Made by a program: the position numbers and the translations under genes | Shown: positions 1 to 64,000 of the stretch, in pieces | Layout: every line of letters begins with the position of its first letter | How positions within the stretch are numbered: the first letter of the stretch is position 1 | Source: Antedon bifida | Lineage: Eukaryota > Echinodermata > Crinoidea > Comatulida > Antedonidae | Length of the DNA stretch: 64,000 nucleotides | Assembly: GCA_963402885.1 (NCBI GenBank) | Contig: OY727094.1 | Coordinates: 3,660,501 to 3,724,500, forward strand | Reading direction: 5' to 3' | Notes under the pieces: model-generated | Seen by the model: only the letters and a program-made list of their open reading frames with translations | Told to the model about the DNA's origin: nothing | Database searches by the model: none

Positions 1-202
1 AAGTTTTCTCGGATAAGGGCTATAAACCTGGATCGTTTGGTTCTAATTTTCATGTTTTAAGAAATTGAAATATGTCATTTCCTCAAGATTCAATGAACTC
101 GTTTACACATAAACCCTCATAATTTCTCATCATTTTTATACTAAAATTTATTTGTTATTCGAGGCATATAATGAATGTGTATTATTGCATTGTTATGTAA
201 GC

Positions 203-399
203 GTGGTTCCCACTAGGACGCAACGCAACGACGTATTGACGCAACGTGCTGTATTGCGTAATCATAGTGGGAACCGACGACGCAATAGTGCTGCAAACAT
301 CACAGGTTTGATTTCACGCAGGCGGGGGCAAACACAATTATTAGGACATTTTCTTACGTTGCGTAGGTTGCGTATTTTGCGTCGCTAGTGGGAACCAAG
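203..399 (+). mobile_element. MITE-like element, GGTTCCCACTAG family, copy 1
   Basis: The element opens with GGTTCCCACTAGGACGCAAC and closes with GTCGCTAGTGGGAACC, so the ends are inverted repeats. The inside is rich in ACGCAACG/TTGCGT words and carries an extra internal AGTGGGAACC at about 268, as if two half-elements were joined. It has no coding capacity, which fits a non-autonomous DNA transposon. The superfamily is not identifiable from the ends alone. Confidence 0.6.
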
Positions 400-767
400 C
401 TTCATTATGTAATTTTACGCGCGCGTGGAAACGCTGATGATAATATGATGGTATTTTGTTTATATATGTGTTATGTATTATATATGATATATACAAAAAT
501 GCCAATAAAAGTAGGCCTTATATTACAAGTTAATTACATCTTTTTCATATCAAATTTGCAGGTGAATTTTACGTTTATTGATTACAAAATTCATTGTCTT
601 AATTGCCTTTTTATTGTTTCGCTTACGTCATGGTTAACTCACTCGCTTATTGGTGATTAAATCAAGCATTGATCTGAATTAATTTCCTTACGCAATTGAA
701 GTCTAAATATAAAGACCATTATTCGTGTTATTTTAAAGGTGCGTTTTTTAATAACTTAAACAAATTG

Positions 768-1088
768 TCATTGCTCAACATAAGAAAATGCCCTTCCAAT
801 GATTGCATGAAATCCAACCTCCTGCTTGTTGCGTGTCAACGTTAGTTGTCGTAGACTTTGACATGGTTTACCCCGCGTACTTTTGAGTACGCACTGTACT
901 ATGTTTGGCTCTGTGTTTTCCCAGTGTTCTCTTGCCTTGCGTTGTTGCGTCAAATCAAACTGATTTGATTTCCCGTAGCGATGTTTGCAGCACTGTTGCG
1001 TCGTCGGTTCCCACTTGATTTCCCATAGCTATACAATACAGCACTTTGCGTCGATACGTCGCTGCGTTACGTTGCGTTGCGTTCTAGT
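768..1088 (-). mobile_element. MITE-like element, GGTTCCCACTAG family, inverted copy 2
   Basis: Read on the minus strand, about 962-1088 matches 212-320 of copy 1 almost word for word: GAACGCAACGCAACG, then GTGCTGTATTG, GTGGGAACCGACGACGCAA and GTGCTGCAAACATC. It therefore lies in opposite orientation to copy 1, about 500 bp away. The left boundary near 768 is uncertain. Confidence 0.5.
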
Positions 1089-1474
1089 ATAGGCCTCGGT
1101 GTGTATTGCAATGATGACGGGCAGAACAACTCTAATCTTTAAAATTCATACGTTATATTCATAATTCACATCACGATAACTGACTCGTGTCTAGTTCAAT
1201 TTTGGATTTATTAAGATTAACACCGATGAAAGGAGCGACTCAGCACCTTAGCCTTCATTGAAATGCTTGTCAAATTGTAATGCTAATTTGTTATTTTTTA
1301 TAGCATACTATTTCCGCAAATTCCTCGCATCGTTGCTAATCTAATGATACAAATGAAACTGACTTTTGCTTGTATTACTGTCATTTGCCATTTTGTTTAA
1401 ATCATGGGTGTTTTTTTACAACCAAATCAAATAAAAAATAGAATTTTGAACACGAATATTGTTCCGATTGATCC

Positions 1475-1826
1475 GCAATTATTATATAAGCCGAGACGTA
1501 AGCCTTGTCGACAGTCCAGGCGATCGCGTCATTGCATTTGCGATGCGCTTACAGTACGCCCTTACAACTGGGCTGACCAATCACAAGCGAGACAGTCCAG
1601 ACGATCCATCGCGTCATTGGTCAAATTACTTGCGGTGCGCTTACAGCACGTCCTTAGTGGGAGACCAAGAATAAAATACTGAAACTGACTTAAATAGTAT
1701 TAAAAACGAAGACACGTGTGCGTATTCCCTCGCAACGCAAGACGTAGGATCAACCAAAGTGGTCTGAGTGACCAATCACAAGCGAGAAAGTCCGGGTGAT
1801 CCATCGCGTCATTGGTCAAATTACTT
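1475..1826. repeat. Degenerate GGTTCCCACTAG-family DNA with internal repeats
   Basis: The words GACCAATCACAAGCGAGA, CAGTCCAGACGATC and CGCGTCATTGG recur at about 1510, 1570-1620 and 1768-1825, and a terminal-like AGTGGGAGACCAAGA lies near 1657. The same CCAATCACA...GCG words occur inside the cleaner copy at 2711. These look like decayed or nested copies of one element. Confidence 0.4.
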
Positions 1827-2710
1827 TAAAAAAAAGCATAAATTGAAACAGAAACCTTTAACTTTAATTAAGAGCACGGCCCCATCTGACTTCCCATTTA
1901 GATTCATAGTTCTTAGTTTTTTTCCTCGAATCTTTCTAATAATAACATCAATCAATATAATGTTTCAAATACATCATTCATTTCCATCTCCCTCGATGTT
2001 TTTCATTCATCATACATAAATGCTAGTTTAATCGAAGGTCTATCAACATCAGCGCTCGTTATTGCTTTTCAAGGCTTCCCATATACGATATATTGTTGCG
2101 GTTCGGAAAAACATTTTTATTTGTTCAAATGAAATACATTTCCTTGAATATGCCCAAAAAAAAACATTGGCCTGATTTTTTGTAATCGTTATCGAATAAT
2201 CTTTGAATGAGAGGTCACGAAAAGGACACGATGATGGATGTTTGTACAGCCGTCAACAAGGGTGAGACATGGAACGCCATCGCTGCCGGAGGCAGCAAAC
2301 TTCAATTCTATTGGACAGGCTTACAACGCAACAAAACCCCCGAATAATTCATAATATCGCGCCATGGAGGTGATCCATGCATATGACTTAAAACTTATAT
2401 TGACGAAAATAAATTATTACTAATATACAATAAGTATTGTATTCACTATCGTATTCATTGAATTGTCACTTCCAAAAACGCAATTTATTCGAAAGATTTG
2501 AAGAGCGTTTTAACATTATGCCATTTGTTTACGTTTAGCTCGCCTTTGTGCTTGGAATTGGTGTCATCCAGTGAATTTTGTTGATAGAAATTATGATAAA
2601 CATCATGATAAGTTCTTAAATTGATAACATTAATATTTAATTTTAATCTAAAAAGCGAATGAAATACTTAGTCGTCCTGATCGATAAGGGTCCGGTACCG
2701 TGTTGAACTT

Positions 2711-2859
2711 TAAGCTTGGTTCCCACTAGGAGAACGCATGGATACAAGGACGTACGCACAACTTGTGACCAATCACAGGCGATGACTTATCCGGGCTATC
2801 ACGTTTCATTGATCGATTACGTCGTTGCGTTGCGTCCAGTGGGAACCAACCAAGCTTAA
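2711..2859. mobile_element. MITE-like element, GGTTCCCACTAG family, complete copy
   Basis: This is the cleanest copy in the window: it begins AAGCTTGGTTCCCACTAG and ends CCAGTGGGAACCAACCAAGCTT, giving near-perfect terminal inverted repeats over about 150 bp. The inside carries CCAATCACAGGCGATGAC and TTGCGTTGCGTCC, shared with the other copies. No coding capacity. Confidence 0.65.
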
Positions 2860-3245
2860 GTTTACACTGCCTAATTTTGATTTCTTTTGAAATACAAAAT
2901 AAATGTGCGTCTATATTTAATACATGTCCTGCAGTAACAAGTATATCGATCATCATCACACAAAGGTTACCTACAGAGAACTAGCTGTTTAACCTCAAGT
3001 AAAAACGCATTTAGCTAATTAATAGCACTCTGCTGCCGTTCGCTTTTTGTTTATGAATCTGACACCGATTTCATATAAAGTGTCACAAATTAATCATACT
3101 CGCACTAAATTTCAGCGAATGACGTTATATTATTATTTTTTTGATTTATTTAATTGATTGAATTCAATCATTATTGACCAAATAATAGCGCATAAAATAA
3201 CCTATTAGTTAATTAATTAGTTAATATTAAATAACTATTTATACC

Positions 3246-3282
3246 ACGGAGGTAATAAATATATATTTTTTACCTCCATGTA
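3246..3282. repeat. Short hairpin GGAGGTA...TACCTCC
   Basis: CGGAGGTAATAAATATATAT is followed by TTTTTACCTCCATG, a stem-loop of about 35 bp. A similar GGAGGTA...TACCT hairpin sits at 19945-19992, so the two may be related fold-back insertions. Confidence 0.4.
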
Positions 3283-3439
3283 TTGTTATATCGTAGGCCT
3301 ATATATAGCGTATCAAATAAATTGGTAAAAAGATTTTTGTTATAATATACAGTCGATGGTAATGAGGGCGCACTTAATTTCTAGGGTAGGTACAGTGGTA
3401 AAGTTCGGCGGGCATTATAATTTTTTTGTAGCCTAGAGA

Positions 3440-3478
3440 ATGTTTATGTATTTTCTGGTTTTCTTTGTTGTGATATGA
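3440..3478 (+). promoter_or_regulatory. Candidate upstream ORF overlapping the RAD1 start
   Basis: ATG at 3440 (a second, in-frame ATG at 3446) opens a 12-codon frame that ends with TGA at 3476-3478. This stop overlaps the RAD1 initiator ATG at 3475-3477 as ATGA. If the transcript starts upstream of 3440, ribosomes would have to leak past or reinitiate at RAD1. Use of the uORF is inferred; the overlap is seen directly. Confidence 0.35.
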
Positions 3479-6400
3479 CCCTTTCAACACAAGAAAGTGA
3501 CGAGGACAATCAATACGTTTTGATTGCCAAAATTGATAATGCCAAAAATATATCAAACGTCCTAAAAGCAATTTTGTGTAAAGATAAAGAAGTAAGTATA
3601 TCTAGCCTAGGCCTAGGCCTGCTAGTGCTAGGCTTACGTACGTAGCTAGCCTACCAGGCATAGTACTAGATAGGCCTGGGGCCTACGTTAACGTCTTTTA
3701 ATATTTATTTAAAGTTAGGCCTATTTATAAATAGCCATAGCAATTTTTAATCCTACAAAAATAATAATCTCTTCACTTCATCACTCAGTTTTAAGTTAAG
3801 TAAGTATCACTCAGTACAGTTGCTTGCTTCTCTTGTTTGCTTTTGTTTGTTGTTGTAGGCCTGTGCCTAGGCCTAAATGTTCAAAATAGATTTATTAATA
3901 TTTTATTTTTGTAGCTGGCAACAGTATTTGCAACTGAGAATGGATTGAAAGTTACGGTTGAAGATTCCAAATGCGTTCAAGCAAATGCATTTTTACAAGC
4001 AACAATCTTTCAAAGTTACATCATTCGGGAAGAGTCGGCTACATTCAAGATTAGTCTTAATGTTTTACAGGTAAAAGTTGGACAGAAGCACCACACTAAC
4101 CTTGTATATTGATTTGTTCATCTACAGTAATGATATACCCAGAAGTATCTACAATCAATCATATTATTGTATTGCAACTTGGTTTAACAAATTATAGTTT
4201 AACAAATTATATATACATTTCTATATTATCCTTTCCTATTATCCTTCCACTAAAAAGTGAAGAAATATATAATATATATATATATATATTTTAATTTTTT
4301 CAGGAGTGTTTGACCATATTTGGTGGTGGATCATCTCAAGGATCGAACCCAGCACTTAAGATTTGTTATGCTGGTTATGGAAGCCCACTATTGCTTATGT
4401 GAGTGTATTTACACAATCTCCAAGTTTGTCAAAATATGCTTTTACTGATTTTTCTGGCTTGTTCTGTGGATGAATACAGTTGTATTTTATTGCCGTTTTT
4501 ATTTTAATTCTGTATAGGTTGGAAGAAAATGGAGTACTGACTGATTGTAGTATAAAAACATTGGAGTCAGATGAGACGCTAGATTTCAACTTTACAAGTG
4601 CAAATGTCATTAACAAAATTATTATGAAGGTCACTGATTTATGTCTTTGATTAAAAACTACTTTCTACAAAATATGTCTATTATTCTAGTGTAGGCCTAG
4701 TTACTGTTTGTTGCAATGACTGCCTCGAGAATTAACATTAAGACAACTAAATATATGAAACTGTGTATGCACCACACACCATATGCATGAAAATTTGATA
4801 GCCAGTAGTGAAGCAGTAGCCTTCAACAATGAAGTTTGTTCCTAAATATAAGAACTAAATCATACTTTATTGCAGTGAAAAAAAGTTACTGCAGTAGCTG
4901 CATTAACTAATTTTGACATGGTCCCAAATTCATCTATATAATTAAAGTAAAGTATTTTATTCCCAGTCCCATTCCCATGTTTTTTAGATCTAAAAATCTA
5001 ATAATCGTACAAAACTAAGCCTAGCTAGGCTAAGCCTAAAGACCGTCCACGAGAGGATATTTGACGCGAGCTACTTTTGAGTAGTGCATTGTTTCTCTCT
5101 TTTTATCATAATTTACCATAAAACATACCTTTAACAAGGAATGACCTGGTTTAATGTTTTTAAAGTTATATATGATATGCATTATTTTTACAAACCGTCA
5201 AAAATTGTAGGGAATATGGGCTTTAATTTTTTCAGTATGTTTGAATCTATGTGTAAAAAACAATACTGTATGTTTAGATCATTATTACATTTTTTACCAT
5301 GTCATATTCAGATTAACAATTCTTATATTACAGTCGGAGTGTCTAAAAGAAGCTTTCCAAGAACTAGACATGACAAGCGAGGTACTAGAGATACTGTTGT
5401 CACCTGATAAGCCTCACTTCAGACTGACTACATACGGCGTGTCTGGAAGCGCTTTTGTAAGATTTTCTCTGTTTTTTTTTACAAAATCCCTAGCTTCATA
5501 TTCTTTACAATTACCTTACATCCTCTGGTATAATCCCACCACCTCCACTCTATAACACAAAACCGGGCCAAATTTGAGTGGTAGGAATATACCAGGGAAA
5601 ACCCTGGTGTTCAGGAAAAAAATGATTGGTAAGTATTGTAAAAACTCATCTGAACTGGCTAGAGAGAGGCCTACATCCAGACCAAAAGTCAATACTGGGA
5701 CTATACCCAAGGATATGCCTGTATGTGAAATCAGACATAGAGTAGGGGGTGGGACTAGATCTGATTTGGGATTATACCTGAGAATATACGGTATTCTAAT
5801 AATTTAAGTTGATTTGTTTCAATCTTAATATTGTAGATTGTATATTTTTGTATACATAAACATGCATTGCTACTCTGTATATTGAAGCAGTTGATAGTAA
5901 TATACCTTAAGGAAGTATAGAAGCTTTTACACAGTTACCAATATCCATTACTGAGTAAAATGTAGAAAAATATTCATTACATAATTGCATACGCAACATA
6001 AAAATTCAGAAGTTACGTGCAGTGTACCAGTGTGGTCATTTATGCCTTAATTAACAATGCTATATAGTATTTGATATTAACTATAATATTTAAATTCCTC
6101 TTTCATAAATCAAAGTTCTTCCTTCTGCTCAGTCAATAATAAAGTTTAAAAAATAATGTTTAAAAAAATGATAACTTACTACAGTATTATATCTTAACAA
6201 AATTGACCAGGTTTTTAAAAAATTATTATTAATTATTATTATTATTTCTGCTGTATGAGTATTGAGTTTGTTTTAGGATGGTAGATAAAGGAGAAGTGAT
6301 GAGTACAAAAGATAAATTGATGCATGTGTGTAGCCCAGTATACACTGTTGCGTTCCTTATCTGTAGGCATAAAGCTCCGTTTACACTATCAAACTAAAAA

Positions 6401-9400
6401 GATGTGATGTGCACAAATATGGTAGAGATATCATTATGTCCATATATGGGCACATCACATTTTTTTGTCACATAAGGTTTTCAAAAAGTATTCATTTTGG
6501 AAAATGGTTTCCAGTGAAGAATGTAAGTAACATGAAACTAAGACGTGTAAAGTATCAACAACCCAAATGCAGAGTTGAAAGATATAGAAAAAGTGCAATA
6601 CCATACCTTATCTCGCTTCTAAATGAATAATCATTATATATCACCCAGTACAGCTATGCAATTCTTATTGGTCCTTTTTGGTGTTTTTTTTTTTTTTTTT
6701 TTCTATTTTAATATTTTAATGCTAAACTTGTTGAATGTTCCTGTATTGTATTTCTTGTGTAAATTGCCTCCTTTTTTATATATAATTATCATTGGTTTTA
6801 TACTTTTATACAAATTTTAATATTGAGAAAATGTAAATATCTTTGTAATTCAGCTAAGGCTGCGATGATGATAGTGAAATAAATGAAATGAAATGAAAAA
6901 AAAAAAAAAAATAGTGTAGACGGAGGTTAACTGTAGGTCATCCTCCGTCTACCATCCCAAAACGAAAGCTCGCTATAATATAAGGTAACATTGACAAATT
7001 TACAAAGTGTAGCTCATTAATAAAAATATATTATGGTGGTTGTATTGATATGTAATGAGCGAAATAGTATTATAACTATAATGTAGGCAATTTCTTACAT
7101 TTCAGTCTGATTTCCCAAGAGAGAGTGATCTGATAGAGTCATTTCAGTGCACTCAGACTCAGAGCAATAGGTGAGTGCAGATAAAGAACATAAAATAAAC
7201 TGTACTCAGTTCAGGCTTAGTTATTGCCTTAACCAAGTTATTGACTAAGTTTACCCATTAAACCAACTTAAATAGGTGCTAATTCTTATCCATATCCCTA
7301 AAGCTCAAACTAGTTTGAAAAAAAAGTGTGATGTGCCCAAATGTGGTAGTGATATGCTTAAATATGGTAGTGATATGCTTAAATATGGTAGTGATATGCT
7401 TAAATATGGTAGTGATATGACATCATCATGTCCATATATGGGCACATTACATTGCATAAATTGTTACAACTTGTAGGTTTGATCTCCCGATTGATTACAT
7501 GTTTTCATACACTCATACCATGAGAAATCTTGAGAGAAAGCATAGTTGCACGCTATTTGATTACTATGATTGGTCAGTTTAATACCAGGGCAATATATGT
7601 GCGCGCAGTAACATCTCAGAACAAACAAAAAAACAGGCCTCTAATCGGTGTGTTTTTCTGTGAATATTTTCCTCAAAATTGTCTTTTGTCTATTGAAACT
7701 TGATTACAAGTTGTTACTTTTTTTTTCGGTGTGAAAAGGTTTTAAGCCTGAACATTGTGGAATGTAGAAAAACATGTTTTAGTGTATACCTAGCTAGAAT
7801 TGCCTCAAGTGTTGTTAATATCTTTATATACCACCACCAGCTTCGGATTATTTTTGAAAGTTTAGTTATGACATGCCATGTGTGCCAAAATATTTGTTTA
7901 CGAATAATATTAGCTGAATCGCTGTCTAGATTAACCTATAGCATACATGTTGGAAAAGGTTTAGTTGTCTGTTGCATAGACAATTTCAATAAATTGAGAT
8001 AATGTAAAGAATTACCATCAAATAATCTCAGTTACTTACTATTAATTATCACATTAAATTACTCTATCACTAATCTAAAACTATTTCTCAAACCGTGTTA
8101 CAACTGAAATCTTGATTTCCATTACAGGAATTTAGTGGTTACTTAATATGCCATTGCTTTACACTATAAAGCACTTGTTAATGTAAAACCAAAGACAAAT
8201 CAGATTACAATTGTCAAAGTTATAGAGTTGAAACAATATATCTGCTTTATATCTGTAGGTTTATGGGTATACAGTAAATTGCAATGCAGTTTATGGTGTA
8301 AATTAACCTCACTCACTTCTACAAATCCGATGTTTCCTTTCTTCTTCTTTAGGAGAAAACTTCGTAGTTGAAGGCTTCTCCTCCACTGGCTATATATGTT
8401 GCAATTTCTATACATACAGTGTGACGCATACAAACTTAAATAATAGTTTTAAAGATGTATTATCCCCCAAAAACATGAAAAATGAAGATTAATTAAATCA
8501 GACTTTGAATATGTTATTTTGTGGTTTTAATAAAGTTTATCACTTCCGTAGAAAAAAAAATAATGTTTTCACTTAAAAAATGACAAAATAAATGGTTAAA
8601 TTCAATCAAAAACCCATTGGCTGGCAGCCAATTTTACCATGTTTTGCTTTAAATTACAGTTTTTTCAGGTAAATACATTTTTTTTTTCGATCCAATTTTT
8701 GGTCAAAGTGGATAACTATTATGTTACATTAGAATGGCATATTTGGCAAAAATGTTGTTCAGAATTATTTTTTCAGGGGGACAATACATCCATCATAATT
8801 TATCACTATGTACAATCCCTTAAACATAGTCTCCAAGAACTCCCCATCATTTAAATATAGAGATCATTTTAGCAGTGGGTGGGATAGAAATTGTAAATTA
8901 TTTATGTACGTATATGTGTTTGTGATTATCCATCCCCACACTCTTGTGTAAGTGTATGTGTGCACTTATAATCATCATCAGTTACGCCTTTCGTCTCGTC
9001 ATTGAGACAATGATGTTTTCCACTGTTTCATACCATTTTACTCTGTTATGGACAGGATTGTTTTCTTAAATTTTCTATTTCCTTTTGAACTTCCATGATC
9101 CATGTAGATTTTGATCTTCCTCGTGCACTTTATATCAATTAATTGTTTTTTTTACTAGTCTTAATTAAAGCTTATCTAGTTTCTCCATCATGTCAACAAC
9201 CTTACATGAATTATCAAATAAATTGAAATACTGTAGTTGAAAATATTCCTCGGGCTTGTTTTGCAATGACAAACAGTGGATAGCAATTCATAGTAGAACA
9301 TTTTCCCAAGGCTATATTCAGTAGGGATAAATGTTGTCACGCATGAGTAAATTTCTTGTGAATATAACATTTCTTAAAACATCATTACATATTTTTGTCT

Positions 9401-10842
9401 GTATAAGCATTATCTCTACCCAAGGAGTAGAGTTATGTATTCAAAGAAAATCAAAGGCCGATTTTAGCAGGTCAAATAACTTGAAGAGCAAAGTCTATAA
9501 AATAAAATTCGCAGAAAAAAGGAATTTATAGAGGTGATCAATTACATAAAGGTATCTTATGACGTTAACGCTGTTAATTGTGTTGTAATAAATGCTGTGT
9601 CAGTGTGTAGTACATTTTTCTCCTTCATGAGTATACATTACTAAAGCTGTCTACACTATCAATCTTTATGTGACAAAAACATGTGATGTGCTCATATATG
9701 GACATGATGATGTCATATCACTACCATATTTAAGCATATCACTACCATATTTGGGTACATCACACCTTTTTGTCAAACTAGTTTGAAAGTATAGACAGAG
9801 CTTTAATTATTTCATGTGAGCTAAACAAATATTAGTTTTTTATGTTAATTTTAATGAAATGAAGCTTAATGAACTAGTTAATTGTATGTGCTAATTCTTA
9901 TGATCCTATCAATAAAACAAAATCAGAATAGAGACATGCCTCGGAGAACAATCGGTAGAGGGCGCTGCAACCCATAGCCATAAGATCAGGAAAGGTTAAG
10001 GCACTCCTTCATCATTTTGGTGGTAGAATAAGTATTCTCTTTGACTGGAGGACCATTAGGCTTTTGTGAACCTAACAAAACCGAGTGCATCTTTCAAAAG
10101 AGTAGGACTACCTCGGTGTTCTAATACATCACAGCCCTGTCAAAGAGAGGGCTGAAGGAGTGGCGATCCATACATTACAAGATGATTCAGATCATTTGGA
10201 ATACATCCATTTCTTAAGCTTTGTCTACGCTATCAAACTATAGTTTGACAAAAACGTGTGATGTGCCTAAATATGACATCATCATGGGCACATCACATTT
10301 TTTTTGTCACATAAAGTTTGATAATGTAGACAGAGCTTTACTATATATAAAATATTTAATGATATAATATAATTCTTATGTAAAACATTTTCACCACATA
10401 TTTTAGATACAAATTGACGTTACTAAAGCCATCCGTTAAAGCATTAATGGTGTCGTGTAAAGTGTCAATCCGGACAGACCACCGTGGTTTTCTGTCATTG
10501 CAGTACATGATACAAAATGATGATGGCCAAATCTCATTCGTTGAATATTATGTAAGTATTAATTAATATTATTAAGATCACTCTTTAAAATCATACTATA
10601 AGGCAGTTATTTGTGCCATAAAGGCTAAGAGCGTAACCCTTCCAGTGTAGCAAACTGTGCATGTCATATTTTAAATGTATTTTAACTCCAAGCTTTTAAC
10701 TAAATAAAATAATGTGTCGATTAATACTTCTTTTTTTTTGATAAAGTGTCAATTACTTTTATTTTTTTTAAATAAAGTGTCAATTATTATTATTATTTAT
10801 TTTCAGTGTGCCCCTGATGAAGAGAGTGTTGAAGATGACTGA
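3475..10842 (+). CDS. RAD1: RAD1 checkpoint clamp subunit (9-1-1 complex)
   Basis: RAD1 is one of three PCNA-like subunits (RAD9-RAD1-HUS1) of the ring loaded at DNA damage to activate the ATR checkpoint. Eight exons join in phase: 3475-3591, 3915-4070, 4304-4398, 4518-4629, 5334-5456, 7106-7170, 10407-10551, 10807-10842. All introns are GT...AG. The predicted 282 residues equal the human length as I recall it. Family-typical stretches are KCVQANAF (exon 2), NVINKII (exon 4), ELDMTSEVL and SPDKP.FRL (exon 5), KVSIRTD.RGFLSLQYMI and FVEYYC (exons 7-8), followed by an acidic tail. The start was chosen because MTLSTQ.SDEDNQY aligns with the known N terminus. Introns 5 and 6 are long and filled with MITEs and LINE-like tails. 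A short upstream ORF overlaps the start. The gene converges on MLEC. Exon joins were made by eye. Confidence 0.95.
3597..3690. repeat. CTAG/GGCCTA-rich patch in RAD1 intron 1
   Basis: CCTAGGCCTAGGCCTGCTAG and related words repeat across about 90 bp. A larger patch of the same composition occurs at 19498-19640. The words are self-complementary, so the patch can fold. No function is evident. Confidence 0.5.
5516..5800. repeat. Dispersed TATAATCCCA repeat in RAD1 intron 5
   Basis: This stretch starts with TCTGGTATAATCCCACCACC and contains ACTCATCTGAACTGG, GGATATGCCTGTATGTGAAA and GTAGGGGGTGGGA. The same words occur in the same order at 21110-21320 in TYW1 intron 3. Shorter pieces lie at 12719-12960, 24570-24700, 28546-28790 and 39241-39440. 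It is a multi-copy non-coding repeat of unknown class. Confidence 0.6.
6371..6480. mobile_element. Palindromic MITE (CTCTGTCTACACTATC family), copy 1, partial
   Basis: First of 27 copies or fragments in the window. The consensus, judged by eye, is about 120-170 bp: AAAGCTCTGTCTACACTATC, AAACT, GTTTGACAAAAAAA, GTGTGATGTGCCCAAATATG, GTAGTGATATGACATCATCA, TGTCCATATATGGGCACATC, ACATTTTTTTGTCACATAAA, then GTTTGATAGTGTAGACAGAG, CTTT. The two halves are complementary, so the element is a long imperfect hairpin, and flanking TA is common. It has no ORF. In this copy the left terminal repeat is mutated and the right one is lost. Confidence 0.7.
6613..6911 (+). mobile_element. Truncated retroposon 3' end with A-rich tail
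   Basis: An AT-rich stretch ends AGCTAAGGCTGCGATGATGA, then AATAAATGAAATGAAATG and a run of A. The AATAAATGAAATG tail followed by poly(A) is typical of 3' ends of CR1/L2-like non-LTR retrotransposons and of SINEs that use them. The 5' limit is not visible and no reverse transcriptase ORF remains. Confidence 0.4.
6920..6954. repeat. Perfect 11-bp hairpin after the A-run
   Basis: GTAGACGGAGG and its exact complement CCTCCGTCTAC are separated by about 13 bp. The hairpin lies right behind the poly(A) of the retroposon tail. It is not part of any recognised element here. Confidence 0.5.
7300..7453. mobile_element. Palindromic MITE copy 2 with expanded internal repeat
   Basis: It has the left end AAAGCTCAAACTAGTTTGA and the core of the CTCTGTCTACACTATC family, but the internal unit AAATATGGTAGTGATATGCT is repeated four times in tandem where most copies have one or two. 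The right terminal repeat is missing after GGGCACATTACATT. Confidence 0.7.
7490..7670. repeat. Dispersed repeat shared with 19717-20115
   Basis: Shared landmarks in the same order are TACATGTTTTCATAC, GAGAAAGCATA, ACTATGATTGGTC, AGGGCAATA, GCAGTAACA and AGGCCTCT...GGTGTGTTTTTCT. The copy here is shorter and appears uninterrupted; the other is split by two insertions. The class is unknown. Confidence 0.55.
8449..8792. mobile_element. MITE family 2 (TTAAAGATGTATTGTCCCC ends), long copy
   Basis: The left end TTAAAGATGTATTATCCCCC and right end CAGGGGGACAATACATC are inverted repeats about 340 bp apart. Internal landmarks are ATGAAAAATGAAGATTAA, AATGGTTAAATTCAATCAAA, TTGCTTTAAATTACAG and TTTGGTCAAAGTGGATAAC. 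The fullest other copy lies at 41422-41741 in the opposite orientation. It is non-coding. Confidence 0.6.
9643..9804. mobile_element. Palindromic MITE copy 3
   Basis: Near complete: starts AAAGCTGTCTACACTATCAA and ends GTATAGACAGAGCTTT, flanked by TA on the right. Compared with copy 2 it lies in the opposite orientation, and it has two CACTACCATATTT units in the core. Confidence 0.75.
10216..10340. mobile_element. Palindromic MITE copy 4
   Basis: Short but with both ends: AAGCTTTGTCTACGCTATCA on the left and GATAATGTAGACAGAGCTTT on the right. The internal GTAGTGATATG unit is lost. It lies just upstream of RAD1 exon 7. Confidence 0.75.
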
Positions 10843-11033
10843 AAATGAAGATTATTTTTATGTGGAGAGGTATCTTCATCCAGCTAGAGGACATGAACAT
10901 GCAGATTCTGAATTGGAGCTTTTTGTTAAAGATGCATGAAATAGAATGAACAATGTGCCTATTGTATGCTGTTATTGAATATACTTTATACATGTATATT
11001 ATTATATGTTAGCTACACAATTTGATATTATAC

Positions 11034-11158
11034 TCAGTGGTGTAAGAGTGGCCACTCCTAGAGACTCTCCAACGCTGGGTGGTTGCATTGGACTGCTCAT
11101 GCTCTGGGGCCCATGGGTTTAGCCAGTAAGCGCTCATAGCCGCCACGCCACTGATTAT
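11034..11158. mobile_element. Small element with CAGTGGYGT ends
   Basis: The element opens CTCAGTGGTGTAAG and closes CGCCACGCCACTGATTATAC, giving imperfect inverted ends around a relatively GC-rich inside. CAGTGGCG-type ends are common among hAT-like non-autonomous elements, but the target duplication is not clear. No coding capacity. Confidence 0.4.
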
Positions 11159-11291
11159 ACTATACAGTGTAATACTGCTTTTTATATCTTTTCCTGTTAT
11201 GTTACACAAGCAAATATAAAAATTTGTGCCAATTCATCAAAAGTAAGAAGATGACAAACAGATAAGACGATTACACAGTAAATATGTTGAT

Positions 11292-11297
11292 AATAAA
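11292..11297 (+). terminator. Candidate RAD1 polyadenylation signal
   Basis: AATAAA lies about 450 bp after the RAD1 stop codon. A second AATAAA follows near 11410. Neither can be preferred without transcript ends. Confidence 0.3.
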
Positions 11298-11548
11298 TTG
11301 CTAGATTGCAATCAAACAAGGTACTTTATGATAACACTTTCTGAGTAATGCAGCTTATGTTATGAATGATGTGGTACTGTTGCAAATCTGTATAAGCGCC
11401 GATCATTATGAATAAAAGTTCAATATACCTTACCATGGTGAGTCAGGCTGGGCATGATGAACATTTCAGAATTTATTATTAGCTGCAAAATTCTTCTGGT
11501 GATTCAATTTATTTCCAACATACAGGATAATAAATACAATGAAGAACC

Positions 11549-12180
11549 ATGTGTGATTCCGAACTAGAGGAAAAGATGGTGGGAATCTTTAAGGGGAGGG
11601 AGGAAGACCTGCACGCACAAGTAACAATCGTCCCGTCTTTCTCATCCATTTTCGAGCGCTGGCCGCCATGGCCAGACTCGTGGGGGTGGCAACTTTCACG
11701 GTCCCCGACAAAAAGGGGAGGAAGCGGCGTCCTGACCCAGTGCCAGCAACCCCGTCCCTACCGTGCGCGTTTGACACACATTTCCATCCTGACCAGTTAT
11801 TTTCTGCCCTGGGGCTGCCGCCAATTTACCAGCTATGCCGGGAAAGGGAGGCAGACCCTGTCAAGCCAGTGGACCCAAAGGTCACTGTTTTGGGGCCTAA
11901 TCGCGGTCTTCTGTGATCCACCCACTTACCTGTCCCCTAGGGAGATTAATCTAATACAGGCCCCGTCCCACAACCATGTGTCGATTGAGCTGCACCTGAC
12001 GAGCATGGTATTGCCGGGAGAGTTTGCAGCATTTCGGGGGTTGGCCCAGAACCTGAGGGTTCGGGCACTGGGAGAGGTGAGGCTGTACCATCACCGACTG
12101 GCCCCGACAAGATCAGCTCCTGGAGCGGATATTGCGTGAGTGTTTCTGTCCCCTGCGCCATCACGTGCTGACCTTGGGGG
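11549..12180 (+). pseudogene. Frameshifted TatD-like metal-dependent hydrolase relic
   Basis: TatD-family proteins are TIM-barrel metal-dependent nucleases. In one frame (from about 11668) the sequence reads CAFDTHFHPDQL, the metal-binding HxH motif at the start of the fold. A second frame carries AVFCDPPTYLS and then FAAFRGLAQNLRVRALGEV, matching the family segment before the second metal ligand. A third frame (from about 12084) continues TDWPRQDQLLERILREC, the usual D..RQ..LL helix. Homology thus crosses three frames, so at least two frameshifts break it, and the barrel's second half is missing. The stretch is clearly more GC-rich than its surroundings, suggesting a recent arrival or a multicopy family such as the TATDN2-like expansions of marine invertebrates. 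Family is inferred from motifs only. Confidence 0.6.
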
Positions 12181-12369
12181 GTGGGGAGAGAGATGGTGTA
12201 CGGGATTGGACCAGTATTCTTGTATACAAGACAAGGAGAAAAGACTATAATTTTTTTTTTTTCAAATTATTTATTAAAAGTACTTTTAACAACCACCATA
12301 CTTGGTATTAACTTTGCAGTGAGTTATGTTTGTTTAAACCTGAGACAACATTGTCTCAGTTTAAACTAA

Positions 12370-14591
12370 CTTATTGTTACATTGATAACACGGCTACTAA
12401 TACTAAAAAATATTGCATTTACCATTGACTGGGTGGTGTACATAAATAACAAAATACTTGCTAACAATAATGTTTAAAAAAATAATTTATGGGCATTTAA
12501 AAGAAGCATACGATCTTAATAATATATTCTAGGTTGCCCTTGTTATTGTTTATTACAGTGATCTTATTAAAAAATAAAAATGATAGTATTTTTGCTTTTT
12601 TCCAACCCCTAATAATTAAGCCTTATTTAGAAGTTCTATAGGCTAGAAGTTAGTAGCCAAGCCTAGAAGTGTTTATATTTAACAGTTACACATTTTAATT
12701 ACTGTGTATGACCAAGTATTATAGTCCCATGGGGCCTGTGTATGAAATTTAGTGAAAATTAGGGGGTGGGAAAATAGTGTTTTTTACTCAAATAATAGTA
12801 CTTTGCTACTCCTAATTAAGCCTTATTTAGGCTAGTAGTTAGCCAAGTCTAGTAATGTTTATATTAAAGAGTTACACATTTCAATTACTGTGTATGACCG
12901 AGTATAGTCCCATGGGCCTGTGTATGAAATTTAGTGAAAATTAGGGGGTGGGAAAATACTTGCATTACCAGTGGAATTTAGCCTAAATTAAGGGATGAGA
13001 TTATATTCAAGCATAGGATTATACTATGTTTATATATGGTGTAATTGGGAAACAAATATTTTAAAAATGATACACCAACGTAGATGAAAGACGTCTTTAC
13101 CTAACTTAAGTACATGTTCAATGTAAATACCCCGAGATGAGCAGTAAAGCTTCACAATCTTATAATACTGTACAAAACAAATGAGACACCAAAACACACA
13201 TTTTCACGTAAATCAAAGGCAATTGAAACTTTGAAAGCATAAGTGTGAGGCAGTGGTAATGTTAAGTCGAGCCTAAACAATTCTGCTGCAAATATTGTTA
13301 ATAATATTTAAAGAATTTTACATAAAATAAATATTTAAATTTAAAAAAAGTGATTAGTAAACCAGACTAAACCATTTAAACCTAAGGTAAGTATTGGAAT
13401 TTGCTATAAAAGCAATGTTAAATTACTCAAAAGTTACTTTTTGTCCCAAAGTTTCCCTCTTAATAGGGGTTCTACTGTTATTTTACTGTAGCAGTCAAAT
13501 TTACCAAAAATACCAAAACTTGTCCAAAACCGTAACATCTTACCAGTTTCTTAGCCACCGATTATCATATGCTGGTTATTTATTTGACCCTAAAATATGG
13601 AAATATTTTGTTTATCTCAAAGCCGTAGCGAGAGGTTAAACACACGAGGCAAAGATGCTTTAAATATAATTATATAAAATATGACTATCTCTGCTGGGGA
13701 ATTGGGGTGGGTAGTGAAAATTGACAAGGTGAGCACCATGTCTGCCTCATGCTGGTTACGGCCCTGCATCTTCTAGGAAAAATGTAAATTACCCTGAAAT
13801 TGTAGCTGTTATTTAAACAAAACAACAAATTTATGCATAAATCCAGGGATAGTATTAATATGACCCAAACAAATAAAAACACTTTTATCGTCATCATAAT
13901 CTTTATACTAGTGACTTTGCATGGCTCGTACTTCCATAAATTAGACGCATCACGCTTTAGAATTTGATGTTTAGGCCCATCACATGCAGCTGCTCAGTAG
14001 GAATTCTGTTTATGTTTTTGAAATACCTTAGTATTTTAAACATGTTAATTAAATAGTTAATTAATTAAATAGTTAAAGCTGTTTTATAAAAACAAATCAT
14101 AATACAGTAATTGTTTAAGTTTAATTAAAATTATTTTCCCTCCAGATTATTCCTCTAAATCAAAAATTTCCCCCAGCAAATTGTTTTTAATCAGGGTATA
14201 AACTGATATGGAATCAAATCATAATATTGTACAGTATTGTAAAAAAAAGTTTAAATAAAATTAATTTTTCCTTCAGATTTTTCCTCCAAATCAAAAATTT
14301 ACCCAAAAAATTATGTTTTTAATGAGGATGCAAGTTTATATTGAATCAACAAAATAAAAAATGGTTAATTTGCATAAATCTTCTGTTGCACTGTACGAAA
14401 AATATATGAATATTGATATGAGTATGTGTTCAAGGTGGGAGATCTAATTAAAAACAAAAAAACAACCAACAAATGATATTTCCCAGTTTCAATGAATTTC
14501 CTCCGCTTAAAGGAGTCACAAACAGTATTTAAAATTTTGGTTTTTATCAAATACAACAAATATAAAGACACACACTTACATAAATCTGGTC
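12370..14591. other. Intergenic region between RAD1 and MLEC
   Basis: AT-rich DNA with no supportable exon. It holds a tandem duplication at 12600-12960 and, at 13457-13492, a fragment with GGGGTTCTACTGTTATTTTA like the stretch near 22130-22180. The MLEC 3' UTR must lie at its right end; minus-strand ATTAAA motifs occur near 14310 and 14186. Confidence 0.5.
12600..12960 (+). repeat. Tandem duplication, about 190 bp, two copies
   Basis: Copy one (about 12600-12780) and copy two (about 12806-12960) share AATTAAGCCTTATTTAG, GTTACACATTT, AATTACTGTGTATGACC, TATAGTCCCATGG and GAAAATTAGGGGGTGGGAAA. Small indels separate them. The TATAGTCCCA...GGGGGTGGG part belongs to the dispersed repeat seen at 5516 and 21110. 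Confidence 0.7.
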
Positions 14592-17500
14592 TCAAAGTCG
14601 ACACAGACAAAACAACGAAGGAATGAAAAGACCAATTGCAATTAAAATGGGAAATAGAAGACTACTTTCGTTTGATGAATAAGGATCTACTGTTTTTGGA
14701 CCTGAGGGTATGTTTGAAGGAATTTTAGTATTTTGTTTTCTTTCTTCTGTTCTTTCATCATCGTCTTCGTCCTCATCGTCGTCAAATGAGCCTAAATTGT
14801 CTTCTTTTCCTGGTATGGGGGGCAGTTTGGGCACATCTGAAAAACAAGGTAGTACAACATAGTTTGATTTTGTTAATAGTCAACCGATTCTCAGTTCTGT
14901 ATCTCCACATATGACAATATTGTCCAGTATCATAAGAAAATTCCATAATACTGTACACATGTGATTCCTGTATCATAGAATCATCTATGATACAGGTGGC
15001 ACATGTGATTCTTGTATCATAGAAGGTTAGCATCTATGATACAGTATCACATGTGAAACACATGAGATGCTGTATCACAGAATTTGCCTGGATACATTCA
15101 TGTAAAGTACAGAGAATTGTCTGCAATGGTTCATGTCATTGTAATTGTATCTTGATAGTTTATTATTTCTTACAGTCCGTGCTTGAATGGTTTTGGCATA
15201 TATCAAATACTTATACTTTTGGCATATAATATTTATCTGTTTTTCTCTTAGCAATAACAGAATACAGATGTGCAATTATGCCTTTATTAACGCATTATGG
15301 TAGTTTCATGATCACTAAGTAACTCTCATATCTCTATAACTGCCAGGCCACATGATTTGATTATTTCATGTCATTGTTTTGTATCAATAATACTCACCGT
15401 CCTCCGTTCCTTTCATTACGACGATTGCATTAATTTTAGGGTTATCATAGATGCCCTAAAAGGAAAAAAATACATTGTAATTTGTAAGTTTACCAAAACA
15501 TGGTCAAAATAGCTGTTTTATATAATTAGTTCATTAAAATTGTGTGAATTTTCATCAATACAAAGCAAGAAAATCTCCCATTGCCAACAAAACAGACAAT
15601 ATGACAAGAGAACGCAGACAAAGAAGTAAAGCTCTGTCTACACAAACAAGTTTGCCTAAATAGAGTAGTGATTATGACATCATCATGTCCATATATGGGC
15701 ACACCACAGTTTTTTGTGACATAAAGTTTGATAGTGTAGACAAAGCTTTACATTCAAGAGTCAAAGTATTTATTCTAAAATGGGATAATTACAATGATAA
15801 TGACATTTCAATCAATGAACATTTTAAGAATTAAGAAACCTGAAACGAAGAGTCTATAGAAGGATTACACGCTTCACTGAACACATTCTTTCCATTGGAA
15901 AAAAACCATGGAATTAGTAACTCTTCTGTGGACAAATTGAATGTTAGTGTGTACTAAAGTACTCTGTGGCAGTGTAAGAGAGTGCAAGGTACAGTTTAAT
16001 TCTGACAAAAATCATTGAGAAGGAAATAAACTAAAATAATAGTATGCTTTATTTTAAAAATGTATAGGCCTTGTTTTAATCTTATAATCTGCATAATGTT
16101 GTTATGTATCGAGGATTCAACAAATCAAATCGAAAGTCAAACAATTAAATGAACTAAATACTTTTATGGAAAGAAACAAAAACAATATGAAACCAAGTAA
16201 TGTTGATTATTGATACTGTGAAATGTTATTACTATTGTTTTGTTTAAATGTACAACAAAGTAAGCACTATACCTAAAGTACATAACTATTATTACATATA
16301 AAACAATATAATACTGTTTTATTAAATTAATAAGAGAGAAGCCTAGATTAGTGATAGCACACTGCTTTCCTCTACAGTAACTACAAAATATAGCAAAAGT
16401 CCAACAATAAAAATTATACACATTTTAAATTACACAAACCGAAAGTGATGTTTACATGGACAAACCAACATTTTCCCCATGACGCCCCAAAAATGAATGG
16501 TGAGGTATGCATAGGCGTACTTGCTCACCTGAGACGATACCACAATCTTGGAGGTGTGGATTTTATTAATTTTCGAGTTATGTTCTCCTTTGGTGGTGAA
16601 AGGCCTTAGTCTGTTTATCCAGGTAAGCAAAGCACGAAATAGACTACATACCTTAACAAATTCGACTGAAAGTGAGCTTCCAATGGTTGAAGCTTCCCCC
16701 TTCACTGTTAATTTACCCTTGCTAACTGAGAATGGAATGATTTCATCGTGTGCGGTACCTCTGCCAACCTTGTTGTAAATATCTAGATCTGTCACAATAT
16801 TATGTTGTCCGTTCATTCGAACGTTAAACACCTGTTGAAAAATAATAAACAATTAAGATTAACAAAAAGCTAGTCAACCCGCCGAATACAGGACACTCTT
16901 GTACAGCGCTGGCCTTATATCTGTTTTTAATACTAAAAAAAGAATTTGGAACCTTTTGGAACCTTTTGGACTTCAAGAAAAGTTTGATTTTGGGAGAATT
17001 GAGTATTATTGAATGTCGTCATTCTAGATGTCGGATTTTCTCGACATTGGTGGCTGGATGACGTTTTCGATTGTCGGATTTTCTCGACATTGGTAACATG
17101 TTCAAAAAAATTTAGAATTAATGCTTTTGAATTTTGGCACGTTTAAGAACAGTACACATACTATAGTTCAGCTACTACGGAACTGCATGTCTAGGTAAGG
17201 TATAAAAATGGAATATTGCTGGGTTAAAATTAAGACAAAAAATAAAACAATTTGAGTCTGGGAATTAACATACTGTTAATAAATAAAAAGTTGACATGAT
17301 GAGTTCAATATCTTGGCTATAAGCTATATTGATATTTAACAAGCTATATTGATATTTAACAAGCTGTAAAATATACTGGTATTTTTTGTTAATTATACCA
17401 GTCTTAAATTTGTGGTTTGTGTTACAATTCCGATTAATCTGTTCATTCTAAAGCTCTATCTACACTATCAAACTTTATGTGACAAAAAAAATATGATGTG

Positions 17501-19023
17501 CCCATATAATACGGCCATGATGATGTCATATCACTACCATATTTGGGCAAATCACAAACTAGTTTGATAGTGTAGACAGAGCTTTAGAACAAATTCAACA
17601 TCGAAAACAAAGCTACTTTTTACTGTAATTTGTGTAAAATTATCTGCAGCTGAAATATTAATTAAATAATTAGATACCTGAGATGCATTATAGTTTACAA
17701 TTTACTATCCTAGTTAATTATTGAATCTACGAATTATTTTGTTTGAACAATTGACAAACAAGTGATTAAATTATAAAGCTGCCAACCACATTATCAAAAG
17801 ATTGCAGATGTTTGAACAAATTGAAAATAAACAGAAATTTATTTGAATAAATTAAGTCTCATTTGAAATATTAAAATTAACTATTATTAACTAAAAAAGC
17901 CCATTTTCATATTGTTTTCTAAGACACAAAAAAGTTAATTTAAGTTTTTTTTCTGAAAACTAATATGTTATAACTAATAGTTTAATTGATAAACATATGG
18001 ATGAAATGTACTACAGTATGATATGAGTGATATGATACACTTGGGAGTGTTATTGCAATATTGGGTGATTTCATAGGGAAGTAAATTGATAATTAATATT
18101 GTGAACATTCAGATGGCACATTTAATTTTATATTTAATTCTACACAGCATGATTGTAAATTACTAGAATATAATTGTATGTTTAATTAATCAAATAAATT
18201 CACTTTAAATCATACATTTATGTTGCAATTTAGTTTTTTAACTGCAGCTGTGTTAAAAGAGAAAGAAATTAATAACATTTTCATTAATCAATAACAATAA
18301 AAGAAAAATTAAATATGTTTTATTACTTTTATTTACTTTTTTTAATACAGTTTGATACTGCAAAAGGCATAGAATATTGGGAGAATAAGGTTTATCGCAA
18401 ATAGCGTGCGCGACGAGTATGTACGTGATTTGTTGTTTTTACGTACGCGTCATGACGTTTGCTCCCAAACCCTTCCAATCCCAGCATGCATTGTGAAATG
18501 ATGTTCATCGTGAATTCAAGCTATTTGCGATAAACCTTATGTCATGAAGACTCACATAGGCCTACATTAAAGAACTGCTAAAAAGGTATATTTTTATATA
18601 CAGCTAGCTAGTATGGTATACTATTACTATAATGTATAAAATTAATAATTATTAATATTATTTATTTTTATTATTTACCTTTTGCATTGATGCTGCAAAA
18701 TAAACTTCACAAAACTTTAAAATAAGAACATAACGGCCATCCTCTTTTAGAGGAATATCATAGCCAAATGTTTCATCGTGGTATCGCTCTGTTTGATACA
18801 AAATCATATCTTCAGGCCTCACTCGACTTATCTGCATATTTCGACCGTAGTCCGATACTATACCGGTTGAGAGCGTGTCTTCGTTGTATCGAATGCCGTT
18901 CTCATCTGTGTGAGCCTGGCCTCCAGAATTTACTGCAAATATTACCTTTCCTATAGCTAAAACCTGACATAATAATAAACATTGCAACAATATGCAAAAC
19001 ATTATTTGCATATTATGACCCAT
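14592..19023 (-). CDS. MLEC: Malectin, ER carbohydrate-binding protein
   Basis: Malectin is a type I membrane lectin of the endoplasmic reticulum that binds diglucosylated high-mannose N-glycans early in glycoprotein quality control. Four minus-strand exons join in phase: 19023-18679, 16831-16652, 15455-15398, 14836-14592, predicting 275 residues. A hydrophobic signal peptide (about residues 7-24) is followed by the malectin fold: [79 protein letters not shown] and GTEDDVPKLP. An Asp/Glu-rich linker (about 205-225) precedes a C-terminal membrane segment [20 protein letters not shown] ending at the stop, as in vertebrate malectin. Length is a little below the human protein (292). The start ATG is the only one in exon 1 preceding the signal peptide. 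The gene is head-to-head with TYW1. Confidence 0.96.
14955..15085. repeat. Nested palindromes in MLEC intron 3
   Basis: ACATGTGATTC.TGTATCATA occurs twice, and each copy faces its complement CTATGATACAG; a final CACATGTGAAACACATGAGA closes the cluster. The arrangement is a run of interleaved inverted repeats that could fold into several hairpins. It matches no other repeat in the window. Confidence 0.55.
15628..15750. mobile_element. Palindromic MITE copy 5
   Basis: Both ends are present (AAAGCTCTGTCTACAC and GTGTAGACAAAGCTTT), but about 20 bp of the left arm after the terminal repeat is lost. It lies in MLEC intron 2. Confidence 0.75.
17450..17585. mobile_element. Palindromic MITE copy 6
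   Basis: Complete ends AAAGCTCTATCTACACTATC and GATAGTGTAGACAGAGCTTT. The right arm lacks the usual poly(T) stretch. It lies in MLEC intron 1. Confidence 0.8.
18385..18540. mobile_element. 156-bp MITE with perfect 21-bp terminal inverted repeats
   Basis: The first 21 bp (18385-18405), ending TAAGGTTTATCGCAAATAGC, are repeated exactly in reverse complement at 18520-18540. The inside is GC-richer, with ACGTACGCGTCATGACG. Perfect ends suggest recent insertion. No other copy is seen in the window. It lies in MLEC intron 1, about 140 bp downstream of exon 1. The flanks do not give a clear target duplication. Confidence 0.8.
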
Positions 19024-19497
19024 CTTACAAGTATAATAAACAAAATTAACAAGATAACAGTGAGTGTTTACGTCGAGAAATCCACCGGTCGGTCGCGAAT
19101 CAGATTAGGCCACACAACACATGTAAGGTTAAAGGTGAAATAAACAATTTAAAAAGTTTTTACTTATAAAAGATAAGAAACAATATTTATATGCTACTTA
19201 AACTAATTTATAAAGATAACAAAAATATAAATCATATAAAATATTATTTTAAACAAATTCTTGAAATCTAGATCTGCATGAAAATAAAACAAATGTTTAG
19301 CTAATTTCTTATTAATTTCCCACCAGCCATTGTTACAAAATGTCAGCCTCCGTCGTCGAGGGGTGGTCAGTTTGGCTGTCAACATTAATTGTTTTACTTG
19401 ATAGTGTAGGGTATGCAAATGCACAAGGTATTATAATGAAAATACAACGATTTTGTTTAAACTTGAATTGATGAATAGGTTTTCCGTATACATTTTC

Positions 19498-19640
19498 TAG
19501 ACCTCTAGGCTAGCTAGGCCTAGCCTAGGCCTAGGCCTAGCTAGAGAGTGGCTAGCCTCGCATAGTATAGCCTCTAGGTAGGGGCCTAGCTAGTAGGCAT
19601 GTAGGATCCGGCCCTAGCTAGTATCGTAGGCATTTAGACA
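19498..19640. repeat. CTAG/GGCCTA-rich patch
   Basis: GGCTAGCTAGGCCTAGCCTA, GGCCTAGGCCTAGCTAGAG and similar words fill about 140 bp. They are largely self-complementary. The same vocabulary appears in RAD1 intron 1, so this is a genome-wide simple-sequence habit, not a gene-specific site. Confidence 0.5.
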
Positions 19641-19716
19641 TGGGATGATTTGCCTAGCAAGGCCCTTATTAGTAAGTAGACTGGGCTAGGCCAATTCGGT
19701 CTAGTTTTATCTCCTG

Positions 19717-20115
19717 ATTTTTTACATGTTTTCATACCCGCATACGATAACTAGGCCTAGCCTAGTTTAAGTTCTATTTATTTATTTATTTGCTGTTAGC
19801 CGAAACTGTTCAAATTCATTTCAATGTAAATATTTGTTATATGTTTACAAATGACAATAAATTTACTTGACTTGAAAAACTATGGGAAATCTTAAGAGGA
19901 AAGCATAATTCAGCGCTATTTGTACTAAACTATGATTGGTCCATGGAGGTATAAAATTAGATTATTATTAGATAATTTTATACCTTCCATGATTGGTCAG
20001 TTAATACGAGGGCAATACACATGCATGCAGTAACAACTTAGGACATTCTTACCTTTAGTGATTCTTACCTTTAGTGGTAATAAATAAATCAGGCCTCTCA
20101 TTGCGGTGTGTTTTT
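19717..20115. repeat. Dispersed repeat split by two insertions
   Basis: This is a second copy of the repeat at 7490-7670. It is interrupted by a retroposon-like tail (about 19750-19878) and by a roughly 56-bp fold-back (19945-19992 plus flank). ATGATTGGTC is present on both sides of the fold-back, which suggests a target duplication. Confidence 0.5.
19750..19878 (+). mobile_element. Retroposon 3' tail inserted in a repeat
   Basis: TTATTTATTTATTTGCTGTT leads to AATGACAATAAATTTACTTG, then ACTTGAAAAA. The ending AATAAATTTACTTGACTTGA is a LINE-like 3' terminus. It is 5'-truncated and non-coding, and interrupts the repeat listed at 19717. Confidence 0.4.
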
Positions 20116-20199
20116 CTCCCAAGATTTCGCTGTAGATCTATGTCTTCAAACATACAGTAATGCAAACTTCTTTTCTTTTTTTTTTCTCTATCTTCAGAA

Positions 20200-23100
20200 A
20201 TGAATTTTGTTTTGTTTGGTTCTGTATGGGATGGATTTCCATGTGGGTATGCACTTGCCTTTATTATCGGGCTAGTGGGAGTATTGTGGTTTGTTGGCTG
20301 GAGAAATAAAGGAAATGTAAGAATAACAACTTTTTTTATAAATAACAATAAACAAAATTCTTTCATTTTCCTGTTTAATAAATCAAGTAAATGCTTTTGT
20401 TATGTGCATGAATCGTTCAAATTCAAAAATCTTAACACTTTCAAAGAAACTTTATATATCTTTACTTTTTGAAAATAAAAAATAGTAATCTATTACAATA
20501 ATGAACCCCAAGCAAATAAATAAAATAAAATTAATGAGTATTTTTTTAAAACATATTTTAGCATGATGAGAAAGAAGATACAACAAACAACAGAGAATCT
20601 GGAAGTGGTTGTGTAAAGATATTTTATGGTACACAAACCGGAACAGCCAAGGTAAAACCTGTTACTGCAACCAGAATCATATAATATAAATAACCCACAC
20701 TGCCAGGAAAAGATTATGGCATGATTCGAACCTGTAACTTTCCCTGATTGACCGTTAGACCATAGAAGAACCATAGCATTTCATTTCACAGGTTTATAAA
20801 CATTTTTTTTCATTCATTGTTTCCATATATTGAAAGAAAACTTTGTTTGTTTTTATATTTATTTTAGAAATTTTCAAATTTATTATCTGCTGCCATAAGT
20901 GATCAAGGTGTCTATCAAGAGGTCATTGACCTGAAGAACTTTGACCCAGAAAAACACATCTTAAATGAAGTTGAGGTATACAAAAAAATTTAATAATAAT
21001 AAATAATATGATTTTATTTTTCAATAATCAGCAGTTTTATTAGAGAGATTTAAGTTTCATTTTGTTGTATTCTCACTAATCATTACCATAGCGATGAACA
21101 ATACTGTATATCATCTGGTATAATCCAACCCACATGAAATTGGCTATAACAGGGGAAATTTCTTGTAAAAACTCATCTGAACTGGATAGAGAGACGCCTA
21201 CATCCAGATCAAAAGGACTATACTAGGACTATAAACGGGGATATGCCTGTTTGTGAAATCAGACATAAAGTAGGGGGTGGGATTAGACCCGAAGTGGGAT
21301 TATACTTGAGGATATAAGTAATAATAAGATTAACCTGTTCTATTAAATGATTAAATCTAGCGCTTGTAGTTACTACACAAGTACTACAATTAAAATTGTA
21401 ATTAATTGTTTGTTTGGCAAATTAATTGTTTTTGGATATAAGTATCCTTAGGACTGGGAGTGATTGAGGTTAAGACTTTAGTGAGAGTATATCTAATTAC
21501 GGTATGCAACCTTATTTAATTTAATTCTGCATTCACTATGCTTTATCTTTAGATCTTTGAGTTTAATGTTGATATTCATTTAATAAAAAATTAAAATAAG
21601 ACAAAATAAGATAATATAAACCTAAAATTACTTGCAATTGTTATTTAATCCTGTAATAAGGATCAATCAAACCTATCGCCAGTATTTATTAAATGTTCAG
21701 AGATGCTTGACAAAGTTACAGAAAATGTGTACAAGTGAGTTTTTAGCAATTTTTAAAAATTGACATTCTCTGATGTCCAATTACAGCAAATACGGTCTTT
21801 ATTTATGTTTTTAGGGTAATACTAATGTTCATATATTTGTGATATCTACGTACACTGACGGACAGCCCCCTGAAGGCGCTGTGTGGTTCTATAAATGGTT
21901 GGAAGAGTCAACTAATGACTTCAGGGTACAGAAGACCTTATTAAATGGTGTAAAATATGCTGTCTTTGGACTTGGTAATTCTGACTACAAGAATAACTAC
22001 AACTTTGTAAGTATGTGTGTTTCTCCGTACAGTATAATCCCTCCTTTTGGACACCTCTTTTCAGAGGCACATAAAAGTATAATATATGTTTTGCGATGGC
22101 CAACCTTATTCAGAGAACTCTCCTATTAAAGGGACACTCTGTTGCGTCCTGAGGGTGTTCCCTTAATAGTGGTTCTACTGTATTTGGTGATAGATGTGTA
22201 TATTTTTGCACCTTATTTTTTATTACCATAGGTAGGCAAAGGAATTGATAGAATGCTAAGTGACCTAAATGCAATGAGACTCATGAAGAAAGGTGATGGT
22301 AACGAAAATGAGACGGAAAGCAAACATGGAGGTAACTACAGTTTTTGTGCTTAGCTTACCCGAATAAACTGACATAAGCCTTTTCCTCCCGAGGAGTAAG
22401 CATATCTTGATAATAACAAAAACATTAAACACCCCTCCAGGACAATTGTCTGTGAGCCTGGATATTGTGTGGGCCCATAGACTTCCTTCTCCCTTGAAGG
22501 TTAAAATGTATCTGGTTTCTCCAGGTAAGAAAGGTTTGTGAAATTGAAATAGAGTATTTGGTTGTACCACTTAGCATGCCAATGTACCCTTAAAGCTCTG
22601 TCTACACTATCAAACTAATTTGACAAAAAAAGTGCCCTAATATGTTAGTGATATGCCAAAATATGGTAGTGATATACCCAAATATGGTAGTGATATATGG
22701 GCACATCACATTTTTTTGTTCAATGAAATTTGATAGTGTGTAGACAGGGCTTTAAGCTCTTTATTATGTTTATACTCATTTACTATCAGTTCATCACACG
22801 TACATAATAATGTTATGTTTCTTCTTAAAAGGAATTGAAGGTGATTTTGAAGCATGGAAATCTAAATTGTTGAATGTTATAATCCCAGTCGTGAAAGGAT
22901 TAACAGAACCAAAACAAATTAAAATCAAAGATAAATGTGAATGCAGCAAAGATAAAGGATGTTGTGAGAAGAAAAAGAAGAAAATGAATACAGAAGAGGA
23001 AGGACAGGGAGATGAAGAAGTGAGTTAATTCTTTTCTATCTATCCCCACAGAGATCTTGTTTTTAAAGAAGATTTCTCCAAAGTTTTGCTTATCAGTATA

Positions 23101-26100
23101 GTATAACTTTATGGGACAAAAAAATGTGATGTGCCCATATATGGACACGATGATGTCATGTCATTACCATATTTGAGCATATCACTACCATATTTGGGCA
23201 TAACACTTTTTTTGTCAAACTAGTAAGATAGTGTAGACAGAGTTTTAAGGGGACAGTTTGCTTTGCTTTGTAGTTTGTTTTTTTTCCGCTCATATTGTGT
23301 GTTTATTTGGCTCATTTAATTGTTTTTGGATTGCTTTCATGGGCATTCTTGTTTTTATACTGAAGGTTGCATATGAGACCTCAAGTGATGAGGAAGAAGA
23401 TGATGATAACGATAAAAAATCAAGTGAACCAGTGATGGATTTGGAGGATCTTGGAAGTGTTATGACTAAATTAAAACAAGCTAAGGTAAAGCGTCTTTCA
23501 CACCTTCTATGTCACAGTTCCGGTCCGGCTCCGGCAAATCAAAGTGAATTTCAATGTTTAGTTTTCACGCGGCTATATTGTTTCGTGTATAGCCATGTGG
23601 ATAGTCTTGAAAACGAAATATTCGATTTGATTTCTTGGCACTGAACCGGAATCATGCCAGAACAAGTATAATTGCTGAGGCCTGTCAGAGAAACAATTAC
23701 AAAGGCTAAGATTGTACCAATTAAAAACTATTTATGTATAGGCAAACTATCAAAATGAAATTTGTGTTTTAAACCTTAGTTACCTTATTGATATGATGGT
23801 TCATTGAGTGTAAACTAGTATAACTTGACTATAATTTATAGGTAGCAGCTGCTGGACCCAAAAAACGTATGGGAAAAGAGTTGAAAAAAAAAAAAAAAGA
23901 AAGAAAAAGAAAACGGTTGAACGACAAATCCCAAAGAATTTCTGGTATTTATTAGTCCCATGACAATACTGTATTTCGCTGTCAGATAATCATTGAATTG
24001 TTATCAAAACAGAAAGTTTTTGTTTGTAATGTGATACTTCACACTTGAAGTATCTAAGGCGTGATGAAGTGACCCCCAGATTTTACCTTAGCAATAAAAT
24101 AAACTAAATTGAGTCTGTTTCATTCACTTCTGTAACAAAATTCACATTATAAAAAGAGAAAAGAAACGTTTAATTATAACTCAAAAACCATTGTCTGACA
24201 GACAATGGAAGTATTTTTCGCTTTTAATTACATTTTTTTCAGGTAAAATAACTATTATGTGACAATAAAATGACACATTCAAAAACAAATTTGAAATAAA
24301 AAATATTTTTCAGAGGGACAATATATCTTTAAAACTGTTACGTCAATAAGCGAGCAGCGTTTTTTGTAAGAAATATTTCTTGTTTTACCTTGTATCAATA
24401 AAATGATAACATTCTCAATGTTTAGGATAATAGAGAAGAAGAAGAGAAAGGTACAAATGGCCCAAAGGAAATGGTAACACCATTGCTACGAAAATCTTTA
24501 ACTAAGCAAGGTACAGTAGAATTATACATAAATGTTAATGTAATGCTTATGATAACATCATTACCATATACAGTATAATCCCATGCTCAATTATAATCCC
24601 ACCCTCTAAATTAGACTAAATTAAGACTCTGCTAACTCTATGTTATGCAATCCAAGCATAATCCCACTCTCTAATTTTTGCCAAATTTCCAACCCAGACA
24701 CACCTTGGACTACACTACACATTTTTGTATCAGCAAGATAGTTTATAATAATTATGTTGATGTCATTTGATAAAAGCCCAACCGTCTATAAATAGACTAC
24801 TTTAAAATATCTTTAGGAAAACTAAAGAATATTCAAACTATAATATACAGTAAATTATTATTAAAACTATCCAGCTTATTGATTCATGATTCTTTTTTGT
24901 TTCTTTAGGTTATAAATTAATTGGGTCACATTCAGGTGTTAAGCTTTGTAGGTGGACAAAGGTAAACAAGTTAATACTTATATATACATTCATCATGTTC
25001 ATATATACAGCATTAATGAATATTACAGATGAACTATGAACATCTGCAGTGTGTGGGAATGATTGTTAATGTTATTATATATAAACAAGTATATTTTAAT
25101 TTATTTTATAATATAAAAAATGAAGATTAAATATGTGGGTGTGTCTGTTTACGTCATTTTATCAGTAATTTCAAAATTAAAACTGATGATATAGAGGGCA
25201 CCAACTCACCGACAACCAAACTATGTCATAAAGTTCATTGTGCACATGCGGGATTATTGGGAAATGTGTCCTATAGCTTTTGATGGTTTCTAGGACCAGA
25301 CGACAACCGATGACACATCGATTGACCTGACCTACGTTGGTCGTCGGTTCTCGCAATTTGAAAGCTCCCTATTGGCAGATTATTGGTCATTCACACTAAA
25401 AGAAACATCTTTAAAATATCAAAATTTTCCTTTTTTTTTTTATTGTAAATACCTGTTATTATTATTACGTGAAATTCAATATTTTATAGGCTCCTGATTA
25501 AATTTGGTTTTACTGTTTTCAATCAATTTTAGAAAATTATTAAAAACAAAAATTAACATTTACTTACAGTTTTTAAATATTTTTTTCACTCAGTGTGGTT
25601 TTTTTTCTTCATAACTTTAAAATCCAATCAGGCTGATATCTTTTTCTACACTAATTATTAATATACAACACCACCTCCACATTGCTCCCACAATAGAGAT
25701 ATTATAGTGAACAATCCTCAGTTATTCAGTTAATAGTGTTTTCTTGTACCTTTTCTCTTTTTAAAAATTTGTGTCTGTTCGTAAAATTTAATGAAATGAA
25801 ACAATATCTGTATGCTCCCACGTTAGATTGCAATTTAATACTTCCAATTATTGTTTGTTATTGCAGAGTATGTTGCGTGGTCGAGGTGGTTGCTACAAAC
25901 ATACTTTTTATGGAATTGAAAGTCATCGTTGTATGGAAACCACGCCCAGTTTAGCATGTGCAAATAAATGTGTGTTTTGTTGGAGGTTGGTATAAAAAAA
26001 TGTTTTTTTCTTGGTAAATTGAGAGGTCAAAAAATGTTTTTTTCTTTGGTAAATTGAGAGTTAAAATATCTCCCTGAAATCAAAGAAAACTCATGGATTT

Positions 26101-29100
26101 TGGGTATTATTTGTTTGTTTGTACTTCCACTCCACTGATAATTCTTGGTAAATTGGGAGGTAAAAAAATGTTTTTTTCATCATTGGTAAATTGAGAAGTC
26201 AAATACCACCCTCAAATCAAAGACAACTTGTGGATTTTAGGTATTATTTGTTTGTTTGTATTTCCTCCACTGATAATGAGCTGGATTAAAGACATTTTTA
26301 TTAAATGAATACATGTATTGGGTAGCAGGAGGCAGCAAGGCAAGGGGAGAGCCCCAGTGTCTTTGATGATATGGTTCTCTCCCTTGGTTTTATCATGGAG
26401 GAAATATTTCCTCCATGGTTTTATCTGCCTAGTCTACACTGAAAAAGTGTGCCCATGTATGGTAGTGATATGTTGTCATTGTGTCCATATATGGGCACAT
26501 CACATTTTTTTGTCACATAAAGTTTGATAGTGTAGAAAGCTCTGTCTACACTATCAAACTAGTTTGACAAAATAAAGTGCCCAAATATGGTAGTGATGTG
26601 CCGAAGTATGGTAGTGATATGATGTCATTGTGTCCATATATGGGCTCATCACATTTTTTTGTCACATAAAGTTTGATAGTGTGGATAGAGCTTTAGATGT
26701 AGAGCAAGGTGAAATACAATTTTTCACAATTCACAATGTTTATGAAATGATGTACTGTCTGACTTTGTACTAATTAAAATGTGTTGTTATTCTAATTTGT
26801 TTTTTTACAGAAAACCTTGAGTTTTTGCATTACTTAAAAGGAATACCATGTCCTTGACTGGTACTATGTTGGAAAAATACATTTTTCATTATATTAAGCT
26901 AAAAAAATTAATTATATACATACATTTGCTGAAGTAAATTAAGGTTTTAAATTAATTTTGTTTTTGTATTTTAACCAAAAAATCTGTTTCTTTTCAATTT
27001 CATGTCTGCAAACAATACATTTGCTAAAGTAAATTAAAATTTTAAATTATTATTTTTTTTATTGAAAACATTTTTTTTACATTCACTTGTCAGAAGTAAA
27101 TTAAGATTTCTAATTGAAATTGTTGGTAAGGATAAATACATTTTTTTTTACATCTCCCTTGTATTGTACAACATAAACATTTTTTGTTAAAGTTGAAAAA
27201 CATCTTTTTATTTATCAGGCCTTTTTTATCTGTTTTTTTTATTAGTTACTATTTTATTAATCTATGGATTTTTTTTTACAGGCATCACACAAATCCTGTT
27301 GGAACTGAATGGCGATGGAAAATGGATGATCCAGAAACTGTTGTTGAGGGCGCTCTTCAAAATCATTACAAAATGATTAATGAATTCAAAGGTATAACAT
27401 TAATAAAAATGTTTACAATCAAAAAAAAATATTACAAATTATTTTTCTAGCTGGTATTCAAATCTAATAAACATTTTTTCTTTCAATTTAAGTTCAACAT
27501 AACTTCCTTTTTGTGAAATTATACAAAATTCATAAATTATAATAATATGTCTAATTAAATTATGTATAATGCTCTGTCTACACTACTATCAAACTAGTTT
27601 GACAAAAAAAGTGTGATGTGCCCAAATATGGTAGTGATATGACATCATCATGTCCATATATGGGCACATCAAATTTTTTTGTCACATCAAATTTGATAAT
27701 GTAGACAGCATTAGTCAGATCACCGAAGTTAAGCAATGATGGGCCCGGTTGCATTCTAGATGAGAGACCATCCGGAATCGCGGCAGGTGCTGTATATATG
27801 GTAGAGAGATGGTGTAATGATAATATCGGACTAGCATGTAATAGGCATGGGTTCAAATCTATCTGTACCATACTAACTGTATCCTTAGGCAAGATTCTTT
27901 ACTCTCATTGCCTCGTCCTTCGGGGGACGTAAAGCTGTTGGTACACTATTCGCAAAGAGTAGGGGATCGTCTCCCGGTGTACTGATCTGGTAGGCGCTTG
28001 CTGCCGTGGGTCCATGGAGGGCCTAATCCAAATTTCCTCAGTTTTCAGTTAAGCTTGAGGACAATTGTAATAACTTTATTATATATTGCCATATTTTTCC
28101 AGGTGTACCTGGTGTGATACCTGAAAGGCTAGCAGAAGGAATGACGGCCAAACATTGTGCTTTATCATTAGTAGGCGAACCAATCATGTATCCAGAAATA
28201 AACACACTTATTCAGTTACTCCACAGTAAAGAAATATCCACATTCCTTGTTACAAATGCACAGTTCCCCGATGCAATAAGGTATGTAGACATTTATGAGA
28301 TAGTGGTATAGTTTAGTGTTATTGTAGCATAAACTCTGTCTACACTATCAAACTTGTTTGACAAAAAAATGTGATGTGGCCAAATGTGGTAATGATATGA
28401 CCAAATATGGTAGTGATATGACATTATCATGTCCATATATGGGCACATCACATAAAGTTTGACAGTGTAGACAGAGCTTTAGATACAGAATTGAATCACA
28501 CCCTTCATGCATATTCGTATGTGAATGCTCAAGAGTATTGTGTATGATTATAATCCCATGCTCAAGTATAATCCCATCCCCTTTTAAAAAATAGTTTGAC
28601 ATAATAAGTGTGATGTGCCCAAGTATGGTAGTGATATGACATCATCATGTCTATATATGGGCACATCACATTTTTTTGTCACATAAAGTTTGATAGTGTG
28701 GACAGAGTTTTAGAGTAAATGTCCACCCCTAATTTTCACCAAATGTTGTAACCATACCCCTGGGATTGTTCTAGGTCATGGTCTATAATACATTCATTCA
28801 TTTTATTTCAGTTCATTCAATTATACAGTAACAGTGGACATAAATATAAAATAAAAAAAAGAAAAGGCACAAGAAAACAATGAATGAACTTAGGATAAGC
28901 CAAGGAAAAAAAAATTATTTCCATTATTGGGGTCCTCATATTTCGATTGAGGTATAACGATTTCTGTAATACTAAATGTGTGTTATATTGTAGATCGTTA
29001 GAACCTGTGACACAGCTTTATGTTAGTGTAGATGCCAGCACTAAGGATACTTTAAAGAAGATCGACAGACCTCTATTTAGAGATTTCTGGCCTAGGTTCC

Positions 29101-31238
29101 TTAACAGCTTAAAAGCTTTATCGGAAAAGGTATGTGGAACAAAAAATAAACTTTTTTCATTTCATTATTTATTTGGTCCTTCACTTTTCAATATTTACAT
29201 AACAAAAAAAATGAATTGGGGAGACCAGGGCCAACCTAAGTGAACGATATCACTGTAGCTGAGCCGGTTGACCCACCTCCAAATTCAGTTTACACCTTCT
29301 TAGTGTATCCATCAGAAATTACGTAAACAAATCACTATGGCATTACTTTGAAACTTAATAATAGCTTCCAGTCTTAAAAGTTAATCAAGTCAAAGAGAGT
29401 AAACATTTATTTCTTTCATTTTAAAATTCATTATTAATTCTTATGAGCTTTTCTTTTTGAGAAAAAAATATTATAATAAATCGACATAATGTATAAAATG
29501 GTGATTAAATTATATAAAAAATGAATCAATTGGAAAAGATCCAATTGACAAACTTTGGGAAGCCATATAATAATAACAATAAATATATATATTGAAACAT
29601 ATTATATACATGAAACGTAACAATCATTGCAAATAACTTTTCTTTTCTAGGGTCAGCGTACGGTGTATCGTCTGACAATCGTGAAGGCTTGGAATAGTGA
29701 GGAAGTTGATGCATATGCAAAGTTAGTCAGCTTAGGAAAACCAGATTTTATTGAAGTCAAGGTGAGACATAATATAGTTTCATATCTTATTTTCCCTGTA
29801 TTATACTGCATGTATGTTTTAAATTGCCAATAGAAGGATGTTTAATTTATATTTAAGATTCAAGACATTTTATTGTTCCACTTTAAAATGGAAATTCATT
29901 TTGCTTGGCATAATTAAGACAATAAAAGAACAAAGAAAAATACATCAAATTGCAAAAGACAATGTTAAAAAACTATTAAAAATGAAGATTGCAAAAACAC
30001 CATAGAAAAATAAAGTGAAACGGTTAAAAATTCAAAATAAAAATAACAGCAAAGAGTTATCGTTGAACATTAGAATTGTACATATTGATGCTATTTTAAT
30101 ACAACAAAGGATTTCCTAGTTCTACATAGATTGGCTTTTGGGGGTTCAAGCATACTCTTTTGAATACAGTTATACTAAATTAGATATTATTAACATCCAT
30201 ATAATTTGATGGTATCTTGTGAGCATGCTCATTACATGATATTCTTTTTTTTCAAAGGGGGTTACATATTGCGGAACATCCAAAGCTAGTTCATTAACAA
30301 TGGAGAATGTACCTTGGCATGAAGAGGTTGTAGGATTTGTACAAAATTTAGCAAATAGTCTGAATGACTATGAAATAGCTTCTGAGCATGCTCATTCCAA
30401 TTGCGTTTTGCTGGCACACAAAAAGGTAAGTTGAATTCTTTTATTCAATCAATCAATTTGGGCAATCACACTTTTTTTTCAAACTAGTTTGATAGTGTAG
30501 ATAGAGCTTTACCTGCCAACTTTTTTAGTGGCCAATGTGTGCGACATTAAATTAAAATTGTATATGTGTGTTATTTTAACTCAAAATAATTGCGAAATAC
30601 GCCCTCTATGTTTTGGTTTTTCACCCATTTGCGTTGGCTATCCTGTACTACATCAACCATAAAATACAAATAAAAATAAGCCTAGGCTAATTATGCTCAA
30701 ATTAATTAAATAACGTGTAGTCCTAGGCTATTTTTCCTTCAAAATAGGAAAGTTAGTTTCAAAATAATATTTTTTCTGACTATTTTTATGGTGCGTGAGA
30801 AATAGCCACATATGTGCAAGGCATAAAAAATTGGCCCTCATGCGTGAGACTTGCGCATTATGTGTGAGATTTGGCATGTATATATTTCAAGAATTGTCAG
30901 CATTAATGTACATTTTATTGGTTTCTGTACAGTTTTACCAGTTTGCATAGAGTTAGTCCCAAAAGCCATTAAAACCAAATATTGAAAATATTCTGTCCTT
31001 TTTCTTCCAACAGTTTAAGGTAGATGGCCTTTGGCATACTTGGATAGATTACGATAAATTCCACGAGTTGATTCAGGATTCTAAACAAAGTGACGGAGAC
31101 TCTACATTCCGGGCCGAGGATTACATGGCAGCCACGCCTCACTGGGCTGTGTATGGCAGCACAGAGCAGGGATTTGACCCTGTAGAAACCAGATTTTATG
31201 CTAAAGGGAAGAAAAAGCGTGATTTGTCTGGTTGTTAA
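20200..31238 (+). CDS. TYW1: tRNA-Phe wybutosine-synthesising enzyme TYW1 (flavodoxin + radical SAM)
   Basis: TYW1 converts N1-methylguanosine-37 of tRNA-Phe to 4-demethylwyosine using pyruvate, SAM and an iron-sulfur cluster. Seventeen exons join in phase: 20200-20316, 20562-20651, 20868-20975, 21815-22006, 22232-22331, 22832-23019, 23366-23485, 24426-24510, 24909-24961, 25867-25985, 27282-27391, 28103-28280, 28994-29129, 29651-29761, 30258-30425, 31014-31238, counting 16 coding exons without the doubtful one at 23842. About 699 residues result. An N-terminal membrane segment (about 15-34) precedes a flavodoxin domain ([25 protein letters not shown]), an acidic/lysine linker, then [20 protein letters not shown] and the cluster motif CANKCVFCW (CX3CX2C), [35 protein letters not shown] and HSNC. 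The end SGC-stop is usual. It converges on POP5. Confidence 0.95.
20655..20780 (-). mobile_element. tRNA-headed SINE (minus strand) in TYW1 intron 2
   Basis: On the minus strand CTATGGTCTAACGGTCAATC resembles an A box (TGGTCTAACGGT) and ACAGGTTCGAATCATGCC is a B box (GGTTCGAATC), spaced as in a tRNA. The body continues into CTGGCAGTGTGGG. The cloverleaf is degenerate and the element sits in an intron, so a SINE is more likely than a functional tRNA. Confidence 0.55.
21110..21320. repeat. Dispersed TATAATCC repeat in TYW1 intron 3
   Basis: Counterpart of 5516-5800: TCTGGTATAATCCAACCC, AACTCATCTGAACTGGATAG, GGATATGCCTGTTTGTGAAA and GTAGGGGGTGGGATTAGA occur in the same order with many point differences and a shorter middle. 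Confidence 0.6.
22130..22185. repeat. Short GGGACAC...GTGTTCCC inverted repeat
   Basis: AAAGGGACACTCTGTTGCGT faces GAGGGTGTTCCCTTAATAGT and is followed by GGTTCTACTGTA. A piece with the same end occurs near 13457, and the wording resembles the minisatellite in AIFM3 intron 3 (GGTGTCC, TATACTGTA). It is a low-copy repeat of unknown class. Confidence 0.4.
22592..22754. mobile_element. Palindromic MITE copy 7, three internal units
   Basis: Both ends are intact (AAAGCTCTGTCTACACTATC; GTGTAGACAGGGCTTT) with TA on each side. Three ATATGGTAGTGATAT units lie inside. It sits in TYW1 intron 5. Confidence 0.8.
23101..23247. mobile_element. Palindromic MITE copy 8, left end lost
   Basis: The left arm starts at AACTTTATGGGACAAAAAAA without the terminal AAAGCTCTGTC. 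The right end GATAGTGTAGACAGAGTTTT is present. It lies in TYW1 intron 6. Confidence 0.7.
23842..23955 (+). other. Doubtful extra TYW1 exon (lysine-rich)
   Basis: After a good acceptor (TTTATAG) an open frame reads [19 protein letters not shown], continues with ERKRKR, and runs to a TAG at 23953. No GT inside it is in the phase needed to join the next exon at 24426, while exon 23366-23485 joins 24426 directly in frame. It could be a poison exon, an alternative last exon, or chance. A length error in the A-run at 23884-23898 would not by itself rescue the phase. Confidence 0.3.
24181..24332. mobile_element. MITE family 2, right half
   Basis: CTTTTAATTACATTTTTTTC, AATAACTATTATGTGACA and the end CAGAGGGACAATATATCTTT match the right part of the copy at 8449. 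The left half is absent. Confidence 0.5.
26431..26535. mobile_element. Palindromic MITE copy 9, joined to copy 10
   Basis: A left-shortened copy (AGTCTACACTGAAAAAGTGT) whose right end GATAGTGTAGA runs straight into the AAAGCTCTGTC of the next copy, in direct orientation and with no spacer. It lies in TYW1 intron 10, the intron after the CX3CX2C exon. Confidence 0.75.
26536..26695. mobile_element. Palindromic MITE copy 10
   Basis: Complete, with AAAGCTCTGTCTACACTATC on the left and GATAGTGTGGATAGAGCTTT on the right. Both this and copy 9 share the variant ATGTCATTGTGTCCATATAT, so they probably arose by local tandem duplication. Confidence 0.8.
27568..27712. mobile_element. Palindromic MITE copy 11, abutting a SINE
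   Basis: Ends are AATGCTCTGTCTACACTA and ATAATGTAGACAGCATT. The last bases TTAGTCAGATC lead directly into the 5S-like head of the SINE at 27713. Confidence 0.75.
27713..28060 (+). mobile_element. Composite SINE: 5S-rRNA-like head with tRNA-like B box
   Basis: GTCAGATCACCGAAGTTAAG, CAATGATGGGCCCGGTT and GAGAGACCATCCGGAATCGC, then GGCAGGTGCTG, follow the 3' two thirds of eukaryotic 5S rRNA (internal control region included). About 50 bp on, CATGGGTTCAAATC is a tRNA-type B box. The body has CCTCGTCCTTCGGGGGACGT and AAAGCTGTTGGTAC, reminiscent of conserved central domains of deuterostome SINEs. The 5' part of 5S is missing and bases differ throughout, so this is a retroposon, not a 5S gene. It lies in TYW1 intron 11. 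Confidence 0.7.
28331..28481. mobile_element. Palindromic MITE copy 12
   Basis: Ends AAACTCTGTCTACACTATCA and GACAGTGTAGACAGAGCTTT, two internal GGTARTGATATGACC units. The stretch with poly(T) and GTCACAT in the right arm is deleted. It begins about 50 bp after TYW1 exon 28103-28280. Confidence 0.8.
28546..28790. repeat. TATAATCCCA repeat interrupted by a MITE
   Basis: ATTATAATCCCATGCTCAAG and TATAATCCCATCCCC on the left and CCCCTAATTTTCACCAAATG with CCATACCCCTGGGATTG on the right belong to the TATAATCCCA dispersed repeat. MITE copy 13 lies between them, so the MITE is the younger insertion. Confidence 0.5.
28591..28712. mobile_element. Palindromic MITE copy 13, nested
   Basis: The left terminus is reduced to ATAGTTTGACATAATAAGTG; the right terminus GATAGTGTGGACAGAGTTTT is kept. 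It splits the surrounding TATAATCCCA repeat. Confidence 0.75.
28795..28950 (-). mobile_element. Retroposon-like tail, reverse orientation
   Basis: CATTCATTCATTTTATTTCA starts the stretch, which on the minus strand reads as the TGAAATAAAATGAATGAATG kind of tail seen at LINE 3' ends. The body has no ORF. Only the tail supports the call. Confidence 0.35.
29855..30125 (-). mobile_element. Retroposon-like 3' end, reverse orientation
   Basis: GATTCAAGACATTTTATTGT followed by A-rich sequence reads on the minus strand as T-rich body ending ACAATAAAATGTCTTGAATC, a common LINE/SINE 3' terminus. No coding remains. It lies in TYW1 intron 14. Confidence 0.35.
30457..30511. mobile_element. Palindromic MITE copy 14, right end only
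   Basis: TTTGGGCAATCACACTTTTT through GATAGTGTAGATAGAGCTTT is the right third of the element. It begins about 30 bp after a TYW1 exon donor. Confidence 0.7.
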
Positions 31239-31251
31239 AAAGTGTATGTTT

Positions 31252-31700
31252 AAAGGACTATAAGCCTGACTCAAATATTGCTGCAAAATGTGGATGTCCA
31301 CTTCTTTAATACAAGCCCACTTCAAACGTAGAAGCTTTGTGCTTATTGGTGCGGCTTATGAAGGCCTACACCAGTAAGCATCAGAAATTAAATAGCATTT
31401 AAGGTCACCTTTCGTTCTTTACCTGTGTGAAGAAGAGATAACTGTTTCAGGAAAGCGTAGAAATTTGAATTCAAATTTAAAGGACTATAAGCCTGACTTG
31501 ATATTACTGCAAAATGTGGATATCCACTTCTTTATACAAGCCCATTTTAAACGTTGAAGCTTTGTGCTTTGGTGGGGCTTATGTAGGCCTACACCAGTAA
31601 GCGTCAGAAATCAAATAGTATTTAAGGTCACTTTTTGTTCTTGTATATCTGTGTGAAGAAGGCTGTTTCAGGACAGCGTAGACATTTGAATTCCATAGAG
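31252..31700 (+). repeat. Tandem duplication in the TYW1 3' UTR, about 228 bp x 2
   Basis: AAAGGACTATAAGCCTGACT begins both copies (31252 and 31480). Both continue with GCAAAATGTGGAT.TCCACT, GAAGCTTTGTGCTT, GGCCTACACCAGTAAGC, TTTAAGGTCAC and TGTTTCAGGA.AGCGTAGA. They differ at scattered bases and small indels, so the duplication is not very recent. Confidence 0.8.
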
Positions 31701-31765
31701 TAATTAATTTTTAGGAACTTGATAGTTTTAATGTTACTTGCCACACAATTAAGAAGTTTTAAAAG

Positions 31766-31771
31766 AATAAA
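31766..31771 (+). terminator. TYW1 polyadenylation signal
   Basis: AATAAA about 530 bp after the TYW1 stop and just after the duplicated UTR segment; it is the first strong signal downstream. Confidence 0.55.
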
Positions 31772-32180
31772 GTAAATCATGAAAAGTAATATTTGCCATC
31801 TTTATTTGAAATACAGTGCTGTAAACACACATTAAATTACTCTCTTTATAGTTTTAATTTACCACACTTTAAAAACAGTTGTAACTGTTGTAATGATAAT
31901 TTTAAATGAATTTGTTAAAGTGGTCTGTCCATAGTTGACTGGTACTCATACAATGTAGAAATTCTCTTCTTGGAAAATTAACAGCTGAGATTGGTCTTTA
32001 AAATAAACAGCTGTGATTGGTCTGATGGATTCTTCCAAACTCTACCATTTGAAATCTACACAATTTCAGCCAAGTACGTTTTAGCCTATAAGCACAATGA
32101 GCTTGGCCTCTCTATACTTGTGAAGATTGAACAGAACAGAAGAATCTCTTCCCTGGAAATCCAATCTTCCACACCTAGCC

Positions 32181-33205
32181 TAGCTCTCTGGTGCTGTAAC
32201 TGGTTTAATAGCTCTCTGGTGCTGTAACTGGTTTAATAGCTCTCTGGTGCTGTAACTGGTTTAAGAGCTCTCTGGTGCTGTAACTGGTTTAATAACTCTC
32301 TGGTGCTGTAACTGGTTTAATAGCTCTCTGGTGCTGTAACTGGTTTAAGAGCTCTCCGGTGATGTAACTGGTTTAGCTCTCTGGTGCTGTAACTAGTTTA
32401 ATAGCTCTCTGGTACTGTAACTGGTTTAATAGCTCTCTGGTACTGTAACTGGTTTAAGAGCTCTCTGGTTCTGTAACTGGTTTAGCTCTCTGGTGCTGTA
32501 ACTAGTTTAATAGCTCTCTGGTACTGTAACTGGTTTAATAGCTCTCTGGTACTGTAACTGGTTTAATAGCTCTCTGGTGCTGTAACTGGTTTAATAGTTC
32601 TCTGGTGCTGTAACTGGTTTAAGAGCTCTCTGGTGCTGTAACTGGTTTAATAGTTCTCTGGTGCTGTAACTGGTTCAATAGCTCACTGGTGCTGTAACTG
32701 GTTTAATAGTTCTCTGGTGCTGTAACTGGTTTAATAACTCTCTGGTTCTGTAACTGGTTTAATAGCTCTCTGGTGCTGTAACTGGTTTAATAGTTCTCTG
32801 GTGCTGTATCTGGTTTAATAGCTCACTGGTGCTGTAACTGGTTTAATAGCTCTCTGGTGCTGTAACTGATTCAATAGCTCTCTGGTGCTGTAACTGGTTT
32901 AGCTCTCTGGTGCTGTAACTGGTTTAAGAGCTCTCTGGTTCTGTAACTGGTTTAAGAGCTCTCTGGTTCTGTAACTGGTTTAATAACTCTCTGGTGCCGT
33001 AACTGGTTTAATAACTCTCTGGTTCTGTAACTGGTTTAATAGCTCTCTGGTGCTGTAACTGGTTCAATAGCTCACTGGTGCTGTAACTGATTCAATAGCT
33101 CTCTGGTGCTGTAACTGGTTTATTAGCTCTCTGGTGCTGTAACTGATTCAATAGCTCACTGGTGCTGTAACTGGTTTAACAGCTCTCTGGTGCTGTAACT
33201 GGTTT
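32181..33205. repeat. 28-bp minisatellite, about 37 units
   Basis: The unit reads AGCTCTCTGGTGCTGTAAC then TGGTTTAAT. Some units lack AATA or carry single changes (GGTTCTG, GGTACTG, CTCACTGG), in runs that suggest higher-order duplication. Because TTTAAT is in most units, the minus strand shows ATTAAA, the commonest variant polyadenylation signal, about every 28 bp. The array stops 4 bp from the POP5 stop codon and so occupies the POP5 3' UTR position. It lies about 410 bp beyond the TYW1 polyadenylation signal. Confidence 0.95.
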
Positions 33206-33209
33206 CATC

Positions 33210-34833
33210 TCAGCTACTGTCAATGTCTTCCTCCAAGCATCCCTCCTCCTCCACATCCTTCAGTGTACATTTCAGTATTGACTCCTTAACTTTCTTTTGC
33301 TCTGCATCTGTTTTACACTTCAGAAGGACGGCAGAGAGTTGTTGGCGTTGATATTTGAGGAGGAATTTCTGACATGAACGAATTGTCCCTAAAAAATAAT
33401 GCACAAATAGTGAAATGAATGTTTATGAAATTGAGAACTCTCCATCAACATGCGTTCTCAACTTATAACAGATTCAATGTGGCATATCCTGCTGTGGCCA
33501 TAAAATATCCCAAATCCATCGTAAAGCTCTGTCTACACTATCAAACTAGTTTGACAAAAAAAGTGTGATATTCCCAAATAAGGTAGTGATATGACATCAT
33601 CATGTCCATATATGGGCACATCAAATTTTTTGTCACATAAAGTTTGATAGTGTAGACAATTAACAATTTCTTTATATGACCCCTGACACAAACCCAGCAA
33701 ATATTTTCTCGCCAATGATCACGCAGAGTGAACAATTGATTTCCTACCTCCGCAATGCAATGTTGTGATTCTGCAGGGTTTATCAAGAAGTTTCTTCATA
33801 AAAGGTAAAGCAGTTGACACGAACTTGTAAGACCTCCTTCTTGAACGTACTATGAATATTCTTGTGTATGGATTCAAATATTTCACTAAAAGACATTTTT
33901 AAAATACAGTACAGTAATGCTGAAACTTTTTTAAATTGGTCATATCAAAGTAATATTAAAGTTATTCACTCGAAAATTCGAGCCAAAAATAACAAGTTTA
34001 CAGGACTGGAAGTCAAAGTTATTTTTTGAACAAAAAAACGTCTGTATTTCAGTTAAATGATTTTTTTTTTTTTTATAATTTTTGGTGAAAGTTAATAACT
34101 ATTATGATACTTCAAAACGACCCACCTTTTTTCGAAATCTTTTTTTGTAATATTTTTTTGGAATTAGTCAAAGGGACAATACATCTTTAAAGTTTTGGGA
34201 AGTGATTATGTTTGCTGTTGAGAGTCCCTTAAACAAGCTGAGCATTTTAACATTTTCTGTTATTGTTTGACTGTTAATTTGTCGACTGAAATCTGGAATA
34301 AATTGAATGGTTATTCACAAATTTATATTTATTTACCATACGTACCATTAAAGCCAGGCATGACAGAACCGATCCCATAATCTCCATGCATAGTCACAAC
34401 AGACTGCTTAATTTCATTAAGAAGATCATTTGACATAACTTCTATATTTGTACGCTGATCATCAAAGTTTATTTCACAAAGAAGATACCTTTAAAAAAAT
34501 AATAAAATTCAAAAACTGCTACAAAAAAAGTTAAAAAAGATGTAGGCAAAAAAATTACTTAAAAAAATAAATAAATAATAAAATATTTTTCAAATTTAGG
34601 ATCACTTCCTCTTCGTGCTGTGTGCTGCCTGCAGCGAGGCATCTCATCTTGTACCCAATCCATGTCCAGTAGCAAGTCAGAAGAGAGAGTGCTAGGGCCT
34701 AGCCTAGATTTAGCCAGGTCCGGTGGATGTTAATTCATCATTATCTACAACGAATTAAATTAAATTCTATTTATAAATTTTAAAATTATAGTTAGTGGGA
34801 AATACAGGGCTACCTGTTTCTTAAACGGACCAT
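33210..34833 (-). CDS. POP5: Ribonuclease P/MRP protein subunit POP5
   Basis: POP5 is a core protein of nuclear RNase P (tRNA 5' maturation) and RNase MRP (rRNA processing). Four minus-strand exons join in phase: 34833-34814, 34488-34346, 33885-33748, 33388-33210, giving 159 residues, close to the human 163. The 20-nt first exon encodes MVRLRN and splits the codon for Arg before YLLCEI, the family's N-terminal signature. Other conserved parts are HGDYGIGS, VKYLNPYTRIFIVRSRR.SYKFV, TALPFM, HCGGTIRSCQKFLLKY.R.QL. The C terminus is acidic (DVEEEG.LEEDIDSS). The start was fixed because the ATG-containing micro-exon is the only one with a GT donor in the right phase. The 3' UTR position is taken by a minisatellite; the 5' end is head-to-head with ARL6IP4. 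Confidence 0.93.
33523..33659. mobile_element. Palindromic MITE copy 15
   Basis: Left end AAAGCTCTGTCTACACTATC, right end GATAGTGTAGACA cut before AGAGCTTT. It lies in POP5 intron 3. Confidence 0.8.
34031..34190. mobile_element. MITE family 2, right half
   Basis: GTTAATAACTATTATGATAC and the end AAAGGGACAATACATCTTTA match the right part of family 2. It lies in POP5 intron 2, about 155 bp downstream of exon 2 in the gene's sense. Confidence 0.5.
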
Positions 34834-35394
34834 TATAACCAAAATAACTTTCTAAACTTATCCCTAATGATCCCAACACAAAAAAAACAAAAAAAACATG
34901 TGTTTATAATGTGCGCCCTCTACAGCCAGAACGAGTTCGCGATTGGCGATGCTGAATTTGTAGGCCTAGCTAGCACATTTTGAGGAATGAAAACTTCCAT
35001 AAAACAACGTAAAATAATACCAATTAGGTTATAGATATACAAGGTAACGCATTTAAGATTTTAGAAATTAAAAATATCCATTTTTTCTTGAGTAACACGC
35101 TGCATATGTTGTCTGAGTGACCAATCGATGTTCACTCCTATCGCCGGCCGTCCACCGGGTTTACCGTCCACCGCCAGCCAGCAGTGAGGAGAGGGAGAGT
35201 GGGTTGTGCCCGTGGCTGACTTGGTGGATCCGAGCCTAGCTTAGCCAACCTGGGGATACGTTTGAAAAATGAATAATAATAACCGGCCATAAAGTGCACA
35301 AAGATCTACCTATTTATCCCTCAAACAGTAAAAACGTTAAATTTTATTATTAATATTATTTTTAATTTTATAGCCAATTCTAAAGTAAAGATAG
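34834..35394. promoter_or_regulatory. Bidirectional promoter region of POP5 (-) and ARL6IP4 (+)
   Basis: Only 561 bp separate the two opposed start codons. A CCAAT box lies at 35121-35125 and a GC-rich block follows (about 35140-35240, with CGCCGGCCG and CACCGCCAGCCAGCAG), standing out in AT-rich surroundings. A possible acceptor TTTTATAG just before 35372 hints that ARL6IP4 has an upstream non-coding exon. Sharing of one promoter is inferred from distance. Confidence 0.55.
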
Positions 35395-37952
35395 ATGGCT
35401 CGTTCAAGATCACGAAGTAGAAGCAGGTCAATGTCACGCAAGCATTCCCGATCAACTTCTCGTTCTGAGCTGAAAGAAAATGTTAGAAAACAGAATTCCA
35501 GTCATAGATATAAAGAAAGAAATAACACTTCGAGAAATGAAGGTCGCAGGTCACGATCTAAAGACAAGAAATTATCTTCTCGATCGAGAAGCACAGACTT
35601 GAAAAATCGTTCTTCAAAATCTAGAGAAAGTAATAATAATCCTGGACCTTGGAGTGCCAGCAACAAAAGGTCACAGTCATCAGATGATGAAAGACAAACT
35701 GACCGAACAAAATCACTAAGGGACAAACAATCCCAAAGCAAAGATGAAGATATAAAAAATATTCTTGCCAGGATTCTTCCAAAGTCATATGCATCTGCTG
35801 TTGAAAAAATTGATTCAAAAATTGACAAGAAGGAGAAGTCTAATTCAAATAAACGAAGACATAGTTCGTCGGATAGTAATTCTTCTAGTGGGACTCGAGA
35901 ATCTCGAAATACTCTTGTGAAACTAGCCACTGGGAAACCGGTATTACCAAAAGCTTACGCAGATCCTGCTACTGATGATAAGAAACTAAGTGAAAATAAA
36001 AGGGACAATAAAAAACAAAGTAAAAAGGAAAATAAAAAGGAAGACAAAAAAGAAAATAAAAAGGACGATACAAAAGAAGATAAAAATGAAAATAAAAAGG
36101 ACGATAAAAGGGAAGATAAAAAGGAAAATAAAAAGAACGATAAAAGAGAAGATAAAAAGGAAGATAAAAGGGAAGATAAAGAAAAACATGAAAGAAAAAA
36201 TAAGAGAAAACGAAGCAAGTCATCTTCGGAACCTGATTCAAAAATTCCAAAAGCGTATTCAACAAAAGTAAACGAGGACGATTCGAAAAATAAATCCGAG
36301 AGATTCACAGAAACTATCAAAGTCGATAAAAGTTCAAAATTAAGTATATCTGATATTAGAAAAAAAATTGATGAAATTAGAGCAAAGTCTCCAAATTTAA
36401 AAAGGAAAACTTCTCCAAAACATTCTCCTTCAAAACCTAAACATAATGATTTGAATACTGAATTAAATAAAAAGAGAGAACATAGAAGTATATCAAGGAG
36501 TCGATCGCGAGAACGTAAGAGAGATAAGGATAAGGACAATAAAAGTAAAAGAAGCCACTCTTTGGATAAAAAAGATGGAGAAAAAGACAAATCAAAGAAA
36601 CGAAAACTCTCCGATTCTGATCCAAATGATTCTAAGAAAAAGGAAACGCTAAAATCACCCAAAGATTCTGCGAAATCAAAATCTGATAAAAACAAGAAAT
36701 CAAAACGCTCTTCTAGTTCATCGCCAGAATTGAACAAATCAAAGAAGAAGAAAAAGGAAAAAAAGAAAAAGAAATCTAAAGATAAGAAAAAGAAGAAGGA
36801 TAAGAAAGAAAAAAAATCTGAAAAGGCAAAATCGGACAATTTATTAAAAAAACCAATTAACAGTACTGAAGTGGAGGGTTAGTATTGATTGATTGATAAA
36901 TTTATTTCAGAATAAAAATTTCATATTATAAAGAAAATGTTCAATGGAACACAGAAAATCACACTAAAATAGGATTTTCTCCCATTTAGTGAAGAGATTT
37001 GAATCATGTAATTAGTACCTAAGGTTTTTGTAGATGTGGCCAAGCAGTTTAATTCCCAGTTTGTATTAAAAACCTTTCATTTAAGAATTTCATCAAGTGG
37101 CACCCATCCCATTATATTTTATTTTAACTATTTCAAGGCAATAAAGTTGAAGAAGAAACACCTAAAAGTAAAGGTCCAATGACAAGGGAAGAATATGAAA
37201 AGAAACAGAATACAGTTCGTAGAGTGTATGACCCAGACACTGACAGAAATAGGTAAATATTGTACTTCCAGAAAGGTTAAGCTCTGTCCACACTATCAAA
37301 CTCGTGACAACAAAACTGTGATGTGCCCAAATATGGTAGTGGTATACCCAAATGGGTATCATGTCAACATAAAGTTTTATAGTGAAGACAGAGCTTAAGT
37401 GATCATTCAGCACAGTTCAAAAAGCATACAGAGTATGATAGTGCAGCTGGGGCCAACATGGGCGGGCCGAGTGGATGACCCAAGTCCTACTCCTTGGTTC
37501 TTCCCCTGGTCAAGGAGTGTGGACATAGTAATGACATAATTTTTTTTCCCTGGTCAAGGAGTGTGGACATGTAATAATGATGCCATTGTTTTTTTATAGA
37601 TTAGTGAGAGGAGATGGTGAAATAATTGAAGAAATTGTGAGCAGAAGTAGACATAAAGAAATCAATAAGGTACAGTAGTTAAAATATACTAAGGTGCTTA
37701 ATAGGAGTCATTTGTCGTTGGGCACAGGTAGTTCAGTTTAATGGTGAATCACATGATTTTAACACATTTTAGTGTAATTTTGAACATGTTTCAAGCATTT
37801 AGTAGATTAGTTTTATAGCAACAATGTGTTGCTTTAACTGTATTTAATTGATTGTTTAATTTTATATTTGTAATTTACATTTTATATTTTTTTAGCAAGC
37901 AACTAAAGGTGATGGAGCATCATTTGCCAAATCTCTTGGAATATACAAATAG
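35395..37952 (+). CDS. ARL6IP4: ARL6IP4/SRp25-like RS- and lysine-rich nuclear protein
   Basis: ARL6IP4 (SRp25) is an SR-related nuclear/nucleolar protein linked to splicing. Four exons join in phase: 35395-36877, 37138-37252, 37600-37669, 37896-37952, giving about 574 residues, longer than vertebrate relatives. The N terminus is an RS domain ([20 protein letters not shown]), the middle is charged and lysine-rich, and poly-Lys runs precede the only globular part. That C-terminal block identifies it: [40 protein letters not shown], then [18 protein letters not shown]. The start is the first ATG and heads the RS repeats. Residues about 200-260 are a lysine/acid tandem repeat (separate entry). 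Low-complexity regions carry no family information, so the call rests on the C terminus. Confidence 0.88.
35985..36190 (+). repeat. In-frame K/D/E/N coding repeat in ARL6IP4 exon 1
   Basis: Short units such as GATAAAAAGGAAAATAAA, AAGGACGATAAAAGGGAAGA recur with codon-sized phase, encoding alternating [18 protein letters not shown]-type blocks. The reading frame stays open throughout, and all differences are substitutions among Lys, Asp, Glu, Asn and Arg codons. Confidence 0.8.
37279..37397. mobile_element. Palindromic MITE copy 16
   Basis: Both ends kept (AAGCTCTGTCCACACTATCA; TTATAGTGAAGACAGAGCTT), with a much reduced right arm. It starts 26 bp after the ARL6IP4 exon 2 donor. Confidence 0.75.
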
Positions 37953-38079
37953 CTGATGCCACATTTAAAGTTAACAGCAGAGGGTAGCAAACAAAAGTAC
38001 TGGATTGCTTTCTCTTTTAATACATTTTTGTTACAATAGAACGTACAGTATTATGAACATTTGTGATGACTTAGCCTTA

Positions 38080-38290
38080 AGCCGATTTTCCACTAGGCGA
38101 ATTTGTTCGCACGAATCTAACGTTTCGAAGAGAAAAAAATCGCCTACTCTCTTTCCACTACATGAGAGAATAGCTGCGACGTTCATGTTCCTCGCGTGGT
38201 TGCTGAGCTTTTAGATTCGCATGAGTGCTCATGAAAGCGTCATAGCTCATTTCCTGAGCTCTGATTGGTTGCGCAATATTTCGCTTCGCA
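38080..38290. repeat. CCACTAGGCGAA-type repeat in the ARL6IP4 3' flank
   Basis: TTTTCCACTAGGCGAATTTG and TCGCACGAATCTAACGTTTC with several TCGC/GCGA words and a late GATTGGTTGCGCAATATTTC form a CpG-bearing block foreign to its AT-rich flanks. The wording recalls the GGTTCCCACTAG elements at 203-2859. Ends are unclear. Confidence 0.4.
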
Positions 38291-38300
38291 AAAAGTAAAA

Positions 38301-38405
38301 ACAAGTGTGATGTATCTAAATATGGTAGTGATATACCAAAATATGGTATGGTGATATGACATCATCATGTCCATATATGGGCACATCACATTTTGTTCAT
38401 ACAGT
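38301..38405. mobile_element. Palindromic MITE copy 17, ends lost
   Basis: AAGTGTGATGTATCTAAATA through GGGCACATCACATTTTGTTC, two internal GGTAGTGATAT units, neither terminal repeat. It directly follows the CCACTAGG block. Confidence 0.7.
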
Positions 38406-39038
38406 TTTTTTTTGTTACTTTCCAATGTAACAAATGAGGGGCAATGTATGTTTTAATACTATGGCAATCCATATTTAGCAGGGCACTCCCCTACTCATTC
38501 AGTTTCATAATTGTTTATATTATTTATTTTATGCTTTATTGTTAGCTTGGCAATTTACTGTATGGATTCTGTAATGGTCAACATATAGTGAAAAATATTT
38601 GAATGCTTTTGTAATTATGAGAGTGTAATTGTTGTAAATTTTGAATTGTGTCTATATAAAACATTTCTTTTTTCATGATGTTTTATTATAGGTAAATTAA
38701 AAATTGACAGGCATATTAAATAGTGAATTGAATTTGTTTAAGTTTTAGGATGTGTATATATAAGAACAATTGATATGAAACCATTTGATATGATTTATCA
38801 AAATTGCTACAGTATAGTATACAATTAATTATAATACTGTTGGTACAGTATAATTTCTTTATTTTTAAATATGCATAATTTAATTTAAAACGAAGCACTT
38901 TGTGTTTCGTTTGTCTATGGATTAATGTAAAATGAATTTTGGCAAAAATCTGTAATGCATTTGAATTAACATAATCTTAATGTGTATATGATGCTTTTTC
39001 AGATTTCTTGTAACAATTTTGTAATTTTGTAAGCTTCT

Positions 39039-39168
39039 AAAGCTCTGTCTACACTTATCAAATGTGATGTGGCCATATGTGGACACGATAATGTCATATC
39101 ACTACCATATTTCGGCACATCACACCTTTTTTCTCAAACTAGTAGTAGAATAGTGTAGACAGTGTTTA
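39039..39168. mobile_element. Palindromic MITE copy 18
   Basis: Ends AAAGCTCTGTCTACACTTAT and ATAGTGTAGACAGTGTTT; the left arm has lost GTTTGACAAAA. Confidence 0.75.
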
Positions 39169-40324
39169 AAATAAATATCAAAGTTGTTTGCTTAGCTATA
39201 TAGCGAGAGGAGCTATTGTATGTTGTTACATTTTGTATAAAATAGTACTGCACATGACCGATTATAGTCCCTAGGTCTGGGTATGACATTTTTTGGAAGA
39301 AATTACGGAATTGGATCATAATATTCATATTGTATTCATTAATAATGGAATTAACCAAAGACTTGTGTCTGAATTTCTCCTACTGTAAATTCGTGGGTTA
39401 GGGTGGGATTATTATACTCAAACGTGGGGTTATACTCGGTCATAAACAATCTTGAACTTGGTTCTATGATGGAATCAAACTATCGTTCCTTTTTTTTTTT
39501 TTTTGAAATTTTATTTTGAAAATGTGTATAGAGGTTTTATATAACTGTTTCTTTAGATACATATTTGATGTATTATAGAATAAATAAACACACAGCATTT
39601 CTGCATTGAAATCAAGTATTGTCTTTGTAAAGTTTTGTAAAGATGCTTAAGATGTCAAGTGGACACAGGTCAGCGTTAGATAAACTTCTTGGACTATGAT
39701 GTCATTATTTGAAGAAAAGGCCAATTCGATCCTCGTGGTATTGTTGACATGTTCACGCTTGACTGCACACTACCAAAGAGCGGCTAGAGATCAGGCAACC
39801 GGAACTCAATAAATCATAAAGCAAACAAACGAAGAGTCAATTACGAGCTGGGATCACAGCCGTAGAGAAGCTATTGATTCAATTAGTAGGTGATTTAACT
39901 TTTTTAATTTATTTAAATTCAATAATGTGTACATAACATAGAACCAATACTTGGAGTAGGGCCTAGCTAGAGGTAGTAGGTAACCTAGAGTGGCATAGTT
40001 ACTAGGCTCAGGCTGGTGGTAGTCATGCAGCCGGCGGGTAGGCAAATCAGTGCCAATTTCACAGATGAGAAATCACTGAATCAGGCTGGTGGTACATGTG
40101 GGAGGGGCATGCCGCTTGGCTGAATGGACCAGGCTTGGATGGAGGTAAAAATTGCACCAGGCAAGTTAGTGCCCCGATATGTTTTTTGTTAAGGAAAACA
40201 AGTTTGATCACAGTACATAGTGACTGCGTTCCAACTTAATGAGAGGGTTATCAAAATATATTTTGTTCATATTTGTGTTAATGTATGTTACAAACAATCA
40301 ATCCGCAGGCATAGTCACCTCCAA

Positions 40325-40510
40325 GGAAAAACCATTGTCTGACATACAATTTAGGTGTTTTTTTGCTTTAAATTACATTTTTTTCAGGAATATATATTTT
40401 TTTTGATCCAGTTTTTGGTCAAAGTAAATAACTATTATGTGACATTAAAATGATGTTCAATAACAGAATTTTAACAAATTATTTATTTAGGGGGACAATA
40501 TATCTTTAAT
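40325..40510. mobile_element. MITE family 2, right half
   Basis: GAAAAACCATTGTCTGACAT, TTTGGTCAAAGTAAATAACT and GGGGGACAATATATCTTTAA. It shares the deletion breakpoint ACCATTGTCTGACA with the copy at 24181, so these two form one subfamily. Confidence 0.55.
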
Positions 40511-40691
40511 ATAACCAAAAATATGTATCAAAAATGTGAATTGCTGAATCATCTCCAAGGTTAATAAATATTATCCCACGGCTTAACTCAAGTTTTGTTG
40601 TAATTAATTGGAGCAAGTTCACCTTCAATAAGCATAATCTATTGTGCTTTGTGCATATTTCCAAGCTTACTATAATAATATAGAATATTGT

Positions 40692-40917
40692 AAAGCTATG
40701 TCTACACTATCAAACTTTATGTGACAAAACAATGTGATGTGCCCATGTATTGAGGACATGATGATGTCATATCATTTCGTTTATTTATTTGACCAACAAA
40801 CCATAAGATAAAATACAGAGATAAATTGGTCAGCTACCATATTTGGCCATATCACCACAATATTTGGGCACATCACACTTTTTTGTCACATCAAGTTTGA
40901 TAGTGTAGACAGAGCGT
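40692..40917. mobile_element. Palindromic MITE copy 19 with a nested insertion
   Basis: A complete MITE (AAAGCTATGTCTACACTATC; GATAGTGTAGACAGAGC) interrupted at ATATCA|CTACCATATTT by 59 bp (40775-40833). The insert starts TTTCGTTTATTTATTTGACC and looks like a reversed LINE 3' tail. Confidence 0.75.
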
Positions 40918-41267
40918 AACAACTTGTGTCAGAATTTCTACACAGTTTAAAACATGTTGCTATTTTCTAGAGCTATATGTAATACAGTAGAAATATATCA
41001 AATTACATTTTTATAGACAACATTTTCCAATCCTTGTTATTTTGCCTGGATTTCACTGAAAGAAGCATTGTCATTTAGGTAAATAAAATGAGTTCATATG
41101 ATATGTTTTTGGTTGTTTGAATGCCTAACCCATCCATGACTTGCTTTTTTCACATACCTCAACCTCTACACATTTACCACCACAGCCAGCTGAATATTAG
41201 TCTAGTCATTTCTTTAAAAAAAAAATATTATAGTACAGTATACCAAATACAAGCCTATTAAGAGCTT

Positions 41268-41387
41268 AAGCTCTGTCTACACTATCAAACTTTATGTGAC
41301 AACAAAATTGATGTGCCCATATATGGACTTGATAATGTCACACTACAATATTTAATTATATCACTACCATATATACCACAGAGCTTA
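41268..41387. mobile_element. Palindromic MITE copy 20
   Basis: Left end AAGCTCTGTCTACACTATCA intact; the right arm collapses after CACTACCATATATACCACAG to GAGCTT. GAGCTTAAGCTC at the left edge suggests two copies once met there. Confidence 0.7.
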
Positions 41388-41421
41388 GAAACCTTCTAAG
41401 ACCCAACAAAAAAATGTCCCC

Positions 41422-41741
41422 TTAAAGATGTATTGTCCCCCTGAAAAAAATAATTTTTTAAATTTTTTGTTGAATATGTCATTTTAATGTTATTTAGTTT
41501 GTTAGTTATCCACTTTGACAAAAAAATTGGATTGAAAAAAAAAAACTACCTGGAACAACTGTAATTTAAAGCAAAAAATAGTCTTTTTGGTTTTGGTTGA
41601 ATTTAACCATTTATTTTGTCATTTTATAAGTTTTTTTCTACAAAAGTGATTAACTTGATTACAACTACAACATAACCTATTAAAAAATCTGATTTTATTA
41701 ATCTTCATTTTTCATGTTTTTAGGGGAGAATACATCTTTAA
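41422..41741. mobile_element. MITE family 2, complete copy (320 bp)
   Basis: TTAAAGATGTATTGTCCCCC at the left and GGGGAGAATACATCTTTAA at the right are near-perfect inverted repeats. The inside matches 8449-8792 in reverse: CACTTTGACAAAAAAATTGG, TAATTTAAAGCAAAAAATAG, TTTAACCATTTATTTTGTCA, TAATCTTCATTTTTCATG. Possible TTAA or TA target site. Confidence 0.7.
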
Positions 41742-42143
41742 TCATTATTATTTATGACTGCATATTATTGTAAAATTTATTTATTCATGACCTTTTTAAT
41801 TCTAACTGCACTTTCCCAACATATTGGATAAGAAGAGCGGATGATAGCGTTACCATAGTAATCAGTACGTGTTTTGTTTTTTTAATTGGCCTATTCATTC
41901 AAGTTCATTAGTTGAATGTTGTTGCTCAATGCTCCCCACTGCATGCTATTTTGTTTAGTTAAGTAACTGTACTTAAGTATTGATGTTATTATATCTTGCA
42001 GGTTTTAATACAATTCGTGTGAATGTATGATAGATTAAGTTTGCTTGAGGGGAATTGATTGCCAGGTATTACAGTTTGTTAAAGACCATCATTCAGTAGA
42101 AACAGTTAGACTGCTTTGCTTGTAGTGTGGATTACTGTTTAAA

Positions 42144-45100
42144 ATGGGAAGCTCTACATCAAAGAACGGTGGGAATGGAGGTAAGTTTATATTGATTCAA
42201 TTATTTTATTATTATTTTATTTCGTAGAATACTTTCTTTTTTAATGATGTAGAAGTTATAGAGGAGATAATGGACACACAGATGTTCATTTGTTGTCTTA
42301 CATAAACATGAATTCTAAAGCTCCATCTACACTATCAAACTTTATCTGACAATAAATGTGATGTGCCCTGGACATGATGATGTAATATCACTAACACATT
42401 TAGGCATATAACTACCATATTTGGTCACATCACACTTTTTTTGTCAGACTAATTTGATAGTGTAGACAGAGCTTAATGTAGTACAGTATATTAATACTTA
42501 TTATGACTTTATTATGAATTTTTAATTACCATGTTCTTTTTAATTGTTTTAATCAGCATCTAATGAAGGAACTGTCAGCAAAAAAGGTATGTACAGTATG
42601 CAGTAGGCCTACTACCTGTATAGTTAATTTGATAATGATTATGAATAGATATTAATATAAATTCGATGCATGCTATAACCATCATCTGGAATCTGTTTTT
42701 ACTTTTGATTTTTATAATAATGAAAAATGAATGTGTTTATTTATACTAAATTGTTATTATCAAACATCCACAATAGCCTATATTTTAAAGTTGTTACTAG
42801 GCTCTTAATTTATATATTTAATTTATTATTAACATGTTTTTGTTTGTTTTTTTAAAAATAAAATATAGCTGCTAAAAGTTCCAAAAAAGAAAGTGCATCT
42901 AACGGTAGTAGTGTTGACAATAAGAAGCAAGTGTCTGTGACACATGTCAAAGTATGCAAAGTAGATGACCTTAAAGATGGAGAGTAAGTATCAATATATG
43001 GTGCTCAAATCTAGAGTAGGAATAGGGGTGTCCCCTACATAGAGGTTTCCCTGAATAGGGATGTCTCCTACATAGAGGAAAGGAGAGGTTCTAAGTGTAA
43101 GAAGTATGATATATTGTAAATTATTTGTAAAAATAGTATTAAATAATTAACATTTAGAAATAATTGTATTGCACATCGTTTCACAAATATGTGTCCCCTG
43201 AAAATATGGGTTTTCCCTGAATATGGGTTTTCCCTAAATATGGGTTTTTTCCTGAATATGGGTTTTCCCTGAACAGTGGTGTCCTCTACATAGGTTTCCC
43301 TGATTAGTGGTGTCCCGTACATAGAGGTTCCCCTGAATAGGGGTTTTCCATGAATATGGGTTTCCGCTGAATATGGGTTTCCCCTGAATAACGGTGTCCC
43401 AAAGCAGTGGTTATACTGTATAATCTTGAATGTGTTCTTATTCTAGGATGAAAGAGGTTGAAGTGGGTTCTGGGAAGGCACTGCTTATCCGTGAACACGG
43501 CGAATTTAGCGCAATTGGGCACAAATGTTCTCATTATGGTGCTCCACTTATTAAAGGTAAATATTCAAATTTACAAATATACAAATTTAAATCATATACA
43601 CATACACCTGTGGTTATTTAAAGTATTTTTATTTTTTATTAAATCAATAGATGATATAGCTCTCTCATTGCATGTCTTTGCATATATTAATTTTTCTATT
43701 TTCTATAATAAACAAAATACGATATTCAAAGTATAAAATATGTATAACTAGGAATAATATTTTATAGTACAATACTTCACAAGCAAAAATCCCATTACGT
43801 ATGAAATTGTACATTTTCATTTTATTATTATTTTTTGGACAATTGAAATTTAGTCTCTTATGCATTAAAATTTATTAATATTAAAATTGTAAAAGCAAGT
43901 GAAATGTATAATGCCTCACTGTGTGTGGAGATTTGTAATTAAAAAAAAAAATTAACCCAGTTTTATATTGCAAGTAATAATATCTATTTTTTGAACTAAT
44001 CAATAATTTATTCAAACTGAGTTTTTCTAAAAATAACTTTCCATAAATATGAAAACAAATATTGTTTAAATAATAGTAGCAATAGCAACCAAGATTTCAT
44101 AATTTATACTATCAAGAAAATGTAAGCAACGCATTGATTATTTATACTGGTGGTATAATACATACTAATTTGGTTCTTCTTGTTTACCACCTGCACATCT
44201 ATAATAATATTATAATATATGATTTTTTTAAACATGGTAAATATGAGAAAATAAGTCGTGCATGCAATATTTTAAATTCTGTATTCTGCAGTAGGTGGTT
44301 AAAAATTGTTTTTCACCTTCAATATAATATGATGATGATAATGAATCGTTTTTTTATACTAAGCATTAATTAAGTATTACAGTGTTGTTTACTGTAGGTA
44401 AATATGCAGTCGTGTGTTTGAATTCAATTAATTGCAACTGCAACAAAAATCATTTTATTTTTGATATACCAGACTATATCAATCAAAGCAGTTTCTTTAA
44501 GTTGTGTTCACACTGTGTAGCCTATCACGATTTCTTATAAAGCTCTGCTATTTTTTCTGGCTGTTTTACATTATTCCATTGAGATCCATCCACTGATACC
44601 CACAGCATTTTAATTTTTTTCAGTAATTTGCCTTTGGATTTATAGACTGTATCTGTTACTTTTGGTTTCCTCTCAAAACAAAATTATTTTAAAAATTTGT
44701 TTTAATCTACAGGGGTTTTATCTAATGGTCATGTGCGTTGCCCGTGGCATGGCGCTTGTTTTAACAGTAAAACAGGCGATATTGAGGAGTCACCTGGACT
44801 TGATAGCGTTCCTAAATTTGAGGTCAAAGTTGAAGGAGATGATGTCATTGTGACATCTAATAATAAAGTAAGATATTGATGAAATAATATCCTAATTTTT
44901 TTATTTATTTTTTTAAGTAACTCTCATAAGATATGTCCTATATTAAAGAACCTCTTTCCTAATATTCATATCTCTCACTTGCTATTGTAAATAATATTTT
45001 AGATTGATAGGTGATGTTAATATCAACCGTTGTTTGAACAATGCTTTTACATTCTATACAATGGTAATTACTACTACTAGGCCTACTAGTCAATTACTAC

Positions 45101-48100
45101 TTAAAATATATTTTGCTCCTGATATTAATAAGATTGAATTATTAGAAAAAATGGATTGCTTTTGTGTCAACAATGTAGTCATTTGATTTTATCAATGTAG
45201 GAATCACATAAACGAATCAAAGAGATGACTTGCCATTCTCCTGATGAGGACAAGAAAATATTAATAATAGGAGGAGGTAAGTAATGAACTCAGTCAGAGA
45301 GGGGTGATAACATCCAATGATAGGACAGGTTGCCTTCTTTGTCTGTGTGCTGGGTGATTGTCCTGTTAATTGAGTGCTATTAAGCTCTGTCTACACTATC
45401 AAACTTGTAGTTGACAAAGAAAGGTGTGATGTGCCCAAATATGGTAGTGATATGACATCATCATGTCCATATAATGGCCACATCACATTTTATTTGTCAC
45501 ATAAAGTTTGATAGTGTAGACAGAGATTTAGTGCAAAAACATTCAAAAACAATCAAAATCAACAACATTATTTTCTAGGAGCTGCTGCTACTACTTGTGC
45601 GGAGACTTTGAGGCAGGAAGGGTTCAAAGGTCAGTTAGTGATGGCCACTAAAGAAGGACATGTACCATATGACAGACCTAAGTTGAGCAAGGTGCGATGT
45701 TATTTTTAGATTTTATAGTGAAGAGTAAAACCATTAAAAAAAATACAATATAAACTACTTCTTCCATTTAGGATCAAACTTCATTTTTGAAGGCTACTGC
45801 TCCACTGGCTATAGCTTTTGCAATTTGTATGCATACCATGTGTGGTGCATACACAGTTACATTTCTAAAGCTTTGTCTCCACTATCAAACTTTATGTGAC
45901 AAAAAAAAATGTGTCATATCACTACCATATTTGGGCATATCACTATCATATTTGGGCACATCACACTTTTTTTGTCAAACTAGTTGGATAGTGTAGACAG
46001 AGCTTTTCACAATTCACAATCTTGTTATTAAATCATACACTCCCAATAATAATGTACTTTTAAAATCTTGCAGGCCCTTGATGCCACAGCAGATTCTCTT
46101 GCTCTTAGAAAGGCTGACTTCTTCAGTGTTTATGACATTGATGTCAAGACCAGCATGGAAGCTGTATCAGTTGACACAATGCTGAATTCTGTCAAATTCC
46201 AAAATGGAGAATCGTTAGTCTATGACACGCTTGTTGTTGCAACTGGTGGCAAGTAAGTACATCATGATTAAAATGTTAAGTGTGAACCCTGGATGGAATG
46301 CTTAAATTTCTAACACTTCACTAGACTTAAGCGTTGTCTACACTATCAAACTTTATGTGAAAAAAATGTGATGTGCCCATTATATGGACATGATGATGAC
46401 CATATTTGGGCACATCACACTTTTGTTGTCAAATAGTTTGATAGTGTAGACAGAGCACACTCGTCCTTCAATTTTCTCTTTCCTTACTCTCAAAACTAAA
46501 TATAATCCTGACTTGTGTAAAGCGCTGTCTACGCTATCAAACTTTATGTGACAAAAAATGTTATGTGCCCAAATATGGAAGTGATATGCACAAATATAGT
46601 AGTGATATGACAGCATCATGTCCATATATGGCAATATCACCATGTCCAATATTGTAGTGATATGACATCATCATGTCCATATATGGGCACATCAAATTTT
46701 TTTTGTCACATAAAGTTTGATAGTGTAGACAGAGCTTAAGAACAATCTTGTTTTAACACACTACTGACAGAGTGTTCTATCATGCATCAAACCACATGAT
46801 GATGACTTACATATGATAAATTATTTTTAGACCACGAAAGCTTACAATTCCTGGAGCTGACCTGGAGAATGTCTGTTTACTGAGAACTCCAGAAGATGGT
46901 AACCACATTGTAGCTAATGCTAAAGGCAAGAATGTAGTCATAATCGGAGCCTCATTTATAGGTAAGGCTCAAATTTCACAACTCCCATCAGTATCATCTG
47001 CAGCCTAATGGAGTGGAGTTGTGGCTTGGTGGTTATGATGCTTGGCTACCAATCCAAGAGTCCTGGGTTCAAGTCCTGTCATGTCAGGATTTTTTCTAAT
47101 GACAAACTCCACTCCCAAAGACTTGTAATAAGACTTTGTTTATGTAGAGCATTTTGTGTATATGTTTGTCTTGTGAACAGGATTGCCACCTTTAAAATAG
47201 TGAATGAATTCGCTTGGCAATTTGCCTAAATATATAAACAAAACACATTGCATTTTAATGTCACACACACAAAACTGTCTATATTTTTAGATGACACTTT
47301 TTCACCTCACTAATTATTACTTACATTCATTTAGGGGTGGAAGTTGCAGCCTACTTGGCCAACAAGGCAAGTAGTGTCACCGTTGTAGGAAGGTCAACTG
47401 TACCGTATGAAGCCAGTCTTGGTAAAGACGTTGGTGGCGCTCTTCAGAAGGTGAGTATCTGCAATTTCACCCTCTCCTCATTATAATATTAGATATTGTA
47501 TATTGTTATGTATATAAACATATCTTTAGATAACAGTAAACAATACAGTATTCCCTTACTGATTCCATAGTGGATTTGTACCACAATACCATAAATGTAA
47601 TGACTTAGCCTATGCCTATTTGCATATGTATCATTTTGAATGAGACCTATATTGTTAAGTACAGTATAATGGGTGTATAAAAAATATTTTAAAATTGTAT
47701 TACTATTTTTTAGCTTTGTGAAGAAAAGAACGTCAAATTTATAATGAACAATGGAGTGACCGAGCTGAAAGGAGAAGAAGGAAAGCTAAGAGAAGCCGTG
47801 TTGAAAGACGGACAAACGATTGCTGCCGATGTGTGTGTTGTCGGCATTGGTGTGACGCCATCAACGGAGTTTTTGAAAGATAGCGGTGTTGTAATGAATG
47901 ACAGGGGAGCAGTAATAGTAGACAAGGTAAAGAGATAACCAATTACTTAATTCTTAATAAAAAATGTTATGATGTACAGTAAAAGTACACTTTTCTTTCT
48001 ATATTAAAAATTCTTTATCTTTATTTAAATCCAAAATTACGAATTGTTTGTAATATTGGTTCTAGAGCTTTATATAAGTTCCTACTTGTATCATTTTTTA

Positions 48101-49070
48101 CAGACTATGAAAACTAACAAAGATAATATATATGCTGCTGGAGATATTGTGGAGTTCCCATTGAGCATTGCTGACGATGCAAAGGTATCAATAGGACACT
48201 GGCAGATGGCACATGCACATGGTGAGTTGGTAAACACTCTGGTTACAGCCTCTCAGCTGAGGACCAGCAACCACCTAAGGGCCTGTTCAGACCTACGGAG
48301 TTATGCTTTCGTATCATATGCGGTGTACAACTCCGTAAGTCTGAATCGGGAAGAGATTAGTGGAAGCCACCTCTTACCACTCTGATCGTTTGTTCGTTAC
48401 GACAGCTCAAGTTACAAGATTAGTGAATGATGGTTATGATACAAAAGTCATGCACCACAATTTTGAACACGAACCAATCAAATTTACTCCTACATACCAG
48501 AAGTTTGCCAAAATCGGTGACATTTAATTGCATTTGTTCAAAGGAGATCTACAGGAACATAAACTGAAATGTATCACCATCTTCTTGTTTTTCTCTCAGG
48601 TCGGACAGCAGCATTAAATGTGTTAGACCAGGAGATAGAAGTGAAGAGCGTACCTTATTTCTGGACGCAGATTTTTGGGAAAAGTGTACGATTTGCAGGC
48701 TACAGCAATGGCATGGATGATGTTATTATTGATGGTAGCTTAGAAGAACTCAAATTTGTTGCTTATTATACAAAGTAAGGTTGATTTCATAATTATTAAT
48801 TTTTGTGTTGACTGTGTGTTTTATCAGGATCAAGAACCACTACTTTAGGACACATACATGAAAATGTTAAATCTTTAGAATTTAGTTAAAATTAACCCAT
48901 GATTAACAAATATGTTCATTTTTCTTTAAAGGGGTGATCGTGTAGTCGCAGCTGCCAGCATGAACTCTGACCCTGTTGTGTCGCAATTTGCAGAGTTTCT
49001 TCTGAGTGACCAGGATGTTCTTAAATCAGAATTGCAATCCGATCCCTCGTGTTGGAAGAGCAAGCTATAA
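42144..49070 (+). CDS. AIFM3: AIFM3-like Rieske/FAD-NADH oxidoreductase
   Basis: AIFM3 (AIFL) joins an N-terminal Rieske 2Fe-2S domain to an FAD-dependent pyridine-nucleotide oxidoreductase; the vertebrate protein is mitochondrial and can promote apoptosis. Exons: 42144-42180, 42557-42586, 42869-42983, 43447-43556, 44713-44867, 45201-45276, 45579-45691, 46074-46252, 46831-46961, 47335-47450, 47714-47926, 48104-48221, 48600-48774, 48932-49070, all in phase, 568 residues. The N terminus MGSSTSKN fits an N-myristoylation signal. Rieske ligands are in GHKCSHYGAPL and CPWHGACF. FAD binding: ILIIGGGAAATTCAETL; then PYDRPKLSK; NADH binding: VVIIGASFIGVEVAAYL; VCVVGIGVTP; IYAAGDIVEFPL; HWQMAHAHG; C-terminal GDRVVAAASMN. 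Introns hold seven MITE copies or fragments, a SINE and a minisatellite. Confidence 0.95.
42317..42475. mobile_element. Palindromic MITE copy 21
   Basis: Complete: AAAGCTCCATCTACACTATC and GATAGTGTAGACAGAGCTT. It lies in AIFM3 intron 1. Confidence 0.8.
43010..43415. repeat. Degenerate minisatellite in AIFM3 intron 3
   Basis: Two related units alternate: a longer one with GGTGTCCCCTACATAGAGG and TTTCCCTGAATAGGG, and a shorter one of about 17 bp, TGAATATGGGTTTTCCC, repeated around 43195-43275 and 43340-43395. A 100-bp AT-rich gap (43090-43190) separates the two clusters. It ends GTGGTTATACTGTA just before exon 4. The open minus-strand frames across it are a by-product. Confidence 0.7.
45382..45529. 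mobile_element. Palindromic MITE copy 22
   Basis: Complete: AAGCTCTGTCTACACTATCA and GATAGTGTAGACAGAGATTT, one internal unit. AIFM3 intron 6. Confidence 0.8.
45867..46006. mobile_element. Palindromic MITE copy 23
   Basis: Complete ends (AAAGCTTTGTCTCCACTATC; GATAGTGTAGACAGAGCTTT) but GATGTGCCCATATATGG is deleted from the left arm. AIFM3 intron 7, about 65 bp before exon 8. Confidence 0.8.
46329..46457. mobile_element. Palindromic MITE copy 24
   Basis: AAGCGTTGTCTACACTATCA and GATAGTGTAGACAGAGC. First of two copies in AIFM3 intron 8, about 60 bp apart. Confidence 0.8.
46519..46738. mobile_element. Palindromic MITE copy 25, internally duplicated
   Basis: AAAGCGCTGTCTACGCTATC on the left, GATAGTGTAGACAGAGCTT on the right. 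At about 220 bp it is long for the family because the centre GTAGTGATATGACATCATCA / TGTCCATATATGG is present twice. Confidence 0.8.
47010..47225 (+). mobile_element. tRNA-headed SINE in AIFM3 intron 9
   Basis: GAGTTGTGGCTTGGTGGTTA gives an A box (TGGCTTGGTGG) and CCTGGGTTCAAGTCC a B box, about 35 bp apart. The body carries CAAACTCCACTCCC and ends GAATTCGCTTGGCAATTTGC, then AT-rich sequence. Acceptor-stem pairing is poor and a long tail follows, so it is a SINE, not a tRNA gene. Confidence 0.65.
48286..48345. repeat. 60-bp fold-back in AIFM3 intron 12
   Basis: TTCAGACCTACGGAGTT faces AACTCCGTAAGTCTGAA, 17 of 17 pairing except one mismatch, with a 26-bp loop. This resembles a minimal MITE. GGCCTG before and GGGAAG after show no clear target duplication. 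Confidence 0.55.
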
Positions 49071-49115
49071 GCCAACTGCGGACTTAAAATTTCTATACAT
49101 ATATTTAAGATAATC

Positions 49116-49121
49116 AATAAA
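49116..49121 (+). terminator. AIFM3 polyadenylation signal
   Basis: AATAAA 46 bp after the AIFM3 stop codon (in GATAATCAATAAATGCC). It precedes MITE copy 26, so the mature 3' end probably lies before the element. Confidence 0.65.
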
Positions 49122-49145
49122 TGCCAGATGGTTGTTAGCTTTTCT

Positions 49146-49311
49146 AAAGCTCTGTCTCCACTATCAAATATTATGTGACAAAAAAAATGTGATGTGCCCA
49201 TATATAGACATGATGATGTCATATCACTACCATATTTAAGCATATCACTACCATATTTGGGCACATCACAGTTTTTTTGTCAAACTAGTTTGATAGTGTA
49301 GACAGAGCTTA
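49146..49311. mobile_element. Palindromic MITE copy 26
   Basis: Complete: AAAGCTCTGTCTCCACTATC and GATAGTGTAGACAGAGCTT, two internal CACTACCATATTT units. It begins 25 bp after the AIFM3 polyadenylation signal. Confidence 0.8.
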
Positions 49312-50302
49312 ACTGCATTGAAGCAAAGAGTGTGTGTTTTTAGGCTGATCTGAAATAACAAATTGTTACCTAGTTTTTAAGATAGAAAAGGGAAGAAAAA
49401 TGTTGTTTTGATGACTAATTTTTTCATCAGAAAAAAAGTGCTATCACAAATGATTATATTTATAAAACAATACTTTGCTTTGAAATAATTGAAAATAATA
49501 TATATATACTGTATCACATACATTCCTTATATAGATACCAGTATGATAGTTTTTTTTTAAGATAATAATATTAATAGTTGTAAATAAATGTATACATGCT
49601 AATTTTATAAAATATTAATTAGAAGAAGAATTAACAGAATATTATATCATTTAAAATTAATAAATAATGTACCACATTCAATGATACAATCGTGCTGGGC
49701 AGGTCCCCCATGTTTTAAATTCTTCCGGAGTATAATTTTAACCCTGTAATCCTATTATTTAAATGCCAACCCTAAGCACTTTCAGCAGCGCAATATCAGA
49801 CTAAAATTCTTCCATCCAGCGTACTTTGTCTTTCAGATATCAAATAACTGTACTGGGCTTAGTTTATGCTATCCACCTACAACAAGTCTTGTTGTTTTAT
49901 AGTATAATAATCGGTGTATAGTACTGTGTGTACAACAATTAGCTTTTTTTTTATTGAAGCAGATACAATAAGAAATAGTTTAGTTTTAAATAATTTAATC
50001 CTGTATGGTATAAAGGGTTACAAACCCACCATCTTATTGGTTCCGGTTTTGCCTTGGTCATCATAAACCAGGGTTTATGTGATAAATATGAATAGATATT
50101 ATAATTTATGATTGTTTATTGTCAAAACGTGATGTACAGAAAAATATGTTGGACATTCACAGCCCGTATCAACTCTGTTATAATTAAAGACCACCATTTT
50201 ATATGGTTATTATCAAGTTAGTTGTATTTATTATTCACAGTTTTTTTTTTGTGTCAAAAGGTACATCTTTGTATTTCAATGGATGACACTTCATTTATAT
50301 CC

Positions 50303-50433
50303 AAGCTCAAACTAGTGTGATGTGCCCAAATATGGTAGTGATATGCCCAAATATGGCAATGATATCATATCATCATGTCCATATATGGGCACATCACATT
50401 TTGATGTCACATAAAGTTTGATAGTGTTGACAT
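50303..50433. mobile_element. Palindromic MITE copy 27
   Basis: The left arm is shortened to AAGCTCAAACTAGTGTGATG, as in copy 2, and the right end stops at GATAGTGTTGACA. Confidence 0.7.
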
Positions 50434-50693
50434 GTTTAATCGTGAATAGAAAGCTATTGATTGTCAAAAAACCAGGACAACTTTGCCATTATTTATTCGG
50501 ACCACTGGGATTTTACTAGCCCTGTACTACTTAAATTGTAGAATGTTCAGTTTTTTTTTTTAAATTGTGATGTTCAGGACCTTTAATAAGGTTTAATAAA
50601 AACTTCTACCAGATGTGTAACCTGAACCTGCACACAACATTCCTTGGTTCTAGTCTCCCTCCACTCAAAATATCCTTAGTATCCATACTACGG

Positions 50694-50699
50694 TTTATT
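50694..50699 (-). terminator. MRPL57 polyadenylation signal
   Basis: TTTATT on the plus strand is AATAAA on the minus strand, 29 bp after the MRPL57 stop codon. A 3' UTR of roughly 50 bp would be short but normal for ribosomal-protein genes. Confidence 0.6.
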
Positions 50700-50727
50700 T
50701 ATAGTGTTCTCTCAGCTGGATGATTGG

Positions 50728-51628
50728 CTACCACGTTCTATAGCCTTCTAAGTGTTTAAAATAGTCTATAAGATATTTATGAGGCCTCATGTTTACCCCT
50801 CTTCGTTCATTAATGAATTCCTTGGCTTGAACAATATGTCTTTGTCTTGCACTACCGCTTTCTTCTTCCTGTAAATTTAAAAATACAATACAGTCAAAAC
50901 AATAAATACCCATGCCCATTTATTTACAGTATTCAGTTTGTGATACAATTTTTAAGCTATACTGTACCTCGGACAGAAATGAAGTTTCAAGATATTTCCG
51001 GTTTTGTTCTTCAAGATTCAGCCTCCGTACCATGTTTTGCACCATAAATTTGGTAATTGGTCGATATTTTCGATGCTTACTGAAAAATAAAATAATAAAA
51101 AACTGATTTGATGTGATATTTTATTTTAAGACTAGGCCTAGCATTAATTGATTTTAAATAGCAGTGCTAATAATATTGAACCTTTACCTCGAGAAGTGCG
51201 AGTAGATCTTTTGCGAGCAGTTTGTTCAAGGAAAAACATACATAAAATAATACATAGGCCTAGGCCTACATCCATTATTATTCATTATTTATCTAAAAAT
51301 GTTTAAAAAAATATTGAGAAATATTTAGAAACCCCAAAACTGCGAAATGAATATTGAACTGATTTGTTGCACAAAAAAAACCCTTGCGCAATTTCCAATA
51401 ATGGCGCAAAACAAGGTCTAAGCTAGGCCCATATCGGCTTTCACCAGAGAAAGTCCTATTTTCACAAAGCATGGCCTATATATAGAGGGGACAGGGGCTC
51501 CCTCACCGCCCTTTCTAAAACACCGCCGCCAAGCACCTCCAGCCTAGAACTTACCCTATAAATTGTAATCCGTGTGTTCGTTTACGAGAATAGAATTTAT
51601 GACCACAAAGAACCCTCGTTAGCCACAT
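50728..51628 (-). CDS. MRPL57: Mitochondrial ribosomal protein mL63 (MRPL57)
   Basis: mL63 is a small protein of the animal mitochondrial large ribosomal subunit with no bacterial counterpart. Three minus-strand exons join in phase: 51628-51555, 51079-50968, 50868-50728, predicting 108 residues (human 102). The N terminus MWLTRVLCGHKFYSRKR is basic and could act as a mitochondrial import signal. Conserved features are QFIGKHRKYRP, QNMVRRLNLEEQNRKYL, SEEEESG, and the C-terminal PHKYLIDYFKHL, each matching the family pattern W/FIGKHR.PR, QNMIRRLEIE.EN and PHRFI.D.L.HL. The initiator is the ATG of the micro-exon whose GTAAGT donor is in the phase required by exon 2. Frames elsewhere in this interval are shadows. 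It converges on AIFM3 and is head-to-head with the exon at 52290. Confidence 0.88.
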
Positions 51629-52289
51629 AATGAATGTAATTAAATAAATTAACAATAATAGTTCAGTTTCAAAGAAAAAGAGCACGATAAATAAAGAGGA
51701 ACGGTGCAGATCCAACCACGTTCAGTTATAATTTATAAAGTGTCAACATAAACAATAACGCGTCAACAAGAATGTTCTTTATCGTTTGAATTTTCAGCAG
51801 TTTAATAAAGAAACGATTTTCACTTTTTTTAATAGTTTATTACAGTATTGATGGTTCTTAGAAGTATATCAAATGCATACTAAACACAAATGCTTGTCTT
51901 CCATCTGCTTTTTCCCACTATTATAATGAGTGAGTTATTAATTTTCATTTATGTAATTAATTTTCTTCAGATTCTTCTTTCTTAGAAATGATATTCGTTC
52001 TAGTTTAAGTTTTATTTATTTTAAAAGGCCAAAACTCGATAAGCGAAAGCTTTTTTTTTTGGTCTTTTGTCTTTAGTTTTGATTTTATGTATATGAAAAT
52101 GAACAAACAAGAAAGAAAGACAATAAAGATTATATTATATAATTTAAACGCGTTTGCGTTATCAGACGTATCAGCGCAAAAAAAGACATGCAGCAGACGT
52201 GTGATTTTGAAATCCTTTTCACGTCATCATTCACAAGGCCTAAACACCGGTGTTTTTGTTGTACTTTGTCAAACATTATCTCGTCTAAA
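51629..52289. promoter_or_regulatory. Upstream region of MRPL57, possibly bidirectional
   Basis: The 661 bp between the MRPL57 start and the candidate exon at 52290 contain no repeats of the families listed. The sequence is AT-rich with isolated CpG words (ACGCGTCAACAAG; AACGCGTTTGCGTTATCAGA). No core promoter motif can be assigned. Confidence 0.35.
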
Positions 52290-52404
52290 ATGTCTGGAAA
52301 ATTGAAACAACGTTCAGCTGCTAATTCAGTAGACGCCGGCACACGCTCCATTAATGAGAAAATATTAATGGAATGTTATAATCTTTATACAGAACCCGGC
52401 AAAG
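52290..52404 (+). CDS. Candidate first exon of an unidentified gene
   Basis: An ATG at 52290 opens a frame of 38 codons (MSGKLKQRSAANSVDAGTRS, then INEKILMECYNLYTEPGK) that reaches AAAG|GTAGGC, a plausible donor with phase 1. The amino-acid composition looks coding and the preceding frame is closed. I do not recognise the protein. No continuation exon is visible before the repeat array begins at 53016, so any second exon would lie beyond the array, or the exon is orphaned. It is head-to-head with MRPL57. Confidence 0.35.
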
Positions 52405-53015
52405 GTAGGCCAACATTTTCATTACGAAATATTCATTGACAGTGCTGGCTCGTCGGCGCATAAATGCTTTGGTTCCCTTCAATGTAAATCTTTTCAGTTT
52501 TAAGGAAGTGATCAGTCATACTAATCTACGCCCGGTAGGCCCGGTATCGCCTGTTAGGAACCCGTTATCGCCTGCTAGGGTTTTATGATATAAAATCAAG
52601 TACATTTTTAAAAATATTATATATATTTTTATTAATTTTAATAGGCCCCTGGCCCCCTATATATTTTTTTTTTCAGAAAATCAGTTAAAATATTGTTAAA
52701 CTTTTCATTTGTCACAACTCATTCACAACGCGTTCAACCCCACACTTTCAGGTCATTTGAGGATAAACTTAATCAGTATTTTGACAATTTTTCACATTAA
52801 AAATGTATAAAACATACATACGATTAAATATCACAATATTTAATATAATGTTAGCATGTACTTGATAACATTTTATATCATAAAACCATACATGATTAAG
52901 CAAACTTTTTTTTTGTTAAAATGAGACATAGCAGTGTGATTGATTGTGAACCACTCTGTGAGACTATGATTTGATTTTTTATTTGTGATGTTCCTTTTCA
53001 AGTTACAATAAATAA
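52405..53015. other. Flank between the orphan exon and the tandem array
   Basis: AT-rich, non-coding. GGTATCGCCTGTTAGGAACC and GTTATCGCCTGCTAGGG form a short direct repeat at 52540-52585. The last bases AAGTTACAATAAATAA lead straight into the CTAG of array unit A. Confidence 0.5.
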
Positions 53016-54528
53016 CTAGAATTTAATTCGTCACTTTGACGAATTATAGGTGATCATTTTCATCATTTTAATGAAATTAACATTTTTTAAACATGCATGT
53101 ACGTTAACATGCGATCGTAAATGTACGCCATCCTATGACATGATGCATATACACTTATAGTGCTGAGTTGTACCTATTATGTGTTATATACAATACAGTA
53201 TATACTGTATATCTATATACAGTGTAGCATAGGTGAAATTACGGGACCCACATCATGTTCTAATTTGTTGGTATGATGGAATTATCATAATAAACTCGAA
53301 GATGACAATTTCGAAAGATAATGAATTGAGCAAATAAATATACGGATTGGAAGAGAATTCGACACGTAGAAGCGCAATGCGCGCTCTTTGAAATTTGTAT
53401 ACATTTGACGAAAGAGAGAAAAAAACTACTTTTTAACTTCAACTGACCATTTCATAATGTCACAACATCCGATAGGCCTAATTTTTATATGAATTCATAT
53501 CTACATTTCATCAGCTTTTATAATAAATTATAATCTTCAAGGTCACCTTTAATTCTGAAGAGCTGTAAGATATTCAAATGTATGGTGTAGCTGAAAATAC
53601 ACGACCTTGGTTTTTTAAGTTTTTACGCGTGATGACGTCATCAAAATAAAAATGTTGACAACTCATGAGAAAGATAATTAATTGAGCAAGCACATACTAA
53701 AATTTGTGCAAAAATTTGGTTCAAATAACGGAGATGCGCTCTATTGAATGTGATAACCCACACAAAAAGATAAAAATTACTAATTTTTAAATTCAAGTGG
53801 CCTTTTGATGACGTCATATCATTTTGTACGTCTAATGTGTATATACATTTATATCTACAACTCATTTGCTTCCATATTAAGTTAAAAAAATTGGGGGTCA
53901 TCTTCCATTCTGAAGAGTTATATTCATTTTAAAAAGGCCCTACTTTTTACCATTTTTAGCACTTTTGTACAATTAATGTGCGCATTTTGTCATTTTTAAC
54001 GTGCTCGTATAGCGTTATTTTAAGTCTGAATGGACTCAAAGTCGGAGAATGTACTAAGGATTATGAGTAGAATGTGATGTGTACATCAAATTTTATTTTT
54101 TACGCTTTTTAAAAATCCCGTGCGCAAAAACATGTTTTTGCGCAGTAATTTTTTAAAACACGCAAATGGCCTATTTCATGCTCTAAATTGATCAAAACTT
54201 AATTTTGAGCTTTTTAAAATTTTAACGCGCGATTCCACGCGCATGACCTTGAAACGCGCGAGTTTTTATTTGCTAATATTTTTACCCTTGACCTGAAGTT
54301 TACGTGTAGTGAATTTCATTAATATGTGATAATGAATTATGGAGATATGATTGATAATGTGATTTCACAAAATCGCGTATTAATGACGTCACGGTTGAGT
54401 GATCACACTGAAAAGCTTATTATGGTTAAGTTAAAGTATTTAAAAGACATTGTGAAAAATTTGTGATCATTGACATTTAACTTTTTGAGATAATTGTTAC
54501 ACAAATTTGTACAGAGAGAAATAAATAA
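53016..54528. repeat. Array unit A (subtype 1)
   Basis: Complete 1513-bp unit. Subtype-1 marks: CATGATGCATATACACTT, GGTATGATGGAATTATCA, and the 24-bp perfect palindrome centred on AAAAACATGTTTTT near 54130. Confidence 0.85.
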
Positions 54529-56041
54529 CTAGAATTTAATTCGTCACTTTGACGAATTATAGGTGATCATTTTCATCATTTTAATGAAATTAACATTTTT
54601 TAAACATGCATGTACGTTAACATGCGATCGTAAATGTACGCCATCCTATGACATGATGCATATACACTTATAGTGCTGAGTTGTACCTATTATGTGTTAT
54701 ATACAATACAGTATATACTGTATATCTATATACAGTGTAGCATAGGTGAAATTACGGGACCCACATCATGTTCTAATTTGTTGGTATGATGGAATTATCA
54801 TAATAAACCCGAAGATGACAATTTCGAAAGATAATAAATTGAGCAAATAAATATACGGATTGGAAGAGAATTTGACACGTAGAAGCGCAATGCGCGCTCT
54901 TTGAAATTTGTATACATTTGACGAAAGAGAGAAAAAAACTACTTTTTAACTTCAACTGACCATTTCATAATGTCACAACATCCGATAGGCCTAATTTTTA
55001 TATGAATTCATATCTACATTTCATCAGCTTTTATAATAAATTATAATCTTTAAGGTCACCTTTAATTCTGAAGAGCTGTAAGATATTCAAATGTATGGTG
55101 TAGCTGAAAATACACGACCTTGGTTTTTTAAGTTTTTACGCGTGATGACGTCATCAAAATAAAAATGTTGACAACTCATGAGAAAGATAATTAATTGAGC
55201 AAGCACATACTAAAATTTGTGCAAAAATTTGGTTCAAATAACGGAGATGCGCTCTATTGAATGTGATAACCCACACAAAAAGATAAAAATTACTAATTTT
55301 TAAATTCAAGTGGCCTTTTGATGACGTCATATCATTTTGTACGTCTAATGTGTATATACATTTATATCTACAACTCATTTGCTTCCATATTAAGTTAAAA
55401 AAATTGGGGGTCATCTTCCATTCTGAAGAGTTATATTCATTTTAAAAAGGCCCTACTTTTTACCATTTTTAGCACTTTTGTACAATTAATGTGCGCATTT
55501 TGTCATTTTTAACGTGCTCGTATAGCGTTATTTTAAGTCTGAATGGACTCAAAGTCGGAGAATGTACTAAGGATTATGAGTAGAATGTGATGTGTACATC
55601 AAATTTTATTTTTTACGCTTTTTAAAAATCCCGTGCGCAAAAACATGTTTTTGCGCAGTAATTTTTTAAAACACGCAAATGGCCTATTTCATGCTCTAAA
55701 TTGATCAAAACTTAATTTTGAGCTTTTTAAAATTTTAACGCGCGATTCCACGCGCATGACCTTGAAACGCGCGAGTTTTTATTTGCTAATATTTTTACCC
55801 TTGACCTGAAGTTTACGTGTAGTGAATTTCATTAATATGTGATAATGAATTATGGAGATATGATTGATAATGTGATTTCACAAAATCGCGTATTAATGAC
55901 GTCACGGTTGAGTGATCACACTGAAAAGCTTATTATGGTTAAGTTAAAGTATTTAAAAGACATTGTGAAAAATTTGTGATCATTGACATTTAACTTTTTG
56001 AGATAATTGTTACACAAATTTGTACAGAGAGAAATAAATAA
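54529..56041. repeat. Array unit B (subtype 1), near-identical to A
   Basis: Same length as unit A (1513 bp). I found four substitutions (AACTCG/AACCCG, AATGAATT/AATAAATT, GAATTCG/GAATTTG, CTTCAAGG/CTTTAAGG), all in the first 550 bp compared, and none in the later parts I checked. Confidence 0.85.
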
Positions 56042-56187
56042 TAAGAATAAGAAGAAGAATAAAGATTTGATACAATAACAATAGGTGATCATTTTATTCT
56101 AAATGATCACCTAATAAGAATAAGAAGAAGAATAAAGATTTGATACAATAACAATAGGTGATCATTTTATTCTAAATGATCACCTAA
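56042..56187. repeat. Spacer: two 73-bp repeats, each with a 32-bp palindrome
   Basis: ATAAGAATAAGAAGAAGAAT, AAAGATTTGATACAATAACA and then TAGGTGATCATTT-TATTCT-AAATGATCACCTA occur twice in tandem. The palindromes are at 56082-56113 and 56155-56186. The arm TAGGTGATCATTT is the sequence found just inside each unit start. Confidence 0.85.
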
Positions 56188-57412
56188 TTAATTGAGCAAA
56201 AAATATAAGATTTGGAAAAAAATTTGGCACGTAGAAGCGCTGTGCGCGCTCTTTGAATTGTGTATAACTTTGACGAAAAATATGAAAAAACTACTTTTTC
56301 ACTTCAACTGGCCATATGTTAACGTCACAACATCCGATAGGCTTAATTTTTATATGAATTAATATCTACATTTCATCAGCTTTCATAATAAATTATAATC
56401 ATCAAGGTAACCTTCAATTCTGAAGAGCTGTAAGATATTCAAATTTACTGCGAAGGTGAAATTACACGGCCTACGTTATTCAAGTTTTTACGCGTGATGA
56501 CATCATTAAAATGAAGATAGTGTCAACTCATGATAAAGATAATTAATTAAGCAAGCACATACTGAAAGTTGTGCGAAATTCGAGCACACATAACCAAGAT
56601 GCGCTCTGTTGAATGTGATAATCTACACAAAAAGATAACAAATCCTAATTTTTAAATTCAAGTGGCCATTTGATGACGTCAAAACATTTTGTACGTAAAG
56701 TGTGTACATGAATTCATATCTACAACTCAATGGCTTCCAGAATAAGTTAAAAAAATCGGGGGTCATCTTGCATTCTGAAGAATTATTTTCATTTTAAAAA
56801 AGACCTATTTTTCACCATTTTCAGAACTTTTGTAAAATTAATATGCGCATTTTGTCATTTTTAACGTGCTCGTATAGCGTTATTTTAAGTCGGAACTGAC
56901 TCAAATTTGGTGAATGTACTAAGGATGGTGAGTAGAATGAGATTTGTAAAAAAAATTCATATTTTTTACGCTTTTTAAGTATCGCGCGCGCAAAAACGCA
57001 TTTTTGCGCAGTAATTTATTGAAACACGCAAATGGCCTAATTCATGCTCTAAATTGATCAAAACTTAATTTTGAGCGTTTTAAATTTTTAACGCGCGATA
57101 TCACGCGCATGAACCTACGTGCGCGTGCTTTTTTTTTGCTAATATTTTTACCCTTGATCTGAAGTTTACGTGTAGTGAATTTCATTAATATGTGATAATG
57201 AATTATGGAGATATGATTGATAATGTGATTTCGCAAAATGGCGTATAAATGTCGTCACGGATGAGTGATCACGCTGGAAAGCTTATTAGGATTAAGTTAT
57301 ATTATTTGAAAGATATTCTGAAATTTTTGTAATCATTGACATCAAACTTTTTGAGATAATTGTTACACAAAATAGTGTACAGAAACAATAAAAAGAAAAA
57401 AAAAAAGAAAAA
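56188..57412. repeat. Array unit C (subtype 2), left end missing
   Basis: Begins at ATTAATTGAGCAAAAAATAT, corresponding to position about 300 of a full unit (57711 in unit D), immediately after a spacer palindrome. The rest is full length. Confidence 0.8.
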
Positions 57413-58949
57413 CTAGAATTTAATTCGTCACTTTGACGAATTATAGGTGATCATTTTTATCATTTTACTGAAATTAATTTTTTTTTAAACATGCACGTAC
57501 GTTAACATACGATCGGAAAATGTTGATGTATGCCATCCTATTATATGCTTATAGTGCTGAGTTGTGCCTATATGCCATATACAATATGTACAGTATATAC
57601 TGTATATCTATATACAGTGTAGCATAGGTGAAATTACGGGACACATGTTCTAATTTTTTGGCATGATGACGTTATCAAACTAAACTTTAAGATAACAATT
57701 TCGAAAGATAATTAATTGAGCAAAAAAATATAAGATTTGGAAAAAAATTTGGCACGTAGAAGCGCTGTGCGCGCTCTTTGAATTGTGTATAACTTTGACG
57801 AAAAATATGAAAAAACTACTTTTTCACTTCAACTGGCCATATGTTAACGTCACAACATCCGATAGGCTTAATTTTTATATGAATTAATATCTACATTTTA
57901 TCAGCTTTCATAATAAATTATAATCATCAAGGTAACCTTCAATTCTGAAGAGCTGTAAGATATTCAAATTTACTGCGAAGGTGAAATTACACGGCCTACG
58001 TTATTTAAGTTTTTACGCGTGATGACGTCATTAAAATGAAGGTAGTGTCAACTCATGATAAAGATAATTAATTAAGCAAGCACATACTGAAAGTTGTGTG
58101 AAATTCGAGCACACATAACCAAGATGCGCTCTGTTGAATGTGATAATCTACACAAAAAGATAACAAATCCTAATTTTTAAATTCAAGTGGCCATTTGATG
58201 ACGTCAAAACATTTTGTACGTAAAATGTGTACATGAATTCATATCTACAACTCAATGGCTTCCAGAATAAGTTAAAAAAATCGGGGGTCATCTTGCATTC
58301 TGAAGAATTATTTTCATTTTAAAAAAGACTTATTTTTTACCATTTTCAGAACTTTTGTAAAATAAATGTGCGCATTTTGTCATTTTTAACGTGCTCGTAT
58401 AGCGTTATTTTAAGTCGGAACTGACTCAAATTTGGTGAATGTACTAAGGATGGTGAGTAGAATGAGATTTGTAAAAAAAATTCATATTTTTTACGCTTTT
58501 TAAGTATCGCGCGCGCAAAAACGCATTTTTGCGCAGTAATTTTTTGAAACACGCAAATGGCCTAATTCATGCTCTAAATTGATCAAAACTTAATTTTGAG
58601 CGTTTTAAATTTTTAACGCGCGATATCACGCGCATGAACCTACGTGCGCGTGCGTTTTTATTTGCTAATATTTTTACCCTTGATCTGAAGTTTACGTGTA
58701 GTGAATTTCATTAATATGTGATAATGAATTATGGAGATATGATTGATAATGTGATTTCGCAAAATGGCGTATAAATGTCGTCACGGATGAGTGATCACGC
58801 TGGAAAGCTTATTAGGATTAAGTTGTATTATTTGAAAGATATTCTGAAATTTTTGTAATCATTGACATTAAACTTTTTGAGATAATTGTTACACAAAATA
58901 GTGTACAGAAACAATAAAAAGAAAAAAAATAATAAAAAAAAAAAAAATA
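57413..58949. repeat. Array unit D (subtype 2)
   Basis: Complete. Subtype-2 marks: TGATGTATGCCATCCTATTA, GGCATGATGACGTTATCAAA, GTCGTCACGGATGAGTGATC. The A-rich tail is about 60 bp. Confidence 0.85.
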
Positions 58950-60464
58950 ACTAGAATTTAATTCGTCACTTTGACGAATTATAGGTGATCATTTTTATCA
59001 TTTTACTGAAATTAATTTTGTTTAAACATGCACGTACGTTAACATACGATCGGAAAATGTTGATGTATGCCATCCTATTATATGCTTATAGTGCTGAGTT
59101 GTGCCTATATGCCATATACAATATGTACAGTATATACTGTATATCTATATACAGTGTAGCATAGGTGAAATTACGGGACACACATGTTCTAATTTTTGGC
59201 ATGATGACGTTATCAAACTAAACTTTAAGATGACAATTTCGAAAGATAATTAATTGAGCAAAAAAATATAAGATTTGGAAAAAAATTTGGCACGTAGAAG
59301 CGCTGTGCGCGCTCTTTGAATTGTGTATAACTTTGACGAAAAATATGAAAAAACTACTTTTTCACTTCAACTGGCCATATGTTAACGTCACAACATCCGA
59401 TAGGCTTAATTTTTATATGAATTAATATCTACATTTCATCAGCTTTCATAATAAATTATAATCATCAAGGTAACCTTCAATTCTGAAGAGCTGTAAGATA
59501 TTCAAATTTACTGCGAAGGTGAAATTACACGGCCTACGTTATTCAAGTTTTTACACGTGATGACGTCATTAAAATGAAGATAGTGTCAACTCATGATAAA
59601 GATAATTAATTAAGCAAGCACATACTGAAAGTTGTGCGAAATTCGAGCACACATAACCAAGATGCGCTCTGTTGAATGTGATAATCTACACAAAAAGATA
59701 ACAAATCCTAATTTTTAAATTCAAGTGGCCATTTGATGACGTCAAAACATTTTGTACGTCAAATGTGTACATGAATTCATATCTACAACTCAATGGCTTC
59801 CAGAATAAGTTAAAAAAATCGGGGGTCATCTTGCATTCTGAAGAATTATTTTCATTTTAAAAAAGACCTATTTTTCACCATTTTCAGAACTTTTGTAAAA
59901 TTAATGTGCGCATTTTGTCATTTTTAACGTGCTCGTATAGCGTTATTTTAAGTCGGAACTGACTCAAATTTGGTGAATGTACTAAGGATGGTGAGTAGAA
60001 TGAGATTTGTAAAAAAAATTCATATTTTTTATGCTTTTTAAGTATTGCGCGCGCAAAAACGCATTTTTGCGCAGTAATTTTTTGAAACACGCAAATGGCC
60101 TAATTCATGCTCTAAATTGATCAAAACTTAATTTTGAGCGTTTTAAATTTTTAACGCGTGATATCACGCGCATCAACCTACGTGCGCGTGCGTTTTTATT
60201 TGCTAATATTTTTACCCTTGATCTGAAGTTTACGTGTAGTGAATTTCATTAATATGTGATAATGAATTATGGAGATATGATTGATAATGTGATTTCGCAA
60301 AATGGCGTATAAATGTCATCACGGATGAGTGATCACGCTGGAAAGCTTATTAGGATTAAGTTATATTATTTGAAAGATATTCTGAAATTTTTGTAATCAT
60401 TGACATTAAACTTTTTGAGATAATTGTTACACAAAATAGTGTACAGAAACAATAAAAAGAAAAA
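58950..60464. repeat. Array unit E (subtype 2)
   Basis: Complete, very close to unit D, with a short A-rich tail (AATAAAAAGAAAAA) before the next CTAG. Confidence 0.85.
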
Positions 60465-62005
60465 CTAGAATTTAATTCGTCACTTTGACGAATTATAGGT
60501 GATCATTTTTATCATTTTAATGAAATTAACATTTTTTAAACATGCACGTACGTTAACATACGATCGTAAAAAGCTGATGTACGCCATCCTATGACATGAT
60601 GCATATACACTTATAGTGCTGAGTTGTACCTATTATGTGTCATATACAATATATACAGTATATACTGTATATCTATATACAGTGTAGCATAGGTAAAATT
60701 ACGGGACCCACATCATGTTCAAATTTGTTGGTATGATGGAATTATCAAAATAAACTCGAAGATGACAATTTCGAAAGATAATGAATTGAGCAAATAAATA
60801 TAAGGATTGGAAGAGAATTTGATACGTAGAAGCGCAATGCGCGCTCATTGAAATTTGTATAACTTCGACTAAAGAAATCTAAAAACTACGTTTTAACTTC
60901 AACTGGCCATATGATAACATCACAACATCCGATAGGCTTCATTTTTATATGAATTCATATCTACATTTCAACAGCTTTCATAATAAGTTATAATCTTCAA
61001 GTTCACCTTAAATTCTGAAGAGCTATTAGATATTCAAATGTATGGTGTAGCTAAAATTACACGACCTAGGTTATTCAAGTTTTTACGCGTGATGACGTCA
61101 TCAAAATAAAAATGTTTACAACCCATGAGAAAGATAATCAATTGAGCAAGCACATTCTAAAATTTTTGCGAAAATCGGGCTCAAATAATGGAGATGCGCT
61201 CTATTGAATGTGATAACCCACACAAAAAGATAAAAATTACTTATTTTTAAATTCAAGTGGCCATTTGATGACGTCATACCATTTTGTACGTCTAATGTGT
61301 ACATGAATATGTATCTACAACCCAATGGCTTCCCGAATAAGTTAAAAAAATTAGGGGTCACCTGCCATTCTGAAGATTTATATTCATTTTAAAAAGGCCT
61401 TATTTTTCACCATTTTCAGCACTTTGATGCAATTAATTTGCGCATTTTGTCATTTTTAACCTGCTCGTATAGCGTTATTTTAAGTTGGAACTGACTCAAA
61501 TTTGGTGAATGTACTAAGGCTGGTGAGTAGAATGCGATTTGTATAAAAAAATTGCATTTTTTACGCTTTGTAAGTATCGCGCGCGCAAAATATTTTTTTG
61601 CGCAGTAATTTTTTGAAACACGCACATGGCCTAATTCATGCTCTAAATTGATCAAAACTTAATTTTGAGCTTTTTAAATTTTCAACGCGCGATTTCACGC
61701 GCATGACCCTACGTGTGCACGCGTTTTTATTTGTTAATATTTTTACCCTTGACCTAAAGTTTACGTGTAGTGAATTTCATTAATATGTGATAATGAATTA
61801 TGGAGATATGATTGATAATGTGATTTCGCAAAATGGCGTATAAATGTCGTCACGGATGAGTGATCACGCTGGAAAGCTTATTAGGATTAAGTTATATTAT
61901 TTGAAAGATATTCTGAAATTTTTGTAATCATTGACATTAAACTTTTTGAGATAATTGTTACACAAAATAGTGTACAGAAACAATAAAAAGAAAGAAAAAA
62001 ACAAT
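60465..62005. repeat. Array unit F (mosaic of subtypes)
   Basis: The left two thirds carry subtype-1 words (CATGATGCATATACACTT, GGTATGATGGAATTATCA), while the right end has the subtype-2 GTCGTCACGGATGAGTGATC and ACACAAAATAGTGTACAG. It looks like a recombinant or an intermediate. Confidence 0.75.
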
Positions 62006-62176
62006 AAAGATTTTATACAATAACAATAGGTGATCATTTTATTCTAAATGATCACCTAATTAAATAAATTCATAGGAAGGAGCGTCTCACCAGTCCCTGG
62101 GGCCTGGTTTCACATGGAAATCCCTATCTATCTATTAGATGAACAATAAAGTAAGTTATAATAGTAAGTAATAAAA
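62006..62176. repeat. Spacer with palindrome plus unique DNA
   Basis: AATAAAGATTTTATACAATA leads to the 32-bp palindrome (62027-62058), then about 115 bp found nowhere else in the window (GGAAGGAGCGTCTCACCAGT, CCCTGGGGCCTGGTTTCACA). Confidence 0.75.
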
Positions 62177-63717
62177 CTAGAATTTAATTCGTCACTTTGA
62201 CGAATTATAGGTGATCATTTTTATCATTTTACTGAAATTAATTTTTTTTTAAACATGCACGTACGTTAACATACGATCGGAAAATGTTGATGTATGCCAT
62301 CCTATTATATGCTTATAGTGCTGAGTTGTGCCTATATGCCATATACAATATGTACAGTATATACTGTATATCTATATACAGTGTAGCATAGGTGAAATTA
62401 CGGGACACACATGTTCTAATTTTTTGGCATGATGACGTTATCAAACTAAACTTTAAGATGACAATTTCGAAAGATAATTAATTGAGCAAAAAAATATAAG
62501 ATTTGGAAAAAAATTTGGCACGTAGAAGCGCTGTGCGCGCTCTTTGAATTGTGTATAACTTTGACGAAAAATATGAAAAAACTACTTTTTCACTTCAACT
62601 GGCCATATGTTAACGTTACAACATCCGATAGGCTTAATTTTTATATGAATTAATATCTACATTTCATCAGCTTTCATAATAAATTATAATCATCAAGGTA
62701 ACCTTCAATTCTGAAGAGCTGTAAGATATTCAAATTTACTGCGAAGGTGAAATTACACGGCCTACGTTATTCAAGTTTTTACGCGTGATGACGTCATTAA
62801 AATGAAGATAGTGTCAACTCATGATAAAGATAATTAATTAAGCAAGCACATACTGAAAGTTGTGCGAAATTCGAGCACACATAACCAAGATGCGCTCTGT
62901 TGAATGTGATAATCTACACAAAAAGATAACAAATCCTAATTTTTAAATTCAAGTGGCCATTTGATGACGTCAAAACATTTTGTACGTAAAATGTGTACAT
63001 GAATTCATATCTACAACTCAATGGCTTCCAGAATAAGTTAAAAAAATCGGGGGTCATCTTGCATTCTGAAGAATTATTTTCATTTTAAAAAAGACCTATT
63101 TTTCACCATTTTCAGAACTTTTGTAAAATAAATGTGCGCATTTTGTCATTTTTAACGTGCTCGTATAGCGTTATTTTAAGTCGGAACTGACTCAAATTTG
63201 GTGAATGTACTAAGGATGGTGAGTAGAATGAGATTTGTAAAAAAAATTCATATTTTTTACGCTTTTTAAGTATCGCGCGCGCAAAAACGCATTTTTGCGC
63301 AGTAATTTTTTGAAACACGCAAATGGCCTAATTCATGCTCTAAATTGATCAAAACTTAATTTTGAGCGTTTTAAATTTTTAACGCGCGATATCACGCGCA
63401 TGAACCTACGTGCGCGTGCGTTTTTATTTGCTAATATTTTTACCCTTGATCTGAAGTTTACGTGTAGTGAATTTCATTAATATGTGATAATGAATTATGG
63501 AGATATGATTGATAATGTGATTTCGCAAAATGGCGTATAAATGTCGTCACGGATGAGTGATCACGCTGGAAAGCTTATTAGGATTAAGTTGTAGTATTAT
63601 TTGAAAGATATTCTGAAATTTTTGTAATCATTGACATTAAACTTTTTTAGATAATTGTTACACAAAATAGTGTACAGAAACAATAAAAAGAAAAAAAATA
63701 ATAAAAAAAAAAATAAT
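62177..63717. repeat. Array unit G (subtype 2)
   Basis: Complete, with an extended A-rich tail (AATAATAAAAAAAAAAATAA) before the spacer. Confidence 0.85.
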
Positions 63718-63774
63718 AATAAAGATTTTATACAATAACAATAGGTGATCATTTTATTCTAAATGATCACCTAA
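63718..63774. repeat. Spacer with palindrome between units G and H
   Basis: AATAAAGATTTTATACAATA and the palindrome at 63742-63773, followed by A and then CTAG of unit H. Confidence 0.8.
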
Positions 63775-64000
63775 CTAGAATTTAATTCGTCACTTTGACG
63801 AATTATAGGTGATCATTTTTATCATTTTAATGAAATTAATTTTTTTTTTTACATGCACGTACGTTAACATATGATCAGAAAATGTTGATGTATGCCATCC
63901 TATTATACACTTATAGCGTTGAGTTGAGCCTATTATATGCCATATACATTATGTACAGTATATAATGTATATCTATATACAGTGTAGCATAGGTGAAATT
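63775..64000. repeat. Array unit H, cut by the window edge
   Basis: First 226 bp of a unit, subtype 2 with extra changes (GATCAGAAAATG, TATACACTTATAGCGTTGAG), so the array continues beyond the window. Confidence 0.8.

Follow-up and report, generated by a model that had tools for sequence, protein, structure and literature searches.

A satellite-like array in Antedon bifida is built from copies of a Helentron-type transposon, largely by nested self-insertion

How did a unit of about 1.5 kb come to stand head to tail in the genome of Antedon bifida, and what is the unit itself? The window, by which we mean the whole stretch of DNA analysed, comprises 64,000 nt (assembly GCA_963402885.1, contig OY727094.1, forward strand 3,660,501-3,724,500), and the array occupies positions 53016 to 64000. 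Tandem Helitrons are mostly interpreted as traces of rolling-circle read-through, and an earlier note on this sequence proposed a canonical Helitron, with a TC 5' end and insertion between A and T, arrayed by rolling-circle transposition.

On the minus strand, the hairpin AATTCGTCA-AAG-TGACGAATT occurs at seven sites from 53025 to 63804 (0 expected, based on 100 shuffles), and each of the seven is followed by AAATT, CTAG and then T, as the earlier note had described. The whole genome contains 1,676 exact hairpins (908 + 768), compared with 0 for a reversed-pattern control. In the loci examined, T follows all 74 hairpin-CTAG tails (62 of this family and 12 of a related family). The 3' end reads ..ATGATCACCT-AT-hairpin-AAATTCTAG; its palindrome is the 21-nt hairpin, located 9 nt from the element end, and between families A and B the stem is changed in both of its arms. 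The 5' end reads TTAGGTGATCATTTAG..AAATGATCACCT and carries a palindromic subterminal repeat (AGGTGATCATTT / AAATGATCACCT; head folding, z -7.4) that returns inverted in the tail, where ATGATCACCT stands upstream of the hairpin in 61 of the 62 family tails. The head is followed immediately, on its inner side, by a T-rich pad, and the element is ~1.56-1.61 kb long.

The 5' end was established from solo copies, which the earlier note had suggested should be sought and which account for 13 of 20 sampled hairpin sites on contig C1 (all 13 complete; one further site is a nested pair). These copies begin with TTAGGTGATC / TTAGG, not TC, and have T at both flanks, indicating a TT target (T^T rather than A^T), with no target duplication seen. 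The true start, TTAGGTGATCATTTAG, is ~70-110 bp outside the front end proposed earlier, so that TCTGTACA is internal; the boundaries of solo copies depart from the proposed ones at the 5' end only, and the 3' CTAG is kept. Pads rejoin without gain or loss if the element is taken as TTAGG..CTAG, although the number of terminal T's is ambiguous. A canonical Helitron is defined by TC..CTRR ends and an A^T target, whereas HINEs are non-autonomous rolling-circle elements; in Helentrons and HINEs, a subterminal inverted repeat of at least 11 bp, palindromic in some families, is present close to the 5' end and recurs ahead of the 3' end. The hairpin before a 3' CTRR agrees with a canonical Helitron, but the solo copies rule out its TC end and its A^T target, leaving that proposal practically no probability. 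The subterminal inverted repeat, the 3' palindrome and the TT target without duplication all correspond to the Helentron/HINE pattern, as does the lack of coding capacity (no stop-to-stop frame of at least 130 aa in 53016-64000). The 1.5-kb unit is therefore a non-autonomous rolling-circle transposon of the Helentron/HINE plan; the earlier assignment holds at the level of the Helitron superfamily and its hairpin-CTAG 3' end. With these ends, the array resolves into the following features.

53016..64000, minus strand: family A array, made up of Helentron-type (HINE) copies, extending ~3.1 kb past the window edge (to position 6127 of the adjoining locus, L011)
53016..54528, minus strand: headless body of the TCTC subfamily, whose own head is the orphan at 56115-56187
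54529..56114, minus strand: complete copy (head 56114, CTAG 54529), inserted in the pad of the 53016..54528 copy
56115..56187, minus strand: orphan head of 73 bp, detached by nested insertion and seen as a 73-bp repeat
56188..57412, minus strand: headless body, interrupted ~300 bp short of its tail by the nested-pair insertion
57413..58950, minus strand: headless body and pad remnant
58951..60464, minus strand: headless body and pad remnant
60465..62059, minus strand: complete copy, head at 62059
62060..62176, no strand: 117 bp of other DNA separating two copies
62177..63774, minus strand: complete copy, whose head at 63774 abuts CTAG (CTAG-TTAGG junction)
63775..64000, minus strand: 3' part of a copy, headless, cut by the window edge and continued in L011
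53025-53045, 54538-54558, 57422-57442, 58960-58980, 60474-60494, 62186-62206 and 63784-63804, minus strand: 3' hairpins

Within the window, only three units have the real 5' end (heads 56114, 62059 and 63774), and the fourth head, at 56187, is the orphan. Joining the tail of this orphan to the remainder of the body at 53016..54528 restores an intact pad exactly. The variable junctions to which the earlier note drew attention are what remains of the T-rich pad within the element itself. The last part of the body at 56188..57412 was looked for behind 53016 and not found there; this body and the 117 bp of other DNA inside the array indicate that deletion or other events are also needed.

Genome-wide, the 311 orphan heads that we identified are balanced by 299 headless bodies (127/120 on one strand and 184/179 on the other), with 0 for the reversed-pattern controls. 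On C1 and C7, the two fully listed contigs used for pairing, last-in-first-out matching, with the orphan head sought up to 25 kb upstream, paired 56 of 71 headless bodies; matching in the wrong direction gave 12, and shifted positions (15 kb) gave a mean of 0.32 and a maximum of 3, versus 51. Most pair distances fall near multiples of ~1.58 kb. On these contigs 29 of the 85 orphan heads found no partner, including five from a stack of six at C1:20891726-20892048, nor did 15 of the 71 headless bodies. Based on the balance of heads and bodies together with this pairing, nesting is the cause of most headless junctions.

The arrays examined in detail were chosen partly by matches to one subfamily. 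At locus L013, three subfamilies are opened and then closed in mirrored order, and the rejoined pads equal those of intact copies. Rejoined pads also equal intact-copy pads at L014, where the middle body agrees and the outermost is cut by the locus edge. Of 51 heads in the loci examined, 15 are placed within the head or pad of another copy and one within a body, in a survey that covered insertions in the same orientation as the host copy; one of the 15 (L016) sits 16 bp inside the head, outside the pad. Yet the pad holds 29 of the 228 TT steps in the one element counted. An exact-rejoin test on merged arrays succeeded in 7 of 13 cases (permutation mean 4.0; 54 of 2000 permutations reached 7), which is weak on its own; counted locus by locus the figure is 6, the seventh remainder being letter-identical to another. 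Relative ages from terminal branches were as predicted in 5 of 11 cases and have no bearing on order; the alignment was flawed and contained two duplicate names, and the result was set aside. Taken together, the counts, pairing and rejoined pads show that arrays arise largely by nested self-insertion into the pad of older copies, and these hundreds of junctions form a readable record favouring nesting.

Rolling-circle replication that bypasses the termination signal could instead lay down several head-to-tail units in one event, which is a known account of tandem Helitrons in the available text of PMC4067079 and PMC5876387. Seven family heads do stand directly behind CTAG, and two of five measured CTAG-TTAGG pairs are 97-99% identical, but the other three are only 88-91% identical. 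In such a concatemer every junction should have its head and orphan heads should be absent, an expectation incompatible with the headless junctions counted above; we therefore reject it as the main cause and regard it as very improbable, and the array formation proposed in the earlier note gives way to nested self-insertion for most junctions of the headless type. An ordinary satellite amplified by unequal crossing-over, in which the transposon ends are mere relics, would agree with the 99% identity of some neighbours (0.989 at L031; 0.997 and 0.989 in the window), and unequal crossing-over may act later on the arrays and could account for unpaired pieces. A satellite should occur in tandem only, without solo mobile copies, and the 13 solo copies among 20 sampled C1 sites, the mirrored subfamily order in L013 and the pairing at multiples of the element length make this origin quite unlikely.

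A second type of junction involves heads beginning with TGAG, which are located directly behind a resident CTAG (CTAGT) at 47 of 47 sites, with varied neighbours; variant TGAG-like heads at L015, L018, L019 and L020, found by looking behind CTAG, are excluded from the 47. Seven TGAG units are 95.8-99.0% identical over 1.5 kb yet stand behind five kinds of tail, and 43 of the sites show 12 different 24-mers upstream of the tail repeat. Linkage is kept for 1.5 kb rightward and lost within ~50 bp leftward. Across the eight segments compared (an empty row, L041m_80, was dropped), the L042 and L041 units share 98-99% identity throughout, whereas their neighbours are 72-89% alike. Because near-identical units occur behind different tails, it is probable that the TGAG unit is mobile by itself and inserts at tails.

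How it would do so is a matter of inference. Tentatively, the 3' ends (hairpin and CTAG followed by T) might be recombination sites for mobile cassettes, the TGAG unit, which lacks the usual left end, being excised between its neighbour's tail, which would serve as left border, and its own, and reinserted exactly behind another resident tail. If true, an animal genome would contain an integron-like system of cassettes mobilised by the transposase of a rolling-circle element, alongside the ordinary TT-targeted nesting. Rep-free entry of TGAG circles into arrays, through plain homologous recombination between conserved tails, is rather unlikely: the family tails have ~45 nearly identical bp in common and arrays supply homology, but crossovers would then be expected in the 1.5-kb body too, and the L042 unit stays L041-like throughout. 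The TGAG unit could also travel as the rear half of a composite led by the preceding copy, its neighbours diversified by later gene conversion; treating TGAG units as riders brings the arrays into balance, and composite Helitrons are proposed in the available text of PMC5148889 and PMC4067079. The varied tails and 24-mers, the one-sided linkage and the L041/L042 comparison led us to reject a fixed composite, and we retain it as an unlikely rival.

We consider it very probable that the locus is explained as a whole by a HINE unit, mostly nested arrays, tails as a second landing spot and a Rep/helicase of relatives that moves the copies. A new copy enters a TT in an older copy's pad, so that the old head is cut off upstream and the old body, now headless, follows the new tail; every new copy would supply a fresh pad for the process to repeat. 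As the T-tract is on one strand only, pad insertions would share one direction and yield head-to-tail, satellite-like arrays. The tail (CTAG followed by T) is a second landing spot, the only one at which the TGAG lineage was found. Rep/helicase from autonomous relatives in the same genome presumably moves the copies, and the same enzyme may join the incoming strand to a resident tail. In this way a transposon equipped with a landing strip of its own can become satellite-like DNA one copy at a time, and the TGAG lineage makes it testable whether a Helitron-type 3' end is a target or recombination site.

The available text of Thomas et al. 2014 (PMC4067079) reports clusters of HINE/DINE-1 elements, which resemble the Antedon element in a palindromic subterminal repeat set a few bases in from the 5' end and recurring ahead of the 3' palindrome, an unchanged T-rich/TT target with T at both borders, and no coding capacity. 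The Antedon clusters differ in being readable as nested self-insertions into the head pad and in their tail-only lineage, and have a candidate partner only. For FoHeli/Helitron2 of Fusarium, the available text of PMC5148889 describes asymmetric terminal inverted repeats and rows of 5' termini, proposes self-insertion for the serial termini and leaves nesting versus rolling circle open for a triple; its cases are few, whereas the Antedon evidence spans the whole genome (311 and 299 junctions) and includes controls for pairing and direction. In the Pacific oyster, Cg_HINE (PMC7492417, available text) is likewise a HINE with a T-rich target, no duplication and a tie to satellite-like DNA, but the oyster elements carry tandem repeats, whereas the Antedon arrays have the element as their repeat unit. 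Helraiser and Helibat (PMC4778049, PMC5876387) share the 3' hairpin and CTAG, and copies adjoining another copy's 3' end are reported; their 5' end is TC, and the available text of these papers mentions no tail-confined lineage.

An autonomous Helentron partner is expected to share the ends of the HINE and to encode Rep/helicase, along with an endonuclease. Among the copies whose termini were read, we saw no autonomous one with AGGTGATCAT..hairpin-CTAG ends, and inspection by eye of the 25 longest frames in the loci examined turned up no Rep. Locus L027 was dropped as a lead to a partner, as its interior is single-copy. Across the genome, the Rep-domain profile PF14214 gave 39 matches, including candidate partners at C8:19816895 and C11:11264147, with 38 of the 39 over the cut-off and 20 in open frames of >2,000 aa, the longest Rep-domain frame being 3,182 aa.

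Within 53016-64000 of the window, the hairpin AATTCGTCA-AAG-TGACGAATT occurs at seven places on the minus strand, each followed by AAATT, CTAG and then T; the 3' end described in the earlier note (a minus-strand hairpin, five bases, CTAG and T) is therefore present at 7/7 hairpins. Across genome G000 (315.6 Mb, 27 contigs), where the window lies at C7:3660501-3724500, exact copies of this hairpin number 908 + 768, and the reversed-pattern control gave 0. To define the element ends, we read 20 hairpin sites on contig C1 (loci L021-L040) from 100 listed places of the genome hairpin search. Solo copies outside the array, for which the earlier note had proposed to search, were common in this sample: 13/20 sites are complete solo copies, one (L031) is a nested pair, one (L032) adjoins, downstream, the tail of another family, two (L029, L040) are truncated or deleted copies, and at three (L027, L034, L039) the last 50-55 bp alone are present. 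Solo copies measure 1,562-1,610 bp from AGG to CTAG; their 5' border reads T directly followed by TAGGTGATCATTTAGAATAAAATGATCACCTATTG, and their 3' border reads ATGATCACCTAT-hairpin-AAATTCTAG directly followed by T. The opposite end had been placed at TCTGTACA, which proved to be internal, as solo copies begin at TAGGTGATCATTTAGAATAAAATGATCACCTATTG instead.

The repeat at the 5' end (head) is palindromic and recurs in inverted form before 61/62 family tails (the 3' hairpin with CTAG), and T directly follows 74/74 tails. Single-strand folding is strong for both the head (z -7.4) and the tail (z -4.6). A second family, B, with head TTGGTTATCCGC, hairpin AACTCGTC..GACGAGTT and an end reading TCTAG, is organised like family A, and its stem differs from that of family A by a two-sided change, T-A to C-G. 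This plan agrees with what passages of PMC4067079 describe for Helentrons and HINEs. PF14214 (Helitron Rep) had 39 matches in the genome, 38 of them above the curated cut-off, and 0 matches in 14 control genomes; 20 matches lie in open frames of >2,000 aa (longest, 3,182 aa), and these frames are a candidate autonomous partner of the elements. Within the L021 element, diverged internal repeats lie ~353 bp apart at 400-1400, with 72% identity.

A T-rich pad is located between head and body. On the element strand, heads are stacked on the 5' side of arrays (five consecutive heads in L011 and three in each of L013, L014 and L020), and bodies lacking a head lie behind the CTAGs. Insertion of a new copy into the pad of an older one would leave the old head upstream and the old body headless behind the new tail. 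In L013, the order in which the heads of three subfamilies open is the reverse of that in which the bodies close. When rejoined, the outermost pad, which a family-B insert has split further, gives the L030 pad, and the outermost body shares 99.4% identity with L030. In L014, rejoining yields the TCTC-subfamily pad and the L036/L037 pad; the middle body is in agreement, and the locus edge cuts the outermost body. These two loci are stronger evidence for nesting than the pad-rejoin counts. Joining an orphan-head end (a head without its own body) to the remainder behind a same-locus CTAG gave an intact pad known elsewhere for 6/13 headless bodies, and for 7/13 on merged arrays; shuffled remainders gave a mean of 4.0, with 54/2000 shuffles reaching 7, and the test is weak alone because pads are simple sequence. 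The window array and L011 together contain orphan heads and headless bodies in equal number, five of each. The window array is not a perfect nest, as the body broken at 56188 has no continuation behind 53016 and a 117-bp piece of other DNA occupies 62060-62176. This array also contains 15 copies of the palindrome TGACGTCA (53633-62965), a CRE/ATF-type site.

Genome-wide, we identified 127 + 184 = 311 orphan heads (head ≤30 bp behind AATCTTTA) and 120 + 179 = 299 headless bodies (AATTAAATTCTAG, then TCTGTACA within 11-41 bp), with patterns that both miss variants; the reversed-pattern controls gave 0. Using the complete lists for contigs C1 and C7 (85 heads, 71 bodies), last-in-first-out pairing to an upstream head placed 41/71 bodies within 8 kb, 51/71 within 15 kb and 56/71 within 25 kb; pairing in the wrong direction placed 10, 12 and 12, and shifted positions gave a mean of 0.32 pairs at 15 kb (maximum 3 in 500). 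The 56 pair distances are mostly whole multiples of element length: 1.52-1.61 kb (19), 3.15-3.22 kb (9), 4.75-4.88 kb (5) and 6.3-6.5 kb (4), the remainder being longer. The 29/85 heads and 15/71 bodies left unpaired, among them five of six stacked heads at C1:20891726-20892048, may reflect deletions, variants missed by the patterns, inserts of family B, or copies with several heads that moved as a single unit, the last as proposed in a passage of PMC5148889. Hairpins, orphan heads or TGAG sites (see below) are dense at C1:15.2-15.44 Mb, C7:12.53-12.62 Mb and C8:22.8-23.05 Mb, and these regions may represent large clusters, whether of a centromere-like kind or another.

In the passages available, tandem Helitrons are ascribed to bypassed termination or read as a sign of rolling-circle replication (PMC4067079, PMC5876387), and PMC5148889 proposes self-insertion, leaving one triple undecided. 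Where CTAG abuts TTAGG, identity between neighbours was 0.892, 0.910, 0.971, 0.993 and 0.883 in the five measurable junctions of six; a rolling-circle concatemer is clearly ruled out in three of these pairs, and two could be concatemers. As for nesting, insertion at TT into a pad that is T-rich on one strand only should preserve direction; the L021 pad holds 29 of the element's 228 TT steps versus 2 of its 215 AA steps, and 7/7 tails in the window array point one way. Among 51 heads in the loci read, 15 lie inside another head or its pad, seven directly behind a family CTAG, one behind a family-B CTAG, one a few T behind CTAG and 27 elsewhere (including one in a body), counts that are not genome frequencies because the loci were partly picked for array matches.

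Some array bodies open with CTAG directly followed by TGAGAAATTGTTTTTGTAAAACAAAAAATGTTTC. This TGAG head, searched with a pattern that excludes the CTAG, has 47 exact genome sites (control, 0), and at all 47, each read individually (including L041, L042 and two in L019), a family tail immediately precedes the head. These tails are varied, with 43 sites showing 12 different 24-mers. Over 1.5 kb, seven TGAG units share 95.8-99.0% identity, yet they stand behind five kinds of tail and have differing downstream sequence; the L042 unit is 98-99% identical to the L041 unit in 8/8 segments, whereas its neighbour is 72-89% alike. Near-identical units with differing neighbours therefore appear to move alone and to land between CTAG and T, and Rep would recognise resident tails as landing sites. 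Folding of the TGAG front is possible but weak (z -1.9), and the unit may either carry a left end of its own or, as a cassette, make use of the tail of its neighbour. Copies adjoining another copy's 3' end are mentioned in a passage of PMC4778049; neither a tail-only lineage nor a genome-wide nested count was recognised in searches of an open-access library, judged by titles, abstract openings and passages.

Other features in the window are:
32181-33205, 28-bp repeat array, ~37 copies, 91% matches
7328-50365, scattered short arrays in both orientations, with a 21-bp unit around CATATCACTACCATATTTGGG
18661-19104, minus strand, frame containing a Malectin match (PF11721, E 2.8e-24), which points to an animal host

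At L027 (2500-3193), the interior is single-copy and the last 40-70 bp alone match 23 other places, pointing to many solo 3' ends that have unique DNA upstream. At L034, a family-A-like 3' end, possibly linked with gene duplication, lies between two frames (3-557 and 3023-3928) with shared sequence on visual inspection; a Sulfotransfer_5 domain is present in the second frame.
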